In this document: in pieces, positions 1 to 64,000 of the stretch | How the letters are laid out: each line of letters begins with the position of its first letter | How positions within the stretch are numbered: position 1 is the stretch's first letter | Assembly: GCF_040687965.1 (NCBI RefSeq) | Contig: NZ_CP156084.1 | Location: 124,001 to 188,000 of the forward strand | Source of the DNA: Methylocystis echinoides | GTDB taxonomy: Bacteria; Pseudomonadota; Alphaproteobacteria; Rhizobiales; Beijerinckiaceae | Direction of reading: 5' to 3' | DNA: 64,000 nt | Program-made: the position numbers and the translations under genes | Notes under the pieces: generated by a model | Seen by the model: the letters and a program-made list of their open reading frames with translations, nothing else | What the model was told of the DNA's origin: nothing | Database searches by the model: none

Positions 1-589
1 GAAGCCTCGCGCCGTCCGGCGTATGCACGACCTCCGGGTGAAACTGCAGCCCGAAATAGCGGCGCTGCTCGTCGGCGATCGCCGCCATGGGCGCGTTTTC
101 CGACGCGGCGATGACCCGGAAGCCTTCCGGTAAGTCCGTGACGCGGTCGCCATGGCTCATCCAGACCGTGGCGCTGGCGCCTGTGGCCCAGACGCCGTCG
201 AAGAGCGCGCTATGCTCCAGCGCCGTGATCTCGGCGCGGCCGAATTCGCGATGATGCCCGCCCTCGACCTTGCCGCCGAGTTGCGTCGCCATGGTCTGCT
301 CGCCGTAGCAGATGCCGAGCACGGGCACGCCCGACTCGAAGATCGCTTGCGGCGCGCGCGGCGAGCCTTCGTCGGTCACCGAGCACGGCCCGCCGGAGAG
401 GATCACCGCCTTGGGGCGGATCTCGGCGAAGGCGCGATCGGCGCGCTGGAAGGGCGCGATCTCACAATAGACGCCCGCTTCGCGCACACGCCGCGCAATG
501 AGCTGCGTGACCTGCGAGCCGAAGTCGACGATGAGAACCTTGTCGTGGCGGTCGGCGATGTCGTGGTGGAAGGTTTCGGCGGCGGTCAT
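1..589 (-). CDS. guaA: GMP synthase (glutamine-hydrolysing), N-terminal glutaminase part; cut by left edge
   Basis: GuaA converts XMP to GMP with glutamine-derived ammonia in the cytoplasm. About 196 N-terminal residues are visible. Residues 18-26 (VLIVDFGSQ) open a class I glutamine amidotransferase domain. The nucleophile Cys lies in LGICYGEQ, a sharply conserved motif, and the catalytic His lies in LQFHPEV near the window edge. The ATP-pyrophosphatase and dimerisation domains lie outside the window. The start is the ATG whose complement is at 587-589. The upstream gap holds palindromic repeats and then the DUF559 gene on the same strand. Confidence 0.95.
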
Positions 590-617
590 GGGTTCTTTCG
601 GCGTCGCCCCCTCGTGT

Positions 618-641
618 CCCGCCCCCTTCGCGGGAGAGGGG
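618..641. repeat. Palindromic intergenic repeat, family A
   Basis: GC-rich inverted repeat with arms of the type CCCGCCCCC / GGGAGAGGGG around TTCGC. It belongs to the CCCTCTCCCGC...GCGGGGGAGGG family seen at many gene ends in this window. Confidence 0.6.
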
Positions 642-669
642 ACGCTCACGCCCGTGGTAGCTTCGTCTC

Positions 670-1086
670 TCAGCTATCACAGTCTAACTCCCTCTCCCGC
701 GCAGCGGGGGAGGGTTGGGGAGGGGGTAATCTGTCCTCAGCGCGCAGGCGGATCATCTCCAGCACGCCCTCGAACTCTGCGTAAACCTGCCCGTTGGTGA
801 ATCGCAAGACCGAAAATCCATTCTTCGCGAACCATCTGTCGCGGAGACCGTCGCGCAAAAGCTCGGAGTCGTCGGTGGAATGCGTGGCACCATCGAGCTC
901 CACGACGAGTTTGAGAGCGTGGCAGAGAAAGTCAGCAACATAGGGACCACAAGGAGCCTGCCGGCGGAAGTGCAAAGCCTTGAAGCGATGGCCGCGGAGC
1001 GCATGCCAGAGCTTACGCTCCGCTTCGGTCATCTCCCGGCGAAGCTTCCGGGCGAAGGCAATCTTTGGAAGTTTGCCCTTCTCCAT
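670..1086 (-). CDS. DUF559 domain protein (Vsr-like endonuclease fold)
   Basis: This 138-residue protein matches the DUF559 family, which has a very-short-patch-repair-like PD-(D/E)xK nuclease fold. Visible marks are the N-terminal [15 protein letters not shown] segment, then VADFLC and VVELDG, which supply the acidic D...ExD pair expected for metal binding, and a final FEGVLEMI helix. The physiological substrate is unknown for the family. The last ~20 residues ([13 protein letters not shown]...) are not domain sequence: they are translated from a family A palindromic repeat at 688-726, so the original C-terminus was probably shorter. It lies alone between two repeat-containing gaps. Confidence 0.8.
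688..726. repeat. Palindromic intergenic repeat, family A (inside the 3' end of the DUF559 gene)
   Basis: Near-consensus copy: CCCTCTCCCGC-gca-GCGGGGGAGGG followed by TTGGGGAGGGGG. It is almost identical to the copy at 49951-49990. It overlaps the last codons of the DUF559 gene. Confidence 0.75.
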
Positions 1087-1088
1087 CG

Positions 1089-1126
1089 CCCCCTCCCTGC
1101 CCCTCCCCCGCTTTGCGGGAGAGGGG
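1089..1126. repeat. Palindromic intergenic repeat, family A
   Basis: CCCCTCCCTGCCCCTCCCCCGC...GCGGGAGAGGGG copy, inverted relative to 688-726. It sits immediately upstream of the DUF559 start, so it lies in the gap between that gene and the RsmB-type gene. Confidence 0.65.
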
Positions 1127-1153
1127 ACGCTCGCGACGAAGCTTAGCTGAACC

Positions 1154-2470
1154 TTATCCTTCCGCGAAGCGGGAGAAGGGTCGGGAGTTCCGCATCAAAC
1201 ACACATAAAACCCATCCGTCCGGCTCGTCGCCGGCGAAAGCCTGATCCCCCGCCCATGTGGCGAAGCGAAGCGGGCAAGGTCGGGAAGCCCCGCGCCTTC
1301 CGCCGTCTCCTGGGCCGAAAGAGCGGCAAAGTCAGGATTCGCGCTGAGAAACGCCTCGACCTGCACTTCGTTCTCGTCGATCAGGAGCGAGCAGGTCACA
1401 TAAGCGAGCCGGCCGCCGGGCTTCACGAAGCGCAGGGCCTGCTCGAGCAGCGCCGCCTGCTCCTTGAGCCGCAATTCCAGCGCGCCGGGCGCGAGGCGCC
1501 ATTTGGCGTCGGGGTGGCGCCGCCAGGCCCCGACGCCGGTGCAGGGCGCGTCGATCAGGACGAGGTCGCAGCGCCCGGCGAGATCGGAGAGGACATCCGC
1601 CTTGCCCTTCGGCTGGCGCACCTGAATGTTGCGCGCCCCCGCCCGCTCCAGCCGCTCGTGGATCGGCATCAGCCGGCGCCCGTCGGCGTCATAGGCGTAG
1701 AGCTGCCCGCGATTATGCATCTGCCCGGCCAGCGCCAGCGCCTTGCCGCCGCCGCCGGCGCAAAGGTCGAGAACCTGCTCGCCCGGCGCGGCGGCGCATA
1801 AAAGAGAGGCGAGCTGCGAGGCCTCGTCCTGCGGCTCGACCAGACCCTTCACATAAGCTGTTTCGGCGGGGAGCGCCGGCCCCCGGCCCTGCCCGGCCTC
1901 TATGCGCAGGCCGATCGGCGAGAGCGGCGTCGGGGATGGATTGAGATGCGAGAGCTTCGCCATAGCTTGCTCGCGGGAGCCCTTGAGGATGTTGACGCGC
2001 AGATCGACGGGCGCGCGCGTGGCGAGCGCGGCGCCCTCCGCGGCCGCCTGCACGCCAAAGGCGGCGGCGAAGCGCTCTGTGAGCCACTCCGGATAATCGC
2101 CGCGCACATGTGCGGGCGCGTCCGCGAGCGTCGCCGTGTCGAGCCGCTGGCGCTCTTCTTCGGTCAGCGGCGCCGGAGCGTGGCGCTCTCCCGAGCAAAG
2201 CGCGGCGATGGCGTCGACGTCGAGCCCCCGCGCCTCCCGCAGCGCCCCGAGCATGGTCGCGCGCGGCGTCTCCGCGCCCATGATCCACCGCGCGGACGAA
2301 AGCTTGCGCAGCGCGTCGAAGACGAGGCTGGCGATCGCGGCGCGGTCCTTCGAGCCCGCGAAGCGATGCGACGCCCCCCAGTCCTTGAGCGCCTCGGCGG
2401 CGGGGCGGCGGCGCTGCGCGAGATCGGCCAGAACTTCAATGGCGGCGGAGATATGGGCGGCAGGGGTCAT
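1154..2470 (-). CDS. RsmB/NOP-family 16S rRNA (cytosine-C5) methyltransferase
   Basis: A SAM-dependent RNA m5C methyltransferase of about 438 residues. An N-terminal RNA-binding NusB-like region is followed by the catalytic domain with the SAM-binding LDLCAGGGGKALAL motif, the LIDAPCTGVGAWRRHPD segment containing the PC motif, and the catalytic TCS (LAYVTCSLLIDENE). I chose the ATG at 2468-2470 because the conserved sequence starts there (MTPAAHISAAIEVL); the open frame upstream has no family similarity. The last ~9 residues (RPFSRFAEG) are read from a palindromic repeat. RsmB itself methylates C967 of 16S rRNA in E. coli; the exact target here is not certain. Confidence 0.88.
   Translation of the reverse strand: MTPAAHISAAIEVLADLAQRRRPAAEALKDWGASHRFAGSKDRAAIASLVFDALRKLSSARWIMGAETPRATMLGALREARGLDVDAIAALCSGERHAPAPLTEEERQRLDTATLADAPAHVRGDYPEWLTERFAAAFGVQAAAEGAALATRAPVDLRVNILKGSREQAMAKLSHLNPSPTPLSPIGLRIEAGQGRGPALPAETAYVKGLVEPQDEASQLASLLCAAAPGEQVLDLCAGGGGKALALAGQMHNRGQLYAYDADGRRLMPIHERLERAGARNIQVRQPKGKADVLSDLAGRCDLVLIDAPCTGVGAWRRHPDAKWRLAPGALELRLKEQAALLEQALRFVKPGGRLAYVTCSLLIDENEVQVEAFLSANPDFAALSAQETAEGAGLPDLARFASPHGRGIRLSPATSRTDGFYVCLMRNSRPFSRFAEG
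1157..1186. repeat. Palindromic intergenic repeat, family A (inside the 3' end of the RsmB-type gene)
   Basis: Diverged copy (CCTTCCGCGAAGCGGGAGAAGGGTCGGG) that encodes the last residues of the preceding minus-strand methyltransferase gene. Confidence 0.55.
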
Positions 2471-2544
2471 AAAGGGTTTTCCGGGCGAAGGGCGGACGTC
2501 CGCGTCGGCTTTACAGCGGCCGGCGGCCGCGCGCCCGCGAAAGG

Positions 2545-3525
2545 TTAGATCCGCGGGCGCCGCCGCGCGCCGATGCAGCGCACTGTGCTCGTCGCGGAGC
2601 GATAGACGAGGGTCTCGGTCTCGATGCGGCCCTTGTCGAACACGACCCCGTCGACCAGCGGGCCGTCGGTCACGCCAGTGACGCAGACCACGACGTCGCC
2701 CGTCACCATGTCGGCGACGCTGTATTTCTTGCGCGGATCGTCGAGGCCGTGGCGCAAAGCGCTGGCGCGTTGTTCGGGCGTCTCCAAGACAAGGCGGCCC
2801 TGCATCTGGCCGCCGGCGCAGCGCAGGACCGCCGCGGCCAACACGCCCTCGGGCGCGCCGCCCCGGCCCAGATACATGTCGACGCCGGTTTCCGTCGGGT
2901 CGGTCACGAAGACGATCCCGGCGACGTCGCCGTCGGAAATGAGTCGCACGCAGGCGCCCGCCTTGCGGCATTTGGAGATGATCTGGGCGTGACGCGGACG
3001 GTCCAGCACGCAGACCGTGATCTCGGCGGCCGGCACGCCCTTGGCCTCTGCCAGCGCGCGCACATTGTCGGCCGGGTCGCGGTCGAGATCGACGAGGCCC
3101 TTGGGATAGCCCGGACCGATCGCGATCTTGTCCATGTAGGAGTCGGGCGCATGCAGGAAGGAGCCGGACGTGGCGGCGGCGGCGATGGCGATGGAGCCGG
3201 ACATGTCCTTGGCGCAGAGCGTCGCGCCCTCGAGCGGCGCCACGGCGAGCTCGACATGCGGGCCCGCCGCCGCGCCGATCTCGGCGCCGACATGAAGGCG
3301 CGACGACTCGGCGTCGTCGCCTTCGCCGATCACGATGCGGCCGCGCACGGGCAGACGCGCCAGCTCCTCATACATGGCCTCGACCGCGGCGCGGTCCGCG
3401 CTCATCTCGTCGCCACGCCCACGCAGTCGCGCCGCCGCGACCGCCGCGCGCTCCGTGGCGCGGGCGAGCTCGATCGTAAGCAGGCGGTCGATGGACGCGG
3501 CGTCGAGCTGCGGTTTGAGTGTCAT
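2545..3525 (-). CDS. glpX: GlpX-type class II fructose-1,6-bisphosphatase homologue with altered active site
   Basis: 326 residues, collinear with GlpX over the whole length, starting at MTLKPQLDAASIDRLL and ending with the ETETLVYRS segment. Normal GlpX dephosphorylates fructose-1,6-bisphosphate (also sedoheptulose-1,7-bisphosphate in some bacteria). Here the DPxEGT motif reads APLEGAT, so the metal-binding Asp (Asp85 of E. coli GlpX) and the conserved Thr (Thr90) are both Ala, and GEGEIDEAPMLYIGE is replaced by a diverged GEGDDAESSRLHVGAE. The other ligands (SAD near residue 45, GEG, GGAPEG) remain. It lies 12 bases downstream of hom on the same strand, the usual Hyphomicrobiales arrangement. 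Family assignment is firm; phosphatase activity is doubtful. Confidence 0.85.
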   Translation of the reverse strand: MTLKPQLDAASIDRLLTIELARATERAAVAAARLRGRGDEMSADRAAVEAMYEELARLPVRGRIVIGEGDDAESSRLHVGAEIGAAAGPHVELAVAPLEGATLCAKDMSGSIAIAAAATSGSFLHAPDSYMDKIAIGPGYPKGLVDLDRDPADNVRALAEAKGVPAAEITVCVLDRPRHAQIISKCRKAGACVRLISDGDVAGIVFVTDPTETGVDMYLGRGGAPEGVLAAAVLRCAGGQMQGRLVLETPEQRASALRHGLDDPRKKYSVADMVTGDVVVCVTGVTDGPLVDGVVFDKGRIETETLVYRSATSTVRCIGARRRPRI

Positions 3526-3537
3526 GAGGCGGTGGGC

Positions 3538-4842
3538 CTATTCGCGCTCGATGCGGATGACCTGGGCGCGCGAGACGATCGTGCCATCCTGGAAAATAAG
3601 CTCCAGCGCCTCGCGGACGAGATGCTCGCTCGTCGCGTGCGTGATCAGGATCACGTCCACGCAAGCCCCGGGCGCGCCGCGACGGCCGCGCTGCATGATG
3701 CTCTCGAGCGAAATCTGCCGCTCCGCCATCCGCCCGGCGATCTTGGCGAAGGCGCCCGCCACGTCGCGCACCGACATGCGGATGTAATAGCCGCCCTCGT
3801 GGCGGCGCATCGGCGTGCGCTTGAGCTCGGAAAGCTGCGCCGACGGCAGGCCGAAGGGCGCAGAGCGCACGCCCTTGGCGATGTCGGCGATATCGGCGAC
3901 GACGGCCGAGGCGGTGGCGTCGCCGCCCGCGCCGGGACCGACGAGCGTCAATTCGTGCACCGCGTCGGCGTCGATCGTCACGGCGTTGAGCACGCCCATC
4001 ACCTGGGCGATCGCCGAGTTCTTGCTGACCATGGTCGGATGCACGCGCTGCTCGATGCCGTCCGCCGTGCGCTGAGCGACGCCCAGGAGCTTGATCCGGA
4101 AGCCGAGTTCGTCGGCGGCCTCGATGTCGGCGAGGCTGACGCGCTCGATGCCTTCAATATCGATCGACTGCGCCGAAATCCGCGTGCCAAAGGCGAGCGA
4201 GGTGAGGATCGCAAGCTTGTGCGCCGTGTCGAAGCCGCCGATGTCGAAGGTGGGGTCAGCCTCGGCGTAGCCGAGCTTCTGCGCCTCTTTCAGGCACTCC
4301 TCGAATGAGAGCTGCTCGCGCTCCATGCGCGATAGAATGTAATTGCAGGTGCCGTTGAGAACGCCATAGACGCGCTCGATCGAATTGCCGGCGAGGCCCT
4401 CGCGCAGCGTCTTCACGATCGGTATGCCGCCGGCGACCGAGGCCTCGAAGGACAGCGCGACATGCTTCTCCTCGGCGAGCTGCGTGAGATGCAGGCCATG
4501 CGCCGCGAGCAGCGCCTTGTTGGCGGTCACGACCGACTTGCCATGCGCGAGCGCGGTCTCGACGCTGGCGCGGGCAGGCCCTTCAGAGCCGCCGATCAGT
4601 TCGACGAAAAGGTCGACCTTTTCGGACGAAGCGAGCTTCACCGGGTCCGAGAAAAATTCCGCTCCAGAGAAATCGGCGTCGCGTTTCTTCGCCTGGTCGC
4701 GCGCCGAAACCCCGGTGACGACGATCCGTCGTCCGGTGCGCGCGGTCAGCGCCTCCGCCTGCCGGTGGAGCAGCCGCGCCACCGCCGCGCCGACCGTGCC
4801 GAGTCCCGCGATCCCGACGCGCAAAATCTCCGACATTTCCAC
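3538..4842 (-). CDS. hom: Homoserine dehydrogenase
   Basis: A 434-residue monofunctional enzyme that reduces aspartate semialdehyde to homoserine with NAD(P)H on the way to threonine and methionine. The N-terminal Rossmann motif GLGTVGAAVARLL is at residues ~10-25. The VTANKALLA segment and the substrate region with GVLNGTCNYIL follow, and an ACT regulatory domain (YIRMSVRDVAGAFAKIA) occupies the last ~80 residues, implying threonine feedback control. It is the first gene of a hom-glpX pair. Confidence 0.95.
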   Translation of the reverse strand: MEMSEILRVGIAGLGTVGAAVARLLHRQAEALTARTGRRIVVTGVSARDQAKKRDADFSGAEFFSDPVKLASSEKVDLFVELIGGSEGPARASVETALAHGKSVVTANKALLAAHGLHLTQLAEEKHVALSFEASVAGGIPIVKTLREGLAGNSIERVYGVLNGTCNYILSRMEREQLSFEECLKEAQKLGYAEADPTFDIGGFDTAHKLAILTSLAFGTRISAQSIDIEGIERVSLADIEAADELGFRIKLLGVAQRTADGIEQRVHPTMVSKNSAIAQVMGVLNAVTIDADAVHELTLVGPGAGGDATASAVVADIADIAKGVRSAPFGLPSAQLSELKRTPMRRHEGGYYIRMSVRDVAGAFAKIAGRMAERQISLESIMQRGRRGAPGACVDVILITHATSEHLVREALELIFQDGTIVSRAQVIRIERE

Positions 4843-5046
4843 CCTTCCGGGAAAAAGCGATCAACCCTGGGGCGCCCCCGCCCATGCGAAGCGCCTTGTG
4901 CACGATTTCAGTCAGGGGATCAAGGAAGAGCGCAGAGGGCCTGCGCCCCCTCTTTGGGCGTTGGCGCATGAAGCGCCCCATCGCCACTTCAGGTAGTATG
5001 AAGGAATGAAGGTCGCGCGGCGGCGTCGACCGAGCTGGGAGGTCCC

Positions 5047-5679
5047 ATGGCGGCGATCGACCTCGGCGGTCTGGCGACGGCTTTCGTCACTTTGCTCGTG
5101 GTCGTCGAACCGGCAGGCCTCGCGCCGATCTTTCTCGCCGCCACGGCGCGGGAGACGCCGGCCGCTCGGGCGCAGATTGCGGCCCGCGCCTGTCTCTACG
5201 CCTTCTTGATCCTGACCGGCGCCGCCTTTGGCGGGGCCGCCCTGCTCTCGGCCATGGGGATCACGATTCCCGCCTTCCGCATCGCCGGCGGACTGCTGCT
5301 GTTTTCGATCGCCTCCGAGATGGTGTTCGGCGTGCGCATCAACCGCGACGCCGCCACGGCGCATCGGGCCGTGGTCGAAAACGGCAAGCATATCGCCGCC
5401 TTCCCGCTCGCCATTCCGATGATGGCCGGCCCCGGCGCCATCACCGCGACGCTGCTGATCGCGGGCGACGCGCATGGCGATCCGGCGCGACTTGCGGCGC
5501 TGATCGGGGCAATTCTGGTGGTCGTCGCCATCTGCTGGGCGGTTTGTCGCCTGGCGACGCAGGTCGAGCGCCTCCTTGGCGCCTCGGCGAGCATTGTGAT
5601 GGAGAAGCTGGTCGGCGTGCTTTTGGCCTCGCTCGCCGTCCAGTTCGTCATGGACGGCGCGCGAAGCTTTCTGGCGTGA
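5047..5679 (+). CDS. MarC-family integral membrane protein
   Basis: 210 residues with about six hydrophobic segments typical of the MarC/UPF0056 family. Family marks are the first helix with VVEPAGLAPIFL and the central FPLAIPMMAGPGAITATLL motif. The molecular function of MarC proteins is not established, and the old link to multiple antibiotic resistance was not upheld. The start ATG follows GGGAGG with a four-base spacer. The gene is transcribed divergently from hom, separated by about 200 bases in which I see no other gene. Confidence 0.85.
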   Translation: MAAIDLGGLATAFVTLLVVVEPAGLAPIFLAATARETPAARAQIAARACLYAFLILTGAAFGGAALLSAMGITIPAFRIAGGLLLFSIASEMVFGVRINRDAATAHRAVVENGKHIAAFPLAIPMMAGPGAITATLLIAGDAHGDPARLAALIGAILVVVAICWAVCRLATQVERLLGASASIVMEKLVGVLLASLAVQFVMDGARSFLA

Positions 5680-5694
5680 GGCGCGCGCCGATCG

Positions 5695-6546
5695 CTAATG
5701 CGCGACGTCGCGCCAGATCATGCGCTTGGTGAAGTAAAGCAGCAGCGCGAAGACGATCAGGAAGGCGACGACGCCCTGGCCGATATGCTTGCGGGCCTCG
5801 AGATGCGGCTCGGCGACCCACATCAGGAAGGCGGTGACGTCCTTGGAATATTGATCGACCGTCTGCGGCGCCCCGTCGTCATAGGTGACGGCGCCGTCGG
5901 ACAGGGGCGGCGGCATGCCGATGCGGTTGCCGCTCATATACGCATTGTAATACTGCCCCTCCGGAACCTTCACGTCATGGGGAGGGTCGGTATAGCCTTC
6001 GAGCAGCGAGGCGATGTAGTCGACGCCATGCTCCTGATAGGACAGGCCGGGCAGCGCGTCGAGCAGGAAGGTCGGGAATCCGCGGCCATAGCCCCTCGCC
6101 TTGGCCAGGACCGACATATCCGGCGGATAGGCGCCCGACATGGCGGCGCGCGCCGCCTGCTCATTGGCGAAGGGCGGCGGGAAGCGGTCGCTCGGACGCG
6201 CCGGACGATCGTAATATTCGCCCGCGTCATTCGGACCGTCCTTGACCTTATAGGTTGCGGCGAGGGTCGCGACCTCCTTCTCGGTGAACTCCGGCCCGCC
6301 CGGCTGGCTCAGATTGCGGAACGCCAGCATTTTGATCGAATGGCAGGTCGAGCAGACTTCCTTATAGACCTTGAAGCCGCGACGCAGCTGCGCCTTGTCG
6401 TACTGGCCGAAGAACCCTGCGAAACTCCAGGAATGGACTTCCGGCTTCTTCTCGTGATGGCCCCCTTCCGCGAATGCCGGGGAAGCGAAAGCGGCGAGAA
6501 GCAAAGCGGCGCCCGAAAGGAAAGCCAGAATCGGTCTGCGGGTCAT
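5695..6546 (-). CDS. petC: Cytochrome c1 of the bc1 complex
   Basis: Membrane-anchored heme c subunit of ubiquinol:cytochrome c reductase that passes electrons from the Rieske protein to cytochrome c in the periplasm. It shows an N-terminal signal (MTRRPILAFLSG...ASPAFA), heme-binding CSTCHS near residue 70, a Met ligand in IGMPPPL, and a C-terminal anchor helix (VVAFLIVFALLLYF) ending RDVAH. I prefer the ATG at 6544-6546, which opens the signal peptide and follows AGGA by seven bases. An upstream ATG at 6586-6588 overlaps the petB stop and would add 14 residues. It is the last gene of petA-petB-petC. Confidence 0.93.
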   Translation of the reverse strand: MTRRPILAFLSGAALLLAAFASPAFAEGGHHEKKPEVHSWSFAGFFGQYDKAQLRRGFKVYKEVCSTCHSIKMLAFRNLSQPGGPEFTEKEVATLAATYKVKDGPNDAGEYYDRPARPSDRFPPPFANEQAARAAMSGAYPPDMSVLAKARGYGRGFPTFLLDALPGLSYQEHGVDYIASLLEGYTDPPHDVKVPEGQYYNAYMSGNRIGMPPPLSDGAVTYDDGAPQTVDQYSKDVTAFLMWVAEPHLEARKHIGQGVVAFLIVFALLLYFTKRMIWRDVAH

Positions 6547-6580
6547 CGAAGAGTCCTGTTGGGCAAACATGCGGCCGGCC

Positions 6581-7819
6581 TCAGACATGGGAGACCTCTC
6601 CCGTGGCGACGGCGGCGTCGATGGAGTCCGGCAGCGGCTCGGGCTTCTCGAATTTCGCGAGCAGCGGCAGGATGACCACGTAGTGCAGGAAATAATAGAA
6701 GGCGAAGAGGCGCGCGAGCCAGAGATAGACGCCCTCCGCCGGCTGCGCGCCGAGATAGCCGAGCCCGATGCAGACGGCCACGAACACCCAGTAGAATTTG
6801 CGGAACAGCGGGCGATAGCTCCCTGACTTCACCGGCGATCTGTCGAGCCAGGGCAAGGCGGCGGCGATCAGGATCGACAGGAACAGCGCGATCACGCCAA
6901 GCAGCTTGTTCGGGATGGCGCGCAGGATCGCATAGAAGGGCAGGAAATACCATTCCGGCACGATATGCGGCGGCGTCACCAACGGGTTCGCCTCGATGTA
7001 ATTGTCGGGATGGCCGAGATAGTTCGGCACGAAAAACGTCATCCAGGCGTAGAGCACCACAAAGGCGCCGATGGCGAAACCGTCCTTGAGCGTCGCATAG
7101 GGCGTGAAGGGCACCGTGTCCTTCTTGACGTTCTTCACCTCGACGCCGGTCGGATTGTTCTGCCCCGTCACATGCAGCGCCCAGACGTGCAGGGCGACCA
7201 CCGCCACGATGATGAAGGGCAGCAGATAATGCAGGGCGAAAAATCGGTTGAGCGTCGGATTGTCGACTGAATAGCCGCCGAGCAGCCAAGTGGTGATGGA
7301 CGGCCCCACCACGGGGATCGCCGTGAACAGATTGGTGATCACCGTCGCCGCCCAGAAGGACATCTGACCCCACGGCAGGACATAGCCGAGGAAGCCCGTC
7401 GCCATCATCACCATGAAGATGATGACGCCCAGGATCCACAGCACCTCGCGGGGCTCCTTGTAGGAGCCGTAATACATGCCGCGGAAGATATGGATGTAGA
7501 CGGCGAGAAAGAACATCGAGGCGCCATTGGCGTGCGCATAGCGCAGCGCCCAGCCCCAGTTCACGTCGCGCATGATCTTTTCGACGGAGTCGAAGGCGAG
7601 CGTGGTTTCGGCCGTGTAGTGCATGGCGAGCACCACGCCGGTGACGATCTGGGCGACCAGCATGAAGGATAAAATGGCGCCGAAGGTCCAGAGATAATTG
7701 AGATTCTTGGGCGTCGGATAGGCGACGAAGGCGTCATACATGAAGCTGATGATCGGCAGCCGGCGCTCCAGCCAACGGGCGAAGCCGCTCTTGGGCGTAT
7801 ATTGGGAATGTCCGCTCAT
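6581..7819 (-). CDS. petB: Cytochrome b of the bc1 complex
   Basis: A 412-residue multi-helix membrane subunit that carries hemes bL and bH and the two quinone sites. The heme-ligand His pairs lie in helices B and D ([29 protein letters not shown]...VALHVWALH). The Qo-site PEWY motif is intact ([17 protein letters not shown]). The protein is full length including the C-terminal helices. It lies between the Rieske gene upstream and cytochrome c1 downstream, with the downstream ATG at 6588 overlapping its stop codon. Confidence 0.97.
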
Positions 7820-7882
7820 GGAACTTTCTCGAATGCGTCAGGCGCGGCGAAGGGCGCGGGAAAGGCGGAAAAGGCGGCGGGC

Positions 7883-8413
7883 CTATCCGATCTTGATCTT
7901 CGTGTCGCTCAGGAAAGCATATTGCGGCACTTCGAGATTGCTCGGCGCCGGACCGCTGCGGATGCGGCCCGAAAGATCGTAGGTCGAGCCGTGGCAGGGG
8001 CAGAACCAGCCGTCGAATTCGCCGGCCTTGCCGGTCGGAATGCAGCCCAGGTGGGTGCAGACGCCGACGATGACGAGCCATTCCGGTTTCTGGACGCGTT
8101 TCGAATCGGGTTCGGGATCGGGCAGCTCGGCGAGCGGCACGTCTTCAGCCGCTTTGATTTCCTCGGGGGTGCGGTGGCGAATGAAGACCGGCTTGCCGCG
8201 CCATTTCACGGTCACGATCTGCCCGAGCGGGATGGCCGACAGATCGACTTCCGTCGAGGCGAGCGCCCGCGTCGAGGCGTCCGGGTTCATTTGCGAGATC
8301 AACGGCCAGACCATGCCGCCGGCGGCGACGACCGCGGCCGCGCCCGTGGCGATATAGAGAATGTCCCGCCGGCTCGGCTCCGCCGGCGCTTTTTGTGCGA
8401 TTCTATCGTTCAC
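7883..8413 (-). CDS. petA: Ubiquinol-cytochrome c reductase Rieske iron-sulfur subunit
   Basis: The [2Fe-2S] protein of complex bc1. It starts with a twin-arginine-type segment (EPSRRDILYIATGAAAVVAAGG), consistent with Tat export and a single N-terminal anchor. The two cluster-binding motifs CTHLGC and CPCHGS with their His ligands are present near the C-terminus. I chose the GTG at 8411-8413 because GGGAGAGG precedes it by about seven bases; an ATG at 8467 in the same frame lacks such a site. First gene of the petABC operon. Confidence 0.95.
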   Translation of the reverse strand: MNDRIAQKAPAEPSRRDILYIATGAAAVVAAGGMVWPLISQMNPDASTRALASTEVDLSAIPLGQIVTVKWRGKPVFIRHRTPEEIKAAEDVPLAELPDPEPDSKRVQKPEWLVIVGVCTHLGCIPTGKAGEFDGWFCPCHGSTYDLSGRIRSGPAPSNLEVPQYAFLSDTKIKIG

Positions 8414-8680
8414 GCCTTGACCTCTCCCAATCGCTGCGAGCAAAGAGCGCTTGGGCGACAAGCGCAAACTCGACTCAGAGCAATCGTTTCACTTTTACGC
8501 GCCGCGCGCCAGCCCGCAAGGCCACGGCCCGGCGAAAGCAGTTGAACCCCGCTCGCGCGCGGCTTATGTGGCGCCAATCCGCCATCATGTCCACTTGCGC
8601 GGGCCGGGAATCTTTGCCATTCGCCCTGTGTTTCCCGCCGCAGCGCACCATTCGCGTCGATTTGCCGCAAAGTCTGACAC

Positions 8681-9154
8681 ATGCCCCCGCTCATGCTCGC
8701 ACTCTACCAGCCGGACATTCCGCAAAACGCCGGCACGATGCTGCGCGCCTGCGCCTGTCTCGGCGTCGAGGCCGCAATAATCGGGCCGGCGGGCTTCCCG
8801 GTCACGGACAGCGCCTTTCGCCGGGCGGGAATGGACTATCTCGATCTGGTGACGATCCAGCGTCACGCCTCTTTCGACGCCTTTGAGGCCTGGCGCGCCA
8901 CCCGGGCGGCGGAAGGCGCCCCGCGGCGCCTCGTCCTGCTCTCGACCCGCGCCTCAACGCCCTATACCGACTGTGTTTTCCAGCCCGGCGACATCCTCCT
9001 GGCGGGGCGCGAGTCGGCGGGCGTGCCGGACGCGGTTTTCGCCGCCGCGGACATGACCTTGCGCATTCCCATGGCGCCGCCGGCGCGCTCGCTCAATGTC
9101 GCCGTCGCGGCGGCGATGGTCATGGGCGAGGCGCTCCGCCAGCTCGGGACTTGA
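8681..9154 (+). CDS. trmL: tRNA (cytidine(34)-2'-O)-methyltransferase TrmL
   Basis: A 157-residue SPOUT-class enzyme that methylates the wobble ribose of tRNA-Leu species in E. coli. Characteristic motifs are LYQPDIPQNAGTMLR at the N-terminus, the GRESAGVP loop and the C-terminal trefoil-knot segment LRIPMAPPARSLNVAVA. Length matches the family (about 155). It is divergent from petA and stands alone. Confidence 0.92.
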   Translation: MPPLMLALYQPDIPQNAGTMLRACACLGVEAAIIGPAGFPVTDSAFRRAGMDYLDLVTIQRHASFDAFEAWRATRAAEGAPRRLVLLSTRASTPYTDCVFQPGDILLAGRESAGVPDAVFAAADMTLRIPMAPPARSLNVAVAAAMVMGEALRQLGT

Positions 9155-9195
9155 CGCGCGCGCGTGAGGCTCCGCGTCCGCACGGCGGCTTTTTG

Positions 9196-9221
9196 AAAAG
9201 TTAACGGCCATTAACCTTTTT
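9196..9221 (+). terminator. Imperfect palindrome with T-run; possible trmL terminator
   Basis: AAAAGTTAA-cggcca-TTAACCTTTTT forms an A/T-rich hairpin (one bulged C) ending in five T residues, about 40 bases after trmL. The core TTAA-N6-TTAAC also resembles the CtrA recognition element of alphaproteobacteria (TTAA-N7-TTAAC) but with spacing one base short, so a regulatory role for the downstream gene at 9301 is a second possibility. Confidence 0.35.
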
Positions 9222-9300
9222 GTGCGCCAACGCACGGCGCGCAGAGCCGCCCCGTGGGAGGGTCTCTCATTGAGCAAAGCCATTCGATAGGAGCTCCGCC

Positions 9301-9990
9301 ATGGAACTCGACAAGCTTCAGGCCCTGCCGAACATTCTCAACCGCACGCTCGCCTCCGCGGCCTTCGCCGGCCTGCTCGCCTATGGCGCCTATAACCATA
9401 TGGCTGTCGAGGCGAAGATCGGGAGCCTCATCGACCACGTCAATCAGGTCGAGATGATGGGGACCAAGGTCACCTTCGACGCCCGGCGGCTCGACAAGAT
9501 GATCCTTCCGAGGGACAGCCGTTTCGTCGGCGGTCAGGCCGTGGCGGACTTGACGAAGCTCAATGGCAGGCTGCTCGCGCGCCTTCTCAACGTCGGAACA
9601 TTGAGCAACCTCTGCCTGTTCGATGGGCCGAAAGCCGGCCTTCTCGACGATGTCGCCGCGGATCACCGTCTTCGCGATCTCGACCTCGTGGAAATCAAGG
9701 ATGCGGAGGACGTCAGGGCCGAAGTCCTCGCAAAGAAGGACCTCAATCCGCAACTCGGCGCGCCGGTTCGTTGCTACCGAATGACCATGACGGCCCGCGG
9801 TTACGACGTGCGGTCGGCGATCGCCTACACGCTCGGCGCGGCGCTCTCCGGAGAGGTCGAGTCGGCCCCTGCCTCCGAACCCTCCAGCGCCCAGCCCGCG
9901 CAGGCCCAGGCCGCGCCGGCGAAGCCCGAACGCAGCGGCGCGGCCCATGGATCGGCCGAGCGGCGGGTGCGGGTGTCCCAGGGCCAATGA
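9301..9990 (+). CDS. Hypothetical protein with one N-terminal membrane segment and an Ala/Pro-rich tail
   Basis: I do not recognise this 229-residue protein. A hydrophobic stretch at about residues 17-35 (LASAAFAGLLAYGAYNHMAV) looks like a membrane anchor. A compact region of about 140 residues follows, with several basic-acidic patches (DARRLDKMILPRDSRF, DLDLVEIKDAEDVRAEVL). The last ~45 residues are low-complexity Ala/Pro/Ser/Glu sequence. The start ATG follows AGGAG with a seven-base spacer. It sits between trmL and hemF on the same strand, with no evident functional link. Confidence 0.65.
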   Translation: MELDKLQALPNILNRTLASAAFAGLLAYGAYNHMAVEAKIGSLIDHVNQVEMMGTKVTFDARRLDKMILPRDSRFVGGQAVADLTKLNGRLLARLLNVGTLSNLCLFDGPKAGLLDDVAADHRLRDLDLVEIKDAEDVRAEVLAKKDLNPQLGAPVRCYRMTMTARGYDVRSAIAYTLGAALSGEVESAPASEPSSAQPAQAQAAPAKPERSGAAHGSAERRVRVSQGQ

Positions 9991-10076
9991 TCGAGCCGAC
10001 CCGGCCCATGAATTGACACGCCGGGCGGTCCACCCCAAAACGTCGGTCATCCGGTCATCTCAGGAAGGGCGGCGGC

Positions 10077-10982
10077 GTGACGGACGACCTTATGGAACAG
10101 CGCAAAAGCGCGGCGCGCGAATGGTTCGAGGCGTTGCAACTGCGCATCTGCGCCGCTTTCGAAGCGCTCGAGAACGAAGCCGCCGGGCCCTTCGCCGATT
10201 CCTCCGAGCCGGGCCGCTTCGACCTGAGCCATTGGGAGCGGGTCAATCACGACGGCGCTCCCGGCGGCGGCGGGCGCATGGGGATGATCCACGGACGGGT
10301 CTTCGAAAAGGCCGGCGTCCACTGCTCCACCGTCTTCGGCACGTTCCAGCCGGAATTCGCCAAGCAGATTCCCGGCGCCGCCGAGGACCCGCGCTTCTTC
10401 GCCACGGGAATCTCGCTCATCGCCCATCCCTGGAACCCGAATGTGCCGGCCGTGCACATGAACACGCGCTTCGTCGTGACGACGAAGGCCTGGTTCGGGG
10501 GCGGCGCCGACCTCACGCCCGTCCTCGACGCCCGCCGTACGCAAACCGACCCGGATACGATGGCCTTCCACGCCGCCATGCGCGGCGCCTGCGAGCGCCA
10601 TCCGGTCGCCGACTACGAGCGCTTCAAGGCGTGGTGCGACGAGTATTTCTACCTGCCCCACCGCAAAGAGCCGCGCGGGATCGGCGGCATTTTCTACGAT
10701 TACTTCAACAGCGCGGGCGACGCGGAAAACAGCGCCTGGGACAAGGACTTCGCCTTCACCCGCGACGTCGGTGAAAGCTTTCTCGCGATCTACCCCGAAC
10801 TCGTGCGCCGCAACGTCGCGACGCCCTGGAGCGCGGCGCAGCGGGAAGAGCAGCTCATCCGCCGCGGGCGCTATGTCGAGTATAATCTGCTCTATGACCG
10901 CGGCACGATTTTCGGCCTCAAGACCGGCGGCAATGTCGACTCGATCTTATCCTCCATGCCGCCGACGGTGAAATGGCCCTGA
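10077..10982 (+). CDS. hemF: Oxygen-dependent coproporphyrinogen III oxidase
   Basis: HemF decarboxylates two propionates of coproporphyrinogen III to vinyls using O2, a late step of heme (and bacteriochlorophyll) synthesis. The 301-residue protein carries the family segments [41 protein letters not shown] and [24 protein letters not shown]. The start is a GTG preceded by AGGAAGGG at seven bases. The stop lies four bases from the end of the convergent gtrA-like gene. Confidence 0.95.
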
Positions 10983-10986
10983 AGCG

Positions 10987-11367
10987 TCAGCCGACCCCGA
11001 AGGTCCACGACCTGTTGATCGCAAAAGTCACGAACATTGCGAGCACCGTCGTGACGATCTGCGCGGGCAGATAGGGCGCGCCGAGACGCTCCACGAACAG
11101 GCTCATCAGCGCATAAGTGATGCAAAAGCCGATGAAGGCCGTCAAAGCGAAGCGCCAACCGGCTTCGGCGTGCGGCCGGTCGCTGCCGAATGTGTGGCGG
11201 CGATTGAGGAGATACGCGACGACGCCGCCGGCGACATAGCCGCACAGCGTCGCGGGCACCGGCCGCCAGCCGCCCGCCTCCACGAGGCCGACGAGGATCG
11301 CGTAATGAACCGCCGTCGCCGCCGCGCCGACCGAGGCGTAAGTCGTAAGCTGGCGAAAAAGAACCAT
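10987..11367 (-). CDS. GtrA-family membrane protein
   Basis: 126 residues with four predicted membrane helices in the GtrA pattern: FRQLTTYASVGAAATAVHYAILV first, then GYVAGGVVAYLLNRRHTF, and a repeat of that motif at the end (FVTFAINRSWTFG). GtrA proteins act as flippases or partners for polyprenyl-linked sugars in glycosylation systems, but many are orphans. No glycosyltransferase is adjacent. The start ATG (11365-11367) lies directly after the stop of the upstream cytochrome c gene, so the two are probably co-transcribed. Confidence 0.85.
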   Translation of the reverse strand: MVLFRQLTTYASVGAAATAVHYAILVGLVEAGGWRPVPATLCGYVAGGVVAYLLNRRHTFGSDRPHAEAGWRFALTAFIGFCITYALMSLFVERLGAPYLPAQIVTTVLAMFVTFAINRSWTFGVG

Positions 11368-11368
11368 T

Positions 11369-11719
11369 TCAGCGCGCCAGCTGCGCGTAATAGCGCGCCA
11401 GCGCCTGCATCTCCTGATCGGAGAGATGGCGGCTCTCGTAGCGCATCTCCTTGTGCGGGCGCTTGCCGGATTTGAAGGCCTGGAGCTGCGTATAGAGATA
11501 GCGTTCGTGCTGGCCGGCGAGATTGGGAATCTCTTCATCCCGTCCGACGCCATCGGCGCCATGACAGGCCGCGCATTCCGCAAGGCTGACGGGCGGCTCC
11601 TCCGCCCGCGCCGGCGCCTGCCACGTCAAGCTGGCGAAGCAGAAAGCGCAGGCGAGAGTTGCGGCCCTCAAGGCGCGAAAGCGGACGAGGGCCAGTCGGA
11701 AAACGTCACTGCACATCAT
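11369..11719 (-). CDS. Small periplasmic c-type cytochrome (c553-like)
   Basis: A 116-residue secreted monoheme cytochrome. The signal peptide ends near APARA; the heme site CAACHG follows at about residue 49, with NLAGQ after it. A Met ligand lies in the HKEMRYESRHLSDQEMQALARYYAQL segment typical of class I cytochromes c553/c4. There are two adjacent ATGs (11719, 11716); the second is better spaced from AAGGA. It is probably an electron carrier, partner unknown. It is divergent from the LuxR-type gene and followed at once by the gtrA-like gene. Confidence 0.85.
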   Translation of the reverse strand: MMCSDVFRLALVRFRALRAATLACAFCFASLTWQAPARAEEPPVSLAECAACHGADGVGRDEEIPNLAGQHERYLYTQLQAFKSGKRPHKEMRYESRHLSDQEMQALARYYAQLAR

Positions 11720-11825
11720 TTTTCCTTGATCGCCACCCTTCCGCTCAAGTAATTTTGTTTTTCTGGGCTTGCACTTACGGGCAGAAGGCCAGGTCGTCGT
11801 TCGACAAAATTGCAATGGAGCGCGT

Positions 11826-12560
11826 TTGATCCCCGAAGGCAGCTGGCTTTTAACCAGAATCGCCACCGCCAATGAGATGGTCAAGTCCCTGGACGAGGCT
11901 GCGTCCGCGCGCGACTTCGGGGCCGGCCTGCTCGCGATCACCGCTTCATTCGGCGTCGAGTCCATCCTCGCCGGCGCAATCCCCGAGGAAATGTCGCGAA
12001 ATCCGCCAGGGCCCTGCGAGCGGACCCCATGCTGGCGGCCCGTTCCGCCGCCAATCGCTGACTCTGAGCCGCCGACACAAGCGTCGAGCTTTTTCATCAA
12101 TCCGAACAGAACGCATCTCTTCGATCGCATTCTGGACACCGGCGAAGTTGCCCACTGGATCGTCGACTGCGCGCGTTGCCGCGACGCATGGATTCAGGGT
12201 GGAGAAGGGCTGCTTTTTCCGGTCGTCGCGGAAGAAGCGGTCATCTACGGCCTCGGTTTTTTCGGCCCCGCCTTATCGTCCGGGCCGGATCTGGAGAGGA
12301 GCCTGGCCTTCCTCGCACACTACGCCTTTGCGCGCATGTTGAAGATTGACTGCGTGAACGAAGCGCCGCGCTTCTCTGAACGCCAGATCCTGGCCTTGAA
12401 ATGGGCCGCGGAGGGCAAGACGGATCAGGAAATCGCCGCGATTTTGAATGTCTCCGGGCATACGGTCGATAAATATATGCGGCAGATCAAGCAGGAGCTC
12501 AAAGCCGTCAACCGGACCTCGGCGATCGTCATCGCGATGCGCTCCGGTCTGATAACATGA
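11826..12560 (+). CDS. LuxR-family transcriptional regulator (autoinducer-type HTH, no luxI nearby)
   Basis: About 244 residues. The C-terminal 65 residues are a clear LuxR helix-turn-helix (ERQILALKWAAEGKTDQEIAAILNV, then HTVDKYMRQIKQELKAVNRTSAIVIAM), including the W of the LKWAAEGK motif typical of quorum-sensing LuxR proteins. The N-terminal half has the size of an autoinducer-binding domain but diverges strongly and contains an insert rich in Pro and Cys, so its ligand is unknown. The start is uncertain: TTG at 11826 follows GGAG at five bases, and an in-frame ATG lies at 11877. No acyl-homoserine-lactone synthase gene is present in the window. Confidence 0.75.
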   Translation: MIPEGSWLLTRIATANEMVKSLDEAASARDFGAGLLAITASFGVESILAGAIPEEMSRNPPGPCERTPCWRPVPPPIADSEPPTQASSFFINPNRTHLFDRILDTGEVAHWIVDCARCRDAWIQGGEGLLFPVVAEEAVIYGLGFFGPALSSGPDLERSLAFLAHYAFARMLKIDCVNEAPRFSERQILALKWAAEGKTDQEIAAILNVSGHTVDKYMRQIKQELKAVNRTSAIVIAMRSGLIT

Positions 12561-12563
12561 TCA

Positions 12564-12601
12564 GGTCGGCTCCGGCCGGAGGCAGCCGGTCGGAGCCGAC
12601 C
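12564..12601. terminator. Strong hairpin after the LuxR-type gene
   Basis: An 11-bp perfect inverted repeat, GGTCGGCTCCG / CGGAGCCGACC, with a 16-base loop that can itself pair. It starts four bases after the LuxR stop codon. There is no T-run, so it may be a transcript-end stabiliser or a weak terminator. Confidence 0.5.
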
Positions 12602-12602
12602 C

Positions 12603-12631
12603 GTTCAGCCCCCCAAACCCCCGGGCTGAAC
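12603..12631. terminator. Second hairpin between convergent genes
   Basis: A 9-bp perfect inverted repeat, GTTCAGCCC / GGGCTGAAC, with an 11-base C-rich loop. It lies next to the previous hairpin and overlaps the 3' end of the small gene on the other strand, so it could end transcription from either side. Confidence 0.45.
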
Positions 12632-12862
12632 CCTTATGCCGTCGCGGCCAAAGCTCAATTTGAGATCCCCGCGGCGGTTTATCTTTTTGAAAAAATCTAC
12701 GATTTTGGCCTGGTCCTCGCCGCGCAGGACGACGAATTCTCGCAGCAATTCAAGGGTATTTTTCTCATCGAGCAGATACATGAATTCGATGAGCTCTGCG
12801 CCCCTTCGCTCCAAAATGCGTCGGCCGACCGCCTCGGCGACCGCTGAATCAATTGCGCCCAT
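12605..12862 (-). CDS. Small hypothetical protein, 85 aa
   Basis: Not recognised. The sequence looks like a real, mostly helical protein: acidic-basic heptad-like runs (AVGRRILERRGAELIEFMYLL, LELLREFVVLRG, IVDFFKKINRRGDL) without a signal peptide or membrane helix. The start ATG is preceded by GCGGA at about five bases. It is convergent with the LuxR-type gene, with hairpins between them. Confidence 0.5.
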   Translation of the reverse strand: MGAIDSAVAEAVGRRILERRGAELIEFMYLLDEKNTLELLREFVVLRGEDQAKIVDFFKKINRRGDLKLSFGRDGIRVQPGGLGG

Positions 12863-13319
12863 TTTTTCCGCCCGCCGAGTAAGTATTTACCGAATCTGAT
12901 CATATTCAATCTTGGCCGTAAAGCTGTGGTTGGAAAGTACGAGAATCCGTAAATTGCTCAACCTGAGCAGGTGTGCGCCCAAAATGGGCAATAAAAATGT
13001 CGCGGCTACGCTCCACGGCTTCCGCCCGCTCGCGGCTTCTGCCCCCTTCTCATCGGCCGGATAATCGTCTAACAAACGACAACTTTCGAGCCGGGCGCGC
13101 CCGCTCGCCGCCCGCAAGATGGGCACATACGGGACGCGTGCCGGTCCAAGGGCCGGAAACGCGGCCTTTTTTTATGCGCGCGCTTACCCACAGGGCGCGC
13201 AAACGGGCCGAGGACGAATTCTTCCGCGCCCCCGCGCTGCGAGGCGCCCGCCTGACGGGAGTCCTTGGCGCGAGGGCGAGACCAAATGTGCGCGAGCCGC
13301 GCCGAACCACAGAAGCGAC
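12863..13319. other. 457-bp gap upstream of carB
   Basis: No convincing gene is seen. The left part is A/T-richer than the surroundings (12870-12990) and may hold promoters. The right part contains a terminator-like hairpin (13151-13173) on the plus strand about 150 bases before carB. carA is not in this gap or anywhere in the window. Confidence 0.4.
13151..13173 (+). terminator. Intrinsic-terminator-like hairpin in the carB leader
   Basis: GGCCG-gaaacg-CGGCC followed by seven T residues. The stem is only 5 bp plus a G-T pair but is entirely G/C. No plus-strand gene ends nearby (the LuxR stop is about 590 bases upstream), so it could be an attenuator of carB or the end of a small RNA. Confidence 0.5.
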
Positions 13320-16655
<3,336 letters not shown>

Positions 16656-16690
16656 GAGAAAAAGGAAATGAGGACGGCGCCCCCGGCGCC

Positions 16691-16715
16691 CCTTCGGACG
16701 CTGAGGCGCCGAAGG
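16691..16715. other. Stem-loop between carB and greA
   Basis: CCTTCGG-a-CGC-tgag-GCG-CCGAAGG, a ten-pair hairpin with one bulge, 36 bases after the carB stop. It has no T-run. It probably marks the 3' end of the carB transcript. Confidence 0.4.
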
Positions 16716-16836
16716 TCGGCTGCCGGCGCCGATTTTGCGGCAAAACCGTCAGTCATATGATTCGGGACACGCGCCTCTCGCGCCGGCTGAACGCCTGCGT
16801 GGGAGCGCCGCATATGATCGGAGCGAAGAGCGAGAA

Positions 16837-17313
16837 ATGGTGGACAAGGTGCCCATGACAGCCGCAGGATATGCGGCGCTCGGAGAGGAACTGCGCCGCC
16901 GTCAACAGGAGGACAGGCCGCGCATCATCCAGCAGATCGCCGAAGCCCGCGCGCATGGCGATCTCTCGGAGAACGCCGAATATCACGCCGCCAAGGAAGC
17001 GCAGTCGCTCAATGAAGGCCGCATCGCCGAGCTCGAGGACAAGCTCTCGCGCGCCGAGGTGATCGACGTCGCCAAACTCACGGGCTCGACGATCAAGTTC
17101 GGCGCAACCGTCACCGTGGTCGACGAGGATACCGAGGAGGAGAAAGCCTATCAGATCGTCGGCGAGACCGAAGCCGACGTGAAGAGCGGCCGCGTCTCCA
17201 TCACGAGCCCCATCGCCCGCGCGCTGATCGGCAAGAAGGTCGGCGACACGGTGGAGGTGAAAACACCCGGCGGCGGCAAGAGTTACGAAATTCTGAAGGT
17301 CGCTTTTGTGTAA
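16837..17313 (+). CDS. greA: Transcription elongation factor GreA
   Basis: 158 residues, the standard length. GreA enters the RNA polymerase secondary channel and stimulates cleavage of backtracked RNA. The N-terminal coiled coil holds the conserved tip with acidic residues ([18 protein letters not shown]). The C-terminal FKBP-like domain ends with [18 protein letters not shown]. The start is the ATG of [15 protein letters not shown]; an upstream extension in frame is not homologous. A family A repeat follows the stop. Confidence 0.97.
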
Positions 17314-17315
17314 GG

Positions 17316-17352
17316 CCCCCTCCCCGGCCCTCCCCCGCTTCGCGGGAGAGGG
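17316..17352. repeat. Palindromic intergenic repeat, family A
   Basis: CCCCCTCCCCGGCCCTCCCCCGC-tt-CGCGGGAGAGGGA, directly after greA. Its right arm supplies the GGGAGAGGGAG that may serve as ribosome binding site for the next gene. Confidence 0.7.
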
Positions 17353-17360
17353 AGCGGATT

Positions 17361-18341
17361 GTGGCCTTCATTCAAATGGCTGAGCACGAGCGTCCCGTCT
17401 CCTGCGAAGCGGGAGTGAGACTCGGAGCAACGCTCCGCATCATTACCGACGGCCGCGCCGGGCATGAGGCGCAGACGCTCGGGCTCGCGGAGGCGCTGGG
17501 CCTCGGGCCAGACATTCGCGCCGTCGACCCGCGCCCGCCCTATTCGTCGCTCGCGCCCTTCGGCCCGCCGGACCCGCGCGACGCCTTCGCCTATGCCGCA
17601 CCCTACCCGGACATTGCGCTCGCCGCCGGGCGGCGCGCCTTGCCGGCGCTGCGGCGGCTGAAGCGCGACTCTGGGGGGCGTGTCTTCACGATCTATGTCA
17701 ACGCCCCGGCGCTCGGCTGGAACGCCGCCGATCTCATCGTCGCGCCGCGCCATGACCGTCTCAAGGGCGCCAATGTGATTTCGCCGCTGACGCCGCCGAA
17801 TCGCATCACACCGGCGCGCCTCGCCGAGGCCCGCGCCGCCCCCGACCCGCGCATCGCCGTCCTGCCCCGCCCGAGGGTCGCCATGCTGATCGGCGGGGCC
17901 GAGGGCGTCATCCATGACCTCGACCATATCGCCGGCGCCCTGCTCCAGGGCGGGTTCGGGGTGATGGCGACGCCCTCGCGGCGCACGCCGCCCGAGGTCG
18001 CGCAGGCATTACGGACGGCGCTCTCGGGGCCCGGCGGCTTCTGCTGGGACGGTTCGGGCGAAAACCCCTATCTCTCCATTCTCGCCAACGCCGATCGCCT
18101 CGTCGTTACGGGAGACAGCGTCAATATGGTCGGCGAAGCGGTCGCGACCGGCGTCCCGGTCCATGTGATCGAACCCCTGGCCCCGCGCCCGAAGATCCGC
18201 GCCTATCTCGCCGCGCTGGAAACGGCCGGCGCCATCCGCATTTGGCGCGGTCCTTTCGAGGACTGGACCTATACGCCCATCAATTCGACGCCGATGATCG
18301 CCGCGCGCATCGCGGCGGATTTCGCCAGTTTCTCCTCCTGA
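17361..18341 (+). CDS. ELM1/GtrOC1-family protein (mitochondrial fission ELM1-like)
   Basis: About 326 residues of the ELM1-like family (DUF1022), which has a GT-B glycosyltransferase-like fold. Visible segments are the N-terminal ITDGRAGHEAQTLGLAEALG, the central VAMLIGGAEG with a GGFGVMATPSRRTP stretch, and the C-terminal LVVTGDSVNMVGEAVATGVPVHVIEPL nucleotide-sugar-like motif. Bacterial members occur widely in alphaproteobacteria, and their substrate is not established. The start is either the GTG at 17361 or the ATG at 17376; the ribosome site would come from the repeat just upstream. Confidence 0.8.
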   Translation: MAFIQMAEHERPVSCEAGVRLGATLRIITDGRAGHEAQTLGLAEALGLGPDIRAVDPRPPYSSLAPFGPPDPRDAFAYAAPYPDIALAAGRRALPALRRLKRDSGGRVFTIYVNAPALGWNAADLIVAPRHDRLKGANVISPLTPPNRITPARLAEARAAPDPRIAVLPRPRVAMLIGGAEGVIHDLDHIAGALLQGGFGVMATPSRRTPPEVAQALRTALSGPGGFCWDGSGENPYLSILANADRLVVTGDSVNMVGEAVATGVPVHVIEPLAPRPKIRAYLAALETAGAIRIWRGPFEDWTYTPINSTPMIAARIAADFASFSS

Positions 18342-18342
18342 G

Positions 18343-18783
18343 GCGCGAGGCGCGCGTCTTGAAGGACGAGGAAATCCGGCAGGACCAAGCGGCCGATCCT
18401 TCGAGACGGCCCTTCGGGCCTCCTCGGGATGAGGGGGAGAGACCGCCAAAGCCTCTAAGCCGCAGGCGAACAACCGTCCCAACGCCGGCAGGAGGATTTC
18501 CTCATCCTGAGGGCGCGCAAGGCGCGCGTCTCGAAGGACGAGGAAATCCGGCAGGACCAGGCGGCCCATCCTTCGAGACGGCCCTTCGGGCCTCCTCAGG
18601 ATGAGGGGGAGAGACCGCCAAAGCCTCTAAGCCGCAGGCGAACAACCGTCCCAACGCCGGCCGGAGGATTTCCTCATCCTGAGGGCGCGCGAAGCGCGCG
18701 TCTCGAAGGACGAGGAAATCCGGCAGGACCAAGCGGCCCATCCTTCGAGACTGCCCTTCGGGCCTCCTTCAGGACATGAGGAG
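18343..18783. repeat. 172-bp tandem repeat, about 2.5 copies, containing family B palindromes
   Basis: The phrase CGCGCGTCT-(t/c)GAAGGACGAGG begins at 18351, 18523 and 18695, exactly 172 bases apart each time. Each unit holds two palindromic elements, TCCTTCGAGACGGCCCTTCGGGCC and TTTCCTCATCCTGAGGGCGCGC, plus a constant spacer (GCCAAAGCCTCTAAGCCGCA). Copies differ at only a few positions. The third unit stops after its first palindrome, near 18780, and the sequence decays into the trxB upstream region. No gene is seen in this gap. Confidence 0.9.
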
Positions 18784-18888
18784 AGAGACGGCCACGGGGC
18801 GTATGCGCGGGAGAGACGGCCGCCTTGCGGCGCGGCGCATAATCGCTAGATTGCGGGCTCCTTCGCGGCCGTTTCGAAAGAGTTTCCC

Positions 18889-19854
18889 ATGTCCGCCCCC
18901 AAGCATGCGCGCGTCATCATCATCGGCTCCGGGCCCGCCGGCTATACAGCCGCGATCTACGCCGCGCGCGCCATGCTGGAGCCGATGCTCATCGCCGGCT
19001 TCGACCAGGGCGGCCAGCTCATGATCACCACTGACGTCGAGAACTACCCCGGCTTCGCGGAGCCCGTTCAGGGGCCGTGGCTCATGGAGCAGATGCGGCT
19101 TCAGGCCGAGCATGTCGGCACGAAGCTCGTCTCCGACCACATTGTGGAGGCCCGTCTCGAGACCCGCCCCTTCACCTTGATCGGCGACAGCGGCGCGACC
19201 TACACCTGCGACGCGCTGATCGTCGCGACGGGCGCGAAGGCCAAATGGCTCGGCATCCCGAGCGAGGAGAAATTCAAGGGTTTCGGCGTTTCCGCCTGCG
19301 CGACCTGCGACGGCTTCTTCTTCCGCGGCAAAAAGGTCATCGTGGTGGGCGGCGGCAACACCGCGGTCGAGGAGGCGCTCTATCTCTCCAACCTCGCCTC
19401 GCATGTGACGCTGGTGCACCGCCGCGACATGCTGCGCTCCGAGCGCGTGCTGCAGGAGCGGCTGCGCCAGCAGGCGAACGTCTCCGTTCTGTTCAATCAT
19501 GTGATCGATGAAATCGTCGGCGTGGAAGGCCCGCTCGCCGTCACCGGGGCGCGGGTGAAGAATGTCCTTACCGGCGAGACGCAGACGCTCGACGCCGAGG
19601 GCGTCTTCATCGCCATCGGCCATGCGCCCGCCTCCGAACTGTTCAAGGGCCAGCTCACGGTGAAGCCCTCTGGCTATATCGCCGTCGAGGCCGGCACGAC
19701 GCGCACCAACATCCCCGGCGTCTACGCCGCCGGCGACGTCGCCGACGAAGTCTACCGCCAGGCCGTGACCGCCGCCGGGCTCGGCTGCATGGCCGCGCTG
19801 GAGGTCGAGAAATTTCTGCTCGGCGCGCCGGCGCTGGCCACCGAGCCCGCTTGA
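18889..19854 (+). CDS. trxB: Thioredoxin-disulfide reductase
   Basis: A 321-residue flavoprotein that reduces thioredoxin with NADPH. The FAD-binding IIIGSGPAGYTAAIYAAR is at residues ~9-26, the redox-active CATC at about 141-144, the NADPH site VVGGGNTAVEEALYL follows, and the C-terminal FAD site is GVYAAGDVADEVYRQAVTAAG. Length is typical. The next gene starts nine bases after its stop, so the two are probably one operon. Confidence 0.97.
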   Translation: MSAPKHARVIIIGSGPAGYTAAIYAARAMLEPMLIAGFDQGGQLMITTDVENYPGFAEPVQGPWLMEQMRLQAEHVGTKLVSDHIVEARLETRPFTLIGDSGATYTCDALIVATGAKAKWLGIPSEEKFKGFGVSACATCDGFFFRGKKVIVVGGGNTAVEEALYLSNLASHVTLVHRRDMLRSERVLQERLRQQANVSVLFNHVIDEIVGVEGPLAVTGARVKNVLTGETQTLDAEGVFIAIGHAPASELFKGQLTVKPSGYIAVEAGTTRTNIPGVYAAGDVADEVYRQAVTAAGLGCMAALEVEKFLLGAPALATEPA

Positions 19855-19863
19855 GGAGAACAC

Positions 19864-20103
19864 ATGACAGAACGCGTCATCTTCCAGAAGAAAGCCATGC
19901 CGGTCGAGGTGGAGGAAGGAAAGACCTATTACTGGTGCGCCTGCGGCCGCAGCGCCAAGCAGCCCTTCTGCGACGGCGCCCACAAGGGCTCGGGGATCGA
20001 GCCCGTCGCCTACAAGGCCGAGGCCACCGGCAAGGCGTTTTTCTGCGGCTGCAAGCATTCAAGGAAAGAGCCGCTCTGCGACGGCACGCATAAGGAGCTG
20101 TAA
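19864..20103 (+). CDS. CDGSH-type iron-sulfur protein with two cluster motifs
   Basis: A 79-residue small cytosolic protein with two mitoNEET-type [2Fe-2S] motifs, CACGRSAKQPFCDGAH and CGCKHSRKEPLCDGTH. Each binds a cluster through three Cys and one His. The tandem arrangement matches the bacterial counterpart of human Miner2/CISD3. The role is probably electron or cluster transfer. It lies nine bases downstream of trxB, suggesting a redox partnership. Confidence 0.92.
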   Translation: MTERVIFQKKAMPVEVEEGKTYYWCACGRSAKQPFCDGAHKGSGIEPVAYKAEATGKAFFCGCKHSRKEPLCDGTHKEL

Positions 20104-20219
20104 GGCGCTGGGCTCCGGGAAGCCCCGCTCAAGGGATTTGAGCCTCGCGGATTTGCGCGGCGCCGCATCGGGCTCTAAACATCGTCCCGGATTCACCCTC
20201 GCCCGATAAAGATCCCCGG

Positions 20220-22397
20220 ATGCCCGATCTTCTCCTCGAACTGTTCTCCGAAGAAATTCCGGCGCGCATGCAGCGGCAGGCGGCTGACGACTTGAAGAAG
20301 CTCGTCACCAACGCCCTCGTCGACCGTGGGCTGACCTATGAGGGCGCCGCCGCCTACGCCACGCCGCGCCGGCTCGCGCTGCAGGTCGTCGGCCTGCCCG
20401 GCCGCCAGCCGGACGTGCGCGAGGAGCGCAAAGGGCCCCGCGTCGGCGCGCCGGAGGCGGCGATCCAGGGCTTTCTGAAAAGCGCCGGGCTCGCCTCGCT
20501 CGAGCAGGCGCGGATCGAGAAGGACAAGAAGGGCGCGGAATTCTATCTCGCGGTGATCGAGCGCGCCGGCGCGGCGACGATCGACGTGCTGGCGGAAATC
20601 CTGCCGGGGATCGTGAAAAGCTTCCCGTGGCCCAAGTCCATGCGCTGGGGCGCCGCTTCGGAGCGCACAGAGAGTCTGCGCTGGGTGCGCCCGCTGCATG
20701 CCATCGTCGCCACCTTCGGGCCGGAGACCGAGACGCCGGACGTCGTGCCCTTCGAGGTCGACGGCGTTCGTTCGGGCGACGTCACGCGCGGCCATCGCTT
20801 CCTCGCGCCGGCGCCCTTCCGCGTGCGGCGCTTCGAGGATTACGCGATGGGGCTGGAGCGCGCCAAGGTCGTTATCGACCCGGCGCGGCGGCGCGACATC
20901 ATCCTGCATGACGCCAAGGACCTCGCCTTCGCACAGGGGCTCGAACTTATCGAGGACGTCGGGCTTCTGGAGGAGGTCGGCGGCCTCGTCGAATGGCCGG
21001 TGACGCTGATGGGCTCTTTCGACGAGAGCTTCCTGTCGATCCCGCCCGAAGTCATTCGCGCGACGATCCGCGTGAACCAGAAGTGCTTTGTGCTTCGCAA
21101 AGGCGACGCGCTGACCAACAAATTCATCCTCGTCTCCAATATCGAGGCGGCGGACGGCGGCGCCACGGTCGTCGCCGGCAATGAGCGCGTCATCGCCGCG
21201 CGGCTCTCGGACGCGAAATTCTTCTACGAGACGGACCTCAAGACGAGACTGGAAGACCGGCTGCCGAAGCTCGACCAGATCGTCTTCCACGAGAAGCTCG
21301 GCACGCAGGGCGAGCGCGTGAAGCGCATCGCCGCCTTCGCCCGCGAACTGGCGCCGGTCGTCGGCGCCGATCCGGAGAAGGCCGCGCGCGCCGCGACGCT
21401 GTGCAAGGCCGATCTCGTCTCGGAGATGGTCGGCGAATTCCCCGAGCTGCAGGGGCTGATGGGCCGCTATTACGCGACCGCGCAGGGCGAGGACGCTTCG
21501 GTCGCCGCCGCCTGCGAGGAGCATTACAAGCCGCAGGGGCCGAGCGACCGCATCCCGACCGACCCCGTCTCCATCGCCGTGGCGCTCGCCGACAAGCTCG
21601 ACACGCTCGTCGGCTTCTGGGCGATCGACGAGAAGCCGACCGGCAGCAAGGACCCCTATGCGCTGCGGAGGGCGGCGCTCGGCGTCATCCGGATCGTGCT
21701 GGAGAATGAACTGCGCGCGCCTTTGGCGCAGATCGTCGACCGCCATTACAACGACTTCTCCTTCCACGCAAAAGCGCTGAAGAAGACGGACAGCGGCATG
21801 GTCGGCGTGAAGGCGGTCGAGCTTTTGGAATTTTTCATCGAGCGCCTGAAGGTCTACTTGCGGGACAAGGGGGCGCGCTACGATCTTATTGATGCGGCGC
21901 TCGGCGCCGTGGCCTTCGCCGACTCCGAGGAGGAGCCGGCCGCGGCCGCGCCTCTGCAGGACGATCTGCTCATGATCACGAAGAAGGTCGAAGCGCTCGA
22001 CAAATTCCTCGCCACCGACGACGGCAAGAATCTGCTCGCCGGCTTCAAGCGCGCGGTCAATATTCTCAAGGCCGAGGAAAAGAAGGACGGGCCGCAGGCC
22101 TATTCCCACCGCCACGCGCCCAATCTGCGAATCGAGCCGCAGGAGCACAAGCTCGCCGCCGCCATCGCCCGGGCCCGCGAGGAGACGGCCGAGCGGCTGG
22201 CGAAGGAGGATTTCGCGGGCGCCATGCGCGCGCTGTCGCATCTGCGCGCGCCGGTCGACGCCTTCTTCGACCATGTGACGGTAAACGCCGACAACGCCGA
22301 CTTGCGCCTGAACCGCCTGCGCCTGCTCGCGGAACTGCGTCGGGTGATGATGGGCGTGGCCGACTTCGGCAAGGTCGCCGGCGAAGCCCAAGCATAA
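20220..22397 (+). CDS. glyS: Glycyl-tRNA synthetase beta subunit
   Basis: 725 residues, beginning with the family signature [18 protein letters not shown] and including the RNxKCF-like [10 protein letters not shown] segment, the HD-like [31 protein letters not shown] region, and a C-terminal anticodon-binding DALR-type domain. The beta chain works with the alpha chain (GlyQ) as a heterotetramer to charge tRNA-Gly. glyQ is normally just upstream but is absent here; the gap to the CDGSH gene is only 116 bases, so glyQ must be elsewhere. Confidence 0.96.
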
Positions 22398-22430
22398 CGA
22401 GCCGCGAGAACCAACCTCACCCGCGAACGA

Positions 22431-22480
22431 TCCCTCCCCCTTGCGGGGAGGGTGGCCCCGCGAAGCGGGGTCGGGCGGGG
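22431..22480. repeat. Palindromic repeat, family A, left member of an inverted pair
   Basis: TCCCTCCCCC-TTGCGGGGAGGGTGG, then a second palindrome CCCCGCGAAGCGGGG. A near-identical inverted copy lies at 22554-22583, so the 150-bp segment between glyS and the L,D-transpeptidase gene can fold into one large cruciform or hairpin. Confidence 0.75.
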
Positions 22481-22553
22481 CGCGCAGCGTTGTGAAACTG
22501 CTTTCTTAATACCGGCTTGCGGCCGCCCCAAGTCCCCCACCCGGCGCGCCGCG

Positions 22554-22583
22554 CGCGCCACCCTCCCCGCAAGAGGGGGGGAT
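22554..22583. repeat. Palindromic repeat, family A, right member of an inverted pair
   Basis: CCACCCTCCCCGCAAGAGGGGGGGAT is the reverse complement of the copy at 22431 apart from a few bases. Confidence 0.75.
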
Positions 22584-22738
22584 GGAAACGTCGAGAGACC
22601 GTTTCATCGGCGCTCCTCCCCCTCGCCCCGTGCGCGGGCGCACGCACAGCCATGCGCTTCTCCCTTATTCCGAAACTTGGCCGAACGATACGGCCGTGTT
22701 ACTGGCGCGATACGTCCCGGTAACAGGGGAGAAATATT

Positions 22739-23731
22739 ATGAGCATCCTTTATTCGTCCCGTCGCAGCTTTGTTTTCGGACTGGTGGGCGCCGCCGCTTT
22801 CGCAGGCCGGCCGGCCTTTGCCGGCGAAATGCTGAAGGATATCGCGCAGCTCAAGCCCGGAGACTATACTTGGCATCCCGAGCGCGCCGAGACGGGGCCG
22901 GTGTCGGTCGTCGTCTCGATCCCCGAGCAGCGCGTCCACGTTTATCGCAACGGCATCCGAATAGCGGTCTCCACCTGCTCGACCGGCAAGCCGGGCCATG
23001 CGACCCCGACGGGCGTGTTCGTCGTGCTGGAGAAGGACAAGAATCATCACTCGTCGATCTACGACGACGCGCCCATGCCCAATATGAACCGGCTGACCTG
23101 GTCCGGCGTCGCCTTGCACGCCGGCAATCTGCCCGGCTACCCGGCCTCGCACGGCTGCGTGCGCCTGCCGGTGAAGTTCTCGGAACTGCTGTTCGGCGTC
23201 ACCCATATCGGCACGCCGGTCATCATCGCCGGCGCTCATACCGACCCCTGGGAGCTGACGCATCCCGGCATGGTGCTCTCGGGCTATGCCGAACAGGAAT
23301 TCGAGCAGGTCGTCTCGAGCCTCGACGGCAAGAAGCACCCCTCGGACTGGGCGGCGGCGGAGAGCTATCCCGTCACGAGCGTCATCGTCTCATCCGCCGA
23401 TCGTGTGATCGAGCTCATCGAAAACGACCGCGTCGTCGCGCGCTCCAAGCTCACTCTCAAGGGCGGCGACGCGCTCGGCTCGCATGTCTTCGTCTTGAAC
23501 GGCGCGGCCAATGACGCGCGCGGCCTGAGGTGGAGCGCCATCACCCACAGCGCCGCGGCGTCGCCGGCGATGCGCGACGACGCCGTGATGCAGCGAATCG
23601 GCGCCGAGCCCGCTTTCGTCGAGGCGATGCAGACGCGCATGCACCCCGGCATGACCATGGTGCTCACCGACGCGCCCCTCTCGCCCGACAGCCGCAGCGG
23701 CAAGGATTTCGTCATCGTCACCACGGGGTGA
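22739..23731 (+). CDS. Secreted L,D-transpeptidase (YkuD domain)
   Basis: A 330-residue exported protein; the signal segment RRSFVFGLVGAAAFAGRPAFAG has the look of a Tat or Sec signal with an RR pair. The YkuD catalytic domain spans about residues 55-165, with VSIPEQRVHVYRNG at its start, ALHAG supplying the first His, and the catalytic YPASHGCVRLP. These enzymes make 3-3 peptidoglycan crosslinks or attach lipoproteins to the wall. The C-terminal ~150 residues are a second, unassigned region. The start ATG follows GGGGAGA. Confidence 0.92.
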   Translation: MSILYSSRRSFVFGLVGAAAFAGRPAFAGEMLKDIAQLKPGDYTWHPERAETGPVSVVVSIPEQRVHVYRNGIRIAVSTCSTGKPGHATPTGVFVVLEKDKNHHSSIYDDAPMPNMNRLTWSGVALHAGNLPGYPASHGCVRLPVKFSELLFGVTHIGTPVIIAGAHTDPWELTHPGMVLSGYAEQEFEQVVSSLDGKKHPSDWAAAESYPVTSVIVSSADRVIELIENDRVVARSKLTLKGGDALGSHVFVLNGAANDARGLRWSAITHSAAASPAMRDDAVMQRIGAEPAFVEAMQTRMHPGMTMVLTDAPLSPDSRSGKDFVIVTTG

Positions 23732-23732
23732 T

Positions 23733-23762
23733 TCCCCCTCTCTCCCCCAGCGGGGAGAGGGG
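23733..23762. repeat. Palindromic intergenic repeat, family A
   Basis: CCCCCTCTCTCCCCCAGCGGGGAGAGGGG, immediately after the L,D-transpeptidase stop codon; it could also act in transcript termination. Confidence 0.65.
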
Positions 23763-23847
23763 TGGACGCGGGCCTTGCACCGCCGGGCGTTGAAACTGTC
23801 ATGCCGGGGCGGCAACATGCGCCCCTGCGTCCGACACGGATCAACTC

Positions 23848-25341
23848 ATGCGCCGCCCTCTCGCCGTCGTCCTCTTCCTTCTCGCGCTGTCTTGCGAATC
23901 GGCGGCGGCGGAGCGCCTCGTCAATCTCACGCTGCTCGTCTTCAGCGACATCTATGAGATGGACGAGCGCAATGGGCGCGGGGGATTTGCGCGCGTCTCG
24001 GGCGTCTTGAAGGCGGAGCGCGCCAAGACCAAAGCGACCCTCGTCGCGCTTGCGGGGGACGCTCTGTCGCCGTCGCTTCTCTCGAGTCTCGACAAAGGCG
24101 CGCATATCGTCGAACTGCTCAATCTCGTGGGCGTCGACGTCTTCACACCGGGCAATCACGAGTTCGATTTCGGCGAGGACGTATTTCGCGCGCGCATGGA
24201 CGCGTTGCACGCCACGCGTCTCGCCGCCAATCTGCGCGACGGCGCGGGGCGTCCGCTGCCGGGCTTCGCCGACAGCGCGATCATCGACGTGGAGGGCGTG
24301 CGGATCGGCGTCATCGGCCTGACCGAGGACGAGTCGCGCGAACGCTCGAACACGGAGACGCTGCGCATTTTCCCGGCGATCGAAACCGCGCGGCGGGAGG
24401 CGCGGCGGCTGCGCGACGCGGGCGCCGATCTCATCGTGGCGGTCACCCATTCCGAGTGGACGGACGATCTGCGCCTCGCCAAGACCGGCCTCATCGACGT
24501 CATCCTCTCCGGCCACGACCACAATCTCTTCGTCGCCTATGACGGACGCGCCGTCATCGCCGAGACGCAAGCCGACGGCGCGCAGCTCGTCGCCGTCGAT
24601 CTTGCCGTTACCGTGTCCGACGCCGGCGCGCGCAAGGTCGCGTGGTCGCCAAAGTTCCGCATCCTCGATACGGGGGACGTTGCGCCCGACCCCGCCGTCG
24701 CCGCGCGCGCCGACGAAATTCGCGCCCGGCTGGACAAGGGTCTCGACGAGCCGATCGGCGTCACGCAGAAAGAACTGGATGGACGCAAGGCGAGCGTGCG
24801 CACGCGCGAGACCGCGCTCGGCGACTACCTCGCCGACGCCATGCGCGCCGCAACCGGCGCCGATGTGGCGATTCTCAACGGCGGGGCCATTCGCGGCGAC
24901 GCCGTCCTCCCCGCCGGCGCGACGCTGACGCGAAAGAGCGTGCTCGCCGCTTTGCCCTTCGCCAACAGGCTCGTGACGATCGAACTCAGCGGCGCCGATC
25001 TGCGCGCGGCGCTGGAGAGCGCCTATGGCGCGCTCGGCAAGGATGCGGGGCGCTTCGCACAAATCTCCGGCGCGCGTCTCGCGCTGCGGCGCGACGCGGT
25101 TCCAGGCTCGCGCCTCCTCGCCATCGCCATCGGCGGCGCGCCGCTCGACGAGAAGCGGCTCTACAGGATCGCGACGAACGACTATCTCGCCAACGGCAAG
25201 GACGGCTATGACGCCCTGCTTCGCGGCCGGCCGCTCGTCACCGAGGACGCGGCGCCGCTGCTCTCCGCGGTCGTCATCGAGGCGATCCGCAAGGCGGGGG
25301 CCATTTCGCCGGCGGTCGACGGGCGGATCACGATCGAGTGA
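23848..25341 (+). CDS. Secreted 5'-nucleotidase / bifunctional metallophosphatase
   Basis: 497 residues with a Sec signal (MRRPLAVVLFLLALSCESAAA). The N-terminal metallophosphoesterase domain has FSDIYEMD, LAGDALSP, GNHEFDFG, VTHSEW and LSGHDHN, the metal-ligand blocks in the right order; the first block reads D-I-Y in place of D-x-H, a variant seen in some members of the family. The C-terminal 5'-nucleotidase domain has NGGAIRG, the LPFANRLVTIELSG hinge and NDYLANGKDGY, which binds the nucleotide base. It probably hydrolyses nucleotides in the periplasm for phosphate or nucleoside salvage. No neighbours form an obvious operon. Confidence 0.9.
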   Translation: MRRPLAVVLFLLALSCESAAAERLVNLTLLVFSDIYEMDERNGRGGFARVSGVLKAERAKTKATLVALAGDALSPSLLSSLDKGAHIVELLNLVGVDVFTPGNHEFDFGEDVFRARMDALHATRLAANLRDGAGRPLPGFADSAIIDVEGVRIGVIGLTEDESRERSNTETLRIFPAIETARREARRLRDAGADLIVAVTHSEWTDDLRLAKTGLIDVILSGHDHNLFVAYDGRAVIAETQADGAQLVAVDLAVTVSDAGARKVAWSPKFRILDTGDVAPDPAVAARADEIRARLDKGLDEPIGVTQKELDGRKASVRTRETALGDYLADAMRAATGADVAILNGGAIRGDAVLPAGATLTRKSVLAALPFANRLVTIELSGADLRAALESAYGALGKDAGRFAQISGARLALRRDAVPGSRLLAIAIGGAPLDEKRLYRIATNDYLANGKDGYDALLRGRPLVTEDAAPLLSAVVIEAIRKAGAISPAVDGRITIE

Positions 25342-25364
25342 TGGCACGGCCCTTACGTGTCAGC

Positions 25365-25612
25365 CCGCGGCGATCGATCGCCCCCGAGCCGACATACATC
25401 ATTACCGACGCGTTCTGCACCCCGCCCTCGAGCGCCGACGATTACGCAGGGTCCGTCGCTTTTCTTCCCAACTCCTACCAGCCGCACGGACGCAGCGGCG
25501 ATATTGAACGCGCGGGCGAGCCGAACCGTGGTCGGACTGCCGGAGGAGGGATTATGGCCGCATGGGGGATCGCTATCGTCGCGGATTGCCCCCGCCGAGA
25601 TCTGAGGAGCGG
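25365..25612 (+). pseudogene. Frameshifted remnant of a SPINDLY-type O-GlcNAc transferase-like gene
   Basis: One frame encodes YIITDAFCTPPSSADDYAG followed by SVAFLPNSYQP, which resembles the OGT catalytic-domain block Y(I/L)IADxxxxPPE...DYxExVxxLPxxYQPND. About 35 codons later the similarity continues in another frame as ASRTVVGLPEEG and RIAPAEI, resembling RAEAGLPEDG...KIxPxEF of the same proteins in the same order. There is no usable start, TPR region or C-terminal half. I infer a decayed fragment of about 80 codons. Confidence 0.55.
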
Positions 25613-25616
25613 TCGC

Positions 25617-25835
25617 TCACGAGGAGCGACGCACCGTTTTGATCGTCGCGGCCGGTCGGCCCGAGCGTTCGGCGATCTCGAGATCCTGGGCTTCGAGGAT
25701 CGCGCGTGCGGGCGCGTCGCCGTCGAGCCCGCCCAGCGCTTCCTTGGGAACGCGACGATTGGAGCGTTGGCTGCCATCGTCATAAACGACGTCGAAGAGA
25801 ACGAACTCGCTCTTCGTCGCAGGTTTGCGGGCCAT
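25617..25835 (-). CDS. Conserved small hypothetical protein, 72 aa
   Basis: A short soluble protein with a distinct sequence (SEFVLFDVVYDDGSQRSNRR, ALGGLDGDAPARAILEAQD, RSGRPAATIK) that I take to be a conserved alphaproteobacterial family without known function. It has no signal peptide, membrane helix or metal motif. It lies 32 bases downstream of rpsU on the same strand, so it could be co-transcribed with S21. Confidence 0.65.
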   Translation of the reverse strand: MARKPATKSEFVLFDVVYDDGSQRSNRRVPKEALGGLDGDAPARAILEAQDLEIAERSGRPAATIKTVRRSS

Positions 25836-25867
25836 GGTGACTCCCCTGTCGGCGCGGCCGCGAACGA

Positions 25868-26167
25868 TCAGAAGCCGCCGGCGGCCGGCGTGAGCGACGG
25901 CGTCGGCGAGGCGGGCGTGGCCGGACGGGGCTTCGCGGGGCGCGGCTTCTGCTTCGGCGCCGGCAGGAGGCCTTCGCGCTGCGCCTGCTTGCGAGCGAGC
26001 TTGCGGGCGCGGCGAATGGCTTCCGCCTTTTCTCGCGCGCGCCGCTCAGAGGGCTTCTCGTAAGCGCGACGCTGCTTCATTTCCCGAAAGACGCCTTCGC
26101 GCTGCAGCTTCTTCTTGAGCACACGAAGGGCCTGATCGACATTGTTGTCGCGAACCAAAACCTGCAC
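25868..26167 (-). CDS. rpsU: 30S ribosomal protein S21 with Ala/Pro-rich C-terminal tail
   Basis: S21 assists initiation on the small subunit. The core [24 protein letters not shown] and [27 protein letters not shown] is unmistakable. I chose the GTG at 26165-26167, which places the start exactly as in other S21 proteins and follows CGGA by eight bases. The protein runs to about 99 residues, longer than the usual 65-75, through a tail rich in Pro, Ala, Lys and Ser after residue 65. Confidence 0.93.
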
Positions 26168-26456
26168 GAGTTTTCCGATCTGCAAAAAAGAGGAAACCCG
26201 GCTCTCGGGGGATGGCGCGAACCATGCGCTCGATGCTCCGACATCGAAGCGAAAATGGCGAGAACTCGGGTATCAGGAAGATTCGAGGGCGGGAGGCTCC
26301 AGTTCGACAGTCGAACGGCCCCGCCGGCTCTATTTAGGGCAATGCGCGGGCAAGCGCCAGCCATAATTGCGATTGGCCAGGGCGGCGGCATCAAGGCTAT
26401 GGCTCGAGGACGCCCATGGCGTGTAAGCTGCGGCCGTCATCGAGCCCGGGCCTGTC

Positions 26457-26948
26457 GTGCAACATCAAGTCTTTGATTTGGCAAATAAACTTCTCGTCGC
26501 TCTTCGCGAGCGCAAGCTTGTCGCGGCGACGGCCGAATCGTGCACGGGCGGCCTCGTCGCCGGAGCGATCACCGAAGTTGCCGGATCGAGCGAGATTTTC
26601 GACCGCGGCTTCGTGACCTATTCCAACAAAGCCAAGCAGGACATGCTCGGCGTGCCCGAAGCGCTGATCCTCGCCCACGGCGCCGTGAGCGAAGAGGTCG
26701 CGCGGGCGATGGCCGAGGGCGCACTCGCCCATTCCGGCGCCGACCTCGCCGTCTCCATCACCGGGATCGCCGGGCCGGGCGGCGGATCGGCGGCGAAGCC
26801 GGTGGGGCTCGTTCACTTCGCTCTGGCGCGGCGCGAGGCGCCGACTGAGCATGTCGAGCGCCGCTTCGGGCCGCAGAGTCGAAGCGACATTCGCGAGGGC
26901 GCAGTGAGGCAGGCGCTCGAAATGCTTCTCGCGGCTTCCACGCGCTGA
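26457..26948 (+). CDS. CinA-family nicotinamide-nucleotide amidohydrolase (PncC type)
   Basis: 163 residues corresponding to the C-terminal domain of CinA as a stand-alone protein. This domain converts NMN to nicotinate mononucleotide in pyridine-nucleotide recycling. Signatures are LVAATAESCTGGLVAGAITEVAGSS, the FVTYSNKAKQDMLGV segment, and VSITGIAGPGGGSAAKPVGLVHFAL. The start is a GTG; no strong ribosome site is visible. It converges on the HD-hydrolase gene, whose stop lies two bases away. Confidence 0.9.
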   Translation: MQHQVFDLANKLLVALRERKLVAATAESCTGGLVAGAITEVAGSSEIFDRGFVTYSNKAKQDMLGVPEALILAHGAVSEEVARAMAEGALAHSGADLAVSITGIAGPGGGSAAKPVGLVHFALARREAPTEHVERRFGPQSRSDIREGAVRQALEMLLAASTR

Positions 26949-26950
26949 CG

Positions 26951-27664
26951 TTACGCCGATTTCTGGCAAGCCATCTTCGAGCGCAGATCGGCGTCGGCGC
27001 GGATGAGATTGTCGCGCGCGGCGTCGAGCCAAAGCGCGCGCGTCTCGGGAAGGCGGAAAAGCGCGTCGCCGCCGCCAAGGAAGCTCTCCAGCATCTTGGT
27101 GCGCCCGAGGAAAAACTCCTGCTCCGGCGCCCAGCCGAACTCGAACCGTATATCGTCGAGGTTCTTGAGGAAAACCGGCCAGGGCGCGGCGAGCGAAGAG
27201 AGATCGAGATCCAGGAAGAGGTCGAGGTCGCGCGCAAAGCCCGGGTAATGCTCTTTTCGCGCCTTCGCCTTCATGTGGTGGGAGGTGGCCATGATGAGAT
27301 CGTGGATCGCCTGCGCCTCCATGGCGTCGAATCTCGAATGCCGCTCGAACAAATCGGCGCTGTCGCGGACATTTTCAGGATCGAGGCGCGGGCGGCCATC
27401 GGGATCGCGGGTGAGGTAGACCGAGTCGTGCCAGAAGATGGCCGCCGCGACGAGGTCGGGACGCGCGGCGAGTGGCGAGAGACGATCGAGCTTCTCCAGC
27501 ATGTCGGCGATATGGCCCCAGGCGTGATAGGCGCGCTGGGGCTCTCGATAGCCGGCGTCCAGCGCGTCGAAGGCGTCGGCGTCATGGCGGGAGGCCAAAA
27601 GCGACCAATATTTCCCAATGATTGGATCGATGCCGAGGGCGTCTACTTGCTTGTCAAATTCCAT
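26951..27664 (-). CDS. HD-superfamily metal-dependent hydrolase
   Basis: About 237 residues of the predicted HD-type phosphohydrolase family COG4339. Metal-binding blocks are YHAWGHIADML (H...H), AAIFWHDSVY (the HD pair) and ATSHHMKA. The substrate is unknown. The start is probably the ATG at 27664 (MEFDKQVD); another ATG lies at 27676. Either way the 5' end overlaps the 3' end of the upstream adenylate cyclase gene (stop at 27643), which implies translational coupling. A role in turning over a nucleotide made or sensed by the cyclase is possible but unproven. Confidence 0.82.
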   Translation of the reverse strand: MEFDKQVDALGIDPIIGKYWSLLASRHDADAFDALDAGYREPQRAYHAWGHIADMLEKLDRLSPLAARPDLVAAAIFWHDSVYLTRDPDGRPRLDPENVRDSADLFERHSRFDAMEAQAIHDLIMATSHHMKAKARKEHYPGFARDLDLFLDLDLSSLAAPWPVFLKNLDDIRFEFGWAPEQEFFLGRTKMLESFLGGGDALFRLPETRALWLDAARDNLIRADADLRSKMACQKSA

Positions 27665-29859
27665 ACCGAGGACCAACCTTCCCGCACGCCGTCGCGGGCG
27701 AGGCCCGCATATCGCTTTTCTAGGGCCGCGTAGAGGCTCGCCCAGAGGCCGGGACGAGTTCGCGCCAGTTCCGCCGCGCGCGCCGCGGCGGCCTCGAAGC
27801 GACCTGCCTCATATTCAGCCATCATTTCCTGGTGCGATGTGCGCCAGCGCACATACGGCTGCGAGGTAGCAAAGTGCGCGTCGCCCGCGAGCGCGAAGAC
27901 CTGGGTGGGCTCGCTGCGGCCGACGACGACAATGCGGCCGAGATCGAGCCAAGCCAGGTCGGGCGCCGCGTCGCGCACCGCGCCAGAGGCGATGATATCC
28001 GTGCCGAAGGCCTTGCTCGCCCCCTCGAGCCGCGAGGCGAGATTCACATTGTCGCCGAGAATCGAGTAATCGAATCGCCGCACCGAGCCCATATTGCCGA
28101 CGTTGCAGGGACCGAGGTTGAGGCCGCAGCCCATGCGCGCCTCGACATAAGGACGCCCCGTCTCCTGAGCGGCCCTGGCCCGCGCCGCGTTGAAGGCGAG
28201 CAGCGCCTCGCGCATCTCCAACGCCGCCTTCAGCGCCTTGCGCGGATGGTCGGCGATGTCGAGCGGCGCGTTCCAGAAGGCGAGAATGGCGTCGCCCATA
28301 TATTTGTCGACCGTGCCCTCGCATTCGAGAATGGCGTCGGTCATGGGCGTCAAATAATCATTCATGAACTGCGTGAGCTCGCGCGCGCTCATGCCTTCGG
28401 AGAGGCCGGAGAAGTTGCGCAGGTCGGAGAACAGCACGGTCAATTCGCGCGTCTCTCCGCCGAGAACGAGCAATTTCGGATTCTCGGCGAGGCGGTCGAC
28501 GACCGCCGGCGCGACGAATTTGCCGAAAGCGTTGCGCACCTGGCGTCGCGCTGAATTTTCGGAGCGCCACAGGGTGACGGCGCCGACGATATAAGTGCCG
28601 ATGACGACGAGGCTCGGATAGGCGGGATCGATCAACATCCCGTATTTTTCGAAAAGGTAGAAGGAGCCGCCGAAAAGCCCCGCCACGGCAAGCGGCGCGT
28701 AAAGCGTGGAGACGGACAAAGGCGCGAGGAACAAGAGCGGCATCGTCACCAGAAACGCGAGAAAAGAGAGAACGACTTCCAGCCCCGGCGCCCAGTCGGG
28801 GCGCGACAACAGCGCGCCGCTGGTGAGCGCTTCGAGGATTTGGGCGTGCACTTCGACGCCCGGGACGACCGGCTCCAGCGGCGTCGCGCGAACGTCGCCG
28901 AGGCCAATCGCGAGCGCGCCGACAAAGACGATCCGCCCTTCGACTTCGCTGCGCGGAACCTGGCCTTCCAGCACCGCCTTGGCGGAAAGAGTCCGCCGCG
29001 AATCTCTGAAGGCGTAACGCGGCCGCACGTCGGCCGCCGACCCCGTGGCGATCTCGAAGGCGCCGACCTTTACGGCGTTGACGCCGGTATGCGCGCCATA
29101 GGCGGTCTCGCCGCTGGCGTTCGAGGAGCGCACGATGATGCTCGGCTCCCCCTGCGCGACGCGCAAGCCCTCCAGGGCGAGCGACGGCGCAAGCGACTCG
29201 CCGACGCGCAACAGCAGCGGCACGCGTCGCACGACGAGGTCACGGTCGGGCAGCCAGTTGGTGACGCCGACGCCCTTCGCCTTTTGGATCAGCGCGGCAA
29301 GCGGCAAAATGGCGCCCGGGAATTCATAGACAAAGGGCAGCGGGTCGTCGCCCGCCGAGACCACGCCCCCCTTGGCCGGGAAAGACTTTGCGCCCTGCGC
29401 CGCCAGCGTGGCGCCGATCACGACCGGTCCGCGCCCGACCGCATCGGCGAACAGGGCGTCGCTATCCGGCGCCTTCGCCACGAGCCGCGCGACATCCGCC
29501 CGCAGCTTGGCGTCGGGCAAGGCCTCAACGAGCATGCGGGCGCTGGCGCGATCCGGCTCGGCGAAAACGAAATCGAAGGCGACCACCGCCGCGCCCAATT
29601 CGCTCAGGCGGTCGACCAGCGCAGCGATGCGCGTTCGCGGCCAGGGCCACTGCCCATAGGCCTCGAGACTTTCTTCGTCGACGCCCACGACGCGGACCGG
29701 CGCCTCTGGGTCGTAGACGCGCGGCGACAGCCGCTGATAATAATCGAAGACCATGTTGCGCAGGTCGTCGAGGAGGCGGGGCTGCAACAAGCCCCAGGGC
29801 AGCGTCAACAGGCCGGCAAGCACAGCCGCGACGACGAAGATATGTTTGCGCGATCGCAT
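27643..29859 (-). CDS. CHASE2-domain membrane adenylate/guanylate cyclase (class III)
   Basis: About 738 residues. After an N-terminal helix (HIFVVAAVLAGLLTL) comes a periplasmic CHASE2 domain (VRVVGVDEESLEAYGQWPWPRTR, VVAFDFVFAEPDR, RIVFVGALAIGLGDVRATPL). Two to three membrane helices lie at about residues 360-430, followed by a cytoplasmic class III cyclase domain. Both metal Asp residues are present (LTVLFSDLRNFSGLSE; VDKYMGDAILAFWNAP), as is the FDYSILGDNVNLASRLEG region. I expect ATP-to-cAMP synthesis controlled by an envelope signal. The ATG at 29857-29859 has GGA upstream; a TTG at 29895 is also open. Upstream on the same strand is the FecR-domain gene. Confidence 0.93.
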   Translation of the reverse strand: MRSRKHIFVVAAVLAGLLTLPWGLLQPRLLDDLRNMVFDYYQRLSPRVYDPEAPVRVVGVDEESLEAYGQWPWPRTRIAALVDRLSELGAAVVAFDFVFAEPDRASARMLVEALPDAKLRADVARLVAKAPDSDALFADAVGRGPVVIGATLAAQGAKSFPAKGGVVSAGDDPLPFVYEFPGAILPLAALIQKAKGVGVTNWLPDRDLVVRRVPLLLRVGESLAPSLALEGLRVAQGEPSIIVRSSNASGETAYGAHTGVNAVKVGAFEIATGSAADVRPRYAFRDSRRTLSAKAVLEGQVPRSEVEGRIVFVGALAIGLGDVRATPLEPVVPGVEVHAQILEALTSGALLSRPDWAPGLEVVLSFLAFLVTMPLLFLAPLSVSTLYAPLAVAGLFGGSFYLFEKYGMLIDPAYPSLVVIGTYIVGAVTLWRSENSARRQVRNAFGKFVAPAVVDRLAENPKLLVLGGETRELTVLFSDLRNFSGLSEGMSARELTQFMNDYLTPMTDAILECEGTVDKYMGDAILAFWNAPLDIADHPRKALKAALEMREALLAFNAARARAAQETGRPYVEARMGCGLNLGPCNVGNMGSVRRFDYSILGDNVNLASRLEGASKAFGTDIIASGAVRDAAPDLAWLDLGRIVVVGRSEPTQVFALAGDAHFATSQPYVRWRTSHQEMMAEYEAGRFEAAAARAAELARTRPGLWASLYAALEKRYAGLARDGVREGWSSVWNLTSK

Positions 29860-29968
29860 CGAGGGTCCGTGAACATGGCGCAAGCGCGCGGCCAACCTGC
29901 TTTTTGGCCACGCTAGTTCACGCTGCGCCCTTCAACAAGACCAAGGCCGCGCTCCGAGGCGCAAAGCT

Positions 29969-30850
29969 TCAGTCCTTCCCGTGCGAATAGGACCGATGGG
30001 GATAGGAGTGGGTGTAATGGCCCGTCGGGGTCTCGGGCGCGTCCCGAGGCGCGGCGCGCGGCTGGGGCGGCGCAGGCTGATTCGTCGCATTGGCGCTGCT
30101 CTGGACCAGGGCGCCGCCCGCCCAGACGGGCGCAAGCGCCTCGAGCCCCGGCGGCGGCTCCACGCTCGCGGGCGCGTGATCTCCGAGCGCGGCCGCGCTC
30201 TCGTTTGAGTGGCGGCCGCGGGCTCCGCCCGATTGTCCGCGACGGCTGGCCATTTGTGCGGTAATGGCGGCGATGGTCTCGCCCGGCACGCGGAAAGGCT
30301 CCGAAACGCCCTCCCCGGCGGCGCAGACGCCGAAACCGGGACGGTTAAGGATTTGCGACCCGCCGCCGGCTCCGCGCACCTCGATGACGCCGACCTGATG
30401 CACGACAAGGGTTCCGCAGTCGCCGCCGATCCGCAGGAGAAGCGAACCGCCGCGGACGCCGACCGCGGCCGTCGGCGTATTCAGCGTCGCGCCGGCCCCA
30501 TGGCTCACGCCGCCGCCGACGAATCGCATGACGCCCCTGGCGAGCCGCACGCCCTGGCCGCCCGCGCCGCCCTGATAGACGAAGTCGTCGATGGCGACCG
30601 AGCTGTTTCGTCCGACGGTCATGGTGGAGGAATCGTTGAAGATGATTTGCGCGCTGCCCTCGGCCGAAGTGTCGATGCGCTCTCCCTTTTCGACGCCGAG
30701 GCCGATAGCGAGCGCATGCCGCGCGGCGCCGGGCGGCGCGCCGAAAGCCGCCGGGTTGGCGGCCCCGACGTTGCCGACTTTTTCCGCCGCCGCCGGCAAG
30801 GCCGGCAGCAAGAGCGCGAGGGCGAGCGCGAATCTTTGAATTGTGGACAT
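29969..30850 (-). CDS. Secreted FecR-domain protein
   Basis: 293 residues with a Sec signal (MSTIQRFALALALLLPALPAAA). The FecR fold lies at about residues 40-165: IGLGVEKGERIDTSAEGSAQIIFNDSSTMTVGRNS, then DDFVYQ, GVMRFVGGGVSH and TPTAAVGVRGG. The remainder is low-complexity Pro/Ala sequence ending in a His/Ser/Tyr-rich tail. FecR-domain proteins of this stand-alone type often neighbour CHASE2 cyclases, where they are thought to be periplasmic ligands or sensors. It lies 11 bases downstream of the TPR/barrel gene and about 110 bases upstream of the cyclase. Confidence 0.87.
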   Translation of the reverse strand: MSTIQRFALALALLLPALPAAAEKVGNVGAANPAAFGAPPGAARHALAIGLGVEKGERIDTSAEGSAQIIFNDSSTMTVGRNSSVAIDDFVYQGGAGGQGVRLARGVMRFVGGGVSHGAGATLNTPTAAVGVRGGSLLLRIGGDCGTLVVHQVGVIEVRGAGGGSQILNRPGFGVCAAGEGVSEPFRVPGETIAAITAQMASRRGQSGGARGRHSNESAAALGDHAPASVEPPPGLEALAPVWAGGALVQSSANATNQPAPPQPRAAPRDAPETPTGHYTHSYPHRSYSHGKD

Positions 30851-30861
30851 GAGCGGTCTCC

Positions 30862-32211
30862 CTAGAATTTCGCCGTGGGGCCGAAGGAGACCGAGACGTT
30901 CTGCGTCCGGAAGTTCGGCAGATTGGAGTCGTTGCGGGAGAATTCGAGATTGCCGGCGAAGCCGAGCATGGCGGTCACGGGCGCATCCAGCATGACGCCG
31001 TACGTCCATGCCGAGTCGCGTCGCGCGACGAAGGGCGAGACGAGCGGATTTGGCGCGTCGAAGGAGAGATGGGTGAAGCGCGCATAAGGGGCGATCGTCC
31101 AGCGGCGCCCGAACATCGGATGCAGCGGATCGACCTCGAGCCTCAGCAGCGCCTGCGCGTCGATCTGGTCGGAACTCTGCGCGACGTAAAAGGCGTTCGC
31201 CCGCGTGTAACCGAAGCGCCCTTCGAGCCGGACCGTGTCGAAGAACGCATAGCCGCCGCTCACATAACCGGTCACGGCGTCGCCCGACGCTAGGGTCGAC
31301 AATGTCGCCGAAGGCGCGACGCCGAAGAAGCCGCGCGTCGGAGCGACCGACAGGCTGCGCCATTCGGCGCCGGGCTCCAGCCAGGCGTCGGGCGTCAGCT
31401 CGGCGCGAAAGCTCGCGCCCGCGCCGCCGGCGTTGAGATAATTATCCGAGCCGAGCAGCGAGACGACGCCCGCGAGATAAGGCCTGACCGACAGACCGCT
31501 CAACGCGCTCGACGGGAGAAAAAAGCGCGGGCCGATCGAGCCGGAAAACAGCGCCACGCTGTATTGCGGCAAGCGGAACTGCTGCGTGGCGTAAGCGGTC
31601 CCGCGCGTTTCGAGGCGGTCGCCGCGCCGCGCGCCGAATTCATATTCGTGCTGCGCCTCGACGAGCTGAAACGTATTGACGTCGCGCGCCGGTCCGCCGG
31701 GCGCGACGAGCCCCGCGCCGCCAACCTGGAAGAGATTATTGGCGGGGAAATAGTTGGCGTTGGACTGCGCCCGAAAACCCGAATGCAGACGGACCGACAG
31801 GCGGCTCGGCTGCGCGCGTTTCTCGATGTCGGGCAGCTGCGCGTCGATCTGGGCCTTTTGGACGGCGTCGAGGCTCTCGCTCTCGCGCGCCTCCCGCAGA
31901 TGCTGCGCGGCGATGTCCCAATTGCCGAGGCGCGCATAAAGAAACCCCAGTTCCTTGCGCGCCCGCGACAGATCGGGATTGAACATCAACAGCCGTTCGA
32001 GCGCCCCGACGGCGCCCTCATAGTCCTCGAGCTCGGTCGCGAGGACGACGAAGCGGTAGGTCGCCGCATCGTCCTCGGGATGGCTCTGAATATGCGCGGC
32101 GAGGCGATCGCGCTCCGCGTCGCTGTCCTGCGCGACCGCGGGCGCGTGAAGCGCCCCGACGATCAAGACGGCCGTCAGAACCTGTGCCGACAAAGCTCTA
32201 AGAGAAAGCAC
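30862..32211 (-). CDS. TPR-containing outer-membrane beta-barrel protein
   Basis: 449 residues: a signal peptide (AVLIVGALHAPAVAQ), then two to three TPR-like helical pairs at about residues 35-125 (AATYRFVVLATELEDYEGAVGAL, LSRARKELGFLYARLGNWDIA). A long region of alternating aromatic strands follows and ends in Phe (VSFGPTAKF), as outer-membrane barrels do. The layout resembles porin-like barrels with N-terminal TPRs found next to FecR/CHASE2 cyclase genes. The transported or displayed substrate is unknown. It is the first gene of an apparent operon with the FecR and cyclase genes. Confidence 0.8.
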   Translation of the reverse strand: MLSLRALSAQVLTAVLIVGALHAPAVAQDSDAERDRLAAHIQSHPEDDAATYRFVVLATELEDYEGAVGALERLLMFNPDLSRARKELGFLYARLGNWDIAAQHLREARESESLDAVQKAQIDAQLPDIEKRAQPSRLSVRLHSGFRAQSNANYFPANNLFQVGGAGLVAPGGPARDVNTFQLVEAQHEYEFGARRGDRLETRGTAYATQQFRLPQYSVALFSGSIGPRFFLPSSALSGLSVRPYLAGVVSLLGSDNYLNAGGAGASFRAELTPDAWLEPGAEWRSLSVAPTRGFFGVAPSATLSTLASGDAVTGYVSGGYAFFDTVRLEGRFGYTRANAFYVAQSSDQIDAQALLRLEVDPLHPMFGRRWTIAPYARFTHLSFDAPNPLVSPFVARRDSAWTYGVMLDAPVTAMLGFAGNLEFSRNDSNLPNFRTQNVSVSFGPTAKF

Positions 32212-32380
32212 CGGGCGCCCCCTTCACAACGAAGGAATCATCGCCCGCAGCCTTAATCTTTGCAATGAGCGCCCAGGCGCTGGACGAGCGCCGATCTGGT
32301 CGCAGATCTCTTTTTCAGCTTAAGAAGAATTAATTGCCGACAACGCTTTTCGGGACTCGAGCCCCGCAGCAAAGAAAAAC

Positions 32381-32713
32381 TCAATGTTGCGCCAAGGCGA
32401 CAGCTCGACCATGGCGGCGCCTGCCGAGCGGGCGGCGCGCGCAGGGCGGCCGGCGAGACGACGCAGGCTGCGACAGAAGCCGGCGCAGCACGATCAGGAG
32501 ATCGGCGGCTTCCCGCGTCGCGCCATCTGTCACAGCGGCGCGAATGTCGGCGACGATCGCGGTACGCGCGAGAGCAGCCGAGCGCCGGTTGCGGCAATAA
32601 CGGGCGAGGAGACGCTCGTGCTTCTCGCCCGGCACCGCGCCGAGCATGATTTCATGCGGGCCGAGCCCGGCGATTTCCTGGCAGCGCGCAATGGGCGTCA
32701 ACTGGATGCTCAT
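32381..32713 (-). CDS. Hypothetical cytoplasmic protein, 110 aa
   Basis: Not assigned to a named family. The first ~80 residues look like a genuine helical domain (LTPIARCQEIAGLGPHEIMLGAVPGEKHERLLARY, AALARTAIVADIRAAVTDG, EAADLLIVLRRLL). The last 30 residues are Arg-rich and may be a frayed end. The ATG at 32711-32713 is preceded by GGAGGGG. It lies between the CRP-type regulator and the TPR/barrel gene on the same strand. Confidence 0.5.
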   Translation of the reverse strand: MSIQLTPIARCQEIAGLGPHEIMLGAVPGEKHERLLARYCRNRRSAALARTAIVADIRAAVTDGATREAADLLIVLRRLLSQPASSRRPPCARRPLGRRRHGRAVALAQH

Positions 32714-32804
32714 CACAACCCCTCCAAAGGTCATTGCTCGAATAATGCGAGCTAGACCCTGTATAGGGGTTGGCGGAGAGCGCGTGCGTGCGCGAGCGCA
32801 CGCG

Positions 32805-33494
32805 TCACTCCGCTTCGTTCATCGCGTCGCGCACGCGCTTTTCGAGCACCGCCGGGCGCAGCAGGACAAGGCCGCCGCGGATTTTCTCGGCTGTGCCCTC
32901 CTCGATCATGGCGCCGAGCTCGCGGCTGACCTGCTCGCGACGGCAGCCGATGCGCGCGGCGAGATCATGCTGGAAGGGCGGCGGCGAGATGATCGCCTGG
33001 CCGTCGTGCCCCTTGCGCGGCGACGACATGCGCAACAACTCGGAATAGAGCCTGTGGCGCAAATCCAGCACGGAGCGCTCGAACAGCCGGATGTTGAGTT
33101 CGCGTATGCGCGCCGTGAGCAGACGCATCAGCCGCTCGGAAATTTCCGGCGAGTGCAGCACGATGTCGCGAAAGACCCCTGGCGGGGCGAGCATAATCTC
33201 GGCGTTGGTCAGCGCCGTGACGTTGGCTGACCGCTTGGCGCCGTCGATCGCCGCCATTTCCCCGAAGAATTTGCCGGGGCCGAAATCGCCGAGGATCATC
33301 TCCTTGCCCGCCGCCGTGCGGACCAGCACGCGCACGTCCCCGCTCACGATGAAGTAAACGTCCTCCGACGGGTCTTCGAAGTCGAGGACAAGCTCCCCCT
33401 CGTCATAACGCTTGCGGACGCATTGGCGGCCGAGGCTTTCGGCGCGCGCCGAATCGAGTCCGGCGAAAAAAGGAATGCCGTCGAAGACCGACAC
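32805..33494 (-). CDS. Crp/Fnr-family transcriptional regulator with intact cAMP-binding cassette
   Basis: 229 residues. The N-terminal cyclic-nucleotide-binding domain has the phosphate-binding cassette FGEMAAIDGAKRSANVTA, with the Gly-Glu and Arg-Ser residues that bind cAMP in CRP. There are no FNR-type Cys residues. The long dimerisation helix is followed by a winged HTH with the recognition segment QHDLAARIGCRREQVSRELGAMIEEG. The start is a GTG that follows GGAG at eight bases. It lies upstream of the cyclase locus on the same strand, which makes it the natural candidate receptor for the cAMP made there. Confidence 0.92.
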   Translation of the reverse strand: MSVFDGIPFFAGLDSARAESLGRQCVRKRYDEGELVLDFEDPSEDVYFIVSGDVRVLVRTAAGKEMILGDFGPGKFFGEMAAIDGAKRSANVTALTNAEIMLAPPGVFRDIVLHSPEISERLMRLLTARIRELNIRLFERSVLDLRHRLYSELLRMSSPRKGHDGQAIISPPPFQHDLAARIGCRREQVSRELGAMIEEGTAEKIRGGLVLLRPAVLEKRVRDAMNEAE

Positions 33495-33634
33495 GGAAAA
33501 CGCTCCGGGAAAAGATGACGAGAGGGGCGCGACATAGTGCCGGCAAAGGGCCGCGCCGTCGAGGGGCGTTTTTTTGGCGCAGGCGTCGCCATTGCTCTCT
33601 GGCGCGATGGGGCCGGCCGCGCGACAATTAGCGG

Positions 33635-34585
33635 ATGGATCTGCGGCTCGCGACCTTCAATCTCGAAAACCTCGACTGGGCCGCGACGCGTACGGCGGCG
33701 TTCGAGGCGCGGCGGGCGGCGCTGCTGCCGCTTCTTCTCGCGCTCGACGCCGACGTGCTCTGCCTGCAGGAGGTCGGCGCGCAAAAGCCGCACAAGCACG
33801 CGCCGCGAGATTATCTCGCGCTCGAGCGGCTGCTGGCCGGAACGCCTTACGCCGATTACGCGCGAGCCGCGAGCGTACGGCCGGGAACCGACGCGCCCGC
33901 CGACGTTCACAACCTCGTGCTCCTCAGTCGCTGGCCGATTCGAACAGCGCGGCAAATTCATCACGACATCGTCCAGCGCTGGTCATGGCCGCCGCCGCGC
34001 GACGGCGACGTCGCGCCCGAGCCTATTCTCATCGAATGGGATCGGCCGCTGCTCTATGCCGCGATCGAACCGCCAGACGGGACGCTCCTGCATGTGCTCG
34101 ATTTGCATTTGCGCGCGCCGCGCCCTGCCCCCGTCGCCACCGCGCGCGGGGAAGGCTCGAGCAAGTCGCAGGTCGAAGGGCAATTCGTCGCGGCGCAAAA
34201 GCGCGAGGGGCAGGCGCTGGAGGCGCGTCTCTTCATCGAAACGATTTTCGACGCCGAACCCGAGGCGCGTCTCGCCGTCTGCGGCGATTTCAACGCCGAC
34301 GAGTACGACGCGCCGACGCGCTTGCTGCGCGGCGGCGACAATGAAACGCAGCAGGGGCCGCGCGCGCTGACGCCGCTCGAAGTCTGCGTCGACGCCACGC
34401 AGCGCTTCACGGTGATCCATGCCGGCCGGCCCAGGCTCATCGACCATATTCTCGTCTCCAACGCTCTCGCCAAGGGCTGGCGCGAGACGCGCATTCTCAA
34501 CGACGGCCTGGAGGACGAGGTCTTTGCGCAGGACCCGATCCTCGGCTCGCTCCATGCGCCGATCGTGGCGCGGCTGTCTCTGTGA
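33635..34585 (+). CDS. Endonuclease/exonuclease/phosphatase (EEP) family hydrolase
   Basis: A 316-residue cytoplasmic protein with the EEP motifs in order: LATFNLENL, VLCLQEVGAQ (catalytic Glu), LDLHLRA, VCGDFNADEYD (Asp/Asn) and LIDHILVS. The final catalytic block, usually SDHxP, reads GSLHAPIVA, so the His is kept but the preceding Asp is Leu. The substrate could be nucleic acid, a phospholipid or an inositol phosphate; context gives no clue. It is divergent from the CRP-type gene. Confidence 0.83.
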   Translation: MDLRLATFNLENLDWAATRTAAFEARRAALLPLLLALDADVLCLQEVGAQKPHKHAPRDYLALERLLAGTPYADYARAASVRPGTDAPADVHNLVLLSRWPIRTARQIHHDIVQRWSWPPPRDGDVAPEPILIEWDRPLLYAAIEPPDGTLLHVLDLHLRAPRPAPVATARGEGSSKSQVEGQFVAAQKREGQALEARLFIETIFDAEPEARLAVCGDFNADEYDAPTRLLRGGDNETQQGPRALTPLEVCVDATQRFTVIHAGRPRLIDHILVSNALAKGWRETRILNDGLEDEVFAQDPILGSLHAPIVARLSL

Positions 34586-34640
34586 CTGGTTGCGCTGACG
34601 GCCTCAACCTGTAAGCTTTGCTGGTTGCAAGGAGAGCCAC

Positions 34641-36044
34641 ATGAAATTCACAATCCAGTTTTCCGCGTTCGTCGCGGCTTTGTCGCTCGTCTCCGTCGCT
34701 CGCGCCGCGGAGCCGCTCACCGAGCAGGACGCTTATGAGATCGGCAAGGAGGCCTATGTCTATTTCTACCCGCTCGTCACGATGGATGTGACCCGCAAGG
34801 TCATGACCAATGTGGAGCCCGGAAAAAAGCCGGGCGCCGGCCCGATGAACGCCTTCGCCCATGTGCGCGAATATCCGCCCGCCGATTTCCACGACGTCGT
34901 GCGGCCCAACTTCGACACGCTCTATTCGATCGCCTGGCTCGATCTGACCAAGGAGCCCATCGTCATGTCGGCCCCGGACACCAAGGGGCGCTATTATCTG
35001 CTGCCGCTCCTCGACATGTGGACCGACGTTTTCGCCTCGCCCGGCAAGCGCACGACGGGAACGGCCGCCGGCCATTTCGCGATCACGCCGCAGGGCTGGA
35101 AGGGCAAACTGCCGAAAAACGTCGAGCGGATCGACGCGCCGACCCCCTATGTGTGGGTCGTCGGCCGCACACAAACCAACGGGCCGAAAGATTACGCGGC
35201 GGTTCACGAGGTGCAGGACGGCTACAAGCTCACGCCGCTCTCGCGCTGGGGCAAGCCGGAGAAGCCCGCCGCCCCGTTCAAGCCCGATCCTGGCGTCGAC
35301 ATGAAGACGCCGCCCATGGAGCAGGTGGATTCCATGCCGGCGGCAAAGTTCCTCGGTTATGGGGCGGAGCTCATGAAGGCGAACCCGCCGCATGTGACCG
35401 ACTGGTCGCAGATCGCGCGGTTGAAGCGCCTCGGGATCGAACCCGGGAAGAGTTTCGACGGCGAGAAGGCGGACCCGAAAATCAAGGCCGCCCTGGAGCG
35501 CGCCCGCGTCGATGCGCTGGCGGAGATGAAGGCCAAGACGCCGACGCTCGCCCGCGTCGTCAACGGCTGGCAGATGAACACCGACACAATGGGCGTTTAT
35601 GGCGATTACTATTTGAAGCGCGCCATCGTTGCGCAGATCGGCCTCGGCGCCAACCAGCCGGAGGACGCCATCTACCCGTTCAACCTCGCCGACAGCGAGG
35701 GCCAGCCGCTCAAGGGCGGAAGCCCCTACGTGCTGCATTTCGCGAAAGGCGAATTGCCGCCGGTCGAGGCTTTCTGGTCGCTCACCATGTATGACGACAA
35801 GGGCTTTCAGATCCCGAACCCGATCAACCGCTTTGCCATCGGCGACCGCGACCCGTTGGCCTACAATCCAGACGGTTCGCTGGATATCTATATTCAGCCT
35901 GCGAGCCCGGGGCCGGACAGAGAGGCGAACTGGCTGCCCGCGCCAGCGTCGGGCGGCCCCAGCGTCACCATGCGGCTTTATGCGCCAAAGCCGGAAGCGC
36001 TCGACGGCCGCTGGGCGCCGCCTGCGATCCGACGGGGCCAATAA
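34641..36044 (+). CDS. Secreted DUF1254/DUF1214 protein
   Basis: 467 residues with a Sec signal (FSAFVAALSLVSVARA). The N-terminal DUF1254 has AYEIGKEAYVYFYPLVTMDVTRK and VRPNFDTLYSIAWLDL. The C-terminal DUF1214 has AIYPFNLADSEGQPL and FWSLTMYDDKGFQIPNPINRFAIGDRD. These two-domain proteins are common exported proteins of unknown activity in environmental proteobacteria. The start ATG follows AAGGAGAG. A repeat of the CCTGTCCCCGCGCG type follows the gene. Confidence 0.9.
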   Translation: MKFTIQFSAFVAALSLVSVARAAEPLTEQDAYEIGKEAYVYFYPLVTMDVTRKVMTNVEPGKKPGAGPMNAFAHVREYPPADFHDVVRPNFDTLYSIAWLDLTKEPIVMSAPDTKGRYYLLPLLDMWTDVFASPGKRTTGTAAGHFAITPQGWKGKLPKNVERIDAPTPYVWVVGRTQTNGPKDYAAVHEVQDGYKLTPLSRWGKPEKPAAPFKPDPGVDMKTPPMEQVDSMPAAKFLGYGAELMKANPPHVTDWSQIARLKRLGIEPGKSFDGEKADPKIKAALERARVDALAEMKAKTPTLARVVNGWQMNTDTMGVYGDYYLKRAIVAQIGLGANQPEDAIYPFNLADSEGQPLKGGSPYVLHFAKGELPPVEAFWSLTMYDDKGFQIPNPINRFAIGDRDPLAYNPDGSLDIYIQPASPGPDREANWLPAPASGGPSVTMRLYAPKPEALDGRWAPPAIRRGQ

Positions 36045-36086
36045 GCGCGCCTCTCCTTATACGCCGTCCGCAAGCCGCCATCGCCT

Positions 36087-36120
36087 GTCCCCGCGCGCGG
36101 CGAGAGGGTCAGGGTGAGGG
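36087..36120. repeat. Palindromic intergenic repeat, family A variant
   Basis: GTCCCCGCGCGCGGCGAGAGGGTCAGGGTGAGGGG. It sits between two convergent genes and overlaps the last codons of the M14-family gene. Confidence 0.6.
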
Positions 36121-37164
36121 GCTTGCAGCTTGAAGCGGCGCGCCGTCCATGCCGATGCGGTGCATCAGATAGCACAGGCAATCCTGCTCCACCGCGCGCG
36201 GGTCGACGGTGAGCATGGCGGGGATGGCGGGGCATGTCAGCCTGATCTCGCCGCCGTCATAGGCGAAGCAATCTTCCGGCGGCGGGTGGTCGCCGTCGCC
36301 GGGCAGGATGTCGAGTTTCATCCCGGCGCGGGCGACGCCGAAAGTCGCCTCCGGCGACAGTTCGCTGAAGTTCAGACGGTCGATATCGGAGCGGAACATG
36401 AAATCCGCGGGCGACCCGTCAAAGGAAAAGGTCGATCCGGCCGGCGGCTTGACGATGGCGAAGGTGCGCAGGAGATCGACGTCATGCGCGGACGGCGCAT
36501 GTTCGGGCAGTTGGGTAATGGAGAGCGCCGCTTCGACGAGCTCGATCGCATGTTCGGTCGCCGAGCCCGCGCCCGCCTTGCCGCATTCGACGGTGATCGC
36601 GGGACAAAGATTGGCAAAAGCCGCCGCCTGCGTGCCGACGGGGCGCTGGAAATGCACCACGGTTCGCGAAAAGAGCTGCGCCAACGCGATGAAGTTGGGC
36701 TCCAGCCGCCGCACGCAGGCGTAATGTGGATTGAAGCCGGTGTTGTTGTGAATGTCGATGCTGGCGAAGAGACCGCGCGCCGCGGCGAAATCATAGACCC
36801 ATCGCGCCGTCGCCGCCTGCGGGTCGTCCGGATAGAGCGTGCCCGGCCAGACGCGATTGTAGTCGCGTTCGGCCGGCAGCGTGCGCACATTCGCCGCCGC
36901 CGCCCGCACATTGCCGATGTAGAGCAGCAGCGAACGGTTGAGCCCCCGCGCCGCATGGTGGCGCAACACCACCTGCATCGCTTCGAGCCCGCTATACTCG
37001 TTCCCATGCAGCAAGGTCGAAACGAACAGCGGATGCGGATCGCGCCCCGGCAGATCGAACAGCGTGGGGCCAGGAAGGATTTCGCTCAGTCTATTGGCGG
37101 GGCAGTCGAGAAAGCCTCCCGGCAGCCGATCCATCACCGCGCAGGGCGCGTCGATCACAGTCAT
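36109..37164 (-). CDS. M14-family zinc hydrolase (succinylglutamate desuccinylase/aspartoacylase-like)
   Basis: About 351 residues. Zinc ligands are visible in LLHGNEYSG (His and Glu) and IDIHNNTG (second His), and the catalytic Glu is in TVECGKAG. It presumably cleaves an amide bond of an N-acyl amino acid or gamma-glutamyl compound, but the substrate is unknown. I prefer the ATG at 37164, two bases after the upstream stop codon; the ATG at 37179 would overlap that gene. The tight linkage to the ATP-dependent carboxylate-amine ligase upstream suggests the pair builds and trims the same metabolite. The last residues (PSP) fall in a repeat. Confidence 0.82.
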   Translation of the reverse strand: MTVIDAPCAVMDRLPGGFLDCPANRLSEILPGPTLFDLPGRDPHPLFVSTLLHGNEYSGLEAMQVVLRHHAARGLNRSLLLYIGNVRAAAANVRTLPAERDYNRVWPGTLYPDDPQAATARWVYDFAAARGLFASIDIHNNTGFNPHYACVRRLEPNFIALAQLFSRTVVHFQRPVGTQAAAFANLCPAITVECGKAGAGSATEHAIELVEAALSITQLPEHAPSAHDVDLLRTFAIVKPPAGSTFSFDGSPADFMFRSDIDRLNFSELSPEATFGVARAGMKLDILPGDGDHPPPEDCFAYDGGEIRLTCPAIPAMLTVDPRAVEQDCLCYLMHRIGMDGAPLQAASPSP

Positions 37165-37166
37165 TC

Positions 37167-38570
37167 TCACAAGTCCCATTCATGCACGGGCGCGCCGCTG
37201 CGCTGTCCTTCGCAATAGGCGGCCATCATGGCATAGAGGTCGCCGTCGCAGGCGTCGAGTGCTTTGCGCTGCCAGGCCGCGCCGGTCTGTCCGGAGCGCA
37301 CGCGCGCCTCGATCACGTCGAGATAGCCGCGCGGGTCCGTGACGCCGAGGTCGTCCAACCCCTGCCGCGCCAACGGAAGCAGCCGCTCCGTGAGCAGCCG
37401 GTCGGCTCCGATCTCGCCCTCCCCCGGCCAGGTGAGCACGGCGTCGAGCCCATGACGCGCCGCCGTGTAAAAATTGCGCCGCGCCTCCTCGAAGGAGAGG
37501 CCGCCCGTTCCATTGTCGCCCTGGACCGCCAGCGCGCGGGCGAGCCCCAGGTAGAGCGCGGCGTTGGCCATCATGTCGACGAAGGTCGGGCCGGCCGGCA
37601 GAATGCGATGCTCCACCCGCAAATGCGGCGCGCCATCGGCGTCGAAGCCGATCAGTGGACGATTCCAGCGCCAGATGACGCCATTGTGCAGGCGCAAATG
37701 GCGCATCGCGGCCGGTTCGTCCTCGAAGTGGATCGGCAGCAGCGCGTCATAGTCGCGCAGGTTCTCCTCGAAGATTTCGAGCAGCGATTGTTGCGCGTAG
37801 CCCGAGCCCATGCAGACGCGCGCCGGGCCGGGGACGTCCACCGCCTGTTCGAAGAGCGGGATGCGCGTTTCTTCCCACAGCGCCTTGCCGAAGAGGAAAG
37901 GCGCATTGCCGCTTGCCGCGAGAATGGGGGCGGAGCCGGCGATGGAGGCGTTGTAATAGAGATGCGCGAGATCGGCGGGCGCCTTGAGATGCACCTGAAA
38001 GGAGGTCGTCGCGGCCTCGAGCATCACGTCTCGATGCTCGGAGACGAGATGTTCGCGACCCAATATGTCGACCTTGAGCGGCCGGCCCCCGCGCATGCGC
38101 AGCACCTCGCTGTTGAGCGCGTAATAACGGTTGAGCGGCGACATATTGGCGAGCGTCAGATCCTCGTCGCGGATCGTCGGCAACGTGCCGATCAGCACGA
38201 GATTGGCGTCATGGCGATGCGCGGCGTCGTTGCAGCGCCGCCACACCTCGGTCAGCGCGTCATGCGCCAGGCCGAGCGCGTCGCCTTCGAGCGGCAGCGG
38301 ATCGCAGTTCAGCTCTAGATTGAAGCGCGACAGCTCCGGCACGACGAGCGGGTTCGCGAGCGTCTCCAGCAGCAGTTGATTGATGGACGCCGGAAAGTAA
38401 TTGTGATCGACGATCCAGGTCTCGACTTCGAAGCCGAGCATGTGGCCCGCGCGCGAAAATTTGCCGGCCGCGAACAGAGCGCGGGCCATTTCGGTCTCTT
38501 CGGCGAGCCGGGCCCTGAAGCGGACCTTGTCTTCGCCGGTAAATCCGGTTGCCCTGATTTCCTCGCCCAC
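37167..38570 (-). CDS. Glutamate-cysteine ligase family protein (carboxylate-amine ligase)
   Basis: About 467 residues of the GCS2-like group (COG2170). Segments include GHMLGFEVETWIVD (the GxExE metal-binding motif), LELNCDPLPLEGDAL, and RVEHRILPAGPTFVDMMANAALYLGLARAL. Members join glutamate or related acids to amines with ATP; many do not make gamma-glutamylcysteine, so I avoid naming the substrate. The start is the GTG at 38568-38570, preceded by GGGAGGCGTC. The downstream M14 hydrolase gene begins at once, and the two form an operon. Confidence 0.85.
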   Translation of the reverse strand: MGEEIRATGFTGEDKVRFRARLAEETEMARALFAAGKFSRAGHMLGFEVETWIVDHNYFPASINQLLLETLANPLVVPELSRFNLELNCDPLPLEGDALGLAHDALTEVWRRCNDAAHRHDANLVLIGTLPTIRDEDLTLANMSPLNRYYALNSEVLRMRGGRPLKVDILGREHLVSEHRDVMLEAATTSFQVHLKAPADLAHLYYNASIAGSAPILAASGNAPFLFGKALWEETRIPLFEQAVDVPGPARVCMGSGYAQQSLLEIFEENLRDYDALLPIHFEDEPAAMRHLRLHNGVIWRWNRPLIGFDADGAPHLRVEHRILPAGPTFVDMMANAALYLGLARALAVQGDNGTGGLSFEEARRNFYTAARHGLDAVLTWPGEGEIGADRLLTERLLPLARQGLDDLGVTDPRGYLDVIEARVRSGQTGAAWQRKALDACDGDLYAMMAAYCEGQRSGAPVHEWDL

Positions 38571-38752
38571 GACGCCTCCCGCTCGCCCCCTTCTATTACC
38601 TAGAAGCGAGTCGGGGAAGCAGGCGCGACGATGCGTCGCGAACCCCTCCCCGCTCTCGTCGTGGCGAAGAATCTGCAAAGCTCACGTCTTGCCGCCTACC
38701 GCAAGACGAAAGGCCGCGCTAAGAGACGAATCAGAATAACAGGAGAGCCCGC

Positions 38753-39610
38753 TTGTCCGACGTCGCCTATGTCAATGGCGTGTTCACGCCGCTCGAAGAC
38801 GCCAAAGTTTCGATCCTCGACCGCGGTTTCCTCTTCGCTGACGGCGTCTATGAAGTCGCGGCGGTCATCGACGGCCGGCTGGTCGACAATGAGGCGCATC
38901 TGGCGCGGCTTCAGCGCTCGCTCGACGCGCTGCGGCTCACCAGTCCCGCGCCCATGCCGGAGATCGTCGAGATCGAGCGCGCGCTCGTCTCGCGCAACGG
39001 GATCGACGAAGGGCTCGTCTATCTCCAGATCACACGCGGGGCGGCCGAAAGGGATTTCTCCTTCCCGAACAACGCCCGCCCGACTCTCGTCGCCTTTGCG
39101 CAGCGAAAGAATATTCTCGCCTCCCCCGCGGCGCAGACTGGGGTCAAGATCCTGACAGTCCCTGATCTGCGCTGGGCGCGTCGCGACATCAAGAGCGTCG
39201 CCCTGCTGGCGCAGGTGCTCGCCAAACAGGCGGCGACGGAAGCCGGCTGTCAGGAAGCCTGGATGGTGGATCAGGAAGGCTTCGTCACCGAGGGCTCGTC
39301 CTCGACGGCCTTCATCATCACCAAGCAGGACGCCATCGTCACGCGTCCCAATTCGACGGCGATCCTGCCCGGCTGCACGCGCCGCGCCGTGATGGCGCTC
39401 GCAGATCAAGAAGGATTATCGGTCGAGGAACGGCCCTTCACAGTGGCTGAAGCTCAGGAGGCGGCGGAAGCCTTTCTGACAAGCGCATCCAATCTCGTTC
39501 TGCCGGTCGTCTCGATTGACGGGCGCCCGGTGGGGACGGGCGTTCCTGGCGAAAGAGCGAAGCGGCTGCGCGCCATCTATCTCAATTTCGCACGCGCCAC
39601 CGCGGTCTGA
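38753..39610 (+). CDS. dat: D-amino-acid transaminase
   Basis: A 285-residue PLP fold type IV aminotransferase. It opens VAYVNGVFTPLEDAKVSILDRGFLFADGVYE. The PLP Lys is in RRDIKSVALLAQVLAKQ, and EAWMVDQEGFVTEGSSSTAFII follows. It interconverts D-alanine and D-glutamate, feeding peptidoglycan precursors. Branched-chain aminotransferases share the fold, but the LDRG and TEGSSST blocks fit Dat better. The start is a TTG after AGGAG with a seven-base spacer. A strong terminator follows at 39649. Confidence 0.9.
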   Translation: MSDVAYVNGVFTPLEDAKVSILDRGFLFADGVYEVAAVIDGRLVDNEAHLARLQRSLDALRLTSPAPMPEIVEIERALVSRNGIDEGLVYLQITRGAAERDFSFPNNARPTLVAFAQRKNILASPAAQTGVKILTVPDLRWARRDIKSVALLAQVLAKQAATEAGCQEAWMVDQEGFVTEGSSSTAFIITKQDAIVTRPNSTAILPGCTRRAVMALADQEGLSVEERPFTVAEAQEAAEAFLTSASNLVLPVVSIDGRPVGTGVPGERAKRLRAIYLNFARATAV

Positions 39611-39648
39611 CCGCCGCGTAGTGCGCTACGCGTGGTCGGGAGGTTGAT

Positions 39649-39684
39649 GGCCAGGGACGCCGCGGCGCCCCTGGCCGTCTTTTT
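39649..39684 (+). terminator. Intrinsic terminator of dat
   Basis: An 8-bp perfect stem GGCCAGGG / CCCTGGCC around a GC-rich 12-base loop, followed by GTCTTTTT, 39 bases after the dat stop. Confidence 0.85.
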
Positions 39685-39768
39685 GTGGCGACCGTCGCGT
39701 TCATGTTGGAACACTGCTGGCAAGCGCGCGTTGTGCCTGCGAGTTAGGTTTCACCCACGGAGGTCAAC

Positions 39769-39942
39769 ATGGGCAGCCTGCTGCACTATGCGATCTTGTT
39801 TCTCATCGTGGCCGTCATCGCCGCGTTCTTTGGCTTTGGCGGAGTCGCCGGCACGGCGATGGAAGGCGCCCGGATTCTGTTCTGGGTGGCGCTCGCCCTC
39901 TTCGTTATCTCGGCGGTCATCGGATTCGTCCGCCGAGCCTGA
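39769..39942 (+). CDS. DUF1328-family small membrane protein, 57 aa
   Basis: Reads MGSLLHYAILFLIVAVIAAFF, then GFGGVAGTAMEGARILFWVALALFVISAVIGFVRRA in two parts. Two hydrophobic helices separated by the GxGGVAGTA loop are diagnostic of DUF1328 (YtjA-like) inner-membrane peptides. Function is unknown, and stress-related expression has been seen in some bacteria. The start ATG follows GGAGG with a six-base spacer. A terminator follows the stop directly. Confidence 0.9.
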   Translation: MGSLLHYAILFLIVAVIAAFFGFGGVAGTAMEGARILFWVALALFVISAVIGFVRRA

Positions 39943-39978
39943 CGGGACAGGCGCTTTTCTCTCTTGGTGCTCCCAACT

Positions 39979-40005
39979 GGACCGGCGTTGGCCGGTCCTT
40001 TTTTT
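39979..40005 (+). terminator. Intrinsic terminator of the DUF1328 gene
   Basis: GGACCGGC-gttg-GCCGGTCC followed by seven T residues: an 8-bp perfect stem with a tetraloop. The T-run touches the last codon of the convergent nadE gene. Confidence 0.9.
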
Positions 40006-42037
40006 ACGGAATGTCGTCGAGGCCGGCGAGCCACGCCTCCGCCGATGAATCGCTCGGCGCGCGCCAGTCGCCGCGTGGCGAGAGAGAGCCTCCCGAACTC
40101 ACCTTTGGCCCATTGGGCAGCGCCGAGCGCTTGAACTGGCTCGTCGCAAAAAAGCGCCGCAGGAAGACTGTGAGCCAATGCTTGATCTCATGCAGATCAT
40201 AGGCGCAGCGGTCGCTCTCCGCGATGACCGAAGGCCACTCGCCCGCACCCGCGTCGCGCCAGGCGCGCCAGGACAGGAACGCCGTCTTCGCTGGGTGGAA
40301 GCCGTAGCGCGTCGTGTAAAACAGATTGAAATCCTGCAGGGCGTAAGGGCCGACGAAAGCTTCCGTGCGCTGCGCCTCTTCGCCGGGGACGAGTTCGGGC
40401 GAGATTTCGGTTTTGAGAATATCGACGAGCACGGCGACCGTCTCAGGGCCAAAGCGCGCGTCGCGGGCGCACCAGCGGATGAGATGCTGGATGAGCGTCT
40501 TCGGCACAGATGCGTTGACGTTGTAATGCGACATTTGATCGCCGACGCCATAGGTGCACCAGCCGAGCGCCAATTCCGAGAGGTCGCCCGTGCCAATGAC
40601 GATGGCGTCATGAAAATTGGCGAGGCGGAACAGCAGCGAGGTGCGCGCGCCCGCCTGCACATTCTCATAGGTCGCGTCATACACCGTTTCGCCGCGCGCG
40701 GCGGGGTGGCCGATATCTTCGAGCATCTGTCGGCAGGCGGCCGAGACGTCGATCTCCTGCGCCGACACGCCCAGCGCCCGCATCAGCGCCCAGGCGTTGC
40801 TCTTGGTGCGGTCGCTCGTCGCAAAGGCCGGCAGCGTATAAGCGAGAATGTTTTCGCGCGGCAGACCGAGCCGCTCCATCGCCGTGACGGCGACGAGCAA
40901 GGCCTGCGTCGAGTCGAGCCCGCCCGACACGCCAATGACGACCTTTTTGATCCCAGCCGCGCGCAGCCTCTGCTCGAGCCCGTGCGACTGAATGTTGAAG
41001 GCCTCGAAGCAGAGTTCCGCAAGCCGCGCTTCGTCATTCGGCACGAAGGGGAAGCGCGGCACATCTCGCAAAAGCCCGAGATCGACGTCGCACGGGGCCA
41101 AGATCTCGAAGCCGACGCGGCGATACTGCACGGCGCCCGCTTCGACATCGGCGCAGTCGCCAAAGGTGCCCTGCCTCGCGCGCTCGGCCAGGAGGCGGCC
41201 GAGGTCGATATCCGCGACAACGAGCTGCGGCGTATCCGAGAAGCGCGGCGCGCGGGCGAGAACATCGCCCTGCTCATAGATCACGGCCTCGCCGTCCCAG
41301 GCGAGATCGGTTGTCGACTCCCCCTGCCCCGCGGCCGAGTAGAGATAGGCGGCGAGGCAGCGCGCCGAATGGGACGCACACAGCGTCTGGCGATAATCGG
41401 ATTTGCCGACGATGGCGTTGGACGCCGAGAGATTGAGCAGCACCGTCGCGCCGGAAAGCGCCGCGCGCGCCGAAGGCGCGATCGGGACCCAGACGTCCTC
41501 GCAAACCTCCATGTGGACGACGAGACCCGGGAAGTCGCGCGCGTCGAGCAGGACGTCCGAGCCAAAAGGCGCGCGCGTTCCGGCGACCGCGATCTCTTCT
41601 CCAGAAATGAAAGCGCCCGAGGCGAAATGACGGCGCTCGTAGAATTCACGGTAATTCGGCAGATAGGTTTTCGGCGTGACCGCGAGCAGGCGCCCGCGGA
41701 GAATGGCGACGGCGCAATTGTAAAGTCGGCCCTGATGGCGCAGCGGCGCGCCAACGACGATCACCGGATGCAGCGACCGCGACGCGGCGAGCAGCGTGGC
41801 GAGCGCCGTCTCGACCGCGCCAAGCAGCGCCTCCTGCTGCAAGAGATCGTCGATCGCATAGGCGGAGAGGCCAAGCTCCGGAAACAGCACGAGAGAAGCC
41901 CCGCGCCGATGCGCGTCTTCCGCCATTTCGATGGTGCGCGCCACGTTGAAGGCGGGATCGGCGACACGCACGCTCGGACAGGCGACGGCGGCGCGAACAA
42001 AGCCATGCGTGTGGAGCGAGAAGAAGGGGTGGGTCAT
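40004..42037 (-). CDS. nadE: Glutamine-dependent NAD+ synthetase
   Basis: A 677-residue two-domain enzyme that makes NAD from deamido-NAD. The N-terminal nitrilase-type glutaminase (residues ~1-290) shows the Glu-Lys-Cys triad in [27 protein letters not shown] and [12 protein letters not shown]. The C-terminal synthetase has the ATP-pyrophosphatase loop [18 protein letters not shown], and [28 protein letters not shown]. Length matches the long bacterial form. It stands alone between a terminator and the divergent formate dehydrogenase genes. Confidence 0.96.
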
Positions 42038-42310
42038 GAACTTGCGCGGGAGCGGCCCGAGGAATGGGCCGCCATAATGCCGGAAGCGGCGGCGCCTGTC
42101 ATGTTCCGCGCGGGGATAGGGCCGCGCCGCTCCGCCCGACTCATCCGTTTTTACGAAGAATGAATTTCACTTTTTCTATGATTTCCCGCCGACTTCCCTC
42201 GCTACACTGCCTTTTTGAAGAGTTCTAAAAAAGAGGCGCGTCTTGCCGGCGCGCAAACGGAGAGGCGCCCGGCCTCCGACGGCGCCGTTTTAAACGGGGA
42301 GGTTTCGCGA
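42038..42310. promoter_or_regulatory. Divergent intergenic region between nadE and the formate dehydrogenase operon
   Basis: 273 bases with no gene that I accept. The segment 42150-42235 is A/T-richer than the genome average and ends in short pyrimidine and A runs, as expected for promoters. An in-frame TTG at 42215 could extend the first formate dehydrogenase gene by 32 residues, but those residues are basic and not homologous. Confidence 0.35.
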
Positions 42311-43042
42311 ATGTGGTCCGAACTGCGCGCCTTGAAGGACGACATTGATTACGGGACCCCGCCGCGCGACGGCGCGCCGGTCACTTTGGAAATCGACGGC
42401 GTTTCCGTGACGGTTCCGGCCGGCAGCTCCGTCATGCTCGCCGCGGCCGCGGCGGGACGGGCCATCCCGAAGCTTTGCGCGACAGACATGCTCGAGCCAT
42501 TCGGGAGCTGCCGCGTCTGTCTCGTGGAGATCGAGGGACGCGGCGGCTTTCCCGCGAGCTGCACGACGCCGGTCGTCGACGGCATGAAGGTCAGCACGCA
42601 GACGGAAACGCTGCAGCGTCTGCGCAAGGGTGTGTTGGAGCTCTATCTCTCCGACTTCCCGCCAAGCGAGGTCGACGGCGGCTGGAGCGAATTTCACGAG
42701 ACGCTGAAGGCCGAGGGCGTGGCTTCGCATCCTTACGGCAAAGGGCAAAACCACTTCAGCGCCGGCATTGACGCGTCGAACCCGTATTTCTTGTTCGATC
42801 CGGCGAAATGCATCGTGTGCAGCAGATGCGTGCGCGCCTGCGCCGAAGTGCAGGGAACTTTCGCGCTGACAATCGCAGGCCGAAGCTTCGACTCCAAAGT
42901 CGTCGCGAGCCAGGATCAGCCGTTCTTTCAATCGGAATGCGTGAGCTGTGGCGCTTGCGTGCAAGCCTGCCCCAGCCACGCGCTGGTGGAAAAGAGCCTC
43001 TTCGAAGGAGAGTATGTCCATGCCGAACCCGTTGAAGCCTGA
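42311..43042 (+). CDS. Formate dehydrogenase iron-sulfur module (N-terminal part of FdsA as a separate gene)
   Basis: 243 residues that correspond to the NuoG-like N-terminal third of NAD-dependent formate dehydrogenase alpha chains. A [2Fe-2S] domain (EPFGSCRVCLVEIEG...ASCTTPV) comes first. Two [4Fe-4S] motifs near the C-terminus read CIVCSRCVRACAEVQG and CVSCGACVQACPSHA. Between them, where FdsA and NuoG carry the His-Cys3 cluster motif (HxxxCxxCxxxxxC), the sequence reads DFPPSEVDGGW, so that cluster is absent. The ATG at 42311 follows GGGGAGG. It overlaps the next gene by 29 bases in another frame, so the alpha chain is made as two coupled polypeptides. It should wire electrons from the Mo centre. 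Confidence 0.85.
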   Translation: MWSELRALKDDIDYGTPPRDGAPVTLEIDGVSVTVPAGSSVMLAAAAAGRAIPKLCATDMLEPFGSCRVCLVEIEGRGGFPASCTTPVVDGMKVSTQTETLQRLRKGVLELYLSDFPPSEVDGGWSEFHETLKAEGVASHPYGKGQNHFSAGIDASNPYFLFDPAKCIVCSRCVRACAEVQGTFALTIAGRSFDSKVVASQDQPFFQSECVSCGACVQACPSHALVEKSLFEGEYVHAEPVEA

Positions 43043-45170
43043 AAAATCGGTCGTCACGACCTGCGCCTATTGCGGCGTCGGCTGCGGCTTCAAGGCCGAG
43101 ACGCGCGGGGGCAAGATCGTGCGCATGACGCCATGGAAGGAAGGCAAGGCGAACCATGGCCACAGTTGCATCAAGGGCCGCTTCGCCTTTGATTACTACA
43201 ACCATCCCGACCGCGTCCGCACGCCGCTGATCCGCGCCTCGATCGACGAACCATGGACGCCGGTCTCCTGGGACGAGGCCTTCGCCTACGCCGCGAAGGA
43301 GTTCAAGCGTATCCAGGCCAAGTACGGCGTGAAGTCCGTCGGCGCGGTTTCCAGTTCGCGCTGCACCAATGAGGAAATCTTCCTCACGCAGAAATTCGCG
43401 CGCGCCGTTCTCGGCAACAACAATATCGACAATTGCGCCCGCATCTGCCACTCGCCGACGCAGTTTGGCCTGACGAACACGGTCGGCGCCGGCGCGGCGA
43501 GCCAGCACTTCGACTCGATCCTGCAGGCCGACGTGATCATGGTCGTCGGCGCCAATCCGACGGAAGGCCATCCGGTCTTCGGCTCGCTGATGAAGCGCCG
43601 CCTGCGCCAGGGCGCGAAGCTGATTGTCATCGATCCGCGCAAGACCGAGACGGTGGAATCGGCGCATTGCAAGGCAGACGTGCATCTCGCCATCCGCCCC
43701 GGCACCAATGTCGCGATCCTCGACAGCATCGCCCATGTCATCGTGCGCGAGAAGCTCTACAATGAGGAATTCGTGCGCGCGCGCTGCGAGGTGAACGAGT
43801 TCGAGAACTGGAAGGAGCTTGTCGGCTCCGACAAATATGCGCCGGAGGTCATCGGCCCGCTCGCCGGCGTCGATCCGGACGACATCCGCAAGGCCGCGCG
43901 CATTTACGCCGGCGGCCCCAACAGCGCCATCTACTACGGCCTCGGCGTCACCGAACATTCGCAGGGCTCGACGGGCGTGATGTGCCTCGGCAATCTCGGC
44001 CTTTCCTGCGGCATGCTTGGGCGCGAGGGCGTGGGCGTGAACCCGCTGCGCGGCCAGGGCAACGTTCAGGGCGGCAGCTGTCTCGGCAGCTGGCCGCATG
44101 TCTTCAGCGGCTATCGCTTCGTGACCGATTACGCCACCCGTTCCAGCTTCGAGGCGGAATGGGGCGTGACGCTCGACGCGGAGCCCGGGCTGCGCCTGCC
44201 CAACATGCTCGACGCCGCCGTCGCCGGCTCGTTCAAGGGCATATACATCATGGGCGAAGACCCGGTGCAGAGCGACCCGAACCAGCACCACGTCATCGCC
44301 GCGATGAAGAACATGGAGTGCGTCGTGCTCCATGACCTCTTCCTCAACGAGACGTCGAAATACGCCCATATCTTCCTGCCCGGTTCGTCGTCGCTGGAGA
44401 AGGACGGCACCTTCACCAACGCCGAGCGCCGCGTGTCGCGCGTGCGCAAGGTGATCGAGCCGTTGGCCGGCCTGCAGGACTGGGAGATCACCGTCAAGCT
44501 CATGAACGCCATGGGCTACAACGTCTCCTACGCCCATTCCGGCGAGGTGCTCGACGAAATCGCGCGGCTGTCGCCCAACTATCGCGGCATCAGCTTCGCG
44601 CTCATCGACCGAATAGGCTCTGCGCAGTGGCCCTGCAACGAGGAAGCGCCCGAGGGCACGGAGGTCCTGCATCGCGAGAAGTTCCCGCGCGCCAACGGTC
44701 TCGGCACCTTCATGCTCACCGAATATGTGCCGACCGCCGAGCGCACCAACGACAAATATCCGATGCTGCTCACCACGGGCCGCATCCTGTCGCAATACAA
44801 TGTCGGCACGCAGACGCGGCGCACGCCGAACTCGATGTGGCACCCCGAAGACATTCTTGAGATCAATGAGCAGGACGCGATGTCGCGCGGCGTGAAGGAT
44901 GGCGACTGGGTGAAGGTTTCGAGCCGCTTCGGCGAGATCGAATTGCGCGCGAAGATCTCGGAGCGCGTCAATCCGGGCGTCGTCTATACGACCTTCCACC
45001 ATGCGAAATCGAAGGCGAACGCCGTCACGTCGGATCTCTCTGACTGGGCGACGAACTGCCCCGAATACAAGGTGACGGCCGTCGACGTCGTGCGCACGAA
45101 CGGCCCCGCGGCCGATGTGGCGCGCGACGCCGCGAAACCGCGCATCGAGGAACTGGAGCCGGCGGAATGA
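43014..45170 (+). CDS. fdsA: Formate dehydrogenase catalytic (molybdopterin) subunit, C-terminal part of FdsA
   Basis: About 718 residues that oxidise formate to CO2 at a bis-MGD molybdenum or tungsten centre in the cytoplasm. The N-terminal [4Fe-4S] motif is CAYCGVGCGFKAE plus SCIKGRF. The metal-ligand Cys followed by His is in NCARICHSPTQFG, so this is a Cys, not a selenocysteine, enzyme. The pterin-binding blocks VVGANPTEGHPVFGS, GVNPLRGQGNVQGG, GEDPVQSDPNQHH and the C-terminal barrel (LTTGRILSQYNVGTQTRR) are intact. Starts at 43014 and 43020 are both possible; AAGGAG lies just before. No fdsG or fdsB gene is present on either side. The fdsD start overlaps its stop (ATGA). Confidence 0.93.
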   Translation: MSMPNPLKPEKSVVTTCAYCGVGCGFKAETRGGKIVRMTPWKEGKANHGHSCIKGRFAFDYYNHPDRVRTPLIRASIDEPWTPVSWDEAFAYAAKEFKRIQAKYGVKSVGAVSSSRCTNEEIFLTQKFARAVLGNNNIDNCARICHSPTQFGLTNTVGAGAASQHFDSILQADVIMVVGANPTEGHPVFGSLMKRRLRQGAKLIVIDPRKTETVESAHCKADVHLAIRPGTNVAILDSIAHVIVREKLYNEEFVRARCEVNEFENWKELVGSDKYAPEVIGPLAGVDPDDIRKAARIYAGGPNSAIYYGLGVTEHSQGSTGVMCLGNLGLSCGMLGREGVGVNPLRGQGNVQGGSCLGSWPHVFSGYRFVTDYATRSSFEAEWGVTLDAEPGLRLPNMLDAAVAGSFKGIYIMGEDPVQSDPNQHHVIAAMKNMECVVLHDLFLNETSKYAHIFLPGSSSLEKDGTFTNAERRVSRVRKVIEPLAGLQDWEITVKLMNAMGYNVSYAHSGEVLDEIARLSPNYRGISFALIDRIGSAQWPCNEEAPEGTEVLHREKFPRANGLGTFMLTEYVPTAERTNDKYPMLLTTGRILSQYNVGTQTRRTPNSMWHPEDILEINEQDAMSRGVKDGDWVKVSSRFGEIELRAKISERVNPGVVYTTFHHAKSKANAVTSDLSDWATNCPEYKVTAVDVVRTNGPAADVARDAAKPRIEELEPAE

Positions 45171-45460
45171 GCGTGACTCAGCAGAATACGGGCGGCGACA
45201 TCCCCGTGATGGCGCTCGACCGCATCGTACTGATGGCCAATCAGATCGGCGACTTCTTCGCGCCCTATCCGCCGGAGCGGCGCGCCGAGGGCATTCGCAA
45301 TCACCTGCGGACCTATTGGGATCCGCGCATGCGCGAGGAACTTCTGGCGCTGATCGACGCCGGCGGCGCGGGGCTCGCGCCGCATGTGATCGACGGCGCC
45401 AAGCTGCTCGTGGACGAGACGCAGAAAAAGCCCGGCTATTACGGACCGCCGAAGGCCTGA
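45167..45460 (+). CDS. fdsD: Formate dehydrogenase delta subunit
   Basis: 97 residues matching FdsD (LDRIVLMANQIGDFFAPYPPERRAEGIRNHLRTYWDPRMREEL, shown here in family order). FdsD is needed for maturation or stability of FdsABG-type formate dehydrogenases. Its ATG overlaps the fdsA stop codon. It is the last gene of this three-gene cluster, and a strong hairpin follows. Confidence 0.93.
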   Translation: MSVTQQNTGGDIPVMALDRIVLMANQIGDFFAPYPPERRAEGIRNHLRTYWDPRMREELLALIDAGGAGLAPHVIDGAKLLVDETQKKPGYYGPPKA

Positions 45461-45490
45461 ACGAAAAAGGGCGGGGTCTCCCCCGCCCTT
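45461..45490 (-). terminator. Intrinsic terminator between fdsD and hppA
   Basis: A 10-bp perfect stem AAGGGCGGGG / CCCCGCCCTT with a TCTC tetraloop. On the minus strand the stem is followed by TTTTTCGT, a good terminator for hppA. On the plus strand it can also serve fdsD, though the T-run is weaker. Confidence 0.9.
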
Positions 45491-45513
45491 CACGTCACGC
45501 GTTTGGCTTTCGA

Positions 45514-47706
45514 TCAGCCCCAATGCGCCAGAATGGCGAGCATCAGCAAAGCGACGATATTGGTGATCTTGATGGCCGGATTCACGGCCGGGCCGGCGGT
45601 GTCCTTATAGGGGTCGCCGACGGTGTCGCCGGTGACCGACGCCTTATGCGCCTCGGACCCTTTGAGGTGCTTCACGCCGTCCTTGTCGATGAAGCCGTCT
45701 TCGAAGGACTTCTTGGCGTTGTCCCAGGCGCCGCCGCCCGAGGTCATGGAGATGGCAACGAAGACGCCGTTGACGATCACGCCGAGGAGCAGCGCGCCCA
45801 CCGCAGCGAGGGCGTTGGCCTTGCCGCCGCCGAGCAGCAGCACGACGATGAACATCACCAGCGGCGCCGCGACCGGCAGCAGCGAGGGGATGATCATCTC
45901 CTTGATCGCCGCCTGGGTCAGCATATCGACGGCGCGGCCGTAATCCGGACGGGCGGAGCCGTCCATGATGCCGGGCTTCTCCTTGAACTGACGGCGCACT
46001 TCCTCCACGACCGAGCCCGCCGCGCGGCCCACCGCCGTCATGGCGATGCCGCCGAAGAGGTAGGGGATGAGGCCGCCGAAGATCAGGCCCGCGACGACGA
46101 AGGGATTCGACAGGCTGAAGTCGATGTTCTCGAGGCCCTTGAAGAAGGACACGCCCGTCGCCGCAAAGTGCTTGATGTCGTTCGTATAGGCTGCGAACAG
46201 CACGAGCGCGCCGAGGCCCGCCGAGCCGATGGCGTAACCCTTGGTGACCGCCTTGGTCGTATTGCCGACGGCGTCGAGTGCGTCGGTCGACTGACGGACT
46301 TCCTTCGGCAGGCCCGACATTTCGGCGATGCCGCCGGCGTTGTCGGTCACCGGGCCGAAGGCGTCGAGCGCGACGATCATGCCGGCGAGGCCGAGCATCG
46401 TCGTCACCGCGATCGCCGTGCCATAGAGGCCGCCGAAATTATAGGTGAGGATGATGCCGAGCACGATCACCACGGCCGGCGCGGCAGTCGACTCGAGCGA
46501 CACGGCGAGGCCCTGAATGACGTTGGTGCCATGGCCCGTCACCGACGCCTGAGCGATCGACACGACCGGGCGCTTGCCCGTGCCGGTGTAATATTCGGTG
46601 ATGTAGACGATGGCGCCCGTCACGATCAGGCCGATGACGCCGCAGACGAACAGGCCGATGCCGTGAATCGGCTCGCCATTGACCTTGCCGACCTCGCCGA
46701 GGCCGACGGTGAACAGCGTCGCGAGGAACAGGCCCACGATCGACAGAACGCCCGCCGCAATGAGGCCCTTGTAGAGCGCGTCCATGATCGAGTCGTTCTT
46801 GAGGCCGATCTTCGCGAAATAAGGCGCCGCGAACTTGCCCCACTCCGTGTCGTCCTCGCCGAGCTTGACGAAATAGGTGCCGGCGATGGAGGTCAGGATG
46901 GAGAGGCCGCCGATGGCGAGCGGATAGAGCACCGCGCTGGAAAGCCCTTCCTGGCCGGCGAAGAAAATCGAGGCCAGAACCATCGTGGCGACGACGGTGA
47001 CCGCATAGGTCTCGAAGAGGTCGGCCGCCATGCCCGCGCAGTCGCCGACATTGTCGCCGACGTTGTCGGCGATGGTCGCCGGGTTGCGCGGATCGTCCTC
47101 GGGAATGCCCGCCTCGACCTTGCCGACGAGGTCGGCGCCGACGTCCGCGCCCTTGGTGAAGATGCCGCCGCCGAGACGCGCGAAGATCGAGATCAGCGAG
47201 GCGCCAAAGCCGAGCGCCACCAGCGCGTCGACGACGACGCGGTCGGCCGCCGTATAGCCGGCGAACCAGGTGAGGATTGCATAATAGACCGCGACGCCGA
47301 GCAGCGCGAGGCCGGCGACGAGAAGTCCGGTGATGGCGCCCGCCTTGAAGGCGATGTCGAGGCCGCCCGCCAGCGACTGCGTCGCCGCCTGCGCGGTGCG
47401 GACATTAGCGCGCACCGAGACGTTCATGCCGATATAGCCCGCCGCGCCCGAGAGCGCCGCGCCGATCGCGAAGCCGAAAGCGACCGCCCAGCCGAGCAGG
47501 ATGACGAGCAGCACGAAAATCACGCCGCCGACAATGCCGATGGTCTTGTACTGGCGGTTGAGATAGGCCTGCGCGCCTTCAGCCACGGCGCCGGAAATCT
47601 CCTGCATGCGCTGCGAGCCGGGATCGGCCTTCAGCAGCTCCTGCGACGTCTTTACGCCGTAGGCGACGGACATCAGTCCGAAGACGATGGTCAGAAACAA
47701 AACCAT
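45514..47706 (-). CDS. hppA: K+-insensitive membrane H+-pyrophosphatase
   Basis: 730 residues with about 16 membrane helices. The enzyme pumps protons using pyrophosphate hydrolysis. The substrate motif [23 protein letters not shown] is complete. The [10 protein letters not shown] segment has Lys where K+-dependent enzymes have Ala, which assigns it to the K+-independent H+-pumping class. It is common in Hyphomicrobiales and methanotrophs, where it recovers energy from biosynthetic PPi. It is convergent with the formate dehydrogenase cluster. Confidence 0.96.
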
Positions 47707-47871
47707 AAGGGTTCGCCTTTTCGTTTCTCGGCCGAGGGCGGCCGGACGGGATCGCGAGAGGTTCGCGCGACAGGGAAAAAAGGAAGAGCGTCCGCGCCGA
47801 CGAATCGGCCCGGGCCGCCGCGAATTTCCGCGGACTTTCTGCCAGAAACAGGGCAGAGCGGCAATGGCGGG

Positions 47872-48822
47872 TCAAAAATGACTGAAAGAGGTTTTTCCGA
47901 AAATCATTTGTGTTTTCGAGGCGTCGAGAATTGCCGGGGCCGCCGCGCCGGGAACGATCGCGCCAATACGGACGACGCCTTGCGGAGGCCTATAGGCGGG
48001 GTCGGCGGCAAAGAGAATTTCATAATCGTCTCCGCCCGTTAACGCCGTCTCGAAAAGGCTGGGCGAGAGCCCGATCGCCTCCTGCGCCGCCGTCGAGAGC
48101 GGAACCAGCGGCGCCTCGACGAGAGCGCTCACCCGTGAGGCGCGGCAAAGCTTGGCCAGATCGCCCACAAGTCCGTCGGAGACGTCCATGGCGGCGCTCG
48201 CGCCGCCGCGAACCGTCTCGATGAGGTCGAGCCTCGGGCGCGGCAGCAAATATCGGTCGAGGAGCCAGTCGCGCGCCGCCGGCGAGAGACGCGCCGCCAG
48301 CGCGGGGTCGCGCCGCACGGCCAGGCCCAGCGCGGCGTCGCCGATCGTCCCGGAGACGAAGATGGCGTCCCCTGGCCGCGCCCCGGCCCGCGGCGCGAAG
48401 CGCGACGTGCGGCCGAGCGCCGTGACCGAGATCGTCAGCGGCCCCGGCGTCGACGCGGTGTCGCCGCCGATGAGCGGCGCGCCGTAAAGGGCGGCGTCTT
48501 CCGCGAGACCGGTGGCGAAGGCCGCGAGCCAGTCGTTGGTCCAGTCAGGCGGCAAGGCGAGGGACAGCAAGAAGCCGACGGGCGCGGCGCCCTTGGCGGC
48601 GAGGTCGGAGAGATTGACGCGCAACGCCTTCTTGGCGATCTGGGCAGGGGGGTCGTCAGCGAAGAAATGCACGCCGGCGACGATCATGTCGGTCGTCGCG
48701 ACCATCGGCTCGGAGGACGCCGGCAGCAGCGCGGCGTCGTCTTCGAGCCCAAGCCCGGCCGGTCCGGCGATGGGCGCGAACAGGCGGGCGATGAGCTCGT
48801 CTTCGCTATAGCGCCCCGTCAT
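47872..48822 (-). CDS. thiL: Thiamine-monophosphate kinase
   Basis: A 316-residue PurM-like enzyme that phosphorylates thiamine phosphate to thiamine diphosphate. Metal and ATP residues lie in LEDDAALL, TTDMIVAGVHF, NLSDLAAKGA, LIGGDTAS and AAMDVSDGL, in the family order. It is the last gene of the ribH-nusB-thiL block, a standard alphaproteobacterial arrangement, separated from nusB by a 90-base gap holding a palindromic repeat. Confidence 0.95.
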   Translation of the reverse strand: MTGRYSEDELIARLFAPIAGPAGLGLEDDAALLPASSEPMVATTDMIVAGVHFFADDPPAQIAKKALRVNLSDLAAKGAAPVGFLLSLALPPDWTNDWLAAFATGLAEDAALYGAPLIGGDTASTPGPLTISVTALGRTSRFAPRAGARPGDAIFVSGTIGDAALGLAVRRDPALAARLSPAARDWLLDRYLLPRPRLDLIETVRGGASAAMDVSDGLVGDLAKLCRASRVSALVEAPLVPLSTAAQEAIGLSPSLFETALTGGDDYEILFAADPAYRPPQGVVRIGAIVPGAAAPAILDASKTQMIFGKTSFSHF

Positions 48823-48833
48823 GTCGCCTGCGC

Positions 48834-48898
48834 CCCCTCCCTGACCGGCCTGTCTGGCCCCGCCCTGCCCTCTCCCCGCGGGCGGGGAGAGGGTTTCT
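48834..48898. repeat. Palindromic intergenic repeat, family A
   Basis: A degenerate arm (CCCTCCCTGACCGG) followed by a clean palindrome CCCTCTCCCCGC-GGGCGGGGAGAGGG between nusB and thiL. Confidence 0.65.
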
Positions 48899-48912
48899 GG
48901 AGCCGGGATGGT

Positions 48913-49365
48913 CTAGCCCATCTCTCCCGGCCGCTCCTCGCGCGCGATCTTGTCCAGCACCGCATTGACCATGCCGGACTCGGTCGGTCCGAAAAAGGCG
49001 GCCGTGACGTCGACATATTCCTTGATCACCACGCGGGGCGGCACATCCTTGCGCGCGCGCAGCTCATAGGCGCCGGCGCGCAGGGCCGCGCGCATGACCG
49101 CCTCGATGCGCGCGAGCGGCCAGCCGCCGGAGAGCACGCGGTCGATCTGCCGGTCGATCGCCACCTGATCGGTGAGCACGCCCTGCAAGACGTCGCGGAA
49201 AAACGTGATTTCGGCGGGCTTGTATTGCACGCCCTCGATCTCGCGGCCGATCCAATGCGACTCGAATTCCGCGAAGATTTCGTTGAGGCCCTTGCCGGCA
49301 ACCTCCATCTGATACAGCGCCTGCACGATAGCGAGGCGCGCGGCGGAGCGCTGGTCGAGGCTCAT
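48913..49365 (-). CDS. nusB: Transcription antitermination factor NusB
   Basis: A 150-residue all-helical RNA-binding protein that joins NusE/S10 at boxA of rRNA operons. It shows the family pattern RSAARLAIVQALYQME at the N-terminus and the PPRVVIKEYVDVTAAFFGPTESGMVNAVLDKIARE block at the C-terminus. Its start codon overlaps the ribH stop (ATGA), so the two are translationally coupled. Confidence 0.95.
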   Translation of the reverse strand: MSLDQRSAARLAIVQALYQMEVAGKGLNEIFAEFESHWIGREIEGVQYKPAEITFFRDVLQGVLTDQVAIDRQIDRVLSGGWPLARIEAVMRAALRAGAYELRARKDVPPRVVIKEYVDVTAAFFGPTESGMVNAVLDKIAREERPGEMG

Positions 49366-49844
49366 GCGAGGCTCCGTTTCAGACGGATGAGCGCAAGCGC
49401 CGCGAGAGCGGCGTCCGCGCCCTTGTCGCCCTTTTCCGGATCGGCGCGGACGACCGCCTGGCCTTCGTTTTCCACGGTCAGAATTCCGTTGCCGACAGGC
49501 AGTCGGCGCGCGACCGAAAGATCGGTGAGCGCGCGGGAGCTTTCGTTGGAGACGATTTCGAAGTGATATGTCTCGCCGCGGATGACGCAGCCAAGCGCGA
49601 CGAGCCCCTCATACGGCATCCCGTCTTCTTCCGCTGCATCCAGCGCGATCGCGGCGGCGGCGGCGATCTCCAGCGCGCCCGGAACCTCGATCACGGTCGC
49701 GGTCGCGCCGAGCCGCTCGATCGCCGCAAGCGCGCCCGCCCGCAAAAGGCCGACGATATCGGCGTTGAACCTTGCCGCGACGACGAGAATCCGTGCGCCC
49801 GGAACCGGCGTCGCGTCGCTGTCGTCGGGTGAAAAACCTGCCAT
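49362..49844 (-). CDS. ribH: 6,7-dimethyl-8-ribityllumazine synthase
   Basis: About 160 residues; the penultimate enzyme of riboflavin synthesis, forming an icosahedral or smaller shell. Motifs are ILVVAARFNADIVGLL, IEVPGALEIAAAAAIAL and the catalytic-His block GCVIRGETYHFEIVSNES. The ATG at 49844 has GGAG ten bases upstream; an ATG at 49868 would add eight residues not seen in the family. It lies in a rib cluster with ribD and ribE upstream and nusB overlapping downstream. Confidence 0.95.
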   Translation of the reverse strand: MAGFSPDDSDATPVPGARILVVAARFNADIVGLLRAGALAAIERLGATATVIEVPGALEIAAAAAIALDAAEEDGMPYEGLVALGCVIRGETYHFEIVSNESSRALTDLSVARRLPVGNGILTVENEGQAVVRADPEKGDKGADAALAALALIRLKRSLA

Positions 49845-49872
49845 GCGTTTGAAACTCCGAAGACCCATTTCC

Positions 49873-49902
49873 CAGCCCTCTCCCGTTGCGCGGGAGAAGG
49901 GT
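49873..49902. repeat. Palindromic intergenic repeat, family A
   Basis: CCCTCTCCCGTTGCGCGGGAGAAGGG upstream of ribH; the first of two copies in the ribE-ribH gap. Confidence 0.65.
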
Positions 49903-49950
49903 CGCTCACGAGCGGCGTGAGCTTCTCGCTGCGTACAAGCGGCAACCTAG

Positions 49951-49990
49951 CTCCCTCTCCCGCGCAGCGGGGGAGGGTTGGGGTGGGGGC
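49951..49990. repeat. Palindromic intergenic repeat, family A (near-consensus copy)
   Basis: CTCCCTCTCCCGCGCAGCGGGGGAGGG then TTGGGGTGGGGGC, nearly identical over 38 bases to the copy at 688-726. It lies between ribE and ribH. Confidence 0.8.
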
Positions 49991-50043
49991 CGTTTCTCTT
50001 TAGATTTCGTGCGCGCGTGTTATGTCACAGGAGCGCCGCCTTG

Positions 50044-50649
50044 TCAGCCGTCGCGTCCGCTCAACCTCGCCGCATAGCGCGCCATCATATCGACTTCGAT
50101 GTTGAGGGCGTCTCCCGCGGCGCGCCCGCCAAAAGTCGTCACCGCGAGCGTATGCGGAATGAGCAGGATCGAAAAGCGGTCGCCGTCGATGTCGTTGACC
50201 GTGAGCGACACGCCGTCGAGCGCCACCGATCCCTTTTGCGCGACGAAGCGCGAGAGCTGGCGGGGCGCCTCGATCCAAAAACGCGCCATCCCGTCGAAAT
50301 CGTCGCGCGAGTCGATGCGCGCCAGTCCATCGACGTGGCCGGTGACAATATGGCCGCCCAGTTCGTCGCCGATCTTCAAGGCGCGCTCGAGATTGACGCG
50401 GGTCCCCTGCGTCCAGGTCCCGACGGTCGTCCTGGCCAGCGTCTCGGCGGCGGCGTCGACGTCGAAAACCGTACGCTCGCCCTCGCGCGCGACCGCGACG
50501 ACGGTCAGGCAGGTCCCCGAGCAGGCGATGGACGCGCCGAGCGCAATGGTCTCGGCCTGATAGGAACAGGCGATGCGCAGCCGCTTCAGATCGCCCCGCG
50601 GCGCGACGGAAACAACCTCGCCTATGTCGCTCACAATGCCGGTAAACAT
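50044..50649 (-). CDS. ribE: Riboflavin synthase (alpha chain)
   Basis: 201 residues with two homologous lumazine-binding halves. It begins MFTGIVSDIGEVV and has IACSGTCLTVVA in the first half; GHVDGLARI and VALDGVSLTVNDI mark the second half. The enzyme dismutates two lumazines into riboflavin. It is flanked by ribD upstream and ribH downstream, with repeats in both gaps. Confidence 0.95.
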   Translation of the reverse strand: MFTGIVSDIGEVVSVAPRGDLKRLRIACSYQAETIALGASIACSGTCLTVVAVAREGERTVFDVDAAAETLARTTVGTWTQGTRVNLERALKIGDELGGHIVTGHVDGLARIDSRDDFDGMARFWIEAPRQLSRFVAQKGSVALDGVSLTVNDIDGDRFSILLIPHTLAVTTFGGRAAGDALNIEVDMMARYAARLSGRDG

Positions 50650-50667
50650 GCTTCTCTCCGCATCAAC

Positions 50668-50706
50668 GCCCTCTCCCGCTTGCGAGAAGAGGGTTGGAGC
50701 GAGGGG
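50668..50706. repeat. Palindromic intergenic repeat, family A
   Basis: GCCCTCTCCCGCTTGCGAGAAGAGGG then TTGGAGCGAGGGG, in the 73-base gap between ribD and ribE. Confidence 0.6.
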
Positions 50707-50722
50707 CGCGTCGGCCGTCGCC

Positions 50723-51847
50723 TCAATCCATCCGCGTATAGCGCGTCATCTGGTCCATCCCCAGCATGCGGCTCTCGATCATCCGGTAGCGCCTCTCCAG
50801 CGCGGATCGCGCGGCGGGGGTCAGCGCCGGGCGGCCTTCGCGCCCTAAGGGCTTATAGCCCTTGTGCAGGATCACCTCGTCGGCCAGCCCCATGGTCAGG
50901 AGGCTTTCCGCGACGCGCGGCCCGCCTTCGCTGAAAACGCGCGTGACGCCGCGGTCGGCGAGGAGCCGCAGCGCGGCGAGCAGATCGAGCTTGTCGTCCT
51001 GCGCCGGCGCGCGCGCGATCTCCGCGCCGGTGGCCGCCGCGAAGGCGCGCGCCTGCTCTTCGGAAACATCCTCGCCGACGATGACGAGCAGCGGCGTCTC
51101 GCGCGCGGTCGCGGCAAGGCGCGAGCCCGGCGAGAGGGTGAGCTTGCGGTCGACCACAACGCGAAGCTTCCTGGCGCCGTCGAGGCCGGGCAGGCGGACG
51201 GTCATCAGCGGATCGTCCTCCCGCGCGGTTCCGGAGCCCACCATGATGGCGTCGTGCAGCAAGCGCTGCACATGGGTGAAGGCGTCGGCGATCGGCCCGG
51301 TGATGCGCAGGCGCGGATCATGCACGGCGCCCGCCGCATAGCCGTCGGCCGTCTGGGCGAGCTTCAGCGTCACCATCGGCCGATGCTTGGTCACGCGCAG
51401 CAAATGGCCCAGATGGTCGCAGCGCGCCATCGCCGCTTCCGGCCCGACGACGACCTCGACGCCCGCCTCACGCAAGAGGGCGTGGCCTCTGCCGGCGACG
51501 CGCGGATCGGGGTCTTCCATGGCGGTGACGACGCGCGCGACGCCTGCGGCGATGATCGCGTCGACGCAGGGCGGCGTGGCGCCGTGGTGCGAACAGGGCT
51601 CGAGCGTGACATAAAGCGTCGCGCCGCGCGCGGCTTCTCCGGCGGCGGCGAGAGCAATCGCCTCGGCATGAGGGCGCCCGCCCTCCGCCGTATAGCCGCG
51701 GGCCACGATCACGCCGTCGCGCACCACGAGCGCGCCGACGGCGGGATTGGGCGCCGTGCGGCCCATATTGCGCCGACCGAGCGCCAGCGCCGCCGCCATG
51801 TAGGCGTCGTCGGTCGCGGGAGTGAGGATCTTGGTGTGAAGGCTCAT
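50723..51847 (-). CDS. ribD: Bifunctional riboflavin biosynthesis deaminase/reductase RibD
   Basis: 374 residues. The N-terminal pyrimidine deaminase domain has the zinc ligands in GGRPHAEAIALA and PCSHHGATPPC. The C-terminal reductase domain has MVTLKLAQTADGYAAG, MVGSGTAREDDPLMTVRLPG and the VFSEGGPRVAESLL loop. It carries out the second and third steps of riboflavin synthesis from GTP. The start codon directly abuts the nrdR stop codon, so the two are co-transcribed. Confidence 0.95.
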   Translation of the reverse strand: MSLHTKILTPATDDAYMAAALALGRRNMGRTAPNPAVGALVVRDGVIVARGYTAEGGRPHAEAIALAAAGEAARGATLYVTLEPCSHHGATPPCVDAIIAAGVARVVTAMEDPDPRVAGRGHALLREAGVEVVVGPEAAMARCDHLGHLLRVTKHRPMVTLKLAQTADGYAAGAVHDPRLRITGPIADAFTHVQRLLHDAIMVGSGTAREDDPLMTVRLPGLDGARKLRVVVDRKLTLSPGSRLAATARETPLLVIVGEDVSEEQARAFAAATGAEIARAPAQDDKLDLLAALRLLADRGVTRVFSEGGPRVAESLLTMGLADEVILHKGYKPLGREGRPALTPAARSALERRYRMIESRMLGMDQMTRYTRMD

Positions 51848-52327
51848 CTAGTCGTCGGCGTCGCCGGCGATGTCGCCGCCGCTTTCCAGTTCGTCGATGA
51901 TGGCGTTGAAGTCGCGCGCCTCCCGGAAGTCGCGATAGACGGAGGCGAAGCGGACATAGGCCACGGCGTCGAGGGAACGCAAGCCCTCGATCACCAATTC
52001 GCCGATGCGATGGCTCTCGATTTCGGCTTCGCCCAGGCTCTCGAGCTGACGAACCACGCCCGAGATCATCTGCTCGACGCGTTCTGGCTCCACGGGGCGC
52101 TTGCGCAACGCGATCTCGACCGAGCGGGTGAGCTTGTCGCGGTCGAAGGGCGCGCGCCTGCCGGACTTCTTGACAACGATGATCTCGCGCAGCTGCACGC
52201 GCTCGAAGGTCGTGAAGCGGCCGCCGCACGTCGGACAAACCCGGCGCCGCCTGATGCAGGACGAATCCTCGGCAGGCCGCGAATCCTTCACCTGCGTGTC
52301 GAAGGAGCCGCAATAGGGACAGCGCAT
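51848..52327 (-). CDS. nrdR: Transcriptional repressor NrdR
   Basis: A 159-residue regulator of ribonucleotide reductase genes that senses ATP/dATP. The N-terminal zinc ribbon has CPYC and CPTC ([18 protein letters not shown]...[18 protein letters not shown] in order), followed by an ATP-cone domain ([16 protein letters not shown]). The glyA-nrdR-ribD order is conserved among alphaproteobacteria. Confidence 0.97.
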
Positions 52328-52338
52328 GGAGGGGAGCC

Positions 52339-52420
52339 TGACCCTCTCCCGCTGGGGGAGACGGATGGGGTGAGGGTTCTCGAGAAAATGGGATCCCTCT
52401 CCCCGCGAGCGGGGAGAGGG
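52339..52420. repeat. Two palindromic family A repeats between glyA and nrdR
   Basis: The first copy is 52339-52378 (GACCCTCTCCCGCTGGGGGAGAC...GGGGTGAGGG), the second is 52394-52420 (CCCTCTCCCCGCGAGCGGGGAGAGGG, a perfect palindrome apart from its centre). Together they fill the gap and may limit read-through from glyA. Confidence 0.75.
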
Positions 52421-52427
52421 ACTGGTC

Positions 52428-53702
52428 TCAGTAAATCGGGAACTTCCCGGTCAGCGCATGGACCTTGTCCTTGACCGCCGCTTCCGTGCCCGCATTGCCC
52501 TCTTCGCCCTTCGACGACAGGCCGTCCAGCACCTCGACGATCAGGGCGCCGACCTGCTTGAACTCTTCCTTGCCGAAGCCGCGCGAGGTCGCCGCCGGCG
52601 TGCCGAGACGGATGCCGGAGGTGACGAAGGGCTTCTCCGGATCGAAGGGGATGCCGTTCTTGTTGCAGGTGATATGGGCGCGGCCGAGCGCGGCCTCGGC
52701 CGCCTTGCCGGTGATCTTCTTGGGGCGCAGGTCGACGAGCATGAGATGGTTCTCGGTGCCGCCGGAGACGATGGCAAGGCCGGCGTCGACGAGCGTCTGC
52801 GCCAGGGTCTGCGCATTGTCCTTCACGCGCTGCTGATAGGCCTTGAACTCGGGCGTGAGCGCTTCGCCGAAAGCGACGGCCTTGGCGGCGATGACATGCA
52901 TGAGCGGGCCGCCCTGCAGGCCCGGGAACACGGCCGAGTTGATCTTCTTGGCGATGTCCTCGTCATTCGTCAGCACCATGCCGCCGCGCGGGCCGCGCAG
53001 CGTCTTGTGCGTCGTGGTGGTGACGACATGGGCGTGCGGGAACGGCGAGGGATGCAGACCCGCGGCGACGAGGCCGGCGAAATGGGCCATGTCGACCATG
53101 AAGAAGGCGCCGATCTCGTCGGCGATCTTGCGAAACGCCTCGAAGTCCCAGATGCGCGAATAGCCGGAGCCGCCGGCGATGATGAGCTTCGGCTTATGCT
53201 CGCGGGCGAGCGCGGCGACCTGCTCCATGTCGATGCGCTGGTCGTCCTTGCGGACGGTGTAGCTGATCGGCTTGAACCAGCGGCCCGAGAGGTTCACCGG
53301 CGAGCCGTGCGTGAGGTGGCCGCCCGCCGCGAGGTCGAGGCCCATGAAGGAGTCGCCCGGCTGCAGCAGCGCGAGGAACACGGCCTGGTTCGCCTGCGAG
53401 CCGGAGTTCGGCTGCACGTTGGCGAAGCCGCAGTTGAAGAGCTTCTTGGCGCGGTCGATCGCGAGATTCTCAGCGATATCGACATACTGGCAGCCGCCGT
53501 AATAGCGCTTGCCCGGATAGCCCTCGGCGTATTTGTTGGTGAGAACCGAGCCCTGCGCCTCCATCACCGCCTTGGAAACGATGTTCTCCGACGCGATCAG
53601 CTCGATCTCGTGACGCTGACGGCCCAGTTCGAGCTCGATCGCCTTGGCGAGCTCCGGGTCGGTCTGCGCGACGGAGTTGGTGAAGAAACCGGACTGGCTC
53701 AT
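52428..53702 (-). CDS. glyA: Serine hydroxymethyltransferase
   Basis: A 424-residue PLP enzyme that interconverts serine and glycine with tetrahydrofolate; it is also the entry step of the serine cycle in methylotrophs. The PLP Lys is in [17 protein letters not shown]. Other blocks are [14 protein letters not shown], the [20 protein letters not shown] segment and [13 protein letters not shown]. It is the first gene of the glyA-nrdR-rib block. Confidence 0.97.
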
Positions 53703-53896
53703 GGAATTTCCTCTAGCCTAAGTGCGCGAAAGATAAGCGAAAATGTCGGCTGCCCGGATATCGCGGGACAAACCGGCTCTCCATGCCGCGCGAGTTGAGG
53801 CGCTCCGCTTATCACGACGCGGGCGGAACGGGAAGAGCGGCCCGATGCGTATTACCGTCACAGGCCGGGCGAAACCCCCTCTGCACAAGGCTTGAT

Positions 53897-54343
53897 TTAT
53901 GTCTCGGCGATGTCCTCGCCCCATTCGCTGGGGTGGAGCTCGATGTAACGACGCATGAGCGCCGCGCATTTCGGATCGTTCAGAACGACGACCTCGACGC
54001 CCTGCGACCGCAGAAAGTCCTCGTTTCCGCCGAAATTCACGTTCTCGCCGACGACGACGCGCGGGATCTTGAATTGCACGATCGTTCCCGAGCACATCAT
54101 GCAAGGCGAGAGGGTCGTATAGATGGTCGTGTCCCGATAGGTGCTTTGCCGACCGGCGTTTTCGATGCAGTCCATCTCCCCGTGGAGGATGGGACTGCCG
54201 CGCTGTATGCGCTGGTTATGTCCGCCGCCGATGATCTTTCCGTCGCGCACGAGCACCGACCCGATCGGAAGCCCGCCCTCCGAGAAACTCTTTTCGGCGA
54301 GCCGATAGGCCTCGGCCATGAATTCTGCGTCAGAAGCAAGCAT
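53897..54343 (-). CDS. Yeast-type cytosine deaminase / nucleoside deaminase
   Basis: About 148 residues of the small zinc-dependent cytidine/deoxycytidylate deaminase fold. Zinc and proton-shuttle residues are in ILHGEMDCIENAG and SPCMMCSGTI. The body (DTTIYTTLSPC, IPRVVVGENVNF, the EVVVLNDPKCAALM segment, WGEDIAE at the end) is strikingly like fungal cytosine deaminase Fcy1, more than like TadA. The likely reaction is cytosine to uracil, but guanine or other bases are possible. I chose the ATG at 54343 with GGGGA upstream over a TTG at 54364. Confidence 0.85.
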   Translation of the reverse strand: MLASDAEFMAEAYRLAEKSFSEGGLPIGSVLVRDGKIIGGGHNQRIQRGSPILHGEMDCIENAGRQSTYRDTTIYTTLSPCMMCSGTIVQFKIPRVVVGENVNFGGNEDFLRSQGVEVVVLNDPKCAALMRRYIELHPSEWGEDIAET

Positions 54344-54394
54344 CGTCTTTTCCCCGAGAACCAATGCGGCATTCTCGCATCGCTGGCGGAGCGA

Positions 54395-55114
54395 TCAAGC
54401 GCCGTTCGAGGACCGCAGGCGCCCTCGCCCGCCCTCCAGCCGCTTCGCCGCGGAAAGCGCCGCTTCCCGCGCGGCCGCCATCTCGCCTGCCCGCTTGTCT
54501 CTGATCCGCTCGGCCATCCCCGCCGGCGCCCGTTCCGGCGCGCCGGCGTCATAGGGCGGCTGGGGGTCGTATTCGACGAGAAGCTGCAGCATCTTGGCGT
54601 GATCTTCGCCGCGCAGCAAACTCGCGAGCGTCAGGCCGAAATCGAGCCCCGCGGTCGCGCCGCCGCCCGTCACGCGGTTGCGGTCGATGACGACGCGCTC
54701 GGGCACGAGCTCGGCGCCGAACAGCGGCAGCAGGTCGCGCACCATCCAATAGCTCGTCGCCTTGTAGCCCGTGAGCAGCCCTGCGGCGCCGAGCAGCAGC
54801 GACCCCGTGCAGACGCTTGCGACATATTTCGCGCGCGCGCCGCGATCGGCGAGAAAGTCCAGCACGGCGCCGTCGCGCAGGAGCGGCATCGCGCCCTTGA
54901 GGCCGCCAGGAACGAAGAGAACGTCGAGATTTGCGGGACAGGAAGCGAAGTCGTGTGTGGCGGCGTAGGTCACGCCCAGATCGCTGACGATCGGTCCGCG
55001 GTCTTTCCAAACATAAAAAACGTCCGCGTCGCCGAGACGCTGCAGAAAAGTCTGCGGCCCGATGAGGTCGACGTCGAACATATCCGGATAGATCAGCATT
55101 GCAATCTGCAGCAT
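54395..55114 (-). CDS. DJ-1/PfpI family protein (isonitrile-hydratase/GlxA-like)
   Basis: About 239 residues. The flavodoxin-like DJ-1 domain covers residues ~1-190, starting with IAMLIYPDMFDVDLIGP. The nucleophile elbow is YVASVCTGSLLLGAAGLL and LFVPGGLKG precedes it. This VCTGS form is typical of isonitrile hydratase and of the amidase-like domain of GlxA regulators, but no HTH domain follows; the tail is a charged helix (REAALSAAKRLEGG). The ATG at 55114 follows AAAGGG. The substrate is not established. Confidence 0.85.
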   Translation of the reverse strand: MLQIAMLIYPDMFDVDLIGPQTFLQRLGDADVFYVWKDRGPIVSDLGVTYAATHDFASCPANLDVLFVPGGLKGAMPLLRDGAVLDFLADRGARAKYVASVCTGSLLLGAAGLLTGYKATSYWMVRDLLPLFGAELVPERVVIDRNRVTGGGATAGLDFGLTLASLLRGEDHAKMLQLLVEYDPQPPYDAGAPERAPAGMAERIRDKRAGEMAAAREAALSAAKRLEGGRGRLRSSNGA

Positions 55115-55158
55115 GACCGCCCTTTCAATGAAAGCTCGTCCGCGATCTTGGCTGCAAA

Positions 55159-55611
55159 TTAGTTCAATGTGCAACGTCCCTGCAGTTTGGTCGACACTTT
55201 GTTCGTGGCCGCTTCGAAAGTGGCCTCGCCGCTGTCGGGGTCATAATTGATGAAAAGCTCCGTGTAGAAGAGCGTGCGCTTTTGCGTGAGAACGCCGGCG
55301 CCGAGCGTCGCTTTGCCGTCTTCCGTTTTGGAATACAGAAATTTGATCGAGTCCCCGAACATGAGCTTTTTGTCGAGCCATATGCGCCCGTTGTAGACGG
55401 ACCCGTCGTCGCCTGAGTTCTTGGAGGCGAGCTTGATGGTGACTTTGGAAGGCGCGCCCTCCTTCCCGAAGACGCACTCCAATTTCCGTGACTCGGCGAT
55501 TTCCAGACGTAAAGACTTGGCTAACTGCCTGGCCATGCCGGACTGCACCACGGCTGGGCTCAGCGCCAATGCAAAGACAAAAAAGGCGGCTGTGGCGCTC
55601 CCTGCAAACAT
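55159..55611 (-). CDS. Secreted hypothetical protein, 150 aa
   Basis: Not recognised. It has a Sec-type signal (MFAGSATAAFFVFALALSPAVVQSG). The mature part is beta-rich with aromatic strands (GRIWLDKKLMFGDSIKFLYSK, TLFYTELFINYD) and two Cys residues (LECVFG near the middle and GRCTLN at the end) that could form a disulfide. It has no neighbour in a shared operon; the downstream DJ-1 gene starts 45 bases away. Confidence 0.65.
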   Translation of the reverse strand: MFAGSATAAFFVFALALSPAVVQSGMARQLAKSLRLEIAESRKLECVFGKEGAPSKVTIKLASKNSGDDGSVYNGRIWLDKKLMFGDSIKFLYSKTEDGKATLGAGVLTQKRTLFYTELFINYDPDSGEATFEAATNKVSTKLQGRCTLN

Positions 55612-55710
55612 CGACGACCCTCTGAAGCCAGAGGAAATAAGATATGTCGCTTTGCGCCGAAAACCCGCTCCAGTCCTCCCGGCAAGCCAGGCGGCGGAGC
55701 TTTGCGCCTG

Positions 55711-57333
55711 TCAAGCCGCCTTTTTCTGATAGTCCTTCACGTCCGAGAATTTGATGTCCGGGTTTCGCTCGGCGTCATAATTGAGCTGAAAGGCCGACGG
55801 CGACATGAACACCGGCGCGCCGTCGAGATCGTCGGCGATGCTCGAACCATGCGAGTCGAGGAAGCTTTTGAGCTTGACGGGATCGTCCGACGTCACCCAG
55901 CGGCAGACGGTGAAGCGCGGCTGCTCATACCGCGTCGTGAGGCCGTATTCGGCGTCGAGACGCGTCGCGAGCACGTCGAGCTGCAGCGCGCCCACGACGC
56001 CGACGATCGAGCCGGAGCCGTCATGCGGCGTGAAAACCTGCACGACCCCCTCTTCCGCAAGCTGCTGCAAGGCTTCGCGCAGCTTCTTGGCCTTCATCGC
56101 GTCCGAGATGAGAATGCGGCGGAGAATTTCAGGGGCGAAGCTCGGCACGCCGCGAAACACGAGATCCTCGCCCTCCGTCAGCGTATCGCCAATGCGCAGC
56201 TGCCCGTGATTGGGCAGGCCGACCACATCGCCGGCATAGGCCTCGTCGGCGATGGAGCGGTCGCGCGCGAAGAAGAACTGCGGCGCGTTCAATGGGATAT
56301 TCTTGCCCGTGCGAATGAGCTTCGCCTTCATCCCGCGCGTGAGCTTGCCCGAGCAAACGCGCATGAAGGCGATGCGGTCTCGATGGTTGGGATCCATATT
56401 CGCCTGAATCTTGAAGACGAAGCCGGTCATCTTCGGCTCGCCGGCTTCGACGGCGCGCTTGTCGGCCGCCTGCGCGCGCGGGCTCGGCGCATATTCGGCC
56501 ATCGCGTCGATCAGGTCGCGCACGCCGAAGTTCCGCAGCGCGCTGCCGAAGAAGACGGGCGTGAGATGGCCCTCTCGGAACGCTGAAAGATCGAAGGGTT
56601 TCGAGCCTTCCGCCGCCAGCATCGCTTCGTCCCGCCAGGCGTCGGCGGCGCCTTGCGGCAACAGCGTGTCCAAGATCGGATCGTCGAGGCCGCGCGTCTG
56701 CGTGAGCTCGTCGTCCTTGTCGATTTTGCGAATGGTCTTCGTCGCGAAACGATAGGTGCCGGCGAAATTCTTGCCGGAGCCGATCGGCCAGGTGACGGGC
56801 GTCGTGTCGAGCGCCAGCGTCTTTTCGATCTCGTCGAGAAGCTCGAAGGGATCGCGGCCTTCGCGGTCGAGCTTGTTGACGAAGGTGACGATGGGAATGT
56901 CGCGCAGGCGGCAGACTTCGAAGAGCTTGCGGGTGCGCGCCTCGATGCCCTTGGCGGCGTCGATCACCATGACGGCGGCGTCGACGGCGGAAAGGGTCCG
57001 ATAGGTGTCTTCCGAAAAGTCCTCGTGGCCGGGCGTATCGAGCAGATTGAAAACGCAGCCGCCATATTCGAAGGTCATCACGGAGGTGACGACGGAAATG
57101 CCGCGCTCGCGCTCGATGCTCATCCAGTCCGAGCGCGTCTGCTGCGCATTGCGCTTGGCCTTCACCGCGCCGGCGAGTTGGATCGCGCCGCCGAAAAGCA
57201 GCAGCTTTTCGGTGAGCGTCGTTTTGCCGGCGTCGGGGTGCGAGATGATCGCGAAGGTGCGTCGCCGTGAGACTGGGTCTCGGGTATCGGGAGTCGTCAA
57301 GGAAAGCTCGTTTGGCCAATTGGTCTGGCGCAC
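55711..57333 (-). CDS. prfC: Peptide chain release factor 3
   Basis: A 540-residue translational GTPase that recycles RF1/RF2. G-domain motifs: AIISHPDAGKTTLTEKLL, LLDTPGHEDFSEDTYR, IVTFVNKLDREGRDP. The C-terminal RF3 domain includes VFTPHDGSGSIVGVVGALQLDVL. Length is slightly above the usual ~530. The start is probably the GTG at 57333. It stands alone; the flanking gaps are short. Confidence 0.95.
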   Translation of the reverse strand: MRQTNWPNELSLTTPDTRDPVSRRRTFAIISHPDAGKTTLTEKLLLFGGAIQLAGAVKAKRNAQQTRSDWMSIERERGISVVTSVMTFEYGGCVFNLLDTPGHEDFSEDTYRTLSAVDAAVMVIDAAKGIEARTRKLFEVCRLRDIPIVTFVNKLDREGRDPFELLDEIEKTLALDTTPVTWPIGSGKNFAGTYRFATKTIRKIDKDDELTQTRGLDDPILDTLLPQGAADAWRDEAMLAAEGSKPFDLSAFREGHLTPVFFGSALRNFGVRDLIDAMAEYAPSPRAQAADKRAVEAGEPKMTGFVFKIQANMDPNHRDRIAFMRVCSGKLTRGMKAKLIRTGKNIPLNAPQFFFARDRSIADEAYAGDVVGLPNHGQLRIGDTLTEGEDLVFRGVPSFAPEILRRILISDAMKAKKLREALQQLAEEGVVQVFTPHDGSGSIVGVVGALQLDVLATRLDAEYGLTTRYEQPRFTVCRWVTSDDPVKLKSFLDSHGSSIADDLDGAPVFMSPSAFQLNYDAERNPDIKFSDVKDYQKKAA

Positions 57334-57446
57334 GCCTTAAAGGCAAGCGCGTCCCTTCGCAATCCCGAGACGGATTCAACCCCCCTCGTCGGCCCGCTTC
57401 GCGGGGCCGTCTTCGCGTTCGGCGCGAAGGGAGGAACAGTGAAGGT

Positions 57447-58037
57447 TTACGCGAAATCTTGCGCCAGCGCCGCCCGCGTCGCTTCCGACAACACCGCCAT
57501 ATGGCTGTAATTGGGATGCGAGAGGCCCAGAATCACCCGCGTATTCGGTTCGCGGAAGGCCGCGACCTCGGCGTCGGTGAAAGGAAAGTGCACGAATTGC
57601 ACCGAGCTCGCCTTGCCGTCGGCGCTGGTGCGGTCCTGATCGGTTTCGGCTTTGGCGCCGACCCGCGCGCCGCCGACCTCGATAAAGGCGGTCTCCTCGA
57701 CGCCGCCGAGCCCCGCGAGCACGCGCGCGCGCCGCAAGGGATCGTCGATCTCGATCATGAAGGTGGCGACCAGCTCGCGCCCCTTGGGGATCAGCGGATT
57801 ATAGGCGGCGAGCTCTTCAGGGATCTGCGCGTCGCCGCCGCGCTCGATGTGCAGCATCTCCTGCACCTGCAGCCACATCGTGTCGAAGCTTTCGAAATAG
57901 AAGGTCACGAAGGGACCGACCTCGACGCGTCGGTTTCGCTTGATCGCGGTGATGCGCCGGCGATGCTCGGCGCGCCCCTTGGCGTATTCCGCCCAGGGAA
58001 GAATGTCGGCGCGGGTGAGTTCGTGACGGTTCGTCAT
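57447..58037 (-). CDS. DUF3501 family protein
   Basis: A 196-residue soluble protein of the DUF3501 family, marked by an N-terminal LTRADILPWAEYAKGRAEHRRRI, FYFESFDTMWLQVQEMLHIERGG and a C-terminal VQFVHFPFTDAEVAAF. Function is unknown. Members consistently neighbour a rubrerythrin and a two-CCG-domain iron-sulfur protein, as here, suggesting a shared role in peroxide or iron handling. It is the last gene of that cluster, after a repeat-filled 257-base gap. Confidence 0.9.
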   Translation of the reverse strand: MTNRHELTRADILPWAEYAKGRAEHRRRITAIKRNRRVEVGPFVTFYFESFDTMWLQVQEMLHIERGGDAQIPEELAAYNPLIPKGRELVATFMIEIDDPLRRARVLAGLGGVEETAFIEVGGARVGAKAETDQDRTSADGKASSVQFVHFPFTDAEVAAFREPNTRVILGLSHPNYSHMAVLSEATRAALAQDFA

Positions 58038-58082
58038 CTCGTTGGTGCTCCGTAACCTCGAACTACGCTGTCAAACCAAGGG

Positions 58083-58276
58083 CGCCCCTCGTGCTTCGAG
58101 ACGCCGCCTTTGGCGGCTCCTCAGCATGAGGGGCTTGCTCGTTGTCGCATCCACTTGGGCCTCATCCTGAGGAGCGAGCGAAGCTCGCGTCTCGAAGGTC
58201 GAGGCCGCCTCTCAGTATTAGCGGCTTTTTCCTGCGTCCTTCGAGACGGCCGCAAGCGGCCTCCTCAGGATGAGGA
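58083..58276. repeat. Three palindromic family B repeats
   Basis: Copies lie at about 58085-58134, 58159-58206 and 58236-58276, each built on TCCTTCGAGACG-CCGC...GCGG-CTCCTCAGGATGAGG or its inverse. They are the same family as in the 172-bp tandem at 18343 but spaced irregularly. They fill the gap between the DUF3501 and Fe-S protein genes. Confidence 0.8.
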
Positions 58277-58294
58277 AAAGCGAGCCGCGCGCTT

Positions 58295-59638
58295 CTATTC
58301 GCTCGTCACCCCGTAAGCCCGCGCCATCAGCACGATTGGGTGACCAACCCGCTCCGGCTTCGGCGCGTCGCCGGCAAGCTGTTCGATTCCCTGCTCCAGA
58401 TGGATGCCGGCGAGCGGGCATTCCGAGACCACATGTTTCTTGCCCGCCGTATTGAGCTGGCGCATCGCCGGCTTGCCGACCTTCATCGCCGTTTCGAAAT
58501 TGCCCTTCTTATAACCCCAGGCGCCGCCATGTCCGGAGCAGCGCTCGACGACGGCGACATCCGCCTGCGGGATGAGATTGAGCAGCTCAGCGCCCTTCTG
58601 GCCGAAATTCTGCGCGCGAGAATGGCAGGACATATGGAAGGCGACGCCGCCCTCGATCGGCGCCATGCCGTCGACGAGCCCCTCCTTGCGCGCGATGTCG
58701 ACGATATATTCGGAAAGATCGAAGGTCGCCTCGGCGAGCCGTTTCACGCTGGCGTCATTGGGCAGAATCAGCGGCCATTCGAATTTCAGCATCAGCGCGC
58801 AGGACGGGACAGGAGCCACAATATCGTAGCCCTGCTCGATGTAGGGTGCGAAAGCGGCCGCAACTTTACGCGCGGCTTCGGCGACTTCGCCGAGCAGCCC
58901 CTGTTCGAGCTTGGGCATGCCGCAGCAGTGCGGATGCACCACCTCGGTCTCGACGCCGTTCCTTGCGAGCACGGCGAGCGCCGCCATGCCGATCGATGTG
59001 TCGTTGTAATCGCCGTAACAGGTGGCGTAGAGCGCCGCCTTGCGCGCCCGCGCGGGCGCCTTCTCGTTGCGCGCCGGCGGATTGGCCTTGGCTTTCGCCT
59101 GCAGCGACTGGTTGGCGTATTCCGGCAGTTCGGCGTCCTTGTCGATGCCGGCGAATTTCTCTTCGAGCCCACGCAACGGACTGCCGCGTCGCGTCGCCCA
59201 ATTGACGGCGCCGGAAATCAGGGTCGCCCATTTGCCGTTGCGGTCCGTCTCGGTCAACGCATGATCGATCGCGCCAACGCCGTTCTTCTTCGCTTCCACT
59301 GCGCGATAGCGCAAAATCAGGTGCGGGAAGTCGAGATTGAACTCGTGCGGCGGCACGTAAGGGCACTTGGTGAGGAAGCACATGTCGCAGAGCGTGCAGG
59401 CGTCCACAACCTTCTTGAAATCGGCGCTCGCGACCGTGTCGAGTTCGCCGCTCTTCGATTCGTCGACGAGATCGAAGAGCCGCGGAAAGGAATCGCAGAG
59501 ATTGAAGCAGCGGCGGCAGCCGTGACAAATATCGAAGACGCGCCGCATCTCGGCGTCGAGCTTCTCCTCGTCATAGAAATCGGGATTTTCCCAGTCCAGC
59601 GGATGCCGGGTGGGCGCTTCGAGACTGCCTTCTCTCAT
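58295..59638 (-). CDS. Iron-sulfur (CCG-domain) oxidoreductase, heterodisulfide-reductase-like
   Basis: A 447-residue cytoplasmic protein. Two [4Fe-4S] motifs lie at the N-terminus (CHGCRRCFNLC and CTLCDMCFLTKCP). Two cysteine-rich CCG-type domains follow (HCCGMPKLEQGLLG; HMSCHSRAQN and ERCSGHGGAWG). The layout is that of GlpC/HdrB-like electron-transfer subunits. With rubrerythrin upstream and DUF3501 downstream it probably supplies electrons for peroxide reduction by rubrerythrin; that is inferred from the conserved neighbourhood. Confidence 0.9.
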   Translation of the reverse strand: MREGSLEAPTRHPLDWENPDFYDEEKLDAEMRRVFDICHGCRRCFNLCDSFPRLFDLVDESKSGELDTVASADFKKVVDACTLCDMCFLTKCPYVPPHEFNLDFPHLILRYRAVEAKKNGVGAIDHALTETDRNGKWATLISGAVNWATRRGSPLRGLEEKFAGIDKDAELPEYANQSLQAKAKANPPARNEKAPARARKAALYATCYGDYNDTSIGMAALAVLARNGVETEVVHPHCCGMPKLEQGLLGEVAEAARKVAAAFAPYIEQGYDIVAPVPSCALMLKFEWPLILPNDASVKRLAEATFDLSEYIVDIARKEGLVDGMAPIEGGVAFHMSCHSRAQNFGQKGAELLNLIPQADVAVVERCSGHGGAWGYKKGNFETAMKVGKPAMRQLNTAGKKHVVSECPLAGIHLEQGIEQLAGDAPKPERVGHPIVLMARAYGVTSE

Positions 59639-59662
59639 GATCGTCCTGTCAAAACCCGAGTC

Positions 59663-59690
59663 GCCCTCTCCCCGCGTGCGGGGAGAGGGA
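59663..59690. repeat. Palindromic intergenic repeat, family A
   Basis: CCCTCTCCCCGCGTGCGGGGAGAGGG between the rubrerythrin and Fe-S protein genes. Confidence 0.7.
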
Positions 59691-59700
59691 TCTAAAGCGC

Positions 59701-60120
59701 TTACTTCAGCTCGTCGAGCGCGCGCTGGAAGCGGCCGGCGTGCGAACGCTCGGCCTTGGCCAGCGTCTCGAACCAGTCGGCGATCTCGTCGAAGCCCTCT
59801 TCGCGCGCCGAGCGGGCCATGCCGGGATACATGTCGGTATATTCATGGGTCTCGCCGGCGACGGCGGCCTTCAGATTGTCGGACGTCTTGCCGATCGGCA
59901 GGCCCGTCGCCGGATCGCCGACCCCCTCCAGGAATTCGAGGTGGCCATGGGCGTGGCCGGTCTCGCCTTCGGCGGTGGAACGGAACACGGCGGCCACGTC
60001 ATTGTAGCCTTCGACGTCGGCCTTCTGAGCGAAATACAGATAGCGGCGGTTTGCCTGCGACTCGCCGGCGAAAGCGGCCTTCAGGTTCTCTTCGGTCTTG
60101 CTGCCCTTGAGCGATGCCAT
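59701..60120 (-). CDS. Rubrerythrin (short form, diiron domain only)
   Basis: A 139-residue ferritin-like diiron protein. Ligand motifs of the [18 protein letters not shown] and [17 protein letters not shown] helices form the first pair, and [19 protein letters not shown] and [13 protein letters not shown] form the second. The C-terminal rubredoxin domain of classical rubrerythrin is missing, so an external donor is needed. It probably reduces hydrogen peroxide. The start is the ATG of [13 protein letters not shown], which follows GGAGG. An Irr-type box lies about 60 bases upstream. Confidence 0.92.
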
Positions 60121-60181
60121 TATTGCCTCCAAGGAGAATTGGGCGCGCGCGGAACCCGCCAGGAGCTCCGGCGACGCTTCC

Positions 60182-60197
60182 TTAGAATAATTCAAAA
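60182..60197. promoter_or_regulatory. Irr-like iron control element upstream of rubrerythrin
   Basis: TTAGAA-taa-TTCAAA is an imperfect inverted repeat close to the Irr-box (ICE) consensus of Hyphomicrobiales, TTTAGAA-N3-TTCTAAA. It lies 62 bases upstream of the rubrerythrin start. Irr would act at this site according to heme and iron status. Confidence 0.45.
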
Positions 60198-60273
60198 CTG
60201 GCCGACGGCCAACTGATTTTAGACATTTGCCCGCCGCTTTTCGCCCAGCGCGGGCTGCGGCGGGGCCTAAGCC

Positions 60274-61290
<1,017 letters not shown>

Positions 61291-61324
61291 GGAATACGCC
61301 TCCCTATGCAGCTAGTTTCGTTCT

Positions 61325-61918
61325 ATGGCGGATCGATATGACAGCTTCGCCGCTCTGGCGGCGCGAGAGATCGAGGGCGCGCATTATCGAATTCGAGTCG
61401 CGCAACGCGCCTCGCCCCTCGCCATTGTCGCGCCGCACGGCGGCTTCATCGAGCCGGGCACGTCGGAGGCGGCGCTCGCAATCGCCCACGAATGCTTTTC
61501 GTTCTATTGCTTCGAAAGTCTGACGCTGCGCGCCAAGGGCGACGGCCTGCACATTACTTCCACGCGCTTCGACGAGCCGCAAGCGTTGCAACTCGTGGCC
61601 GCGTCAGAAGTCGTGATCGGCGTGCATGGCCGCAAGAATGGCGACGACGGGGCGTCTGTCTGGGTCGGCGGATTGCACGAGGCGTTGCGCGACTCGATAT
61701 GCGCCGCGCTTCTGGACAGCGGGTTTCGCGCCAAGCCGGTTGGCGAAGGGCATCCGCTCGCCGGACGCGACCCCCGAAATATCTGCAACAGGGGGCGCTG
61801 TGGCGCGGGCGTGCAACTCGAAATCCCACGCGCGCTGCGCATAAGCTTTTCGCATGACGAAGCCAGCCGCCATGCTTTCGCCGACGCCGTGCGCGGGGCG
61901 CTGCGTCAGGGCGGATGA
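61325..61918 (+). CDS. Poly-gamma-glutamate hydrolase family protein (PghP-like)
   Basis: 197 residues of the phage/Bacillus poly-gamma-glutamate hydrolase family (DUF867, zinc-peptidase-like). Marks are VAPHGGFIEPGTSEAA (zinc His and Glu), GDGLHITSTRFDEP and GVHGRKNGDD (second His). Homologues degrade capsular poly-gamma-glutamate. There is no signal peptide, so the substrate is probably intracellular, or the enzyme is released by lysis as in phage. No phage genes are nearby. Confidence 0.85.
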   Translation: MADRYDSFAALAAREIEGAHYRIRVAQRASPLAIVAPHGGFIEPGTSEAALAIAHECFSFYCFESLTLRAKGDGLHITSTRFDEPQALQLVAASEVVIGVHGRKNGDDGASVWVGGLHEALRDSICAALLDSGFRAKPVGEGHPLAGRDPRNICNRGRCGAGVQLEIPRALRISFSHDEASRHAFADAVRGALRQGG

Positions 61919-61998
61919 GACACGGCGCCTGCGTGCTGTGCTCGACGCTCGCGACCGAACTCGGCGTCTTCGTCGCTCTCGCCGCTTGTTGCAACGGC

Positions 61999-62115
61999 GC
62001 AACCTGAGCGTCACGCCAACAACCTGAGCGTAGCATTGGCAGCGGCGCCGAAACGAGCCATCTTGAGCTTGTCTGTAAACGGTCGCTTAACTCGGCCTGG
62101 ATCGGAGAGCGAGAG
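61999..62115 (+). promoter_or_regulatory. Upstream region of first secreted paralog, repeated before the second
   Basis: From about 62019 this sequence matches the region 62831-62928 (AACCTGAGCG(t/c)AGCATTGGC, CATCTTGAGCTTGTCTGTAA, ATCGGAGAGCG-GAGATGTC) with few changes. It must include the ribosome site (GGAGAGCGAGAG) and probably the promoter. The repeated phrase AACCTGAGCG also occurs twice in a row at 62001 and 62021. Confidence 0.6.
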
Positions 62116-62679
62116 ATGTCAAAAAACAAGTTCCTGCCCGTCAGCGTCGCCACTGTGGCCGCACTCTTGCTGGCTGCGCCTGCCTCGGCCAAATGCACGC
62201 AACCGAGCGGGAGATATTTCGGAGGGGGCGCGGGTCCAGCGTTTTCTAAGGCAGGCGCATTGCTGGGTAATCAGGTAGAAAACTGGGATCTGACTTTCCC
62301 CACCAGGACGGTCGACGGCACATTGTCAGTAGACGTTCGGACGCCTCCTCAGCCCGGCGTAGCTACGTCACTTTTCGGAACCTATTCCTTTACTGACAGG
62401 CCCCAGATCGGGGCCAAAATAACCTGGGATCCGGCGGGCTGTAAGGGTTCGATTTGGGTCGACGCAAACGTCAACATCACGTGGTACGGCGAGAATAAAA
62501 CAAAAACGTTCCAGACGTATGTGCGCCAACCTCAAAAATACAATTACAGGAGCTCGAATCGCGGCGACGTCGTGATACTGACGATGGACCCGGATAGCGT
62601 CGCCGCTCAGTTCCCAGCCGGCCTTGCGTCGCCTCCCCCCTACATTCCGGGCTACAGCATCCGGCTCGAGCAGGAGTAA
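62116..62679 (+). CDS. Secreted protein of unknown family, paralog 1 of 3
   Basis: 187 residues. The signal peptide (LPVSVATVAALLLAAPASAK) is followed at once by CTQPSGRYFGGGAG. The mature protein is beta-rich, with the shared block RTPPQPGVATSLFGTYS, a second Cys in PAGCKGSIWV and an end motif PGYSIRLEQE. Two Cys residues are conserved across the three paralogs, consistent with one disulfide. I do not recognise a domain. It is the first of three tandem copies separated by about 815 bases. Confidence 0.75.
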   Translation: MSKNKFLPVSVATVAALLLAAPASAKCTQPSGRYFGGGAGPAFSKAGALLGNQVENWDLTFPTRTVDGTLSVDVRTPPQPGVATSLFGTYSFTDRPQIGAKITWDPAGCKGSIWVDANVNITWYGENKTKTFQTYVRQPQKYNYRSSNRGDVVILTMDPDSVAAQFPAGLASPPPYIPGYSIRLEQE

Positions 62680-62830
62680 ATGACGCAGCGGCGTCCCATG
62701 CGTGGGGCGCTGCTTGATTACGCGCGGAGACGGGGGGCCACAGTAGCGCCCGCGCGCCTAAACGCGTGTTGAACCTGCGCAGCAAATACGCCTCTCGCGC
62801 CTATCCCGTTCGCGAGCTTCCGCTCGACGC

Positions 62831-62928
62831 TGCAACCTGAGCGCAGCATTGGCGCGAACGTGAGAATCGCGCATCTTGAGCTTGTCTGTAAGCCGTCGCT
62901 CAACTCGGCCGGGATCGGAGAGCGTGAG
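62831..62928 (+). promoter_or_regulatory. Duplicated upstream region of second secreted paralog
   Basis: Near-copy of the segment before the first paralog, ending GGGATCGGAGAGCGTGAG before the ATG. Its retention suggests that each copy carries its own promoter and is expressed separately. Confidence 0.6.
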
Positions 62929-63513
62929 ATGTCAAAAAATAAGTTCCTACACTTCAGCGTTACGACTGCCTTCGCGCTCCTGCTGGCTTCCCCGGCCTTG
63001 GCGAATTGCCCGCAGCCGACTGGCGTCTATGTCGGCGGCGGCGGGGGACAGGTTACTTTACCGGGGAGCGTGCCGGCCGGAGGCCAGGTCGAGTCGTGGT
63101 ATTTGCAGCTCCCAACAAAAACAGTCGTAGGGCGGATGAGGCTCCAAGTGCAGACGCCGCCCCAGCCGGGGGTCCCGACATCCGCGTTCGGATTCTATTC
63201 CGTCAACGATTTGGTGATCCTGCCAGTCGGGTCCGTCGGCGCCTATCCCATCACTTGGGACGCTGACCTCTGCGCGGGCACTCTGACCATAAATTTCAAC
63301 CCCGTTGTCACCTGGGTTGATCAGAGCGGGAACAAGAAGACGCAATCGTATTTAGGGGGAGCGGACAAAGTATACAATATCACGATCGCAGATAACGGCT
63401 CTACTTTGGTGTTGGCCTTGGATCCGTCCAGCCTCGCCAGTCAATTCCAACCCACCGCCTTGGCCTTTCCCGCCTTCGTCCCCGGCTACAACATCCGGCT
63501 CCAAAAGCAATAA
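62929..63513 (+). CDS. Secreted protein of unknown family, paralog 2 of 3
   Basis: 194 residues starting MSKNKFLHFSVTTAFALLLASPALA, the same opening as paralog 1 (MSKNKFLPVSVATVAALLL). The mature part begins NCPQPTGVYVGGGGG and holds QTPPQPGVPTSAFGFYS, then DADLCAGTLTI, VTWVDQSGNKK and the end PGYNIRLQKQ. The ATG is the one in the conserved GAG-ATG-TC context; an upstream in-frame ATG at 62860 lies in the duplicated leader and is unlikely. Confidence 0.75.
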   Translation: MSKNKFLHFSVTTAFALLLASPALANCPQPTGVYVGGGGGQVTLPGSVPAGGQVESWYLQLPTKTVVGRMRLQVQTPPQPGVPTSAFGFYSVNDLVILPVGSVGAYPITWDADLCAGTLTINFNPVVTWVDQSGNKKTQSYLGGADKVYNITIADNGSTLVLALDPSSLASQFQPTALAFPAFVPGYNIRLQKQ

Positions 63514-63589
63514 AGCTTCTCTCGCGACGTCATCGAAATGAACATTCGCAAATAGCAGGGAAAGCGAGCTTATGCTCGGGGAGTTTGAC

Positions 63590-64000
63590 ATGCCCAAATA
63601 CGAAGTTCTTCTCGTCAATATCATCACTCTTGTCGCACTCTCGCTGGCGTCCCCGGCCCTGGCCGGATGCGCCCAGCCGATCGGCGTGTTTGTCGGCGGC
63701 GGTGCAGGGCCGGTTTATGCGAAAGGGGGCGCGCCGCTCGGAAGCCAGGCTGAAACCTGGAGAATACGTCTCTATAACGAGCCGCAGCGCGGTCCAAAGA
63801 GTGCGGTGGGCTCCGGTATAATACTCGTTCAGACGCCGCCCCAGCCCGGCGTCCAAACGTCCGCATTCGGCTATTACGAACGTAATAACGCGACTAGAAA
63901 ATTTCGTTTGACTTGGAATGAGGACGAATGCACGGGCACTCTCTCTTTTGACGTTGAACCCTTCCAAGCCACCTGGATCGATCAAAAAGGCAATGCGACG
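63590..64000 (+). CDS. Secreted protein of unknown family, paralog 3 of 3; cut by right edge
   Basis: The first 137 residues are visible and run off the window without a stop. It opens MPKYEVLLVNIITLVALSLA with a signal peptide ending SPALA. The mature part follows the paralog pattern: GCAQPIGVFVGGGAGPVY, QTPPQPGVQTSAFGYYE, EDECTGTLSFDV, then ATWIDQKGNAT. The ATG at 63590 follows CGGGGAG at seven bases. Its leader differs from those of the first two copies, so it is the more diverged member. Confidence 0.75.
   Translation, partial: MPKYEVLLVNIITLVALSLASPALAGCAQPIGVFVGGGAGPVYAKGGAPLGSQAETWRIRLYNEPQRGPKSAVGSGIILVQTPPQPGVQTSAFGYYERNNATRKFRLTWNEDECTGTLSFDVEPFQATWIDQKGNAT

Follow-up and report, generated by a model that had tools for sequence, protein, structure and literature searches.

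In the formate dehydrogenase of R. capsulatus (RcFDH), the electron transfer chain runs bis-MGD-A1-A2-A3-A5-B6-FMN and excludes cluster A4, which sits at the FdsA-FdsA dimer interface, and that paper mentions oxygen tolerance while discussing inter-protomer transfer (Radon et al. 2020, PMC7171172). Another report describes transfer inside tetramers and none between tetramers, and presents ForCE of Bacillus subtilis as a menaquinone-linked enzyme in which an FdsA-like alpha subunit has ForE, not FdsGB, as its partner (PMC13397495). MeFDH1 was described as an alpha-beta heterodimer without the dimer-interface cluster, in which Arg190 of the alpha subunit forms a salt bridge to the diaphorase (PMC10869683). 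In Methylosinus trichosporium OB3b, fdhA2 (METTOv1_220028) was reported as an orphan alpha gene without B/G besides a full fds operon, with 81% identity to fdsA (PMC3615186). No description of a split or A4-free FdsA could be found in the open literature searched.

Anatomy of the locus and family assignment

The stretch of DNA analysed (the window, 64,000 nucleotides) covers positions 124,001–188,000 of the forward strand of NZ_CP156084.1 from Methylocystis echinoides (GCF_040687965.1), and all coordinates given here are window positions. The host is a methanotroph, and the split enzyme comes in addition to its ordinary fused formate dehydrogenase. An earlier note had described an fdsA split into two overlapping, out-of-frame genes followed by fdsD via an ATGA overlap, and both the ORFs and the family matches agree with that description (Table 1). 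The small ORF begins at ATG 42311 and its stop codon lies at 43040–43042. The large ORF, in a different frame, offers in-frame ATG codons at 43014 (718 aa) and 43020 (716 aa); relatives also have a start at the latter position, whose spacing from AAGGAG is more favourable. The 29-nt overlap given earlier is correct for ATG 43014 and becomes 23 nt for ATG 43020.

Table 1. Positions of the split formate dehydrogenase genes, their signals and their flanks in the window
Feature	Position	Strand	Basis
RBS-like GGGGAGG ahead of small gene	42296..42302	+	sequence reading
Small subunit (FdsA-N), 243 aa; [2Fe-2S] (A5) and two [4Fe-4S] (A3, A2); no A4 ligands	42311..43042	+	
DFPPSEVDGGWSEFH loop, in place of the FdsA His-Cys3 (A4) loop	42653..42697	+	
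Pro141 codon of small subunit; equivalent to MeFDH1 alpha Arg190	42731..42733	+	
RBS-like AAGGAG within small gene, 9 nt 5' of ATG 43020	43005..43010	+	sequence reading
Large subunit (FdsA-C), 716 aa from conserved ATG; A1 [4Fe-4S] and bis-MGD/Mo domain	43020..45170	+	
Mo-ligand Cys codon of large subunit	43446-43448	+	
fdsD, 97 aa; ATGA overlap with large stop; no intervening fdsC	45167..45460	+	
Flank outside unit: NAD+ synthase (nadE)	40004..42037	-	
Flank outside unit: membrane pyrophosphatase hppA	45514..47706	-	

The large protein matched TIGR01591 (Fdh-alpha) with 883.7 bits (cut-off 666), the small protein consisted of Fer2_4 and 4Fe-4S domains, and the third gene product matched PF11390 (FdsD) with 76.9 bits (cut-off 27). 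The top PDB matches of both halves were of the FdsA type (9wxb_B and 6tg9_A). The AlphaFold model of the small subunit was poor (mean pLDDT 59.9). In the alignment, FdsA SDHPLDCLTCAANGDCELQD pairs with SDFPPSEVDGGWSEFHE of the small protein, where all four A4 ligands are absent; the loop holds no Cys, which rules out displaced ligands, and the HxxxCxxCxxxxxC (His-Cys3) motif is truly missing, as the earlier note had stated. The corresponding loop of the split proteins is itself conserved, with F116, P117, G124, W125, S126, E127, and H129 invariant in a 40-row alignment. The [2Fe-2S] and both [4Fe-4S] motifs, which the same note had called intact, were indeed found to be so: the remaining 12 Cys of the small subunit are kept in at least 146 of 148 aligned split rows (28 loci and the 120 best listed of 4370 database matches, some proteins being counted twice), and thus the A2, A3, and A5 ligands are present. 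In the large subunit, A1 Cys 1–3 were present in 24/25 split rows, the remaining row having a gap at that place, and A1 Cys 4 and the Mo Cys in 25/25; the Mo Cys, Lys, and Arg pair of FdsA-type enzymes are conserved. The cap-loop Trp that contacts FdsD is found in all 25 split and all 54 fused rows, the place being taken by Pro in 5/5 MeFDH1-type rows.

Conservation and phylogeny of the split alpha subunit

Among the best 80 loci obtained by the locus search, the first 19 were split (L011–L029). The His-Cys3 motif could be detected in none of the 148 split rows, and the listed database proteins were 238–249 aa long in 115 of 120 cases, although that search was restricted to 0.55–1.75 times the query length and fused forms were thus invisible to it. 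Estimates of dN/dS against eight same-genus copies, by simple NG86 and with dS near saturation for some small-gene pairs, were 0.04–0.08 for the small gene, 0.055–0.18 for the large gene, and 0.10–0.26 for fdsD. An artefact or decay, that is, a sequencing or mutational frameshift in a canonical fdsA, would be in keeping with the interrupted large frame of two relatives (L024 and L025, where the junction could not be scored), with the stop-containing remnant in G006, and with the short fragment in G028. However, the identical out-of-frame junction is preserved in 26/28 relatives, none of the 120 listed database proteins carries the motif, and dN/dS is far below 1. Sequencing error and a pseudogene are therefore ruled out, and the frameshift explanation has a negligible probability. 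The split A4-free alpha represents a genuine and conserved branch within the FdsA family.

Phylogenetic analysis was based on an 84-row tree, from which the A4-loop columns had been removed beforehand and in which 4/28 split loci (large part incomplete) and 42/96 fused loci were not included. The split rows formed a single clade (SH-aLRT 99), with all fused FdsA as its sister (97), and grouped with FdsA apart from the MeFDH1-type outgroup (100), a label assigned from the beta subunit in a single outgroup genome and from clustering. The earlier reading of a variant enzyme is upheld; MeFDH1-type identity is ruled out by the position outside that clade and by the presence of fdsD. The distribution of A4 on the tree needs six changes, of which the starred branches force three. 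The complete A4 motif was also missing in 16/96 fused FdsA, whose loops contain no Cys (10 rows), one (4 rows), or two (2 rows), and fdsB was present in the same locus in 16/16. The three fdsB-linked split loci present in the tree are divided between two of the three branches at the base of the split clade.

Diaphorase genes and mobility of the cassette

No fdsG or fdsB was found at the cassette locus, as previously noted; the statement fails for the genome, where a search revealed a complete fdsGBACD at G000:C1:839.0-845.0 kb, 0.67 Mb from the cassette. This rules out that B/G are missing from the whole genome, and the suggestion that they are encoded elsewhere proved right. In relatives, fdsB was located at most 4.6 kb away at 7/36 split loci (L017, L027, L028, L230, L231, L234, and L235), a biased rate as eight loci (L230–L237) had been picked by similarity to L017 and L028. 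At the other 29 loci, several of them on short contigs, no fdsB was seen nearby. In six of the seven linked loci fdsG lies directly 5' of fdsB, and the contig of L027 starts within fdsB. In two genomes, G072 and G075, no alpha gene follows fdsB, and no Fds-type alpha was found other than a split one on another contig, so that they offer candidate in-trans split-alpha/FdsB pairs. Both are fragmented MAGs, and FdsG was not found in G075. In two further MAGs of unknown completeness, FdsB, FdsG, and fused FdsA were not found beside the split alpha of G071 (L022), and only an FdsG fragment was found in G067 (L018).

Of the 25 distinct genomes that carry a split copy or a fragment of one (29 handles minus four judged duplicates by identical coordinates), 23 have FdsB of canonical type, whole or partial. 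FdsB occurred in 12/12 Methylocystis genomes examined that hold the cassette or a fragment, and canonical FdsA with the A4 loop stands beside it in the ten of these that were checked. This co-occurrence supports sharing without proving it, because C1 lifestyle and the fused FdsA found almost throughout the genus are confounding factors. Seven of 14 non-Methylocystis genomes yielded no Fds-type alpha other than the split form, which is hence not always accessory.

The cassette is a mobile accessory unit, since its site varies within the genus, one copy lies on an M. rosea plasmid, and three full copies occur in G006. Of 15 genomes of the genus that were examined, only G000 and G025 have the cassette next to hppA, and in 9/13 same-genus genomes examined that lack it at this site, nadE lies within 1.5 kb of hppA with no cassette between them. 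A carrier gene recurring beside the cassette was not found in the 19 loci compared; the most recurrent gene outside the unit, GTP cyclohydrolase I, occurred in three (L012, L021, and L022).

Position 141 and the FdsB interface

Arg is found at the equivalent of position 141 in 96/96 fused and 5/5 MeFDH1-type rows; the 148 split rows have Pro (106), Arg (31), Gly (8), or another residue or gap (3). Position 100 is basic in 92/96 fused against 74/148 split rows. The sole FdsB of the window genome is canonical (Asp475) and its split small subunit has Pro141; therefore that salt bridge cannot form, which could mean that the split unit does not dock on the resident FdsB. Pro141 is nevertheless no mark of diaphorase loss, because it also occurs beside linked fdsB at L017, L027, and L230, where FdsB position 475 is likewise altered (K in L017 and L230, A in L027); these loci weaken Arg141 loss as proof of another acceptor. 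Two Methylocystis copies (L142 and L145) have Arg141, which would fit a re-adaptation to the FdsB of the host. Among nine cognate pairs, Arg141 goes with an acidic FdsB residue in 5/6, the exception being L234 (R with K), and Pro141 with a non-acidic one in 3/3. Canonical FdsB beside Arg-bearing fused FdsA is non-acidic (Ser) in 6/88 loci, and also in L167 and L168. The co-variation (Fisher 0.0065, for an earlier set without L230, L231, L234, and L235, and with rows that are not independent) is only suggestive.

Proposed function and alternative explanations

Our preferred reading (probability about 0.6) is that the locus encodes an accessory A4-free Fds-type core, that its small-large-fdsD cassette has spread horizontally, and that the enzyme probably relies on the resident FdsGB to reduce NAD+. 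FdsA would be supplied as two proteins, FdsA-N (A5, A3, A2) and FdsA-C (A1, bis-MGD-Mo), with FdsD as a cap. Mo would be the site of formate oxidation, from which electrons would pass A1-A2-A3-A5 as in FdsABGD. With A4 and the dimer-interface loop gone, the unit is probably a single protomer and not an A4-bridged dimer of the RcFDH type. A single origin of the split form is probable, and this form probably worked at first with an FdsGB of its own; the solo cassettes would later have lost fdsGB and spread horizontally. In this Methylocystis, docking would most likely take place on the FdsGB encoded by the resident fdsGBACD, whose FdsC would also be used, with NAD+ as acceptor.

The earlier note had also proposed a shortened electron path and a different acceptor. 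The former is unsupported, because A4, the absent cluster, lies outside the main chain of the R. capsulatus enzyme, whose A1, A2, A3, and A5 ligands are kept here, and because MeFDH1 and the 16 fused FdsA likewise do without it. The latter is weakened by these same A4-free alphas standing beside a diaphorase, by the seven fdsB-linked split loci, and by G072 and G075; it keeps some weight because most split rows have lost the otherwise invariant diaphorase-facing Arg. In its full form, this alternative holds that the solo cassette no longer works with the diaphorase and that the A5 [2Fe-2S] end of its small subunit donates to ferredoxin, flavodoxin, or a quinone-linked partner, giving an NAD-independent enzyme. 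The solo loci without linked diaphorase, Pro or Gly at position 141 in 114/148 split rows, the relaxed position 100, the Asp475 still present in the resident FdsB, and the genome G071 speak for it. We regard it as unlikely, given the three Pro141 loci with adjoining fdsB, the Arg141 of L142 and L145, the lack of a recurring carrier gene at the loci compared, and a 2Fe-2S loop region whose identity between split and fused forms (0.75) is close to that within fused forms (0.78).

A refinement of the preferred reading, borrowing of FdsGB, is a conditional isoenzyme in which the second alpha would be swapped onto FdsGB, for example when Mo or formate is low or under O2 stress. What it would contribute are the kinetic or O2 properties that go with A4 absence, and not a new reaction. 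The presence of FdsB, and of canonical FdsA where checked, in the Methylocystis cassette genomes, the purifying selection on the cassette genes, and the oxygen tolerance mentioned by Radon et al. (PMC7171172) fit this idea, whereas the seven genomes with the split form as the sole alpha found do not; it is possible but somewhat doubtful. A broader conception, also tentative, is that of a natural plug-in catalytic module. Here a mobile core, free of A4 and working as a single protomer, would move without a diaphorase among methanotrophs, methylotrophs, and other bacteria and dock on any host FdsGB, and the 141/475 interface would be re-tuned after transfer.

With a natural A4-free clade and A4-free fused FdsA at hand, what A4 does for dimerisation, for transfer between protomers, and for oxygen tolerance becomes directly testable by comparison, without depending solely on mutation. 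A core of two chains and three genes, possibly borrowing a resident diaphorase, would also make a useful compact module with which to oxidise formate or reduce CO2. The cassette further illustrates how methanotrophs can add enzymes at the last step of methane oxidation.

Comparison with known systems

FdsABGD of R. capsulatus and C. necator (PDB 6tg9, also 9wxb) resembles the cassette in the A1, A2, A3, and A5 ligands, the Mo Cys, Lys, and Arg pair, the cap Trp, and FdsD. It differs in having one alpha chain of about 950 residues, where the cassette has two out-of-frame chains, and a His-Cys3 A4 at the dimer interface, which the cassette lacks; in contrast to that operon, the large gene is directly followed by fdsD without an intervening fdsC, and the locus has no fdsGB. 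The tungsten enzyme MeFDH1 of Methylorubrum extorquens (PDB 7vw6, 7e5z), a single alpha-beta heterodimer (PMC10869683), is likewise without the dimer-interface cluster; however, it has one alpha chain and no FdsD, and MeFDH1-type rows are only about 35% identical to the split rows. OB3b fdhA2 is similarly an extra B/G-less alpha in a methanotroph, but PMC3615186 describes it as a single alpha copy, apparently not of the split clade. In ForCE the partner is ForE, whereas the third gene here encodes FdsD (PF11390); no ForE-type partner gene was found at the cassette, where NAD+ synthase and pyrophosphatase form the immediate flanks. HoxU, a name that JGI gives to some relatives, is likewise a separate NuoG-like small protein of comparable length; this identity is ruled out for the small protein, which scores 158 bits against the NCBIfam cut-off of 333 and whose partner is a formate dehydrogenase large subunit.

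Architecture of the split formate dehydrogenase cassette

The first gene of the cassette encoded a 243-aa protein in which a [2Fe-2S] domain is joined by two [4Fe-4S] motifs. The second gene, out of frame with it, encoded a molybdopterin protein of 716 or 718 aa, and the third FdsD; no fdsC was present within the cassette. The 29-base overlap described in the earlier note holds when counted from ATG 43014, but the start position recurring in relatives is ATG 43020, which leaves 23 bases. The closest solved structures for the small and large halves were FdsA-type chains (9wxb_B, 6tg9_A). For the small subunit, AlphaFold gave a model of unusably low quality. Where FdsA carries His-x3-Cys-x2-Cys-x5-Cys, the A4 site of the small protein reads DFPPSEVDGGWSEFH; zero cysteines are left there, so that no ligand remains and the reported absence of the His-Cys3 motif could be confirmed. 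The Mo Cys + Arg pair of the large subunit was conserved among the aligned split rows. The cap Trp was found in 25/25 split and 54/54 fused (one-chain) FdsA rows, with Pro in 5/5 rows of the type of MeFDH1, the W-formate dehydrogenase of Methylorubrum extorquens.

Coordinates of the cassette, its surroundings and other loci discussed in the text
Feature	Location	Strand	Description
Overlapping gene trio	window 42311-45460	+	small, large and fdsD, in that order
nadE-hppA interval	window 42038-45513		across the genus: cassette, other sequence, or ~0.1 kb
Protein	window 36112-37179	-	no NCBIfam match at E 0.001
Neighbour of the preceding protein	window 37170-38678	-	weak glutamate-cysteine-ligase match only, below NCBIfam cut-off
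FdsA of the canonical fdsGBACD operon of the window genome	C1:840.0-843.0 kb		A4 loop intact
GTP cyclohydrolase I	L012:4835-5521		near split genes
GTP cyclohydrolase I	L021:6860-7528		near split genes
GTP cyclohydrolase I	L022:6877-7488		near split genes
1453-aa ORF	L156:5149-9510 (G023:C3)	-	2Fe-2S + Fer4_20/Pyr_redox_2 (GltD-like) + 4Fe-4S + formate-dehydrogenase-type Mo domain
Longer fdsB operon	L028:62-7887		see text

Conservation and phylogeny

The 148 split rows comprised 28 loci and 120 database proteins (the best 120 of 4370 matches), some rows being the same protein. The His-Cys3 motif occurred in none of the 148 aligned rows, and each of the remaining 12 Cys of the small subunit was kept in at least 146. 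Among the matches listed, 115 of the 120 database proteins were stand-alone chains of 238-249 aa, the search length limits having shut out fused chains. The junction was out of frame in 26 of the 28 loci; the remaining two were unscorable, their large frame being interrupted by either error or decay (L024, Methylocucumis oryzae; L025, Methylococcaceae UBA662). Comparison of small, large and fdsD genes with eight same-genus copies gave dN/dS values of 0.04-0.26. In a tree of 84 rows (25 split, 54 fused FdsA and five MeFDH1-type as outgroup), built with the A4-loop columns left out, the 25 split rows formed a single clade (SH-aLRT 99), the sister of which was all 54 fused rows (SH-aLRT 97). Judged from sequence, the split arrangement is real and old.

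Distribution and probable mobility

The cassette was present in full in 11 of 37 same-genus genomes and as a fragment in one more (G017). One genome, G006, held three full cassettes and a remnant with stop codons (L013, L147, L148, L150); a 365-kb contig carries one of the three full copies. A Methylocystis rosea plasmid bears one split copy. Among 396 Pseudomonadota genomes, 108 had an FdsA-type match (E 1e-60), with a separate short frame in two only, both Methylocystis. The order of Methylotetracoccus gave 69 matches in 101 genomes, clearly split in the seed genome only, one further match being a 217-aa frame; a short frame occurred in 12/296 genomes (E 1e-90) of the order sampled around L017 and L028. 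Within 15 same-genus genomes examined, the cassette adjoined hppA only in the window genome (4.35 Mb) and G025; in nine of the 13 others a cassette-free nadE lay within 1.5 kb of hppA, about 0.1 kb apart in three of the nine. The cassette thus looks like an accessory unit moving horizontally. GTP cyclohydrolase I genes lay near split genes in 3/19 loci compared, in differing orientations.

Meaning of the missing A4 cluster

According to the available text of the structure report on the R. capsulatus enzyme RcFDH, the chain from Mo to FMN runs A1-A2-A3-A5-B6, while A4 (His117, Cys121, Cys124, Cys130) is off this chain, at the FdsA-FdsA dimer interface (PMC7171172). A later review describes electron transfer as occurring within each tetramer and not between tetramers (PMC13397495). 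Because A4 is placed off the main chain at the dimer interface, what the split enzyme loses is the inter-protomer bridge, and the ligands along the whole path are retained. The cluster equivalent to A4 (named A5 there) is described as absent from MeFDH1, in which one alpha subunit and one beta subunit, a diaphorase, form a single heterodimer (PMC10869683). The A4 motif was also incomplete in 16 of 96 fused FdsA rows (L030-L034, L036, L049, L056-L058, L070, L073, L075, L078, L079 and L085), 10 of them with no loop Cys, and fdsB was found in the same locus in 16/16. The A4 state required six changes on the tree, three forced by the starred branches.

We infer the activity, oligomeric state and docking of the split enzyme as follows. 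Formate would be oxidised at the Mo-bis-MGD site of the large subunit, with the cofactor domain capped by FdsD, and electrons would pass to the small subunit via A1-A2-A3-A5 and exit at A5. The enzyme would probably act as a single protomer and not as the A4-bridged dimer of RcFDH. As the cassette has no fdsC, FdsC would be supplied from outside it. The final acceptor is most likely the resident diaphorase FdsGB, and then NAD+.

Redox partner of the split enzyme

The earlier suggestion that the B and G subunits lie elsewhere was borne out by one canonical fdsGBACD operon in the window genome, where FdsG, FdsB, FdsC (FdhD/NarQ family) and FdsD were confirmed by Pfam. Two Complex1_51K proteins, and no more, were detected in this genome: the canonical FdsB and one adjoining a NuoG-like match at 2.70 Mb. 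In 7/36 split loci fdsB lay within 4.6 kb, a biased rate as the 36 include L230-L237, picked by similarity to L017 and L028. In L017, L027, L230 and L234 it was immediately upstream, in L231 it was convergent with the split genes, and in L028 and L235 it belonged to a longer operon; fdsG preceded it in six of the seven, the L027 contig starting inside fdsB. Since the three linked loci present in the tree are spread over two of three basal split branches, the linkage may be ancestral. In neither G072 nor G075 was fdsB followed by an alpha gene; the sole Fds-type alpha found in each was the split one, on a different contig. Among 14 non-Methylocystis genomes, seven had the split alpha as the only Fds-type alpha found and seven had both types. 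Of 25 distinct genomes searched, 23 had canonical-type FdsB, whole or partial. The two in which it was not found are MAGs that may be incomplete, and one of these has a fragment of FdsG. The linked loci, G072 and G075, and the presence of FdsB in 23 genomes together favour FdsGB as the partner, in trans for solo cassettes.

The interface residues point elsewhere in part. Four alpha-beta salt bridges are named in the available text on MeFDH1 (PMC10869683), and their alpha residues align with small-subunit positions 100, 115, 141 and 191. D115 was kept in 147/148 split rows, and Arg occupied position 191 in the window protein as well as in each of the 28 split loci. Position 100 was basic in 92/96 fused versus 74/148 split rows. 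Position 141 was Arg in 96/96 fused and 5/5 MeFDH1-type rows, whereas the 148 split rows had Pro in 106, Arg in 31 and Gly in 8. The facing beta residue, Glu531 in MeFDH1, corresponds to Asp475 in FdsB of the window genome and was acidic in 82/88 loci with fused FdsA. The window genome combines Pro141 with a retained Asp475, so any docking would be without that bridge. These interface differences make it possible that solo cassettes use an acceptor other than FdsGB, which we nevertheless consider rather unlikely. Pro141 also occurs beside linked fdsB in L017, L027 and L230, where the FdsB residue is K, A and K. Cognate pairs with Arg141 had D, D, E, E and D (L028, L235, L231, G072, G075), with L234 (R141 with K) as the exception. 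From this pairing, the small-subunit interface and the cognate FdsB seem to vary together. Arg141 in two Methylocystis copies, L142 and L145, may be a re-adaptation.

Other formate dehydrogenase loci

Beside the 1453-aa ORF of L156, possibly a formate dehydrogenase that includes an NAD(P) module in its single chain, lies a second gene of fused FdsA type, in which an NADH-G_4Fe-4S_3 region is present; matches in G001:C81 (L157) are arranged similarly. The fdsB operons of L028, L235 and L166 (G072:C145) also encode FdhD, an FMN-dependent hydroxyacid dehydrogenase (LldD/MftD family) and a protein resembling valine-pyruvate transaminase. In L028 and L235, a gene similar to that of HMG-CoA synthase is divergent from the operon.

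Comparison with known formate dehydrogenases

A search of open-access papers turned up no description of an Fds subfamily with a split alpha and no A4. The sequence, the cluster ligands other than A4, and FdsD all fit the Fds family. Unlike in FdsABGD, the alpha subunit is not one chain, A4 is missing, and fdsGB is absent at the window locus. We therefore class the split, A4-free Fds subfamily as a new variant and not as a standard FdsABGD.
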